Shown piece after piece: positions 1 through 32,213 of a stretch of 32,213 bases of DNA. The stretch's first letter is position 1; each line of letters opens with the position of its first letter. A program made the position numbers and the translations under genes. The DNA is from Bacteroidota bacterium (GTDB lineage: Bacteria > Bacteroidota > Bacteroidia > Bacteroidales > UBA4417), in the NCBI GenBank assembly GCA_013376995.1, contig JACAAZ010000018.1, forward strand, positions 75,558-107,770, read 5' to 3'. The notes below the pieces were generated by a model. That model was not told the DNA's origin, did no database searches, and saw nothing but the letters and a program-made list of their open reading frames with translations.

Positions 1-150
1 GATAGTCATTCAGTAGCATTTGATAGTCATTCAGTAGCATTTGATAGTCATTCAGTAGCATTTGATAGTCATTCAGTACCATTCGATAGTCATTCAGTAG
101 CATTTGATAGTCATTCAGTACCATTCAGTCATTCGATTGTCATTAAGTAG
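1..150. repeat. 21-bp tandem repeat array (window-truncated)
   Basis: Six full copies of a 21-bp unit (gatagtcattcagtagcattt) occupy 1-126. Copies 4 and 6 share the same two changes (tagcattt to taccattc). A decayed partial copy runs to 150. Each unit splits into two related half-units, TAGTCATTCAG and TAGCATTTGA, so the TAG/CATT words recur about every 10.5 bp. There are no unique spacers, so it is not a CRISPR array. The array starts before the window, and nothing gene-like is seen between it and 215. One plus-strand frame is open through all copies (repeating DSHSVAF) and stops at 148-150, so the tail of a repeat protein cannot be excluded, though intergenic repeat DNA is more likely. Confidence 0.9.
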
Positions 151-215
151 GGCAAAGTGGCTGGAACGCTGGGCATAGTGGATTAGGAATGAAATCATAT
201 GAGGTGCAGGTTGAT

Positions 216-3200
216 TCAGATTTCTTTTACTATGACTTCATCATCGATATAAACCAGGAAACGCCTGATCTTTTCATATCCCATTTTTTCAAGCGTATCT
301 GAATAGGTTAGTAATTGCTTAACATGAGAATCATTCGGTTTGCCGGTTTTAAATTCGAGGATCACCGCTTCGTTCCCGTAAAGGATAACCCTGTCGGGCC
401 TGACCTCTGTCCCTTCAGGAAGCAGGATAGAGGATTCAGGCCGGGCCTGGACATCTGCAACAAAATATGGTTTCAACCAGGGATGCCCGATAACGAGGGA
501 GACCTGTTTCTGAAGTTCAGGAATCCACTCTTCAGGCAACTGGCTGGCCTCTTTAATCGTTTCAATTATCTCATCCAGATGATCTGAATTCCTAACCCTT
601 GACAAGCATTCATGTACCAGGTTGCCCCACAACTGGCTATCAACAGACTGTCCGGCTGTCCAGGTATTTGGCGCCCTCCTTGCAAGCCGGATCCTTTTTT
701 GCCAGGATGCAGAAATCATTGAATCCAGGATTCCTGACATCTGGACTGATTTTCCTGGTACCTGGTAAACAGAGTTAATCTCTCCCAGGGTATATCTTGT
801 CCCTTCATTTTCCCATGGGAGATCAGTTTGATCCAGGTATTGCTGAAGTAATACAGGTAAAGAAGCATTTTCTGATTTTGAATTCCCGGGTTGCTTAGTG
901 AGTATGAAAAGTTTTTCAACAGGCCGGGTAAATGCCACATAGATCAGGTTGACCATGTCGAGCAGTGACTTGTTTCGTTCTGCATTGTATAGTTCTGAAT
1001 ACCCGACATCTTCAAGTTCTTTATTGGTAGGGACAAGGGCAACCGGCAATCCTTCCAACACAGGATGGTTGGTTTCGATCCAAAGTTTGTCCCTGGTACT
1101 TTTAAGTGTCTCTGTAGCAAAAGGCCAGATAACCACAGGGAATTCAAGTCCTTTAGCCTTGTGGATAGTCATGATGCGAACAGCATCTATACCTTCGGGA
1201 ACGACTACTGATAGTTGATTTTTCTTCTCCTCCCAGGATTCCAGCAAATCGGCAAGTTGGAAAGCATCTGAGCTTACCTGCCGCCCTACAAACTCAAGGA
1301 AAAACTGGATATATGAATTATAGGGCTGCCCATCCAACCCAAATATCCTGATAATCTCCTCACAAAGGTCGTACAGCGTAAGCGTTAGCAACCTGGAAGG
1401 ATTAAAATCATAACCTGAATCTCTGAGGAATTGATCGAAATGGCCCTTATGGACGATTTCCAGCAGGTTATCGAGGATGCCTTTTGTTTTATGCCAAAGA
1501 TCCAGGCTTATGATCACAGAGGCTGAAGCTATGACATCTTCAGGATCATTCAACATCTTAAGTACGGCAACGAGGAAATTGACTTCAGAAGATGTTGCAA
1601 TTAGCAGCGCTTCTGCAGAAACCACATTAATCCCGTTTCCCATCAAAAAGCGGGCAATTATACTGCCCTGCATATTTGAGCGCGTTAATATGGCAATATC
1701 CTTGTGAGAATATCCCTGACCTGTCAGTTCATTGACCAACTCATAAACCTTTATGGCTGTATGATCATTGAACCCAACATCAGGGTCATTTTCCAGAAAT
1801 TCAATACATACAGCACCGCCGTTTTTCCCGGGAACCGGAAGCTGTTCCTGCTCATCATAAATGATTCGTAAGCTTTCATCCAACCGCTGGGAAATAAAAT
1901 GAAAAAAATCATTGTTAAATCTTACAACCTGCTGGAGCGATCGGAAATTAAACCCCAGTAGTTCGGCTTTGAAGTTGCTTATTAATGCTTTCGCGGCATC
2001 CCCGAATACCAGTGGATCATATCCCTGAGGCAGACCAGGAAGCAGCATGAATTGCTCCACCTGTCCATTCCTGAATCTATAGATTGCCTGTTTCCCATCA
2101 CCTACCACAAGGTTAAACTGGCCTGAAGCAAGTGAATTTGCAATCAGAGGAAGAAGATTTTTCCATTGCAGATCAGATGTATCCTGGAACTCATCAATCA
2201 AATAGTTCCGGTATTTCTCGCCTGTGCGTTCGTAAATAAAGGGAACTGGTTCCTTAAGGATGATATCCGTTATCCTTTTATTGAATTCAGAGACATGAAG
2301 TACATTCCGCTCCTTTTTCACCTCCTCAAGCTCTTTTTCAAGGGCAGAGATCACACCCAACTGGTAGAGTTGACCGCTTATCATTCCGAACAGCATATAA
2401 TCCTTGTACCCGGATTGAAAGTATTGTTCGCAATTTTGATAAATTTCAAGCAGTTTTGGCTTAAGTGCATCAATTGTTTCGCGCACTGCTGGTTCCGACT
2501 TCCCGGCATACCAGTTGTCATCTTCAATAGTGCTTTTAACCCTTGAATTTGGAAGGGTAATAACTGCCCGGGAAAGGTTTTGGAAATAGGCCCCGATACC
2601 TTGTTTTCCGTAATAAAAAGATTCCACCCCAAGAAAGTTGGACTGAATGAGGTTCACAGCAAATGTTGCTTCTTTGGCGATGCTTTGCTCAAATGCAGAA
2701 CGGAATTTATTTATGCCTTTGATGATGGATAATACTTTATCAGACGTTATCTCACGCAACCTGGTGGTATACGCATATCCGTCTTCTGAAAACAGAAACC
2801 CACCTACTTTCTTCAGATCATTTTCAATATGCCAGCTTTTCTCATCGTCAACCTTCGATTCCGTAAATTCAACCAGGATCTTAGTAATATCCGGATCAAC
2901 ACCTGCCTTGAAGATAAGCTTATCTATTGCTTCATCAAGGAGCACATCCTTATCCATCTCAATTTCGAAATCCAGCGGCAGATTCAAGTCGTGTGCAAAA
3001 GTGCGTATGATCCTGGAAACAAAGCTATCGATGGTCCTGACAGCGAAATCGTCATAGTTATGCAGCAACATGCTCAGCACGGATGCAGCCTTATCTGAAA
3101 TCTCTTCTGCTTTAAAACCTGTTTTTGCAGCAAGGTCATCCATCATATGCTTTACAGTTGATGTACCCTTAAACGCTTCAGGTTCAGAAAGGTGCAGTAA

Positions 3201-3380
3201 GCTAAGAACCACTCTTTGCTTCATTTCATTGGCTGCCTTATTTGTAAAAGTTACTGCAAGTATATTCCTGAAGTATCCCGGTGAAATAAGTGCAAGCGCA
3301 ATATACTCGCGAACAAGGGTATATGTTTTCCCTGACCCGGCGGACGACTTATATACTACAAAATTCTGAGTATTACCCAC
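216..3380 (-). CDS. AddA/UvrD-type superfamily 1 helicase with C-terminal PD-(D/E)XK nuclease
   Basis: This is a 1054-residue ATP-dependent DNA helicase-nuclease for double-strand-break end processing, of the AddA/RecB type found in Bacteroidetes. The Walker A motif SSAGSGKT is at residues 12-19, followed by motif Ia (VTFTNKAANEMK). Further on are the Walker B motif IDEFQDTSD, motif III VVGDGKQAIYRFR, NFRS, motif V (IMTIHKAKGLEFPVV) and motif VI (YVAFTRP). The C-terminal quarter has the nuclease signature: WGNLVHE, then RPDR and EFKTGK supplying the acidic and lysine residues. The start is GTG: no in-frame ATG lies between it and the upstream stop, and AAAAGG sits 6 bases before it. It follows the TamB-like gene by 37 bp on the same strand, so co-transcription is likely. 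An AddB-like partner is not in the window. Family assignment is firm; calling it AddA rather than another UvrD/PD-(D/E)XK fusion is less certain. Confidence 0.9.
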   Translation of the reverse strand: MGNTQNFVVYKSSAGSGKTYTLVREYIALALISPGYFRNILAVTFTNKAANEMKQRVVLSLLHLSEPEAFKGTSTVKHMMDDLAAKTGFKAEEISDKAASVLSMLLHNYDDFAVRTIDSFVSRIIRTFAHDLNLPLDFEIEMDKDVLLDEAIDKLIFKAGVDPDITKILVEFTESKVDDEKSWHIENDLKKVGGFLFSEDGYAYTTRLREITSDKVLSIIKGINKFRSAFEQSIAKEATFAVNLIQSNFLGVESFYYGKQGIGAYFQNLSRAVITLPNSRVKSTIEDDNWYAGKSEPAVRETIDALKPKLLEIYQNCEQYFQSGYKDYMLFGMISGQLYQLGVISALEKELEEVKKERNVLHVSEFNKRITDIILKEPVPFIYERTGEKYRNYLIDEFQDTSDLQWKNLLPLIANSLASGQFNLVVGDGKQAIYRFRNGQVEQFMLLPGLPQGYDPLVFGDAAKALISNFKAELLGFNFRSLQQVVRFNNDFFHFISQRLDESLRIIYDEQEQLPVPGKNGGAVCIEFLENDPDVGFNDHTAIKVYELVNELTGQGYSHKDIAILTRSNMQGSIIARFLMGNGINVVSAEALLIATSSEVNFLVAVLKMLNDPEDVIASASVIISLDLWHKTKGILDNLLEIVHKGHFDQFLRDSGYDFNPSRLLTLTLYDLCEEIIRIFGLDGQPYNSYIQFFLEFVGRQVSSDAFQLADLLESWEEKKNQLSVVVPEGIDAVRIMTIHKAKGLEFPVVIWPFATETLKSTRDKLWIETNHPVLEGLPVALVPTNKELEDVGYSELYNAERNKSLLDMVNLIYVAFTRPVEKLFILTKQPGNSKSENASLPVLLQQYLDQTDLPWENEGTRYTLGEINSVYQVPGKSVQMSGILDSMISASWQKRIRLARRAPNTWTAGQSVDSQLWGNLVHECLSRVRNSDHLDEIIETIKEASQLPEEWIPELQKQVSLVIGHPWLKPYFVADVQARPESSILLPEGTEVRPDRVILYGNEAVILEFKTGKPNDSHVKQLLTYSDTLEKMGYEKIRRFLVYIDDEVIVKEI

Positions 3381-3417
3381 TGTATACCTTTTACTAATAA
3401 GAGATCTCTAAAATAAC

Positions 3418-6400
3418 CTATTCTGTAATTACGGCTTTCCTTTGTTTACGGAAAAGATCCCGAAAACTATCAAAATCCTTCCTGTATAGCACTCCAACGC
3501 CCTGGGTATAGGGTGATTGGCCCGAAAATGGATCAAGGGATGTGTTGGTTCTGTTGAATGCTTTCATGCGGAAACGTCCATCTTCAGTAATTTTAACTTC
3601 TACGTTAACATCGCCAATCCATTGGTTTGCATTCTGGTTGGCGCTAGCTGTTTGGCTACTGGCAGTGCTCCGTCCGAAGTTCCCATCGATAACTACCCTG
3701 TCGTTGAATAACTGGGTTGATAGTGCAAGTTCCAATTCCTGTGCTGACATCTGATCCCCGGGACGGTAATTTACACCAACATCAAAATCCTTCGAAATTT
3801 TAGAAAGCCAATTATTTAACTGTCCGCTTACCATACCAAATGATGAAAGCCCAAGTCCTGAGGCTGAAATACCTGCATTCTCCCCGGTAGATGTGAAACT
3901 ATTGAGTACAAGAAGTGAAATCATTTGCTGATTCATTGCAACGGCATTGGAGGTGTCGATGGCGCCATATACCAGCCTTTGGGTCACAGCATCTGTTTCC
4001 GGCATAGCAATGCTGAAGCGTATGTCAGGATTATAGAGGCTGTTAGTCAGGCTAACTATACAGTCAACAGGGATCCTTTTTGAAGCTTCTTCAACAGGAA
4101 TAGAACCTAATCCTGATAATGTGGTCTTTATTCTATAAACTGCCTGCAAATTAATATCAGCATCAGATAAGCTACCATTGAAGGTGATTGTACTGCCTTT
4201 CTTGATTTCAAAATTCCTGCTGAATATATTCTGAAGATTGAACAGGAAGGATCCCCTGTCCATCGTATAAATCCCGTGCATCGAATAATCTCCCCTGGTA
4301 TCTATTCCCATGTCAATCAGCCCGTCACCTCTTACCTTTATATTGCCCATGCTGTAGGGAAGTATGATCTCCATATTTGCATCTTTAGTAACATCGAGAC
4401 CTAACTGCAGGCTCAGGTTTGAAGGTTCAGAAGGTTGGGACTGGTTCTCCTTTACCAAGGTATCATGTCTGACGTATGTTATAAAATCATTGTCAGTAAT
4501 GTTTACAGCGTAATTTATGGGAACGAATACTTCAGTCCCTTTGCCAGATGAAGCCTTTACCCGCAGTTTCAAATCATTTATTGGTCCTGTCAGGCTCATA
4601 TTCCCGAGAGCTTTGGCTTTGCCATAGTAAGCTTCGTCCGGAGAATAATTGGTATTCAGCACGAACAGGTTGTTGGTTTTAACATTTATATCCAGGTTCC
4701 AGTCATCAAAGTCCTTGTGCCTGATATTCCCACTGGCCACACCGGTGTTACCCATGGAATCAGCCAACTGAATTTCCTTGAAGGAAATCAGATCTTTAGC
4801 AAAGTCGATATTCCCTACAAGAGAGTAGGAAACATGAAGATAATCGACCAGGAATTCAGCTCTCATGAGTTTGATTGATCCGTCTAATATAGGATCACTA
4901 AAATCTCCTTTAAGAGCTAATTTCCCCGATCCCCAACCACGCATTTTTGAGAAGATGTCAGTAAAGAAAGGTTGAAGAACTGCTAGTTTAAGGTTATCCA
5001 CGTCAATAGACAGGTCGAAATTATCATGTTCCCTATCAGGGTAAATTGAACCCTTGATAAACAAAGGATAATGATCGCTCACATTGCCATGATAAGCGAT
5101 TTTTGTATCTATTTTTATCGATTTGCTCCGGGTATCCCATTCACTTTTTATTTCTGCGTCACCAAGTAACTCATGATTCACCCCCATTTTCTTCAGTAGA
5201 AGAGAAGCTGTTATAAGCGGAATCTCATAAACGTTAGAAATCGAAAGATTTCCGTTCAATAAGCCGTCAAAATCAATCCCCCATGACTTAGTCAACGGAT
5301 CGAACTGTGAAATATTGAAGTTATTGAATTGTATATCCAGTTTATCCAGCGGGTCATGCGAAATTCTGCCATCAACTACGATTGATTGATTTTCGCTAAC
5401 AATCCCAAGTTTACTGATATACACAGAATTCGTATCGATGGTAATTGCACTGCCAGATGCAAAATTCCACATAGTATCGTTGATAATCATCGAAGAAGGA
5501 TCAAATTTCAACACAAGCGTCGGGTAGGATGAGAATGAAACTGTACCTCCTATATCTGCCTTATTGTAATCTGCAGTATCCTTATCGTTCCATTTAAGTC
5601 TGAACATTACACTGTCATTTCTCGCCGTTGCCAGCAATAACAGGTTTTCCAATTTTGAAACTGATGGATCTGGCGTTTGGGCGTCAGACTGATCAACGGA
5701 ACTACAATCCATCCTTAGACTAAGCTCGCCTGATTCTGTTCTTCCACTCAGTGTCCAGTCCCTGAATGAAAATCCATTCAGGCGAATGTGAGGTGATTTT
5801 CCATTAACATTAATCAAGCCTATGGAAGGATTAAATTCCCCAGAAATAACTGTGTTTTTATCTATTTCAAGGTCAGGCATGAAAATGGAAGTTATGGGAA
5901 CTGTATTTTTCAGGTGAATGGCATAGTCAAAACTACCTTTAACGTCACGCGTAACCTTAGGAGTAACAAGTGCAAGAGCCGGCAGATAATCCGTAAATAC
6001 AAATGTTAAATACTCTGAAAGATCGTCGAAGGTATATTGTCCATTAAATTCAGCATCAGCAAAATCGCTGGCTAAACTCATCCTTTTCCCATTTTTCTGC
6101 AATTCAGTAATAAGGGTCAATGATTTCATATCCAAAGATCTTCCTTTTTCACTGAAGTGGGTATTTTCGAATTTTAACTCCCCAAGCAGGTTGTCAAGTG
6201 TATTTCCTTTAAAATTCAGGTTCATCTGGGTTGACAGCATATCAGAAGTATCCCTGTCCCAAAGGTTTAGCCTGGTCAACCTGGCATTTTGAAGATCAGC
6301 CTTGAAATCGAATGCTGGTATTGAATCGGCCAAATCAACACTTCCATTGAAATGAAGCTGGGCAAGTTCATCTTTCAAAGTCAGTACGCCATCAAATTTG

Positions 6401-7839
6401 TGCTTCCTGAAGCTACCGTCAATTTTAAGGTTATTGAGTGTATTACCCATAAGTTCAATGTTGGAAGCATTGCCAACCAGGGTAAGGTCAGCTTTATCGG
6501 CAGTAAGCCCTTTCCCATTAACAGAGGCATCCAAATCAAAAGATCCAATTTCCGTAATACCGAATACTTTCCCAAGATTAAAGGCGGAAGCCTGAATATG
6601 ACCATTGTACTCAATGATCTTCTGTTCCTTATTCTTTCGCAGAAGCAAATCTGTAGCGACATTCCCGGCATCAGTGATAAAAGTGGCATTGGAAACAAAA
6701 TCGTTGTAAAATCCGGTAAAATTGCCTTTCACGATAATATTGCCAAGTTGAGAAACTTCTTTTGGAAGAGGGATCGTATTATTGACACCAGGGAGAGTGA
6801 ATTTGAGGATGTCGTCGTTGTCAGTTCGGAACTCGCCAATTTTTAGTTGCACGAATGTTTCTTCAATGTCAGGTAAACCGACCATCCTGATATCTCCGGA
6901 AAAACGGGTTCCATCAGAATAAAAGATATTCATGTTTTTTGCTGTAAAAGAGGATACCGTTCCCTTCAATCTGCCTGAGAGATGGTAATGTTCATTCATA
7001 CCTTCTATATCCGGAGCGAAATAAACGATATCGCGCATATCAAGTTCTGAAGGGCTTATTGTAGAAAGGATGCTGACACTGTCCAGAAAGTTGTCAAAAC
7101 CGCTCCAATCCCTGTACAGCATACTCAAATTCATTGAAAGATCGGAGTTGTCAGTAATTATTTTCAGTTGATCCGTCGAAAATCCTCGCGGGCTTACAAT
7201 AGCCCTGGCAGAAAATTGATGGAGGTTAAAACCGCTCTTTTCCCTGGCTGCAATATTGACAATATTGGCCATGATACTGTCACCATGGAAATGGATATCA
7301 TTCAGTTTCATGTTAAGACTTGAAAGATCCATATCACTAAAGTCAATGCCCTTGGTTGGGCTCATATATCTTTCATCGCGCATGGCGAAATGGGAATCTT
7401 TTAATTCAATTGACCGGAAGCGGATCGTCCAGGGTGCTGATGTTGAAGGTGTAGTATCAGCAGAAGAAAAATAATCGATGAAGAACTGCAGGTTCAGGCA
7501 GCTATCTGCCTTGTAATAGATCAGGTTAATATCTGCCTTGTTGAGTGCTATCTTTTTAACTGTCAGGATATGCTTTTTAAAGCTAAGTTTTTCGACCGAT
7601 GCTTTTAATTCATGTATTCCGAATAGTGCAACGCCATGTTTATCGAGAACTTTAACATCGACGAGGACAAGGTTAAGGAACCAACTGATATCAATTGCGC
7701 CAACTTGAACGGTGGTACCAAGTTCCTTTGACAGGTAGCTAGTTGCACGATCAGTAAGATAATTCTGAACTGGTGTGGTGCGGAGCAAAGCGTACAGGAA
7801 GAGCGGGAGCATTACTACTGCCACAATGAATCCGATCAA
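3418..7839 (-). CDS. TamB-like translocation/assembly protein (DUF490 family)
   Basis: This is a 1473-residue envelope protein with one N-terminal hydrophobic anchor (about residues 2-20), a very long beta-rich periplasmic body with DUF748/AsmA-like repeats, and a C-terminal TamB domain over roughly the last 350 residues. TamB/AsmA-like proteins bridge inner and outer membranes in outer-membrane protein assembly or lipid transfer. The length is typical of Bacteroidetes members. The start is odd. The best-placed initiator is TTG at 7839; no in-frame ATG exists between the upstream stop and that codon, and the first ATG (residue 10) would cut the anchor in half. Upstream codons read I-K-K-A-Y-Q, a good positively charged lead-in to the anchor, so initiation at a rarer codon (ATT or ATC) is possible. 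It is divergent from tsaD across 111 bp. Confidence 0.85.
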   Translation of the reverse strand: MIGFIVAVVMLPLFLYALLRTTPVQNYLTDRATSYLSKELGTTVQVGAIDISWFLNLVLVDVKVLDKHGVALFGIHELKASVEKLSFKKHILTVKKIALNKADINLIYYKADSCLNLQFFIDYFSSADTTPSTSAPWTIRFRSIELKDSHFAMRDERYMSPTKGIDFSDMDLSSLNMKLNDIHFHGDSIMANIVNIAAREKSGFNLHQFSARAIVSPRGFSTDQLKIITDNSDLSMNLSMLYRDWSGFDNFLDSVSILSTISPSELDMRDIVYFAPDIEGMNEHYHLSGRLKGTVSSFTAKNMNIFYSDGTRFSGDIRMVGLPDIEETFVQLKIGEFRTDNDDILKFTLPGVNNTIPLPKEVSQLGNIIVKGNFTGFYNDFVSNATFITDAGNVATDLLLRKNKEQKIIEYNGHIQASAFNLGKVFGITEIGSFDLDASVNGKGLTADKADLTLVGNASNIELMGNTLNNLKIDGSFRKHKFDGVLTLKDELAQLHFNGSVDLADSIPAFDFKADLQNARLTRLNLWDRDTSDMLSTQMNLNFKGNTLDNLLGELKFENTHFSEKGRSLDMKSLTLITELQKNGKRMSLASDFADAEFNGQYTFDDLSEYLTFVFTDYLPALALVTPKVTRDVKGSFDYAIHLKNTVPITSIFMPDLEIDKNTVISGEFNPSIGLINVNGKSPHIRLNGFSFRDWTLSGRTESGELSLRMDCSSVDQSDAQTPDPSVSKLENLLLLATARNDSVMFRLKWNDKDTADYNKADIGGTVSFSSYPTLVLKFDPSSMIINDTMWNFASGSAITIDTNSVYISKLGIVSENQSIVVDGRISHDPLDKLDIQFNNFNISQFDPLTKSWGIDFDGLLNGNLSISNVYEIPLITASLLLKKMGVNHELLGDAEIKSEWDTRSKSIKIDTKIAYHGNVSDHYPLFIKGSIYPDREHDNFDLSIDVDNLKLAVLQPFFTDIFSKMRGWGSGKLALKGDFSDPILDGSIKLMRAEFLVDYLHVSYSLVGNIDFAKDLISFKEIQLADSMGNTGVASGNIRHKDFDDWNLDINVKTNNLFVLNTNYSPDEAYYGKAKALGNMSLTGPINDLKLRVKASSGKGTEVFVPINYAVNITDNDFITYVRHDTLVKENQSQPSEPSNLSLQLGLDVTKDANMEIILPYSMGNIKVRGDGLIDMGIDTRGDYSMHGIYTMDRGSFLFNLQNIFSRNFEIKKGSTITFNGSLSDADINLQAVYRIKTTLSGLGSIPVEEASKRIPVDCIVSLTNSLYNPDIRFSIAMPETDAVTQRLVYGAIDTSNAVAMNQQMISLLVLNSFTSTGENAGISASGLGLSSFGMVSGQLNNWLSKISKDFDVGVNYRPGDQMSAQELELALSTQLFNDRVVIDGNFGRSTASSQTASANQNANQWIGDVNVEVKITEDGRFRMKAFNRTNTSLDPFSGQSPYTQGVGVLYRKDFDSFRDLFRKQRKAVITE

Positions 7840-7950
7840 TATTTGATACGCTTTTTTGATACTTTTGCAAATTGACTGTTAAGACCTTTCAAGAACGCTT
7901 GACGTAGGATCCTATTACTTTATACCCGCGCAAAAAACCAAGAAAAGACT

Positions 7951-8970
7951 ATGCCAGTTTATATCCTGGGAATAGAATCTTCATGTGATGATACTTCTGC
8001 AGCTGTTTTGCATGAAACCACCATGCTCTCAAATGTTATTGCCAACCAACAGGTTCACAAGGATTTTGGCGGTGTAGTACCTGAATTGGCATCCAGAGCT
8101 CATCAGCAGAATATCATCCCAGTAATTGACAAGGCTCTCAGGAATGCAAATGTAAGGAAAGAACAGCTATCTGCCATTGCATTTACACGTGGTCCAGGGC
8201 TTTTAGGTTCATTATTGGTTGGTACTTCCTTTGCAAAGGCAATGTCGCTTGGTTTAGGCATTCCACTGGTGGAAGTCAACCATCTGCAGGCGCATATCCT
8301 TTCCCACTTTATTCAAACTCCCGGAGACATAAAAACTGTCCCAGAGTTTCCATTTTTATGTCTTACTGTTTCAGGAGGACACACACAACTGGTAATGGTA
8401 AAGGATTATTTCCATATGGAAATTATTGGCGCTACAATTGACGATGCAGCTGGAGAAGCTTTTGACAAAGCAGCCAAAATCCTAGGGCTTGATTATCCAG
8501 GAGGGCCACTTGTAGACAAATATGCAAGAGAAGGTAATCCTGCGGCTTTTAAATTTTCCAAGCCTGTTATGCCCGGGCTGGATTATAGTTTCAGCGGATT
8601 AAAAACTTCTTTTCTATATTTCCTCAGGGACCAGCTAATAGAGGATCCTGAGTTTATTACAAAACACCTGAATGATCTTTGTGCATCCATTCAGTCAGCA
8701 ATTGTTGAAACTCTAATGGTGAAGTTAATCAAGGCCAGCAAAGAGACTGGGATCAGGCAGGTCGCCATTGCAGGAGGAGTGTCGGCAAATTCAGGACTCC
8801 GGCAGGCTATATTATCTATGCATGAAAAACAGGGATGGGAAGTCTTTATCCCGGAATTTCAATTTACAACAGATAATGCTGCAATGATAGGAATAGCCGG
8901 CTATTTCAAATATTGTAAGGGAGAATTTGCAGACCAATCTGCCGTCCCCTATTCCAGGGGAGGTATTTGA
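7951..8970 (+). CDS. tsaD: tRNA N6-adenosine threonylcarbamoyltransferase TsaD
   Basis: TsaD (339 residues) transfers the threonylcarbamoyl group to A37 of ANN-decoding tRNAs in the cytoplasm, together with TsaB and TsaE. The sequence begins with the ASKHA-fold motif GIESSCDDTS and has SRAH, the metal-binding pair H111/H115 in NHLQAH, VSGGHTQL, GEAFDKAAKILGL, the PGLDYSFSGLKTS block, AGGVSANSGLR and a C-terminal TTDNAAMIG metal-ligand segment. Length is normal and the ATG start gives the canonical N-terminus. It is the only complete plus-strand gene here. Its promoter must lie in the 111 bp shared with the TamB-like gene. TTGACG at 7899-7904 and TATACC at 7921-7926 could serve, but this is weak. 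It converges on ppnP with 4 bp between stops. Confidence 0.97.
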   Translation: MPVYILGIESSCDDTSAAVLHETTMLSNVIANQQVHKDFGGVVPELASRAHQQNIIPVIDKALRNANVRKEQLSAIAFTRGPGLLGSLLVGTSFAKAMSLGLGIPLVEVNHLQAHILSHFIQTPGDIKTVPEFPFLCLTVSGGHTQLVMVKDYFHMEIIGATIDDAAGEAFDKAAKILGLDYPGGPLVDKYAREGNPAAFKFSKPVMPGLDYSFSGLKTSFLYFLRDQLIEDPEFITKHLNDLCASIQSAIVETLMVKLIKASKETGIRQVAIAGGVSANSGLRQAILSMHEKQGWEVFIPEFQFTTDNAAMIGIAGYFKYCKGEFADQSAVPYSRGGI

Positions 8971-8974
8971 TCAA

Positions 8975-9256
8975 TTATTTGTACAAGCATAGGTAAGTGG
9001 TATCACTATCTGCTTTCACATGGAAAGTAACGCCTTTTTCCACCTTAAAGGATTCAAAAGCTTTAAATTTTTTCCAATCCGTTTCACCGGGTAATTTTAC
9101 TGATAACTCACCCGAAGTGATGGTCATTACTTCGATCGAACCGGTTCCAAATGCGTACTCTCCTTTTGCCATAACTCCAATGGTGGCAGGGCAATCCTTT
9201 GATGTAAATGCTATAGATTTAACATTCCCGTCAAAATATTCGTTAGTCTTAAACAT
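8975..9256 (-). CDS. ppnP: Pyrimidine/purine nucleoside phosphorylase PpnP (YaiE/DUF1255)
   Basis: This 93-residue single-domain cupin phosphorolyses a broad range of purine and pyrimidine nucleosides to free base and ribose-1-phosphate. It matches the family along its whole length: NEYFDGNVKSIAF near the N-terminus, GVMAKGEYAFGT, the MTITSGELSVKLPGETDW core and the C-terminal FHVKADSDTTYLCLY strand. The E. coli homologue has the same pattern and size. It converges on tsaD, so it is a single-gene unit read leftwards. A perfect TAnnTTTG element lies 27 bp upstream of the ATG. Confidence 0.93.
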   Translation of the reverse strand: MFKTNEYFDGNVKSIAFTSKDCPATIGVMAKGEYAFGTGSIEVMTITSGELSVKLPGETDWKKFKAFESFKVEKGVTFHVKADSDTTYLCLYK

Positions 9257-9283
9257 AAAATTTTGAGATTAATTTGAATCAAG

Positions 9284-9291
9284 CAAAGCTA
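9284..9291 (-). promoter_or_regulatory. Candidate -7 box of ppnP
   Basis: The minus strand reads TAGCTTTG, an exact match to the Bacteroidetes sigma-factor -7 consensus TAnnTTTG, 27 bp upstream of the ppnP start. No clear TTG-type -33 element is visible 19-21 bp further upstream, so this rests on the -7 element and its position. Confidence 0.45.
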
Positions 9292-9382
9292 AGTTATAAT
9301 TAACATGTCATTGCGATTTCCCCGGTAATTTTTCCTGATGGCAGTTCCTGCCTTAAGTCACATATTATTGCAAAAGCGAAAT

Positions 9383-9573
9383 AAAAAATGTCCCCCCGAC
9401 ACAACTAAAACAGGGGGACATTGAGGAATATAAAAAAACTAATAACACAGAAGATGCACTCTTCTAAGATGGATATTAACAGGATGTATTTTTAGTATTC
9501 ATTTTCATTACCAAAAAATTAACGGATCGCCGGCAATATTAAATAGCACGCTTTCAATAGTGCTTTTCTGACA
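9383..9573 (-). ncRNA. Candidate small RNA of about 190 nt
   Basis: On the minus strand a perfect -7 element TAGGTTTG (9579-9586) would start a transcript near 9573. The transcript then contains a 5' hairpin (AGCAC at 9545-9549 with GTGCT at 9560-9564), an A/U-rich single-stranded stretch, a second hairpin (AGAAGA at 9449-9454 with TCTTCT at 9460-9465) and a strong intrinsic terminator at 9387-9422 with a T-run. Promoter, spaced hairpins and terminator together are a typical bacterial sRNA layout. I did not recognise tmRNA, RNase P RNA or 6S RNA in it. The 5' end is uncertain: a second -7 match at 9788-9795 would give a transcript of about 400 nt. It could instead be the trailer of the LytTR transcript. 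Confidence 0.35.
9387..9422 (-). terminator. Strong rho-independent terminator
   Basis: Perfect 10-bp arms (9387-9396 and 9413-9422, AATGTCCCCC/GGGGGACATT) enclose a 16-nt loop. Read leftwards, the stem is followed by a run of Ts (9382-9388, shared with the stem base). There is no T-run on the plus-strand side, so it acts on leftward transcription. It lies about 515 bp past the LytTR stop, so it probably ends a separate transcript. Confidence 0.75.
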
Positions 9574-9604
9574 TTAAGCAAACCTAATGCCTGAAACGGC
9601 CATA

Positions 9605-9619
9605 TGAAAATTATTTTCA
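9605..9619. promoter_or_regulatory. Palindrome TGAAAAT-T-ATTTTCA, copy 1
   Basis: This is a perfect 7+1+7 inverted repeat embedded in ATATGAAAATTATTTTCAAT. It lies 18 bp upstream of the TAGGTTTG -7 box at 9579-9586, roughly where a -35-proximal regulator would bind. A related palindrome lies 86 bp away at 9691. Its size and symmetry suit a homodimeric DNA-binding protein; none can be named. Confidence 0.4.
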
Positions 9620-9690
9620 ATAAGCATTTGCGGTGGAAGAGAAACTCACTTAACACCGGCGAATCCGTTTCATGAATTTACATACTCCTA

Positions 9691-9707
9691 TGAAAATTCA
9701 ATTTTCA
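9691..9707. promoter_or_regulatory. Palindrome TGAAAATT-C-AATTTTCA, copy 2
   Basis: This is a perfect 8+1+8 inverted repeat with the same half-site as the palindrome at 9605-9619 and the same right flank (AATAA). The two copies are 86 bp apart start to start, close to eight helical turns, which would put two bound dimers on nearly the same face of the DNA. Confidence 0.4.
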
Positions 9708-9936
9708 ATAAACTTAAGAACGATTGTATTCAATAACCCATAAATAACCCTATTCCCAAGTAGTCCGTGCTAATGAACTTTGTTAATCAAATTTAATCAC
9801 AAATCGTCTTCAGTCTGATTGACTTGAAGAGAACTTTCTTATCAGGCTAGTTTTTAATGAAATTCCGTTAAAAGCAAATGGTATCCCGATTTAATGAGGG
9901 ATTTAAAGCTATTAAATGCGATTGGAAAGGATATGA

Positions 9937-10677
9937 TCAGGAGTTAAAAAAATCAATAACATCCTGTTTTCTGTCGCGGGAAACTGGCAATGACATGTTA
10001 TTTGACAATACTATTTCGCATGGATTTTTCCTGATCCTGGTTACATGTTCCTTATTTACAAGGTAAGATTGGTGAATGCGTAAAAAGCCAAATGGCTTTA
10101 GTTTTTCTTCGAAATACTTCAAATTATGAGTTTCAGTGGATTTGATCAGCGTACCTGATTCATCGAGGTAATATATATCAGTGTAATTGATGTCAGACCT
10201 GCAATAAAAAATTTCAGAGAAATCAACTAGTTTGTACTCATTTGTGCAGGTAATCAGCAGATGATTGTTTTTACTCATGCTATATTCAGAAACAAGTCCA
10301 ATTCTTCGTTCAGTACTAAAGATATTAGACATAGCACGTTTAATGGCATCGATCAATTTTGTACCATCAACCGGTTTTAGCAGGTAATCGACTGCATGCA
10401 CTTCAAAAGCTTTCATTGCATATGAATCGTAAGAAGTGATGAAGATGATATGAAAATCTTTCCCGGGTAATTTCTGAAGCATGTCGAAGGAGTTCATATC
10501 ACCAAGTTCGATATCGAGGAAGAGAATATCGAAAGCCAGGGAAGGAAGTACACGGAGGGCCTCTTCTCCACTAACCAACTCAACTACAATTTGAACATCA
10601 GGACAATAGGTTATCAGATTCCGCCTCAACACATCCCTGTGATTAGCTTGATCTTCTACAATAACACCTTTGATCAT
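9937..10677 (-). CDS. LytTR-family response regulator (orphan)
   Basis: This 246-residue AlgR/AgrA/LytR-type regulator has an N-terminal receiver domain (about 1-120). The acidic residues E8/D9 are present, the phospho-acceptor is D55 in LFLDIE, and a conserved T/K pair follows (IIFITS, LLKPVDG). The C-terminal LytTR DNA-binding domain (about 145-246) shows the family pattern FSEIFYCRSDINYT, FLRIHQSYLVNKEHV and LPVSRDRK. No histidine kinase adjoins it, whereas these regulators usually pair with a His_kinase-type (LytS/YehU) sensor, so the partner is elsewhere. It lies 56 bp downstream of an unknown lipoprotein gene and has its own -7 candidate. Confidence 0.92.
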   Translation of the reverse strand: MIKGVIVEDQANHRDVLRRNLITYCPDVQIVVELVSGEEALRVLPSLAFDILFLDIELGDMNSFDMLQKLPGKDFHIIFITSYDSYAMKAFEVHAVDYLLKPVDGTKLIDAIKRAMSNIFSTERRIGLVSEYSMSKNNHLLITCTNEYKLVDFSEIFYCRSDINYTDIYYLDESGTLIKSTETHNLKYFEEKLKPFGFLRIHQSYLVNKEHVTRIRKNPCEIVLSNNMSLPVSRDRKQDVIDFFNS

Positions 10678-10695
10678 AAATCAGGAATAAGTACA

Positions 10696-10703
10696 CAAAT
10701 GTA
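10696..10703 (-). promoter_or_regulatory. Candidate -7 box of the LytTR regulator gene
   Basis: The minus strand reads TACATTTG, a perfect TAnnTTTG, 18 bp upstream of the start. It sits inside GTAC-acaaat-GTAC, a small inverted repeat at 10691-10704 on the plus strand. This suggests the regulator has its own promoter rather than relying only on read-through from the lipoprotein gene. Confidence 0.45.
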
Positions 10704-10733
10704 CCAAAAAGTGAAAATTCTTTCATATATAAT

Positions 10734-11567
10734 CTATCGAACTAAATCGAACTTTTCGATCAGTCCGGCTTGAATTCGATTCAACTTACGATCAAAGTGC
10801 ATCTCCTTACGATGAGCATCACCAGCAGGCATATTGACCCGGATGTAATCGTTCATGAAATAGTCGAATAATAATTCTGCATGCTTCTTTCCAGAGGCTG
10901 CTGCCATGGAATACACATCGCGCATTGAAATTGTATCACGCGAATTAACCATGTAGAATTGGCCTTTGTAATATTCCAATGAAGCTACCTGGTTCGGATC
11001 ATCTTCGATAAAACCACTCAGGTACAGCATTTGTTTCCTGGCATTTTCGGCATTCAGGTGGTTAACTTCCAACCAGCTATTCAGTGAAATAACATTTTGC
11101 CTGTACTCGTCCATATATTCCTCATCTTCATCATCATATCCATAAATATACCTTGGAATAAAATTTTCTTCCAGCTGGAGCTGGCTCAGCTGAATGATCC
11201 AGGTGGGTTTACCTGAGCTAAGGAATTGATCGGCATTATCCTCAAGGTTCACCTTGTAACCATAGTCAACAAGCCCGTCGATAAGGTAATTTGTAAACAA
11301 AGTCAATACCATTGAATCCGAAACATATTGTACATAGTTGCTTGAATAAAAAGCAACAGAATCCTGTTGATCAGATGAAGGAAATTTATCTGTATCAATA
11401 TATGCCCCGGGATTTTCTTTATAAAGAAAATTAGTAGGCATAAGCATGATCCCTTCACCCTGGTGTTCACGCACATATTTACGGGCCAGCTTTCGCTCTG
11501 CACTGCATGATATGAGCATACCCGCAAGTAAGAACCAATATAGTGCTAAATGAAACCGGGGACGCAT
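10734..11567 (-). CDS. Lipoprotein of unknown function
   Basis: This is a 277-residue protein with a lipoprotein signal peptide: a basic N-terminus (MRPR), a hydrophobic core, and the lipobox L-I-S-C with Cys21 as the lipidated residue. The mature part is acidic, with an Asp/Glu/Tyr-rich stretch (YDDEDEEYMDEYR) near the middle and no domain I can name. No transmembrane segments follow. It lies between a flavodiiron protein gene (76 bp upstream) and a LytTR regulator (56 bp downstream) on the same strand. That suggests an envelope protein, possibly in one transcription unit, but gives no function. Confidence 0.75.
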   Translation of the reverse strand: MRPRFHLALYWFLLAGMLISCSAERKLARKYVREHQGEGIMLMPTNFLYKENPGAYIDTDKFPSSDQQDSVAFYSSNYVQYVSDSMVLTLFTNYLIDGLVDYGYKVNLEDNADQFLSSGKPTWIIQLSQLQLEENFIPRYIYGYDDEDEEYMDEYRQNVISLNSWLEVNHLNAENARKQMLYLSGFIEDDPNQVASLEYYKGQFYMVNSRDTISMRDVYSMAAASGKKHAELLFDYFMNDYIRVNMPAGDAHRKEMHFDRKLNRIQAGLIEKFDLVR

Positions 11568-11643
11568 TTTACCTTGATTGTTGGGTTCTCATTAAACTTA
11601 TTAGCTAAAAACAGAGAGTATTATTGTTCATCGAATAGAATAT

Positions 11644-12858
11644 TTATTTCTCACTGAGGTCCTTCAACATTTGTTTTGTAAAAGAACTGCCGTAATCAAT
11701 ACACTGCTGATTGTTTTCACCATGCGGAGTAAATTTTACAAAGACTCCTTCTCCAAAAAATTTGAGTTTCAGATTGGTAAGATTAGTCTCAAGCATTTTC
11801 TGAGCTTCCCCGCTCCAGCCATAAGAACCAAAGGACCCGGCTAATTTACCTTTGTCACGCAAAGGATTTATTGCTGCAAACAATTGGTAAATAGGCATAA
11901 GAACATTCTGATTGATGGTTGGAGTACCGACTATCAAACCTGTACAGTTCATCATATAATACTCAATCTGTTCATAGGACATTTTCTCAATATCGTGAAG
12001 TTCGATATGAACATTGGCATTTTCCCTTACCCCCTGGGCAATCAGATGAGCCATGTCCTTGGTGTTATGGTAGGCGCTAACAAAAGGAATGAAAACCATA
12101 GGTTTTTCACCGAGTTTTATAGCATCCATTGCAAGCTGTTCTGTGCGATCAACATATTTCTTCCAATGAGAACGCAGGATGGGCCCATGACCGGGGCAGA
12201 TCGCCTTAATATCCAACGGCCTGATCTTAGCAATTGCTTTCAGCATAAACTTGCTGAAAGGTTTCAGGATTACGTCAAAATAGTATTTGAATGCATCGTC
12301 CCAGTAACCAACCTGGTCATCATACATGCGGCTGTCGCAATAATGGGCCCCAAAGGAATCACAGGTAAACAGGAGTTGATCTTCTTCGAGATAGGTATAT
12401 ATAGAATCCGGCCAATGCAGGTTCGGCGCTCCAATCACCCTTATCTTCTTGTTCCCAAGGTCTATAACATCTCCATCCTTAACCTGTAAATGCGGGAACT
12501 CTCTTCCCAGCATATTAACAAGGTACCTGATGGCATTTCCGCTACCTACTACCTTAGCATCAGGTGCAATCTCAAGTATTTTCCCAAGGCTGCCGGAATG
12601 ATCAGGTTCCGTGTGATTTACAATGATGTACTCAAGTTCAGACGGGTCACAGAAGGTTTTAAGCTTTGCAAGAAATGTATCCAGGTATTTATCCTTAACC
12701 GTTTCCACCAGGGCTTTTTTCTTAGCATTGATGAAGTAGGAATTATACGTGGTCCCATATGGGGTATGCATTACAATGTCAAAGGTTACCAATTCCCGGT
12801 CGAGGACTCCAACCCAATGTACATCTTTTGTTATTTCCAGGATTTTGTCGTCAATCAT
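11644..12858 (-). CDS. Flavodiiron protein (FprA/A-type flavoprotein, O2/NO reductase)
   Basis: This 404-residue cytoplasmic protein reduces O2 to water and/or NO to N2O for detoxification. The N-terminal metallo-beta-lactamase-like domain (about 1-250) carries a full diiron ligand set: H82, E84, D86 and H87 in HTEPDH, H148 in NLHWPDS, D167 in FTCDSFG and H224 in CPGHGP. The C-terminal flavodoxin domain (about 255-400) binds FMN. Its length fits a two-domain class A protein without a rubredoxin or flavin reductase extension, so external electron donors are needed. It suggests a lifestyle in low or fluctuating oxygen. The upstream spacer is filled with low-complexity repeats. Confidence 0.93.
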   Translation of the reverse strand: MIDDKILEITKDVHWVGVLDRELVTFDIVMHTPYGTTYNSYFINAKKKALVETVKDKYLDTFLAKLKTFCDPSELEYIIVNHTEPDHSGSLGKILEIAPDAKVVGSGNAIRYLVNMLGREFPHLQVKDGDVIDLGNKKIRVIGAPNLHWPDSIYTYLEEDQLLFTCDSFGAHYCDSRMYDDQVGYWDDAFKYYFDVILKPFSKFMLKAIAKIRPLDIKAICPGHGPILRSHWKKYVDRTEQLAMDAIKLGEKPMVFIPFVSAYHNTKDMAHLIAQGVRENANVHIELHDIEKMSYEQIEYYMMNCTGLIVGTPTINQNVLMPIYQLFAAINPLRDKGKLAGSFGSYGWSGEAQKMLETNLTNLKLKFFGEGVFVKFTPHGENNQQCIDYGSSFTKQMLKDLSEK

Positions 12859-13008
12859 GGGGGATATTATGTTATAAGTTATTGGCTATTAGTTATTAGA
12901 TATAAGTTATTTGTTTATCGGCAGTAGGCAGGAGGCAGGAGGCAGGAGGCAATTGGAATTTGCAATCGATCATAGTTCCCGGTCAAAAACCTCCAAATCA
13001 ACTGCGTC
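12859..13008. repeat. Low-complexity intergenic repeats incl. GCAGGAG tandem
   Basis: Between the flavodiiron gene and the topoisomerase gene, 12868-12915 is a decayed run of TTATTGG/TTATTAG/TATAAG words. It is followed by a 7-bp tandem at 12921-12955 (gcagtag, then gcaggag three times, then gcaattg). The words resemble those in the spacers at 20636-20950 and 21704-21942, suggesting one dispersed family of intergenic filler DNA. Confidence 0.75.
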
Positions 13009-15906
13009 TTAGAACAACGTCATCTGTACTGGAGTTCCTCCGTCATCGTCATCATCCGGGAAATCAGGAGGTGGCTTAATGCTATCTTCATCAATTTTTG
13101 GAGGAATCACCAGTTCTTCTTTCACTTTTTTGGGCTTTCCTGCCCTGGGCTTTTTTGGTTCTTCTGTCTCAATAGTTTCTTCAGCAATTTCTGCTATTTC
13201 TTCAATATCATCTATAGCTGACCCTTCCATGTTCTCTAACTCTTCCATACCAACATCTTCCATGCCCTCATCAAGGGCAATTTCCTCCTGAGGCTCTTCG
13301 TATGGCAATGATTCCAACCATCGAACAGATAAGGCAGGGGCAGTACCAATTCGTTTCCCCTTGGCTTTAACACCCATTAGTTCAACAAATAAATCCAGTT
13401 CAAATTGCTGCGGTGTATCAACTGGTTTTTTGAGTCCTTCATTATTAAAATCCACTTCAAGGACTGGCCTGTACTCAGAGTTGAATATCTCCAATTTAAC
13501 ACCTTCATCATCAGGCAGGAATGATGTTTTCTTATCAGTTACTTCAACAAGAAAACGTTTTGCAAATGTTGCATTCTTAAGAGGATTGAAGTAAACAACA
13601 TTGACTGGTTTACGAGGATTGAACTTTTCAATGATCTCCATATCCTCTTCAAAATGGTTTGAGAGATCAAATGACATTAACCTGTACTGGCCTGAACGCA
13701 TGATCGTCAAAATGCGGTCATCCTCTTTAAATGCACCGAGGTATTTGCCACGCTCATCTGTATTAATCCTCATCACTGTATCATCATACCAGATATCGCG
13801 GGCGCCAAGAGTTGAATAGCCCTTTTCGGCCTGGATGATCTTCTTGACAGGATTCCTGCTGAGAATATTCCCTTGTGAGCTCCGGCCCTTGATAGCCAGT
13901 TCTGCAAAATCAAAGTCAAAAGTCAGCTTTTTAAGCCTGGGCTTAGGCTTAAGTGCTACCCTGATAACCTCAGCTTCACCATTCTCATTTGCTGTAAAGT
14001 AGAGGATCTTTGAACCAGCGGTTCCCTTTGTAATTGCGTACTCCTTATCACGAACAATACCTGTTACGGCAAAACGCTTAACATATACTGCACCCATCCT
14101 TCCGTCCTGGTAAGCTGCATTGTAAGTGGTACGGTCATCATTCTTCTTGAAAATGTCAATATGAATGACATTCTTCCCGACGAAAACTTTTTCTGCAATT
14201 CGGGTGACGATAAAAGTACCATCCTCCCTGAATACTATAATATCATCAATATCCGAGCATTCACAGACAAACTCATCTTTCCTGAGGCTGAAGCCGGCAA
14301 ATCCTTCTTCCTTGTTTACATAAAGTTTTTGTGTAGCAGCAGCAACAGCAGCGGCTTCAATAGATTCAAAATTCCGGATCTCAGTCTTACGTTCCCTGCC
14401 AGCTGCATACTTTCTACGAATTTCCTCATAAAAATCGATGGTATATTCCACCAGATGTGCCAGGTTAAACCGGACTTTCCTAATCTCATCAACCAAAACC
14501 ATCATTTGCTCATCCGCTTTTTTAACATCAAAGCGGGTGATATTACTCATTGGCTTATCGATAAGTCGCTTGTAATCCTCATTTTCGATCTTACGGTAGA
14601 ATTGCGGGAAATATGGCTTAAACAGCTTGTTCAGCACTTTGCAAACCACATCGAAGGAGTTGGAGTTTTCATATTCCGGATGCTTGTACATTCCATCCTC
14701 AATGAAGATCCTTAGTAATGAACTAAAAAAGACCTTCTCTTCAAGCTCTCCAAGGTGAAACTCGAGTTCAGCCTTAAGAATATCCATGGTTTGCCAGGTG
14801 GATATCCGCACGATTTCAGAAACCCCGATAAAAACAGGCTTACCATCCTTAATTACGCATGCATTGGGTGATTCAGAACGTTCGCAATAGGTAAAGGCAT
14901 ATAGAGCATCAATGGTTTGATCGGGAGAAACACCAGGCATGAGGTGAATCAGTATTTCGACCGCATTAGCTGTATTGTCGTCAATCTTCCGTATCTTGAT
15001 TTTCCCCTTTTCACTAACAGCAATAATGCTATCAATCAAGTCACCGGTGGTGGTCCCGAAAGGTATCTCGTTGATGACCAATGTCTTTTTGTCCAATTGA
15101 CTAATGCGTGCACGGATCCTGACACGTCCGCCGCGCAATCCATCATTGTATTTAGAGAAATCTGCCAATCCACCGGTCGGGAAATCGGGTAGAAGATTAA
15201 ATTCTTCTCCTTTAAGCACAGCGATAGAGGCATCAATCAGTTCGATAAAATTGTGGGGAAGGATTTTGGAAGCTAGCCCGACGGCAATACCTTCTACTCC
15301 TTGAGCAAGCAACAACGGAAATTTAACCGGCAGCGTGACAGGTTCTTTGTTCCGGCCGTCGTAAGAAGCCTTCCATTTAGTGATTTTCGGGAAGAATGCT
15401 ACATCCAGCCCAAACTTTGACAACCTGGCTTCTATGTATCTAGGAGCAGCAGCGCTGTCGCCGGTAAGCAGGTTACCCCAGTTTCCCTGGGTGTCGATCA
15501 TAAGGTCCTTTTGCCCCAACTGAACCATAGCATCCCCGATAGATGCGTCACCATGGGGATGGTATTTCATGGTGTGGCCTATCACATTGGCAACCTTATT
15601 GTACCTGCCATCCTCCAATTCATACATGGAGTGGAATATTCGGCGCTGGACGGGTTTGAGTCCATCGAGCACTTCGGGGACGGCGCGCTCCAATATTACA
15701 TAGGAGGCATAATCCAAAAACCAGTTTTGATACATTCCCGGCAAATAGGTAGTCCGATGGAGCTCTCCACCTTCATCGGCAGCCAGGACCTGCACTTCAT
15801 CTCCCTCGGGAATTTCTTCCTGGCTCCCGGGCAACTTGCCTTCAATCTCCTTATCAGGTGATTCGTTGCTTTCAGTGCCGTTATCCGTTAATTCATTTTC
15901 TTCCAT
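13009..15906 (-). CDS. DNA topoisomerase IV / gyrase subunit A (ParC-type)
   Basis: This is the 965-residue breakage-reunion subunit of a type IIA topoisomerase, which decatenates or relaxes DNA with a ParE/GyrB partner not in this window. An acidic, low-complexity N-terminal extension of about 50 residues precedes the catalytic domain. Landmarks include VLDGLKPVQRRI, KYHPHGD (residues 115-120) and the active-site tyrosine Y157 in AAAPRYIEARL. A beta-pinwheel C-terminal domain follows (about 530-830). The last 100 residues are acidic/lysine-rich and end in an Asp run and MTLF. The clear GyrA-box consensus (QRRGGKG) is absent; KGRSSQGN is the nearest segment, which favours ParC over GyrA. It lies 57 bp downstream of the BatA-type gene, probably in one operon. 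Confidence 0.9.
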   Translation of the reverse strand: MEENELTDNGTESNESPDKEIEGKLPGSQEEIPEGDEVQVLAADEGGELHRTTYLPGMYQNWFLDYASYVILERAVPEVLDGLKPVQRRIFHSMYELEDGRYNKVANVIGHTMKYHPHGDASIGDAMVQLGQKDLMIDTQGNWGNLLTGDSAAAPRYIEARLSKFGLDVAFFPKITKWKASYDGRNKEPVTLPVKFPLLLAQGVEGIAVGLASKILPHNFIELIDASIAVLKGEEFNLLPDFPTGGLADFSKYNDGLRGGRVRIRARISQLDKKTLVINEIPFGTTTGDLIDSIIAVSEKGKIKIRKIDDNTANAVEILIHLMPGVSPDQTIDALYAFTYCERSESPNACVIKDGKPVFIGVSEIVRISTWQTMDILKAELEFHLGELEEKVFFSSLLRIFIEDGMYKHPEYENSNSFDVVCKVLNKLFKPYFPQFYRKIENEDYKRLIDKPMSNITRFDVKKADEQMMVLVDEIRKVRFNLAHLVEYTIDFYEEIRRKYAAGRERKTEIRNFESIEAAAVAAATQKLYVNKEEGFAGFSLRKDEFVCECSDIDDIIVFREDGTFIVTRIAEKVFVGKNVIHIDIFKKNDDRTTYNAAYQDGRMGAVYVKRFAVTGIVRDKEYAITKGTAGSKILYFTANENGEAEVIRVALKPKPRLKKLTFDFDFAELAIKGRSSQGNILSRNPVKKIIQAEKGYSTLGARDIWYDDTVMRINTDERGKYLGAFKEDDRILTIMRSGQYRLMSFDLSNHFEEDMEIIEKFNPRKPVNVVYFNPLKNATFAKRFLVEVTDKKTSFLPDDEGVKLEIFNSEYRPVLEVDFNNEGLKKPVDTPQQFELDLFVELMGVKAKGKRIGTAPALSVRWLESLPYEEPQEEIALDEGMEDVGMEELENMEGSAIDDIEEIAEIAEETIETEEPKKPRAGKPKKVKEELVIPPKIDEDSIKPPPDFPDDDDDGGTPVQMTLF

Positions 15907-15963
15907 TGTTGGAAAGAGGTTGAAGCTATTATATTATTGACCTTTAACAGGCAGTTTTTCAAG

Positions 15964-18033
15964 TTAGTGTTTCCAGGCTCTCAGGAGGATTACTTCAGCA
16001 AGGAGACAAATTAAAGCCATCCAGATAAAATATTTCCATAATTGATGGCCGTAATTCATTTCTTGAAGGATCTCATTTACTGGTTTATGATCAGCTTTCA
16101 GCAAGCTAAAGTTTGACAGCCTTGCCTGGCTTATCTGCTCTTCAATTTCAGCCTGGGTCAGACAAGCAGGATCACTTTCATCCCTGTTATAATTGAAAGA
16201 GAGTCCGGCAATAGGTTCCTGCTCAGCATATAGCAAATAATTACCTGCCTGGGTGAGCTGGTTATTGACGAATACATTAGTTAAAGCCCCTACCCTTTTA
16301 TGTTCTGGGATCAGTTCGAAATTACCTTTTAAGGCCCGAATCCTGAACACCTTATCCCCTACCGGGGCGGAATGGTTAACCCTGACTGCATCATTTTGAC
16401 CAATAATATAATATAAACGAACCGGCGGACGGCTCATCAGGGCAATATTATACATAGCCGGAACAAAAATAGCCTGTCGCGGAAAATTCGAGAATGCTGG
16501 ATCAAGCGGAATAGCAAACTGGTACACTTGTCCGAGTGAAACATTAGTCAGGGCAAGCAAGTCATGCCCGTTCAGCATTCGGATCAGGGATTGTGTTTGA
16601 GTAACTGAAGGTGAAAACAAAGGAAGATGCTTCATAACCAGGGGCAGTTCCGTATTTTCTGACAAACCCTGACCTGCACCGTTTGATTTCTCAAAGACAT
16701 CCCTGAAAATCGGGCTTTCTGTATTCAGTTTTACTACTTTGCTGTCAACCGTATCAATTGCTGCATATTGAGGACATTTCAAAGACAGAAGGAAAGAATT
16801 GTATGATGGCAGGTCAGCCGAAACTGCAGGCAACATGGCGATTGCTCCCCCATTCTCGATATATTTTCTCAGTTCTTCAGCAAGGCCGGAAGAAATAGAT
16901 GTTAACTCATTCAGAATGATCAGGCTGTAAGATGAAAGCTTACTATAGTCAAGTGACTTTTCAGATAGATTTATCATCCGGATCGCTGAATCCTGTGAGA
17001 ATAAGGCATCCAGGAACCTGTTCGGCTCCTTGCCGTTTATAGCAAGAATGTTTATTGAATTGGTAACTTCATACGACAGGAAGAATTTATCGTCATATAC
17101 AACCGGGTAATCAGTTACTTCCACAGAACCCTGCTGTATTCCAGCCTTGTAATTTGTAAACGGCATTTTAACTTCAACCGATGCTCCGGGTTTAATATCG
17201 ACACTTGCTACAGCCCGCTGGCTTCCATTGATCTCCAGTTTTACCGGGATTTTTTCAAGGTCTTTATCTGACTTGTTCCAGATGCGGGCATTCAACACTG
17301 CTGTTTGTCCTACCTGTTGCAAGGGTAAATCAAACCAACAGGTATCAATATAGACATTGCCCTGCATATTGGGTTTAAGAGGAATCAGGTAAGTGGTGAC
17401 TGAGGAATCGCGGCGTGTGCCGCCAAAGACATATTCCGATTTCTGAAAATCAGAAATAATAAAGGAAGTCCGTCTTGCTGATTGGTTTGCTGAAAGTACA
17501 TCATTCTGCCTTCCAACAATTTCGGCTAGTTTATGAGAAGAAGCTCCCGGTTTGACTTCTTCAAGGAGGTTCAGAAACTCATCCCTGGTAACCAACCGCT
17601 GATGGCGGCCTTCAAAGTCGTTGGTAAGGAGTTGAAAGAAATCAGATGGTTTATAGGCAGAGACGATTTCTTTGGCTTTCTGCTTTGCTTCATCCAGAAG
17701 AGATCCGTTACTTCCAATGGCTTCCATGCTAAAAGAATTATCTACAAAGATGCTGACTGCATTCCTTGATGAGATTGGAGCCTGGTTTTCTTTAAAAGGA
17801 ATATAGGGCTGGGAAAATGCAAGTGCCAGAGCAGCAATGGCAATTATCCTAAGAAACAGTATTATCAAATGGCGCAACCTGGACCGCTTCTGCGTTTCCA
17901 TTTTCAGTTCTTTGATAAACCGGACATTGGTAAAATACACCTTCCTGAACCTGCGGAAATTGAACAGGTGGATGATAACAGGAATGGCGATAGCGGTCAG
18001 TCCAAATAGAAATGCCGGGTTAACGAATTGCAT
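15964..18033 (-). CDS. BatA/vWA-type inner membrane protein
   Basis: This 689-residue protein begins with the BatA-type N-terminal double-membrane region: the NPAFLFGL opening, a first helix at about 8-24, the basic FRRFRKVYFTNVRF linker and a second helix at about 55-73. A von Willebrand factor A-like domain follows, with the MIDAS motif D98-N-S100-F-S102 (VDNSFSM). The middle is a large periplasmic region and the C-terminus ends in one more helix (about 664-682). Bacteroidetes genomes carry several such proteins related to the Bat aerotolerance cluster, but no MoxR ATPase or other bat gene is adjacent, so the role is unknown. It heads the leftward unit that includes topoisomerase subunit A. 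Confidence 0.85.
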   Translation of the reverse strand: MQFVNPAFLFGLTAIAIPVIIHLFNFRRFRKVYFTNVRFIKELKMETQKRSRLRHLIILFLRIIAIAALALAFSQPYIPFKENQAPISSRNAVSIFVDNSFSMEAIGSNGSLLDEAKQKAKEIVSAYKPSDFFQLLTNDFEGRHQRLVTRDEFLNLLEEVKPGASSHKLAEIVGRQNDVLSANQSARRTSFIISDFQKSEYVFGGTRRDSSVTTYLIPLKPNMQGNVYIDTCWFDLPLQQVGQTAVLNARIWNKSDKDLEKIPVKLEINGSQRAVASVDIKPGASVEVKMPFTNYKAGIQQGSVEVTDYPVVYDDKFFLSYEVTNSINILAINGKEPNRFLDALFSQDSAIRMINLSEKSLDYSKLSSYSLIILNELTSISSGLAEELRKYIENGGAIAMLPAVSADLPSYNSFLLSLKCPQYAAIDTVDSKVVKLNTESPIFRDVFEKSNGAGQGLSENTELPLVMKHLPLFSPSVTQTQSLIRMLNGHDLLALTNVSLGQVYQFAIPLDPAFSNFPRQAIFVPAMYNIALMSRPPVRLYYIIGQNDAVRVNHSAPVGDKVFRIRALKGNFELIPEHKRVGALTNVFVNNQLTQAGNYLLYAEQEPIAGLSFNYNRDESDPACLTQAEIEEQISQARLSNFSLLKADHKPVNEILQEMNYGHQLWKYFIWMALICLLAEVILLRAWKH

Positions 18034-18061
18034 TGTTGGCTTTCAAATTGCTAAGAATCGC

Positions 18062-18104
18062 CAAAGTTAGCAATTTCGCCTGTTTTGAACCGAGTTGTGG
18101 ATAA
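18062..18104 (-). promoter_or_regulatory. Candidate promoter with adjacent DnaA box (BatA-parC unit)
   Basis: The minus strand has TAACTTTG (18062-18069), a perfect TAnnTTTG -7 element, 28 bp upstream of the BatA-type start. Twenty-six bp further upstream is TTATCCACA (18096-18104), an exact DnaA-box consensus. No classical -33 TTG was found at the usual spacing. The -7 call is moderate; a regulatory role for the DnaA box is inference. Confidence 0.4.
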
Positions 18105-18127
18105 GTTTTGCTTGTTTTGTTTCGCTT

Positions 18128-18179
18128 CGAATTCCCATGGTTTTCCATGGATCATTGGCAAGCAGAAATTCGGGAATCG
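18128..18179. repeat. Nested inverted repeats downstream of phoR
   Basis: An inner perfect hairpin CCATGG-TTTT-CCATGG (18135-18150) lies within an imperfect outer pairing of cgaattccc (18128-18136) and gggaatcg (18172-18179). It lies just past the phoR stop and might slow or protect the 3' end of the phoU-phoB-phoR transcript. It has no T-run, so I do not call it an intrinsic terminator. Confidence 0.35.
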
Positions 18180-18200
18180 AGCTGGAATTAAGTAGAATTA

Positions 18201-19253
18201 TCAAGCTTTCTTCAGGGTAAATGCAAATGTAGAACCTATACCGGGAGCGGATCTCACGTTTACTGTCTGATCATGGGCTTCGATAATGTGCTTAACGATT
18301 GCAAGTCCAAGTCCCGATCCGCCACCTGAGCGGGCCCTGTGTTTATCTACCCTGTAGAACCTTTCAAACAACCGGCTGATGTGTTCTTCATCTATCCCAA
18401 GACCATTATCTGAAATTTCAACAAGGATATTTTCATCCATATGGTAAAAGCTAACCTTTGATCTGCCGTTCTCCCTACCATATTTGATCGAGTTATCGAC
18501 CAGGTTAATCATAACCTCTCTTATTCTTTCCTTATCAGCAAATACAATAATCTCCCCATAGTTATCATGAGCAAATATGAGATCAATATTTCGAGTTTTG
18601 GATTTTTGCTCCAGAAACTCAAAAACTTCCCTGGTAAGGCCTACGAGATCAAACCGCATCATTTCAGGCTTGGCCTCGCCGGATTCAAGTCGCGAAATAA
18701 TCTCCAAATCCTCAACAATGGTGATCATTCTTTCAATATTCTTTTGAGTTTTTTCAAGGTAGTCCCTATTGATTTCCGGATCATTTAAACCGCCATCCAA
18801 TAAGGTTAGTGTAAAACCCTGCAAGTTAAAGAGGGGAGTTTTCAATTCATGGGAAACATTAGCGAGAAATTCTCGCCTATAGGTTTCCATTTTTTTCAAT
18901 TCATCAATCTCTTCACCCCTGTCTTTTGCCCAACGTATAACCTGCTCATTGACTGAAGCGATCAAATCCCCCCTGGTAGAGGTTTTAAGTTCCTTTTTCC
19001 CTTCTTTTGTTCTTTTAAAGTTATGAATCGATTTATAAATCAATTTTATTTTATCATAAATGAATCTCTCCAGAAAATATTTGATCAAATAATATTGAGC
19101 CGCAAATAATACAGCTTCAGAAATCAATAACGAAAACCAGGGCATATCCATCCCGGTTGTCAATTCAACAATAACGATAGTGAGGTTTGACAGCAGCAAA
19201 ATTGCTCCTGACATAATTAATGCAAGAATCCTTGAATCTGATGTCCTAATCAT
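18201..19253 (-). CDS. phoR: PhoR-type phosphate sensor histidine kinase
   Basis: This is a 350-residue membrane kinase with two closely spaced transmembrane helices (about 10-31 and 40-60), a short linker and a HisKA domain with the phospho-acceptor H135 in NVSHELKTPL. The HATPase_c domain has its N box (NLVDNSIKYG), G1 (DNGLGID), F box (FERFYRVD) and G2 (GSGLGLAIVKHI). No sizeable periplasmic sensor domain is present, as expected of PhoR, which senses through PstSCAB/PhoU. The start codon overlaps the stop of the regulator gene (ATGA at 19250-19253), indicating translational coupling. The Pho assignment rests on the adjacent phoU and pst genes. Confidence 0.92.
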   Translation of the reverse strand: MIRTSDSRILALIMSGAILLLSNLTIVIVELTTGMDMPWFSLLISEAVLFAAQYYLIKYFLERFIYDKIKLIYKSIHNFKRTKEGKKELKTSTRGDLIASVNEQVIRWAKDRGEEIDELKKMETYRREFLANVSHELKTPLFNLQGFTLTLLDGGLNDPEINRDYLEKTQKNIERMITIVEDLEIISRLESGEAKPEMMRFDLVGLTREVFEFLEQKSKTRNIDLIFAHDNYGEIIVFADKERIREVMINLVDNSIKYGRENGRSKVSFYHMDENILVEISDNGLGIDEEHISRLFERFYRVDKHRARSGGGSGLGLAIVKHIIEAHDQTVNVRSAPGIGSTFAFTLKKA

Positions 19254-19933
19254 GGTACAAACTTGTAGCCAACCCCTTTAATAGTCCGTATATGTTCACT
19301 TTCTGTCTTCTCCCTTATTTTCCTGATATGAACATCAATCGTTCGTTCACCGACAATTACATCATCGTCCCAAACCCTTGAAAGGATTTCATCTCTTGTA
19401 AAGACTTTATCCGGTTTTGAAGCAAGCAGGCTTAGCATCTCAAATTCTTTACGCGCCAGTTGTATCTCTTTTCCTTCACGGTAGACTGTATATTTCTCCC
19501 GGTCAATCATCAGGTCTCCTGCTTCAAATACCATAGCGGATGACCTTGTTAGCGAGTGTCGGCGCAGAAGTGATTTGACTTTAGAAATCAAAACAGCTGG
19601 CTTGATGGGTTTTGTAAGATAATCATCTCCACCGGCATCAAGGCTCAGAATCTGGGTAAAATCCTCGCTCCTGGCAGTGAAGAATACTACCAAGGATTCC
19701 GCTAAAGCGGGGATCCGTTTTAATTCACGACAGGTTTCAATACCATCCATCTCAGGCATCATAACATCTAAAAGTATTAGATGAGGCCTTGATTTCTCTG
19801 CTTTTACTATAGCATCCTTACCATTATCAGCAGTGATGACCGAATATCCTTCCTTTCGCAGGTTATAACCTACAAAATCAAGAATATCAGATTCGTCATC
19901 TACCAATAGTATGGTGATTGATTCATTTTCCAT
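19250..19933 (-). CDS. phoB: PhoB-type OmpR-family response regulator
   Basis: This 227-residue regulator has a canonical receiver domain (D12/D13 acidic pair, phospho-acceptor D56 in LLDVMMP, T86, K108 in LTKP) and a C-terminal winged-helix domain (about 135-227) ending in RTIKGVGYKF. It lies between phoU (33 bp upstream) and phoR (4-bp overlap), so it is almost certainly the phosphate regulator. It is the best candidate for the protein binding the 11-bp direct repeats in front of pstS, the porin and the 31-kb operon. OmpR/PhoB-family dimers bind direct repeats with about this period. Confidence 0.92.
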   Translation of the reverse strand: MENESITILLVDDESDILDFVGYNLRKEGYSVITADNGKDAIVKAEKSRPHLILLDVMMPEMDGIETCRELKRIPALAESLVVFFTARSEDFTQILSLDAGGDDYLTKPIKPAVLISKVKSLLRRHSLTRSSAMVFEAGDLMIDREKYTVYREGKEIQLARKEFEMLSLLASKPDKVFTRDEILSRVWDDDVIVGERTIDVHIRKIREKTESEHIRTIKGVGYKFVP

Positions 19934-19966
19934 ATAAGATCAGATTAATTCTAGCTATCATATATA

Positions 19967-20635
19967 CTATTGCTTTTTCAATTTGCTGTGTTTTACAATA
20001 ATAGCATCAAAATAAAAAATAAGCTCTTCCGCTATATTCTTGATATGGTCTCCAGCCCTTTCCAATTTCCGTATGATTGAAAAAGTATCAAGAAGGAGTG
20101 CTGTATCATCAATATTTTCGCGTATGAGGGATGTAATTACCCCGAGACATTCATTGTTAATCTTGTCCAGTTTCTGGTCGAAACTGAAAAGTCCTTTAAT
20201 TTGCTTCCTGTCTCCGGTTTCGAAAGCATTCAGAGATTGCTGGATCATTGATTGAGCAAGGAAAAACATCTCTGGCACATGGATGCTGTCAATGTAACTT
20301 ACAGGCCAATCCTTATCACTTGCTTCAACACTTTTGGCAATAGAATTGGCATAATCGCCAATTCTTTCAAGATTATAATTAACCTTGAGAACTGAAAGCA
20401 GAAACCGAAGATCAATTGCCACAGGATTCTGGAGCATGATGATGTTCTCACAATCCATATCGATTTTGAGTTCGAATGCATCAACCATTTTCTCATTGGC
20501 GCGAACTTCACGCGCAAGATCCTTATCGTTATTGATCATTGATAAGCGGGCTTTTTCCATCTGGCTTCCGACAAGATTCCACATTTGGACCAAGTCGTCT
20601 TTCAATTGTGATAAGTTTGTTTCTAGGTGGCTCAT
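19967..20635 (-). CDS. phoU: Phosphate signalling protein PhoU
   Basis: This 222-residue all-helical cytoplasmic protein connects PstSCAB activity to PhoR and represses the Pho response when phosphate is ample. The two PhoU repeats each carry the E-(R/K)-x-x-D metal-binding signature: NLERIGDYANSIA in the first and LERAGDHIKNIAEE in the second. The length is standard. It is followed after 33 bp by the phoB-type gene and preceded by a 315-bp spacer after pstB. Confidence 0.95.
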   Translation of the reverse strand: MSHLETNLSQLKDDLVQMWNLVGSQMEKARLSMINNDKDLAREVRANEKMVDAFELKIDMDCENIIMLQNPVAIDLRFLLSVLKVNYNLERIGDYANSIAKSVEASDKDWPVSYIDSIHVPEMFFLAQSMIQQSLNAFETGDRKQIKGLFSFDQKLDKINNECLGVITSLIRENIDDTALLLDTFSIIRKLERAGDHIKNIAEELIFYFDAIIVKHSKLKKQ

Positions 20636-20950
20636 GTGGGCGTTATTCGTTGCTGGTTATTGGTTATTGGTTGTTGGTTAGAAGGGTTTGCAATTAGTCC
20701 GCCAGCTGGCGGATCGGAGTTAGAAGGGTTCGGAATTATTAGTTTGGCATTGGAAGGTCCGGCGTTTCTGCATAAGAGAGCAATTTTCAAATTCACAAAT
20801 CTCCAAATTACTCATTTATCAACTTTATGTCATTACTTCCTACTTCCCGCTTCCCACCTCCAAATTCACACTTCCGGCTTATAGTCTATTGCATACTTCC
20901 GTCTTTTATCTTTTATCTATTAACTTTTGTCTTTTGACTTATCTCCCCTC
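20636..20950. repeat. 315-bp repeat-filled spacer between pstB and phoU
   Basis: No gene is seen. The left part has TTATTGG words in tandem (20648-20680), then gttagaagggtt twice. A perfect 16-bp palindrome TCCGCCAGCTGGCGGA sits at 20698-20713. The middle has CAAAT/CTCCAAATT words. The right part is pyrimidine-rich (cttcctacttcccgcttccc) and ends in CTTTTATCTTTTATC and TTTGTCTTTTGAC runs. Since pst and pho genes here are otherwise 33-78 bp apart or overlap, the spacer looks like accumulated repeat DNA. Confidence 0.7.
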
Positions 20951-21703
20951 TCATCCAAACCTACCGGTAATATAATTCTGAGTTCTTTCCTGAGAAGGGT
21001 TAAGGAACATCTTCTGGGTTTTGTCATGCTCAATCAGTTCTCCCAGGTAAAAAAAGCCGGTGTAATCACTAATTCGGCCAGCCTGCTGAAGGTTATGAGT
21101 AACAATTATGATTGTAAATTCTTTTTTCAATTCAAAAATCAATTCTTCGATTTTGGCAGTAGAGATAGGGTCAAGCGCTGATGCAGGCTCATCCATGAGT
21201 ATCAGGCTTGGTTCAACAGCTAAAGCTCTTGCGATACATAAACGCTGTTGTTGTCCGCCCGAAATTGACATTGCTGATTTCTTAAGGTTGTCCTTAACTT
21301 CATCCCAAAGTGCAGCCTGCTTGAGTGAACGCTCAACTGTTTCATCCAGTGTTCTCCTGTCATTTACTCCATTCACCCTCAAACCGTAAGCAACATTTTC
21401 ATAGATTGATTTAGGGAAAGGATTGGGTTTCTGAAATACCATCCCAATGCTTTTCCTTATTTCATCAATCTTGACATCTTTCGCATAGATATCCTTGTCA
21501 TTCACAGTAATCTTCCCTTCAAGCTTGAAGTTACTGATCAGATCATTCATCCTGTTGAATAATCGCAGGAATGTTGATTTTCCGCAACCGGATGGGCCAA
21601 TCAATGCTGTAACAGAATTGGGTTCGAATGACATGTTGATTTCCTTTAGTGCAAGAAAATCACCATACCATACATTTATGTTTTTTGCTGAAGCTTGTAT
21701 CAT
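20951..21703 (-). CDS. pstB: Phosphate ABC transporter ATP-binding protein PstB
   Basis: This is the 250-residue cytoplasmic ATPase of the high-affinity phosphate importer. The Walker A motif GPSGCGKST is at residues 36-44. The PstB-specific NRMNDLI and [21 protein letters not shown]-loop region, the signature SISGGQQQR (146-154), Walker B LILMDEP (167-173), the D-loop SALDP and the H-switch in [10 protein letters not shown] are all present. The ATG start is canonical. Unusually for the operon, repeat-rich spacers flank it on both sides (239 and 315 bp). Confidence 0.97.
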
Positions 21704-21942
21704 GTATTCTTGTTCGAAATTAGGCGTTTGGCGTTAAAAAAGTTCGGTATTTAGAGGGTAAGGCTTACAATGTTAAGAGGGTTTGGCTATAATAGGATTC
21801 GACGTTAGTCAGTCAGGGTTAAGGTGTTTTGTATTATTTCTCAACTCAAAGTCACCTTTTTTTTCATTTCTGCATCTTACTACTTACATCCTGATTCCTT
21901 TTTCCTGCTTCCGGCTTCAGGTTTCCCTTTGTCTTTTTCCTT
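21704..21942. repeat. 239-bp repeat-like spacer between pstA and pstB
   Basis: No gene is seen. The left half has gttaagagggttt and aaaagttcgg words close to the gttagaagggttcgg words of the spacer on the other side of pstB. The right half is strongly pyrimidine-rich (ttcctttttcctgcttccgg, tttgtctttttcctttt). The two spacers share word order and polarity but differ in sequence, as expected of diverged copies of one element type. Confidence 0.6.
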
Positions 21943-22800
21943 TTAGTTCATCTTTACTTTTTTCCCGAGTCTACGTCTTAATATGCTTGCAAGTGTGTTG
22001 ATGATCAAGACGATGGAAATCAGAACAAAGGCCGTACCATATGCCATTGGGCGAGTTTTCTCCATATTAGTGCCACTGGTAGCCAGAACATACAAATGGT
22101 AAGGAAGCGCCATCACCTGATCGTGAATACTGGAAGGCAGTTTAGGAAGAAAATAAGCCGCTACGGTAAAGAGAATAGGTGCTGTTTCTCCTGAAACTCT
22201 CCCAATTGAAAGAATTAACCCTGTAATAATATTTGGGTAAGCCACAGGTAAAATAACTCTGTGAATTGTTTGCAATTTCGTTGCACCAAGAGCATAACTT
22301 CCTAAACGTAAAGAGTCCTCAACCGATTTCAATGCTTCTTCTGTAGTTCTTATAACAACTGGCAGTGTTAGTAATCCTAATGTTAAAGAGCCCGCTATAA
22401 TGGAATCTCCAAATTTCAGGTAATTGACGAACAAAGCCATTCCAAAAAGGCCAAAAACGATAGAAGGTATACCTGACAGGTTGTTTGTCATAAACCTAAT
22501 AAAAGTTTTTAGCCAAGAATCTTTGAGGTATTCATGTGTATATATTCCAGAGAGAACGCCAATAGGAAATGCAAATATCATACTTCCTAGAACCAGGTAT
22601 CCCGTTCCTACAATTGCTGGTAGTATACCACCTTTCGTCATGCCATCATCAGGCATTTTTGTAAGAAAATCCCAACTAATGACTGATATCCCTCTGTAAA
22701 TAATAAATCCCAGAATAGAAAAAAGGATTATTACCACCATAAGGCTGGTCAAGCCAAAAGTGCTGAAAGCAATTCTCTGTATAAGTTGTTTCTTTGTCAC
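21943..22800 (-). CDS. pstA: Phosphate ABC transporter permease PstA
   Basis: This 285-residue inner-membrane permease forms the phosphate channel with PstC. It shows the expected six hydrophobic helices, the GGILPAIVGT loop, GVLSGIYTHEYL, NNLSGIPSIVFGLFGMALF and the ABC-docking EAA-type loop EEALKSVEDSLRLGSYALGATKLQTIHRVILP. The length is normal. It starts 43 bp after pstC ends, consistent with co-transcription. Confidence 0.95.
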   Translation of the reverse strand: MTKKQLIQRIAFSTFGLTSLMVVIILFSILGFIIYRGISVISWDFLTKMPDDGMTKGGILPAIVGTGYLVLGSMIFAFPIGVLSGIYTHEYLKDSWLKTFIRFMTNNLSGIPSIVFGLFGMALFVNYLKFGDSIIAGSLTLGLLTLPVVIRTTEEALKSVEDSLRLGSYALGATKLQTIHRVILPVAYPNIITGLILSIGRVSGETAPILFTVAAYFLPKLPSSIHDQVMALPYHLYVLATSGTNMEKTRPMAYGTAFVLISIVLIINTLASILRRRLGKKVKMN

Positions 22801-22843
22801 GGTTGCTAATATCTATAGATGTCTGTTGACTTAGTTCAGGCTA

Positions 22844-24049
22844 TTATGCTCTTGATCGTTTGCCACTATTTTTAACAAATTCAACAGTCAGGTTGATAAT
22901 TATAGTAAAGAGAAACAGCACTATTCCAAGTGCAAAAAGGGCTTTAAAATGAAGTCCGCCATAGGACACTTCTCCAAGTTCAGCAGCAATCGTAGCTGGA
23001 ATTGTCCTGGTAGGAACAAGGAAAGAGTGAGGGATATTCGAAGCATTCCCGGTTACCATCAGAACTGCCATTGTTTCACCAATTGCGCGGCCAATACCTA
23101 GAATTATTGCTGTGGAAATACCAGATTTGGAATATGGTATCACAACCCTTACTAAAGTTTGCCAACGGGTGGCTCCAAGGGCTAAACTTGCTTCTTTTAG
23201 TGACTGAGGAGTTGTACGAAGTGCATCTTCAGTTATTGTAATAATGGTTGGCAGAGCCATGATCCCCAAAATAATGCTCCCTGCCAAAACAGTTTCGCCT
23301 ACTACCAGGTGAAATGTCTGTTGAATCATAGGGACTATAATTATCAAACCAAAGAATCCAAAAACAACCGAGGGAATGCCTGATAATAGTTCAATTACAG
23401 GTTTCAGGACATTACGAATCCTGATGTGAGCAACTTCAGCCATGAATATCGCTGTAGAAATTCCAAGAGGGATAGCAATAAGCAGCGCGCCCAGTGTAAC
23501 CATTAAGGTGCCTATTATCATTGGCCATATACCATAACTTGGAATTGGCTCGGAGGTAGGGTACCATTGTTTCCCGAAAATGAAATCATTAACGGAAATA
23601 TCCTTGACCTTGACATTGTGCCCACCAAATCCGACTGGTAATGATTTTGAAGATATATACATGATAGCATTAGGGTGCTGTATAATAAACTCACCCATTT
23701 TCTCATTAAGATGTTCAAGGTTTGAACCCAACTCCTCTTCTGAATAATAATCAGTTATATTGCTCGTTGTGAATAAGATAATACTATCATTATTACCACC
23801 CACCAACGACCAGTTGGTAATGTCCTGGTTGAAGATAGCTTTCAATTGCGTTGCGTTAAGTTCCTTTACAGGATTCTTCTTGCTAACTTCAATCACATAA
23901 TTCTTTTCAAGCGGCGAACTTTTAAACAAGCCAATTCCTTCCTTGAATAGAAAAATAATGATCAATATAACTGTCAAGCTGGTAATTGTGCTACTTGAGA
24001 AAAGCACCGCTTCAATAAACTTTTCAATTATCTTTCTGAACTTCTTCAT
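22844..24049 (-). CDS. pstC: Phosphate ABC transporter permease PstC with extra PstS-like periplasmic domain
   Basis: This is a 401-residue permease, about 100 longer than a minimal PstC. The transporter part is standard: TM1 at about 20-38, then from residue 152 DFIFGKQW, YGIWPMIIGTL, LLSGIPSVVFGFFGL and the docking loop EDALRTTPQSLKEASLALGATRWQTL. The excess is a periplasmic insert between TM1 and TM2 (about 48-150). Its first half aligns with PstS of this same operon: PstC 59-93 NP..K.L...QL..IF...I.NW..VGG....I.L matches PstS 110-146. The insert lacks the R and S-S-G-T phosphate ligands found in PstS (R149, S152-T155), so it probably does not bind phosphate in the PstS manner. The start keeps MKKFRK before TM1. 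Confidence 0.94.
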   Translation of the reverse strand: MKKFRKIIEKFIEAVLFSSSTITSLTVILIIIFLFKEGIGLFKSSPLEKNYVIEVSKKNPVKELNATQLKAIFNQDITNWSLVGGNNDSIILFTTSNITDYYSEEELGSNLEHLNEKMGEFIIQHPNAIMYISSKSLPVGFGGHNVKVKDISVNDFIFGKQWYPTSEPIPSYGIWPMIIGTLMVTLGALLIAIPLGISTAIFMAEVAHIRIRNVLKPVIELLSGIPSVVFGFFGLIIIVPMIQQTFHLVVGETVLAGSIILGIMALPTIITITEDALRTTPQSLKEASLALGATRWQTLVRVVIPYSKSGISTAIILGIGRAIGETMAVLMVTGNASNIPHSFLVPTRTIPATIAAELGEVSYGGLHFKALFALGIVLFLFTIIINLTVEFVKNSGKRSRA

Positions 24050-24190
24050 GCATTTCTGGTCTGTAATATTATCTGGTAGTCATGATATTCCCAAATATAA
24101 GGAAATCCATAAAAGCGTTGTATAAATTTATTGACTAAGGTTGTGCAAAAGTTCCGATGCAAGGCAAACACGGCTGAAATTAAACCAAAA

Positions 24191-24223
24191 GGGAAGGCGC
24201 ACTAAGACCAGCGACACCTTCCC
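24191..24223 (-). terminator. pstS-pstC intercistronic hairpin with T-tract
   Basis: On the minus strand GGGAAGG and CCTTCCC (arms at 24217-24223 and 24191-24197) form a 7-bp GC-rich stem, with a possible inner CGC/GCG pairing, followed at once by TTTTGGTTT. It lies 35 bp past the pstS stop and about 140 bp before pstC. As a leaky terminator or RNA-end protector it would give more PstS than permease, as the stoichiometry of binding-protein importers requires. Confidence 0.65.
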
Positions 24224-24257
24224 CGTAACCACAGTTTATTAACATTAATATTAAGCT

Positions 24258-25082
24258 CTAATTCAGAGGTACATAACCTTCGTTGAGAACAATTTTCTGA
24301 CCTTCAGCAGAAAGAATAAACTTCACGTATGGGTTAACCATTTTTTCAGTTGAATTCAGGTAATAATAATAGAGCGGACGAGTAATAGGATAGGTTTTGT
24401 TCTTGGCAGTCTCAACACTTGGCAGATAGTAGGTTTTCCCTTTATCATAGGAAACCTGCAGAGGTTTGACGCTCTTCTCAATATAAGCTAATCCTACATA
24501 CCCTATTGCCCCTTTGGTCTGGCTAACAGATTGTACAATAGCGCCGGTTGCAGGCATGAGGAGCGCCGAAGATGCATAATTCTTTTTATTCAGCACGTGT
24601 TCTTTGAAGAATTCATAGGTACCGGAACTTGTTTCACGGGAGTACAGAACAATTGTCAGATCATCTCCACCTACTTCTTTCCAATTCTTGATTTTACCAG
24701 TGAAAATACCTTCGAGTTGTTCACGGGTAAGTTTTGTAACCTTATTTGCCGGGTTAACAATTACAGCTAAGGCATCATATGCAATGATAGTTTCCTTGAA
24801 AGCTTTGCCAGCATCATTCAACTTCATTTTCTCATCCAGTTTAAGGCTTCTGGATGCCTGGCAGATATCAGTCGTGCCATTTAACAAAGCTGATATACCA
24901 ACTCCTGAACCTCCACCAGTAACCATGATTGAGGATCCCGGGTTCTTTTTCATATATACTTCAGCTTCCTTCTGAGTTAAAGGCAGGACAGTATCACTTC
25001 CTTTAACCTTAAAACTTACTTTCTGGGCCTGCATATAAGGTGATATTAATGCAATAAGGGCCACGATTAATAATTTCTTCAT
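24258..25082 (-). CDS. pstS: Periplasmic phosphate-binding protein PstS
   Basis: This 274-residue protein has a cleavable signal peptide (MKKLLIVALIALISPYMQA, cut about residue 19). The phosphate-binding elements are visible: GSDTVLP (28-34), the GGGSGVG loop (56-62), TTDICQASR with D72, and lobe-2 SRETSSGTYEFF (R149, S152, S153, G154, T155). It captures phosphate in the periplasm and delivers it to PstCA. It is a compact PstS of the Bacteroidetes/PBP-like type. The Pho-box promoter directly upstream and the hairpin directly downstream fit strong, phosphate-regulated expression. Confidence 0.96.
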   Translation of the reverse strand: MKKLLIVALIALISPYMQAQKVSFKVKGSDTVLPLTQKEAEVYMKKNPGSSIMVTGGGSGVGISALLNGTTDICQASRSLKLDEKMKLNDAGKAFKETIIAYDALAVIVNPANKVTKLTREQLEGIFTGKIKNWKEVGGDDLTIVLYSRETSSGTYEFFKEHVLNKKNYASSALLMPATGAIVQSVSQTKGAIGYVGLAYIEKSVKPLQVSYDKGKTYYLPSVETAKNKTYPITRPLYYYYLNSTEKMVNPYVKFILSAEGQKIVLNEGYVPLN

Positions 25083-25098
25083 TTTTCTATTTTTTTAG

Positions 25099-25156
25099 CA
25101 AATTTCGTTCGATGCTGTTATTTGAATCTTAACTGAATGTTAAGTAATTGTTAAGT
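25099..25156 (-). promoter_or_regulatory. Pho-box promoter of pstS
   Basis: Read 5'-3' on the minus strand there are three hexamers, ACTTAA, ACTTAA and AGTTAA, at exact 11-bp period (plus-strand starts 25151, 25140 and 25129). They are followed by 22 bp and then GAAATTTG (25099-25106), a 7-of-8 match to TAnnTTTG. The predicted start site is about 10 nt before the pstS ATG. The repeat type (TTAA cores, 11-bp period) resembles PhoB/PhoP sites of other phyla, and the same layout recurs in front of three other genes in the window. Confidence 0.7.
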
Positions 25157-25160
25157 CAGT

Positions 25161-26510
25161 TTAGAAACGGTATTGAACACGGAGTGTCAACACGTTGTCT
25201 TTCAAATCTTTGGTATAATCATTAGTTGAGTTTGTGCCCTTGATGCCAGTCTTTTCATTCTTTACCATTTCATAATAGGCAGAGAATTTAACCTGGGAGT
25301 TAAATTTATAATTCCAACCTAAACCCAGAGTGGTATACTTGATATCAGCATTACTCAGGCCTGTACTTTTACCAGCAGCTGTTTTCGTCTTGATATCAGT
25401 TCCTGCAACTTTAGTATTCGGATCCATCCAATCATATTTCAATACTAACTGATGTTTGCTCTGACCAATGTTTTGAATGAGATAAATATAACCGCCACTA
25501 ACATTTCTAAGATAAGTATCATAATCAGGAGCTGTTGATGATGAAATACTAGTGTTGCTGGAACTACCACCTGGTTGTTTACCAACAATGTATTCAGCAC
25601 GTACACTTGAAATACCGATTGCGGAAAAGTACGATGCCTGAAAATCTACTCCGAAATAGGATCTTTTGGCAAATTCATACTTGTTGCCGGCAGTGGAATC
25701 GACTTTAAATCCATTAATCATTGCATTCGTCAGAGTATCATCAACCACGGATGCCAAGGAATATACCTTTTTTGTTCCCTGGAATACACCACCATTATAG
25801 TAGGATAATCCTAATCCAATCTTGAAAGTTTCGGCTTTATTGGATTTGGCTACACCAAGGTGACCAATAAAATCCTTATGCTTATCAAATTCGCCGTTGA
25901 TTCCATTACCACTGAACAATCCAGCATCCAGTTTTATCCATTCGAAACGGCTGCCTTTTTTTGGCTGAAGTGTGATCATCGATCCTAAGTCACGCTCACC
26001 AGGAAAAAGTACCTGGAAGATTCGAGCCCTTTCTGGTGTCTCACGAACAGATGATGAATAGGTAATTTCGTAGCCGAAAGGCCTGTTAAAAACGCCGGTC
26101 GTCAATGTAACAAACTGGAACCAAGGTTCCTTAACGGCTACATAGGCATCCTTAATTCCAACGCCTTTCTCGGTTGCATCCAATTGGAGTACATATTGTG
26201 AAAATTCATTATCATAAGTAAACTTTATCCTGCCTCTTCTTATCGCAAAACGATTGTCAGAATATTTTGGAAAGTTTCCACCTGAATAAGTCGTGATGGC
26301 TCCAATTGTATCGGCTAATTGCCATTGTGCCTGCATATAACCGGTAACCTTAATTCTCTTAAGGAGATCGATATCAGATTTAGCATTTTCAATTTTGCCA
26401 TTCAAAGTATCAACTACCTCAGGAATCATAGGGGTTTCTACTTCCTGAGCAATAGAAAATTTGACGCAAAATACCAGCACTGCCATTGCAGTCAAAATAC
26501 GAGAGTTCAT
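25161..26510 (-). CDS. Porin_O_P (OprO/OprP-family) outer-membrane porin
   Basis: This outer-membrane beta-barrel porin is related to phosphate/polyphosphate-selective OprP/OprO. I start it at the ATG at 26510 (449 residues), which gives MNSRILTAMAVLVFCVKFSIAQ, a clean signal peptide. The frame stays open 17 codons further upstream, but that would place the start upstream of the predicted promoter -7 box. A short helical segment (about 24-52, IENAKSDIDLLKRIK) precedes the barrel, as in OprP. Alternating aromatic beta strands follow and the protein ends in VQYRF, the terminal-aromatic signal for outer-membrane insertion. It lies immediately upstream of pstS and has its own Pho-box promoter, supporting a phosphate-uptake role; anion selectivity itself is inferred. 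Confidence 0.88.
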   Translation of the reverse strand: MNSRILTAMAVLVFCVKFSIAQEVETPMIPEVVDTLNGKIENAKSDIDLLKRIKVTGYMQAQWQLADTIGAITTYSGGNFPKYSDNRFAIRRGRIKFTYDNEFSQYVLQLDATEKGVGIKDAYVAVKEPWFQFVTLTTGVFNRPFGYEITYSSSVRETPERARIFQVLFPGERDLGSMITLQPKKGSRFEWIKLDAGLFSGNGINGEFDKHKDFIGHLGVAKSNKAETFKIGLGLSYYNGGVFQGTKKVYSLASVVDDTLTNAMINGFKVDSTAGNKYEFAKRSYFGVDFQASYFSAIGISSVRAEYIVGKQPGGSSSNTSISSSTAPDYDTYLRNVSGGYIYLIQNIGQSKHQLVLKYDWMDPNTKVAGTDIKTKTAAGKSTGLSNADIKYTTLGLGWNYKFNSQVKFSAYYEMVKNEKTGIKGTNSTNDYTKDLKDNVLTLRVQYRF

Positions 26511-26550
26511 TTTTGATGTCATAAATGTTTTGTTAATTGATTTCTGACTG

Positions 26551-26608
26551 CAAATGAACAACCTCTATCTTATCCCAATATTAATGTCATGTTATGTAAA
26601 TATTAAGT
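26551..26608 (-). promoter_or_regulatory. Pho-box promoter of the porin gene
   Basis: Minus strand: ACTTAA, ACATAA and CATTAA at exact 11-bp period (plus-strand starts 26603, 26592 and 26581). Then come 22 bp and TTCATTTG (26551-26558), a 7-of-8 match to TAnnTTTG. The predicted start site is about 35 nt before the ATG at 26510. Layout and spacing are identical to those of the pstS promoter. Confidence 0.68.
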
Positions 26609-26831
26609 ATAACTAAGAAAAAAATACTATTTGCTTGATTTACCATTACTTAGCGCTTAATCCTCAAGAAGGAAAGCCGACTAATTTCTAACTTAATATT
26701 AAAAACTTACACATATTATATTTAGCTGCATTGTTGACTTTCTTAACATTAACATAATGCTCTCTGGATCCAAATAATAATTATTATTACTGAATTATGA
26801 ATAATTGAAAATGTAAAATGCCAATACTCAT
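26609..26831. other. AT-rich spacer upstream of the porin promoter
   Basis: No gene is seen between the GH13 stop and the porin Pho box. The stretch is AT-rich. It contains a 16-bp all-AT palindrome AATAATAATTATTATT (26773-26788) and a TTAACATTAACATAATG run near 26742-26758. The TTAACA words are 6 bp apart, not 11, and are not followed by a fitting -7 box, so they are not called as a Pho box. Confidence 0.5.
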
Positions 26832-26836
26832 TTACA
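26812..26836 (-). terminator. Weak terminator-like hairpin at the GH13 stop
   Basis: On the minus strand TGTAAATG (26829-26836) pairs with CATTTTACA (26812-26820), leaving one bulged base, across an 8-nt loop, followed by TTTTC. The stem is AT-rich and overlaps the stop codon. It may end the three-gene operon weakly. Confidence 0.3.
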
Positions 26837-28445
26837 ATGAATAGATACATGCTTCAAATGGCAACAAGCTGATTACCGATCCTTCAAATATGTAAGGCCT
26901 GGAGTCATGACTTGAGTGAATACGTGTTAATTTCTGATTTTCTTCAAGCCTGATCATCTTTGACAGGAAGGAAAAATTTAGAATGATCAAAAACCTGGTA
27001 TCCTCAAATATCCTCATGTACGCCATTACGTCTCTTGTTTCATGGAACAAAGGCATCCATTCTCCAAATTGAAGAGCTTGATTCCCTTTTCTTAAATCAA
27101 TAAGTCTACGGTAATAATTAAGCAAGGAATCCTGCTCATTAGTTTGCAGCTTAACATTGCGCATTATGTAGTCTTTATTGATCCGAAGCCAGGGCCTGTT
27201 ATCAGAGAATCCTGCATATTTTTCAGTATTCCATTGCATCGGCGTCCTTGACCTATCCCTTCCAACATAAAATGGCCAATATTTCCTACCGATCGGATCA
27301 ATAAGCTCTCTCCTTGGGATCTTTGTATTCCGCATCCCGATTTCATCACCATAATAAAGAAAAGGCGTACCCCGGAGTGTTAACAACATAACAGCTATCA
27401 GCCTAGCTTTTTTATCGGGGAACAATGTAAAACTTCCCCGGTTGATATAGCGGTTCAGATCATGATTTGAAAAGACAATACTAGGCCATCCTGTGGTTGA
27501 CAGGTTCCAATACCATGAGGATATACATTTCAAATATTGCTTTGCACTCCATGGCCGAAAGAAGATCGAAAAATCGAAAGACAGGTGGAGGAGTTTATTC
27601 TTTCTACCAATATAACTTGCTGATATAAAAGGGTCTCCAGGAGGTAATGTATAGATCTCTCCAACAAGCATTCGATCATTATATTTATCGACAAGCTTAC
27701 GAAGTTTGCGAACAATCTTGTAGGATTTCGGCCTGTTTCGGGTATATGTTTTTGACTGAATGAATGGGAAACCTGAAAACAAAGGAGAATTCCTTAACTT
27801 CTTATCTTTAACAACCATGTTTATGACATCCAGCCTGAAACCGTCAACCCCTAAGTCCAGCCAAAACCGGACCTGCTCAAGGAATTCCTTTTGCATATCC
27901 TTATTTCTCCAATTGAGGTCAGGTTGAAAGCTGAAAAAAGAATGATAATAGAAATGGCCGGTTTCTGAATTCAGTTTCCAGGCAGAACCTCCTACAGCAG
28001 ACTTCCAGTTATTAGGTACAGATTTGTTCTCTCCAGGATGCCACAGATACCAATCACGTTTGGGATTATCATGCGAAGCTGACGATTCAATGAACCAGCT
28101 ATGCTGCTCAGATGTGTGATTCATGACAAGGTCAAGGATAACTCTTATATTTCGTTCATGGGCCTCGGTTAGAAGCTGAAGGAAATCATCCATATTTCCC
28201 AGCCTGGGATCTATCGCCTGGTAATTAGAAATATCATATCCAAAATCCTGAAATGGAGATTCATATATTGGGGATAGCCAGATAGCATCAATACCAAGGT
28301 CAACCAGGTAATCCAATTTTAATATGATCCCTTTCAGATCGCCATAACCATCACCATTCGAGTCAAAGAAACTCAATGGGCAAATTTGATAGATTATCCC
28401 GTGTTTCCACCATATCCACCTTTCGCTTTTGGGTGAACTATTCAT
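26832..28445 (-). CDS. GH13 alpha-glucosidase/oligo-1,6-glucosidase-type glycoside hydrolase
   Basis: This 537-residue cytoplasmic alpha-amylase-family enzyme (no signal peptide) acts on alpha-1,4/1,6-glucosides. The start is set at ATG 28445, overlapping the end of the glycosyltransferase gene by 8 bp. The frame runs 51 codons further upstream inside that gene, but the extra residues are unlike the family. The family N-terminus WWKHGIIYQICPLSFFDSNGD begins at residue 12. Conserved regions: calcium loop DSNGDGYGDL, region I DLVMNH (105-110), region V QPDLNW (174-179), region II GFRLDV with nucleophile D206, region III GEIY with acid/base E263, and region IV FSNHD with D329. It is the last gene of the operon. 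The exact substrate cannot be fixed; a hydrolase or transglycosidase working on the product of the fused glycosyltransferase is plausible. Confidence 0.9.
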   Translation of the reverse strand: MNSSPKSERWIWWKHGIIYQICPLSFFDSNGDGYGDLKGIILKLDYLVDLGIDAIWLSPIYESPFQDFGYDISNYQAIDPRLGNMDDFLQLLTEAHERNIRVILDLVMNHTSEQHSWFIESSASHDNPKRDWYLWHPGENKSVPNNWKSAVGGSAWKLNSETGHFYYHSFFSFQPDLNWRNKDMQKEFLEQVRFWLDLGVDGFRLDVINMVVKDKKLRNSPLFSGFPFIQSKTYTRNRPKSYKIVRKLRKLVDKYNDRMLVGEIYTLPPGDPFISASYIGRKNKLLHLSFDFSIFFRPWSAKQYLKCISSWYWNLSTTGWPSIVFSNHDLNRYINRGSFTLFPDKKARLIAVMLLTLRGTPFLYYGDEIGMRNTKIPRRELIDPIGRKYWPFYVGRDRSRTPMQWNTEKYAGFSDNRPWLRINKDYIMRNVKLQTNEQDSLLNYYRRLIDLRKGNQALQFGEWMPLFHETRDVMAYMRIFEDTRFLIILNFSFLSKMIRLEENQKLTRIHSSHDSRPYIFEGSVISLLPFEACIYSL

Positions 28446-31119
28446 CAGAACGTAAAGCAGTATTTGGAAGTCCAAGGTCTGACATAAGCTGCCAAATGAT
28501 GCGATCAGCCGTATAATCCTTTGCCCTGACACTGGCTGCCTTCCTGAATATTTTTTGCATTTCCTTGCTTTTGAGAAATTCCAGAATACGGGAAGCAAAA
28601 TTCCCTTGATTTTTCACAATGAAACCGTTAATGCCATTCTGGATAATATCTTTTGGGCCCTTTGAATTGTAAGCAATTACTGGTAAGCCACAACTTAATG
28701 CCTCGAGCACTGCGCAACTAAAGGTGTCAAACCTGGAAGGCAAGAGCAGCAGGTCAGCTGCACTGTATATCTCAGCAAGGTTAGATGGTGAAACCCAGCC
28801 AAGGTAGGTAGCATCAGGCAATAATTTTCTTAAATCCTCTTCTGCCGGACCTTCACCTGCAATGACCATCTTAACATCAGGCAACTCTTCCCTGATTGTC
28901 CTTAGAATCTGCGGCAGTTCCATAACACCTTTTTCCAGGCTAATCCTTCCTGCAAAAAGCAGGACAGGATCAGAATCCTCCAATCCAAACAACTTAGCCT
29001 TTGAACTCTTTGTTGGTTTGAACCAAGCTTCTGCCCAATGTGCAGTAAGGAAAACGGAATCTGAATTGATTTCCATCTTTTTCCCTGTCATCCATTTATG
29101 TTGATCTTTATTCAGAACGAATACACCATCAAACTTCTTGTAAAATGCTCTGCTTATGCGGCGGAATCTTTCCGACATTTGTTTGTCCATCTGAAGTACT
29201 TTCTGACCGAAAGTTATCCAATCCGTATGAATGTAGAAGTAGGCTGGAACTGTATAAGCGTGTTTCAGGTAAAGTGCAGAAAGCCCCATCGGGCCTTCTG
29301 TTGAACTCATAATCCTGTCATATCCACCCTCCATGAATAACCTGTTCAATTCAAGAAAATCTGGAATACGAAGTGTTTGTTGTTTATAAAAGGAAAGGCT
29401 GAATTCTGAGACCGGGCGCAGGACGACCAGGTTCTTTTCGGGTTTTATAGTACCTGAGCATATGACCAGATCGATAGGAAGGTTCTGCTGCTGGATTTGC
29501 TTCAGCATCGACTTCAGCACACTTGACACACCATTTGAATCCCCGTAAGTATCAGTTAACCACATCAATCGTTTTGGATGCTGGAGGTAATTTATTCTTT
29601 CTGAAAAATCATTCAACAGAGGCCTTGCCTTGTACATTACATGTGCGGCTGTAAAATGTGCACTTAGCATGACAGTAGCAGCAAGAAAGGGAAAAGAGAG
29701 TCCATCCAGGAATTTGGGAATATCAGGGCTTAAAATATCCGGCCTGGACTTGTCCAACCTATTTCGTGATCCGGAAATATAACCTCTTATCTCGCTGGGG
29801 AATTCAAGTTGATTCAGTAGGTCATTAAGATTCAAATGTTCAAGTAATTCCTTAGATTTGGAGGAATCAAGTTTGGATTGTAACCTGGAAGTGAGTACAC
29901 TTACCAATTGCTGGTATACTGAATTGATTGAACCTGTAAATGAACTAATCATTGATTCAGCTTCGCTATTGAAAGCATCTGCTATTTTCCTGGTTTCATC
30001 GAAAACCGGCTTATAAACGCGAGGTGTGAACCATCTTTTGGTAAAATGCGGGTAATTTCCTGTAAAACATTCATGGAACTGGTTAATAAAGCTCATTGTG
30101 ACTTTATGCTTCCTCAATTCTGCAAACCCATTCGAAATAAGAAGAGCAATTATTTTATCGTTGATGGTTCCTTTGTGGAGCAGAATACGCATAAGTCCCG
30201 GATCTTTGCCGTTAATAGCAATCTGGCATAAATAATCCAGGAACGTAACAGTCATTTTCTCGTATGAGTGGTGCGAGCCAAATGGGATCATTTTTCCTTC
30301 TCTAATTGCCTGAAGAGCCAACAAAGAGACTGGTGAAGAAATTCTTTTTTCATCCAGGTCCGGCACATACAAATTTGTACCTGTTAATCCACAAAAGATT
30401 CCCATATGACTATCGGAGCCGCCAGAAATACTTTTTTTGTAAGGATCCTTACAAAACATCCCTGGGTTTAGACCGGTTTGCGTCGACAGCATGTCAATTT
30501 TTTCGTTCGTCAAACCTTCTACCCACTTGTTTACAAGAAGGTTCTGCCAGGTGTCACGCTGCCCGTTGATTACCTCGAACCTTTCAAACAGCAAGGCCAT
30601 ATTATCAAAGAACTCAAGGGGAGGTCTGCCGTTTGACTTGTAATAGTAAAGAGGGTGTGCCCAAATGGTGGGAATATCCTCAGAAACACAATATTCGAGA
30701 AATGCATATATATTTTTCCTAAACTTGTTCAGTTTTATCTCCTGTGAAGGAGTAAAACCATAGGTAAGAACATGAATACCTGTTTCAAAATCAGGTACAA
30801 AACAGCTGAATTCGGCTCCAACTAAAACATCGAAACCTTTATCGAGAAGTTCGAAGCAGGACCGGGCATTGTTGTGGTTAGTTATGGTATAAGCATCCGA
30901 ACCATGCTTTTTTAGGGTGTGTATTAACTGATCTGTTGGAAGCCACGTTTCAGGTACATTCAGTATACGCCCCATCAATTCATCCGGCACATTGCTGTTA
31001 TGGTCATGGCAATGAAGGTCGATACGCAATAATTCATTCGAAGGATGTACTTCCTTGTGGTTCACCTGAAATTTTGAAAGTTCAGATTGCAATAGCATCT
31101 GAAAGGATTGATTTTCCAT
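28438..31119 (-). CDS. Fused PHP phosphoesterase-GT4 glycosyltransferase
   Basis: This is a large two-enzyme fusion of 893 residues from ATG 31119. A TTG at 31149 would add 10 residues and overlap the regulator stop as TTGA, so it is a real alternative (numbering below counts from that TTG). N-terminal PHP domain (about 40-300): metal-binding pattern DLHCHDH (44-50), NHNNA (91-95), GAEFS with E113, WAHP with H165 and GGSDSH with D246/H248. A helical linker (about 380-480) carries a hydrophobic stretch (about 484-506) that could touch the membrane. C-terminal GT4 domain (about 525-890): TDTYGDSNGV, LLFAGRISLEKGV (R735, K740) and FDTFSCAVLEAL with E816. It has no signal peptide. PHP domains hydrolyse phosphoesters, and GT4 enzymes transfer sugars from nucleotide donors. 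The pairing in one chain is suggestive, but substrates are unknown. Confidence 0.87.
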   Translation of the reverse strand: MENQSFQMLLQSELSKFQVNHKEVHPSNELLRIDLHCHDHNSNVPDELMGRILNVPETWLPTDQLIHTLKKHGSDAYTITNHNNARSCFELLDKGFDVLVGAEFSCFVPDFETGIHVLTYGFTPSQEIKLNKFRKNIYAFLEYCVSEDIPTIWAHPLYYYKSNGRPPLEFFDNMALLFERFEVINGQRDTWQNLLVNKWVEGLTNEKIDMLSTQTGLNPGMFCKDPYKKSISGGSDSHMGIFCGLTGTNLYVPDLDEKRISSPVSLLALQAIREGKMIPFGSHHSYEKMTVTFLDYLCQIAINGKDPGLMRILLHKGTINDKIIALLISNGFAELRKHKVTMSFINQFHECFTGNYPHFTKRWFTPRVYKPVFDETRKIADAFNSEAESMISSFTGSINSVYQQLVSVLTSRLQSKLDSSKSKELLEHLNLNDLLNQLEFPSEIRGYISGSRNRLDKSRPDILSPDIPKFLDGLSFPFLAATVMLSAHFTAAHVMYKARPLLNDFSERINYLQHPKRLMWLTDTYGDSNGVSSVLKSMLKQIQQQNLPIDLVICSGTIKPEKNLVVLRPVSEFSLSFYKQQTLRIPDFLELNRLFMEGGYDRIMSSTEGPMGLSALYLKHAYTVPAYFYIHTDWITFGQKVLQMDKQMSERFRRISRAFYKKFDGVFVLNKDQHKWMTGKKMEINSDSVFLTAHWAEAWFKPTKSSKAKLFGLEDSDPVLLFAGRISLEKGVMELPQILRTIREELPDVKMVIAGEGPAEEDLRKLLPDATYLGWVSPSNLAEIYSAADLLLLPSRFDTFSCAVLEALSCGLPVIAYNSKGPKDIIQNGINGFIVKNQGNFASRILEFLKSKEMQKIFRKAASVRAKDYTADRIIWQLMSDLGLPNTALRSDE

Positions 31120-31145
31120 ATTTTGTGTGTATGATCCTATCCTGA

Positions 31146-31832
31146 TCAAGAAGTAACGAATGAATATCCAACTCCTTTCATCGTTTGGATGAAATTTTTA
31201 CCAATCTTATCTCTGAGCTTGGAAATATATACATCGAGAATTCTATCATCATTGGACTTTTGATCGCCCCAAATCTGATTTGAGATTTCCTTTCTCGAAA
31301 AGACTCTTCTAGGTTCGGAAGCTAAAAAGATCAACAATTCAAATTCTCTTTTGGCAAGGTCAATAACCCTATTATCCTTCCTTACAACATATCCTTCAAC
31401 GTCAATGGATAAACCTGGGAAATCAAGGATTTCTCTATAACTTGTCCATGTATCAATGCGACGCAAGTATCTCTTGATCTGCATAAGAAACAGTTCAGAG
31501 GAAATATCCCTGTTCAGAAATCCATCTACCACCATATTCAGCGCTTCATGCTGGATTGCATCTTCATACGTGGCTGTGTGTATTAAAATAATTGTATCAT
31601 TAAAAAGTGGATTACTTCGGAGTTGCAACACTACTTTAGCACCTGAATACTCAGCATTCATCATATCAATAAGGATGATGTGGGGCCGGAATACAATAGC
31701 CTTATTTTTCACATCAGTTCCATTGGTAGCAGTTAAAACCTGGTACCCATTATCTAATAGCAACGACTCAAACAAATTTAGTGAATCAATATCATAATCG
31801 GCAAGGAGTATCCGGAGTGCTTCATTTTTCAT
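31146..31832 (-). CDS. Atypical OmpR-family response regulator
   Basis: This 228-residue protein has a PhoB-like winged-helix domain (about 135-228, ending TMKGVGYSFV) and a receiver domain with altered key positions. The putative phospho-acceptor D56 and T86 remain. Compared with the phoB product here, the second acidic residue D13 is Y13 and the conserved K108-P109 is R108-D109. Such changes usually weaken or abolish normal phospho-signalling. No histidine kinase adjoins it. It heads a three-gene operon, overlapping or nearly abutting the fused glycosyltransferase gene, and is preceded by a Pho-box promoter, so its activity may be set by how much is made. Its DNA-binding half resembles that of PhoB, so it may bind similar repeats. 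Confidence 0.88.
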   Translation of the reverse strand: MKNEALRILLADYDIDSLNLFESLLLDNGYQVLTATNGTDVKNKAIVFRPHIILIDMMNAEYSGAKVVLQLRSNPLFNDTIILIHTATYEDAIQHEALNMVVDGFLNRDISSELFLMQIKRYLRRIDTWTSYREILDFPGLSIDVEGYVVRKDNRVIDLAKREFELLIFLASEPRRVFSRKEISNQIWGDQKSNDDRILDVYISKLRDKIGKNFIQTMKGVGYSFVTS

Positions 31833-31859
31833 TATACAGAGTAAATTATTAGATAGTTA

Positions 31860-31917
31860 CAAAATTACCCTCTCAATGTAAATTGAATATTAATAGAATG
31901 TTATGTTAGTTTTTATG
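31860..31917 (-). promoter_or_regulatory. Pho-box promoter of the regulator/PHP-GT4/GH13 operon
   Basis: Minus strand: CATAAA, ACATAA and TATTAA at exact 11-bp period (plus-strand starts 31912, 31901 and 31890). Then come 22 bp and TAATTTTG (31860-31867), a perfect TAnnTTTG. The predicted start site is about 20 nt upstream of the regulator ATG. Period and spacing match the pstS and porin promoters exactly. Confidence 0.65.
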
Positions 31918-31932
31918 AATGGAGTACAACGG

Positions 31933-32001
31933 TATTAACAAAATGAATATAGACACTTAATATATCGCTAACACGATTTGAGAATATGGGAAATATCTTT
32001 G
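31933..32001 (+). promoter_or_regulatory. Divergent Pho-box promoter for the plus-strand gene
   Basis: Plus strand: TATTAA (31933), TGAATA (31944), ACTTAA (31955) and CGCTAA (31966) fall on an 11-bp grid. They are followed by 22 bp and TATCTTTG (31994-32001), a perfect TAnnTTTG. The repeats are less regular than in the other three sites, but the spacing to the -7 box is the same. It points away from the operon promoter; the two repeat blocks are only 15 bp apart. The implied 5' leader is about 145 nt. Confidence 0.5.
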
Positions 32002-32150
32002 TCACCAGGAAATTCCATTCCAGGTTGATCGGCAAAAGAATGATTCCAACTATTCTTCAGTGTTAAATGCCTAATCATCAATACTAAATGACAATTACTC
32101 AAGAAAAAGTTTAACCATTAATCCTAATTTTAACAAAAACCCAAACTATC

Positions 32151-32213
32151 ATGAAAAAACAAAAACACTTATTTCTGTGGATTGTCGGGGCTTTTTTGAT
32201 GCTAATCAGCATC
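32151..32213 (+). CDS. Start of an exported protein (cut by the window edge)
   Basis: Twenty-one codons are visible before the window ends. They read MKKQKHLFLWIV then GAFLMLISI: a basic start (KKQK) followed by an unbroken hydrophobic core, a Sec signal peptide or lipoprotein signal. In Bacteroidetes such starts are common for TonB-dependent receptors and other envelope proteins, but the mature part is missing and the family cannot be named. A Pho-box-like promoter points at it, so a phosphate-scavenging envelope protein is a reasonable guess. Confidence 0.6.
   Translation, partial: MKKQKHLFLWIVGAFLMLISI

Follow-up and report, generated by a model that had tools for sequence, protein, structure and literature searches.

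A candidate Pho box of four 11-bp repeats at fixed distance from the -7 box in a Bacteroidota phosphate locus

The phosphate locus and its promoters

The window analyzed here is a stretch of 32,213 nt from a Bacteroidota bacterium (GenBank assembly GCA_013376995.1, contig JACAAZ010000018.1, positions 75,558 to 107,770). Its minus strand carries a phoR-type sensor histidine kinase (18201-19253), whose top NCBIfam matches, PnpS and PhoR, both fall below cut-off, and a phoB-type OmpR-family response regulator (19250-19933), the candidate activator. The best NCBIfam match of the latter, TIGR02154, reaches 206.8 bits against a curated cut-off of 296.2, so its name leans on context: as a prior sequence-only reading had pointed out, the pair lies in one locus with the pst genes. 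These are, on the same strand, pstB (20951-21703), pstA (21943-22800), pstC (22844-24049; the three spanning 20951-24049) and pstS (24258-25082), with phoU at 19967-20635. In 11 of 20 stretches from relatives, several of them short contigs, pst genes are accompanied by a phoB of 70% identity or more. The next minus-strand feature, a gene of 453 aa (25161-26522), has no Pfam or NCBIfam match; following the sequence-only reading and by analogy with the OprP type, we take it to be an outer-membrane porin. Further on lie an atypical OmpR-family regulator (31146-31832, minus) and, as the gene following it, a 903-aa glycosyltransferase with C-terminal GT4-type domains (28438-31149, minus), in a run that includes a GH13 gene.

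Direct repeats with a TAA core, spaced at an 11-bp period, precede the TTTG -7 box by a constant distance in the pstS, porin, and atypical-regulator promoters. At pstS (25099-25156, minus) the repeats occupy 25146-25156, 25135-25145, 25124-25134 and 25113-25123, followed by a 6-bp spacer and the octamer GAAATTTG (25099-25106), with the ATG 16 nt downstream. The porin promoter (26551-26608, minus) consists of four repeats (26565-26608) and the octamer TTCATTTG (26551-26558), 28 nt upstream of the ATG. The probable Pho-box promoter of the regulator-glycosyltransferase-GH13 run (31860-31917, minus) has perfect TAA slots 2 and 3, slots 1 and 4 each one base off, and the perfect octamer TAATTTTG (31860-31867), 27 nt before the ATG. 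The sequence-only reading had assigned the same architecture to a fourth stretch, upstream of a divergent gene on the plus strand (31933-32001, octamer TATCTTTG at 31994-32001). The 11-bp spacing of its hexamers recurs in all four stretches on re-reading, as does the octamer beginning 22 bp after the last of them, and the hexamers are TTAA-like in general, except for one of the four (TGAATA) in the plus-strand stretch. To the three-repeat layout of that reading, correct in period and distance, one more repeat has to be added, as relatives show four: the TAA of the last one ends 11 bp short of the octamer, and the third, one period away, therefore ends 22 bp before it.

We scored the window with a 58-bp matrix of 21 member sites, all from relatives' promoters, obtained by an iteration seeded with three promoters, the window's pstS among them. 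Over the whole window, the pstS (37.0), porin (25.5), and regulator (12.8) sites rank first, second and third at exactly the above coordinates; the next nonoverlapping site scores 1.1, and the plus-strand site -7.3. We also computed a slot score, which counts four TAA slots at fixed offset from TTTG (maximum 12), for the 447 TTTG words on both window strands. The pstS and porin sites score 12, the regulator site 10, and the plus-strand site, with only two of its four slots filled, 8. All other words reach at most 8, and exactly 8 is found for four of the 447, the plus-strand site being one of these. The earlier proposal of other -7 boxes as an internal control holds up, the 17 other TAnnTTTG octamers of the window scoring 1-6 of 12. 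Among 200 simulated windows of the same local dinucleotide make-up, one reached 12.8 and none 25.5. By slot scores, matrix scores and simulations, three of the four proposed sites thus exceed what chance would give, unlike the fourth. A Pho-type operator with 11-bp period and fixed -7 spacing is strongly supported at pstS and porin and moderately at the regulator operon; at the divergent gene it is not supported, and 31933-32001, being at background level, was not retained as a Pho box.

Genome-wide, the pstS site ranks first (E = 2.6e-6), the porin site second (E = 0.005) and the regulator site ninth (E = 1.2). This last value, together with two of four slots being one base off, is what speaks for taking the regulator-operon site as a chance likeness, with Pho control limited to pstS and porin. 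We regard this as unlikely, though it keeps appreciable weight, since the same site ranks third in the window, has the exact distance, the position close before the ATG and the perfect octamer, and finds its equal in only one of the 200 simulated windows. Weak support also comes from the glycosyltransferase, for which we found two orthologs (60 relatives, E ≤ 1e-60): their best sense-strand arrays lie 37 and 51 bp upstream of the aligned start and score 9 and 8 of 12.

A scan of this genome allowing up to two mismatches gave no excess, with 6 matches versus 6 for the reversed-pattern control; three of the former are the window's pstS, porin and regulator sites. Of the 15 model matches in this genome, most of those beyond the window did not hold up at the full-length score; one exception is C3:156391 (score 9.7, octamer TACATTTG), upstream of an apparent secreted protein. 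No phosphatase was recognized downstream of the own-genome matches inspected.

Geometry and recurrence of the array in Bacteroidota

The promoters of 20 relatives, aligned without gaps, share four repeats. TAA is fully or almost fully conserved at columns 4, 15 and 26, with T and A at columns 37 and 39 and TTT at 55-57. The TAA is followed by C in 36, 26, 16 and 17 of 43 non-training sites for units 1 to 4, respectively. The octamer TAnnTTTG is the -7 box of Bacteroidota sigma-A promoters (PMC9723704). The sequence-only reading had made it part of the architecture; this holds for some sites, but in the non-training set the full octamer is present in only 14 of 43, in a count for which the search held TTTG fixed. 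Position 1, which was not selected for, is T in 36 of these 43, and the base after the preset TTTG is C or T in 42 of 43, with A next in 30 of 43.

Slot scores of at least 10 were obtained at 48 of 73 Bacteroidota pstS loci, versus 1 of 73 for the reversed pattern, 6 of 73 on the opposite strand and 0 of 73 at each of the periods 8, 9, 10, 12, 13 and 14. Among the 25 loci below 10, some, including three Parabacteroides records, appear to carry an altered unit (TGTAAC or TGAAAC), and in the others nothing is visible; two further Parabacteroides records score 10. Among cultivable relatives, a Rufibacter and a Flavihumibacter strain are examples with the layout in the pst locus. The period was also counted directly in 80 named Bacteroidota pstS loci, including 7 training records. 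For triple TAA the count is 130 at period 11, versus 7-38 at each of the periods 7-10 and 12-15. Triple TTAA at period 11 occupies 19 places in 13 loci, which give a both-strand count of 38 because TTAA is palindromic; both-strand counts at other periods are 0-4. Four-slot arrays are likewise most frequent at period 11 (121, versus 12-26 at each of six other periods). A TTTG lies 15 bp beyond the fourth TAA in 43 of these 121, with 0-4 cases at each other distance, save for 16 at 26 bp, that is, one repeat away.

The arrays are concentrated at particular genes. Gene starts of porin (36) or pstS (17) account for 53 of 64 sites. A strict pattern searched class-wide gave 10 matches versus 0 in the control, three of them upstream of phoB-like genes, two upstream of OprP-like porins and one being the window's pstS. 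The strict word is not universal, as it was matched in just 9 of 149 genomes, and the slot score is more informative. The three phoB-like genes are 48-51% identical to the window's PhoB, and the presence of the array before them suggests autoregulation. The sequence-only reading was to be judged by whether the layout is commoner near phosphate genes than elsewhere. Across relatives it is, by the pstS-locus, gene-start and class-wide counts alike, whereas in this genome alone the count with up to two mismatches is level with its control. We thus find together direct repeats of 11 bp in at least two units, a preference for phosphate-uptake genes, a fixed spacing to the core promoter and an encoded PhoB-type regulator.

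Binding protein and proposed mechanism

TolC-like genes are preceded by the same layout built on another unit (CTAAT, TTTAAT), so the layout by itself is no proof of PhoB. The arrays could be genuine OmpR-family operators bound by another protein, such as the atypical regulator or another of the Trans_reg_C proteins, for which the genome has nine matches; indeed, on contig C40 the layout, again with a different unit, directly follows another OmpR-family gene and its apparent kinase. We nevertheless consider a different binder improbable. A search for orthologs of the atypical regulator in 20 relatives, 12 of the same genus (E ≤ 1e-40), gave only three matches outside this genome, at 38-40% identity, and two of them are phoB genes themselves, yet these relatives keep the array. 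Its recognition helix diverges from that of PhoB, reading RILDVYISK where the PhoB type has RTIDVHIRK, at residues with a role in recognition, and its receiver domain has ADY for VDD and NRD for TKP. It is phoB that travels with pst, and phoB-like genes themselves carry the array. That the repeats are no operator, merely helically phased promoter DNA (UP-element-like or bending), agrees with the A/T-richness of the upstream DNA here but is scarcely credible given the sharp period, the strand direction, the C kept after TAA in units 1 and 2, and the location at phosphate genes.

We therefore favor, with considerable confidence, PhoB-dependent promoters at pstS and porin, and probably at the regulator operon. 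From the layout, conservation and gene association observed above, we infer PhoB as binder, control by phosphate and the positions of transcription starts. When phosphate is scarce PhoR would phosphorylate PhoB, as is known for the family, and PhoB dimers would bind head to tail, each monomer on one of the four repeats, whose consensus is approximately YTTAACAWTWA. With the octamer placed at -12 to -5, the span of the TAA cores would be about -59 to -24. The array would thus stand in for the -33 element and hold RNA polymerase with sigma-A on a -7 box that is weak (TnnnTTTGYA) and lies exactly 11 bp past the last TAA. The genes switched on would be pstS, porin and, with less certainty, those of the regulator-glycosyltransferase-GH13 run. 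More tentatively, four 11-bp units whose final TAA ends 11 bp short of the -7 octamer may be a general format of OmpR-family activation on Bacteroidota sigma-A promoters, the unit word varying (TTAAC for PhoB; CTAAT or TTTAAT for an efflux-type system). Targets of the PhoB version could then also include a secreted CarbopepD_reg protein of small size and a glycosyltransferase operon with a possible role in replacing phospholipids by glycolipids; we rate this broader picture as somewhat less likely than not.

Comparison with known Pho boxes

The PhoP box of Bacillus subtilis consists of about four TTAACA repeats at an 11-bp period, and is thus almost identical in unit, period, number and position, although phylum and promoter type differ. 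The PhoB operator of Escherichia coli substitutes for the -35 element, some 10 bp away from the -10. The E. coli Pho box likewise has 11-nt direct repeat units, to which the regulator binds head to tail, but its unit core is CTGTCAT (PMC4415409), versus YTTAAC in our arrays. A pair of units makes up the E. coli box, whereas our arrays conserve four and are paired with the Bacteroidota -7 box TAnnTTTG.

Within the same phylum, Riemerella anatipestifer belongs to the Flavobacteriia. The DAP-seq motif of its PhoP has TTTAACA as the most conserved bases and is likened by the authors to the E. coli ArcA motif; it shares the word with our arrays but comes, in the text available, with no four-repeat definition, fixed -7 distance or focus on pst and porin (PMC9603813). 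In Bacteroides fragilis, PhoB shifts a 512-bp pst promoter fragment and pst expression requires PhoB, a likeness in PhoB-dependent pst genes, though the accessible part of that report gives no box sequence (PMC3547664). Putative Pho boxes were also computed upstream of plcP and glycosyltransferase genes, in clusters for lipid remodeling at low phosphorus, in marine bacteria, a Dokdonia strain being one of the isolates; the portion at hand states neither sequence, repeat number and promoter spacing nor which non-Proteobacteria strains carry them (PMC4796936).

Our search of the openly accessible literature on Pho box and PhoB in Bacteroidota surfaced no paper that defines such a box for this phylum. 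In those sources PhoB binding and the Riemerella motif were known, and the four-repeat definition with fixed spacing did not turn up. It spells out a candidate operator for phosphate control where binding was known but the box, in the text consulted, was not, it can be scanned for in any Bacteroidota genome, and the spacing of an activator array relative to the unusual -7 box of the phylum would help to predict other regulons.

Four-repeat operator of the pst locus

The right-hand part of the window carries, on the minus strand, phoR, phoB, phoU, pstB, pstA, pstC and pstS, together with a porin, a GH13 enzyme, a glycosyltransferase and an atypical OmpR-family regulator (31146-31832). The porin, a putative assignment taken from the sequence-only reading and from its presumed OprP type, gave no Pfam or NCBIfam match. 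The window stops at the end of its contig, which breaks off a divergent plus-strand gene (32151-32213) after 21 codons. It had been proposed that the promoters of pstS (25099-25156), the porin (26551-26608), the regulator operon (31860-31917) and this divergent gene (31933-32001) share a Pho-box layout, and the four stretches do read as described. We conclude that a Pho-type operator is real and conserved, and that all but one of the four proposed sites hold up.

After mapping pst genes in 20 stretches of relatives, we gathered the regions upstream of pstS and porin genes and refined a 58-bp matrix on 23 regions, starting from three promoters, the window's pstS among them; the final matrix had 21 members, none from the source genome. 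Within the window it ranked pstS first (37.0), the porin second (25.5) and the regulator promoter third (12.8), placing each at exactly the coordinates proposed. The best other non-overlapping site scored 1.1. Among 200 simulated windows, 12.8 was reached in one and 25.5 in none. The site before the divergent gene, with a score of -7.3, is at background level and is not supported as a Pho box.

A gapless alignment of 20 sites keeps TAA at columns 4, 15, 26 and 37, and thus four repeats are conserved, not the three originally described. At good sites these TAA slots lie 11 bp apart, and the last ends 15 bp before TTTG, that is, 11 bp before the TAnnTTTG-like octamer. When all 447 TTTG words of the window were scored against the four slots, pstS and the porin reached 12/12, the regulator 10/12 and the divergent gene 8/12, and apart from the first three no word exceeded 8. 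The earlier remark that certain other octamers lack such repeats was borne out: the 17 other TAnnTTTG octamers in the window score 1 to 6. The refined operator consists of four YTTAAY-like units every 11 bp, then 11 bp past the last TAA, then TnnnTTTG.

Conservation of the layout across genomes

We examined 80 named pstS loci across the phylum, seven of them training records, that is, upstream regions used to build the matrix. At period 11, triple TAA was counted 130 times, spread over 48 loci, whereas counts at eight other periods ranged from 7 to 38. Triple TTAA with period 11 was located at 19 places distributed over 13 loci, or at 14 over 10 loci once the training records are removed. Four-slot arrays number 121 at period 11 and 12-26 at six other periods, and TTTG follows 15 bp after the array in 43 of the 121, compared with 16 at 26 bp, one repeat off. 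Slot scores could be assigned to the 73 loci with enough upstream DNA (five training records): 48 score at least 10, 34 at least 11, and 15 the full 12. Controls reached 10 in one locus for reversed sequence, six for the opposite strand, none at six other periods and 0-2 at nine other offsets. With training records removed, 43 of 68 loci still score at least 10. Since records of Rufibacter (Cytophagales), Flavihumibacter (Chitinophagales) and Tannerella (Bacteroidales) are positive, the layout is present in three orders or more. Many gut Bacteroidales are among the 25 loci below 10; of the 25, several have an altered unit with the spacing kept, and others show nothing. At the 43 sites outside the training set, where TTTG itself was fixed by the search, 36 octamers start with T and 14 read TAnnTTTG in full; TTTG is followed by C or T in 42, then by A in 30, preferences that a -7 box would be expected to show.

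The predicted association with phosphate genes held in these loci, where 36 of the 64 sense-strand sites scoring at least 10 precede a porin start and 17 pstS (opposite strand, 8 sites; reversed sequence, 1). Of the 11 left over, eight could be assigned: four precede weak porin relatives (E 8e-4 to 2e-8), one the small CarbopepD_reg gene treated below, one a similar small gene (by eye) and one a response-regulator-like frame, while one lies ~240 bp before pstS.

In the source genome, a 5.05-Mb draft of 43 contigs, a sequence-only model of the 20 aligned sites ranked pstS first (E 2.6e-6), the porin second (E 0.005) and the regulator promoter ninth (E 1.2), with 150 of 3090 first-look candidates scored. 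The suggested pattern scan of this genome alone (at most two mismatches) did not exceed its control, with six matches each, although three of the six are the window's own sites. Adding 15 same-genus genomes, a fixed pattern matched 39 times versus 10 for its reverse; the counts assigned by position to pstS (13) and porins (7) are largely circular, because such sites shaped the pattern, but seven matches precede a small secreted CarbopepD_reg protein absent from training, and the other 12 are at about control level. Run over 149 genomes of the class, a strict pattern matched 10 times, in nine genomes, and its control not at all. Eight of the matches could be assigned: one is the window's pstS, two lie upstream of OprP-like porins (47-49% identity to the window porin), three upstream of phoB-like genes (48-51% to the window PhoB), and, named by eye, one before another beta-barrel-like and one before a TolC-like gene.

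Candidate targets

The arrays suggest that PhoB regulates its own gene. Stretches L201, L202 and L208, from two genomes of another family, hold phoB-like genes that themselves bear the array.

The secreted protein, of 116-117 aa, is a single CarbopepD_reg domain (L032:4713-5066; L184-L198, all from other genomes). Its gene has a Pho-type array directly upstream, scoring 11-12/12, in all eight same-genus genomes that possess it. Among seven more distant homologues, five score 10-11 with the array lying within 36-262 bp of the aligned start, a sixth reaches 9 and the last lacks an array. A search of the source genome at E up to 1e-15 did not find the small protein. On contig C5 of that genome (36556-36612), a two-mismatch match precedes a gene that starts, by eye, like a TonB-dependent receptor with CarbopepD_reg, possibly a further phosphate target. 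The four-by-11 layout recurs, with CTAAT or TTTAAT as its unit and again a TTTG box, on contig C40 (229025-229081) and in L207, from another genome, before TolC-like outer-membrane genes (by eye); the C40 array directly follows an OmpR-family regulator and its apparent kinase.

Compared with the window PhoB, the atypical regulator has Tyr for Asp in the acid pocket, Arg for the conserved Lys and a different recognition helix. It is more likely a target of the array than its binder. The next gene encodes the glycosyltransferase. In the two orthologues of the latter that a search of 60 relatives yielded, the best arrays lie 37 and 51 bp upstream of the aligned start and score 9/12 and 8/12. The case for this operon as a phosphate target is suggestive, not strong.

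Comparison with known systems

A PhoB operator is the simplest account of direct repeats at 11 bp adjoining a weak -7 box, the array sitting where the -33 element would be. The contacts of PhoB and the operator spacing in E. coli and Bacillus are background to this account. Published work describes an 11-nt repeat with a CTGTCAT core for the E. coli Pho box (PMC4415409), places the octamer at -12 to -5 (PMC9723704), and reports for Bacteroides fragilis that PhoB binds at the promoter of pst and that pstC expression depends on this regulator (PMC3547664). A Riemerella PhoP motif from DAP-seq contains TTTAACA (PMC9603813), and the unit itself is therefore less novel.

A Flavobacterium johnsoniae study reports that PlcP and a phoBR-cluster glycosyltransferase increase when phosphate is low, and lists both under lipid remodelling (PMC8115612); in marine bacteria, plcP is often accompanied by a glycosyltransferase, along with putative Pho boxes (PMC4796936). 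Beside one relative's pst locus lie a metallophosphoesterase and a glycosyltransferase (L032:2191-4215), a pair resembling the PlcP and glycosyltransferase pair of lipid remodelling.
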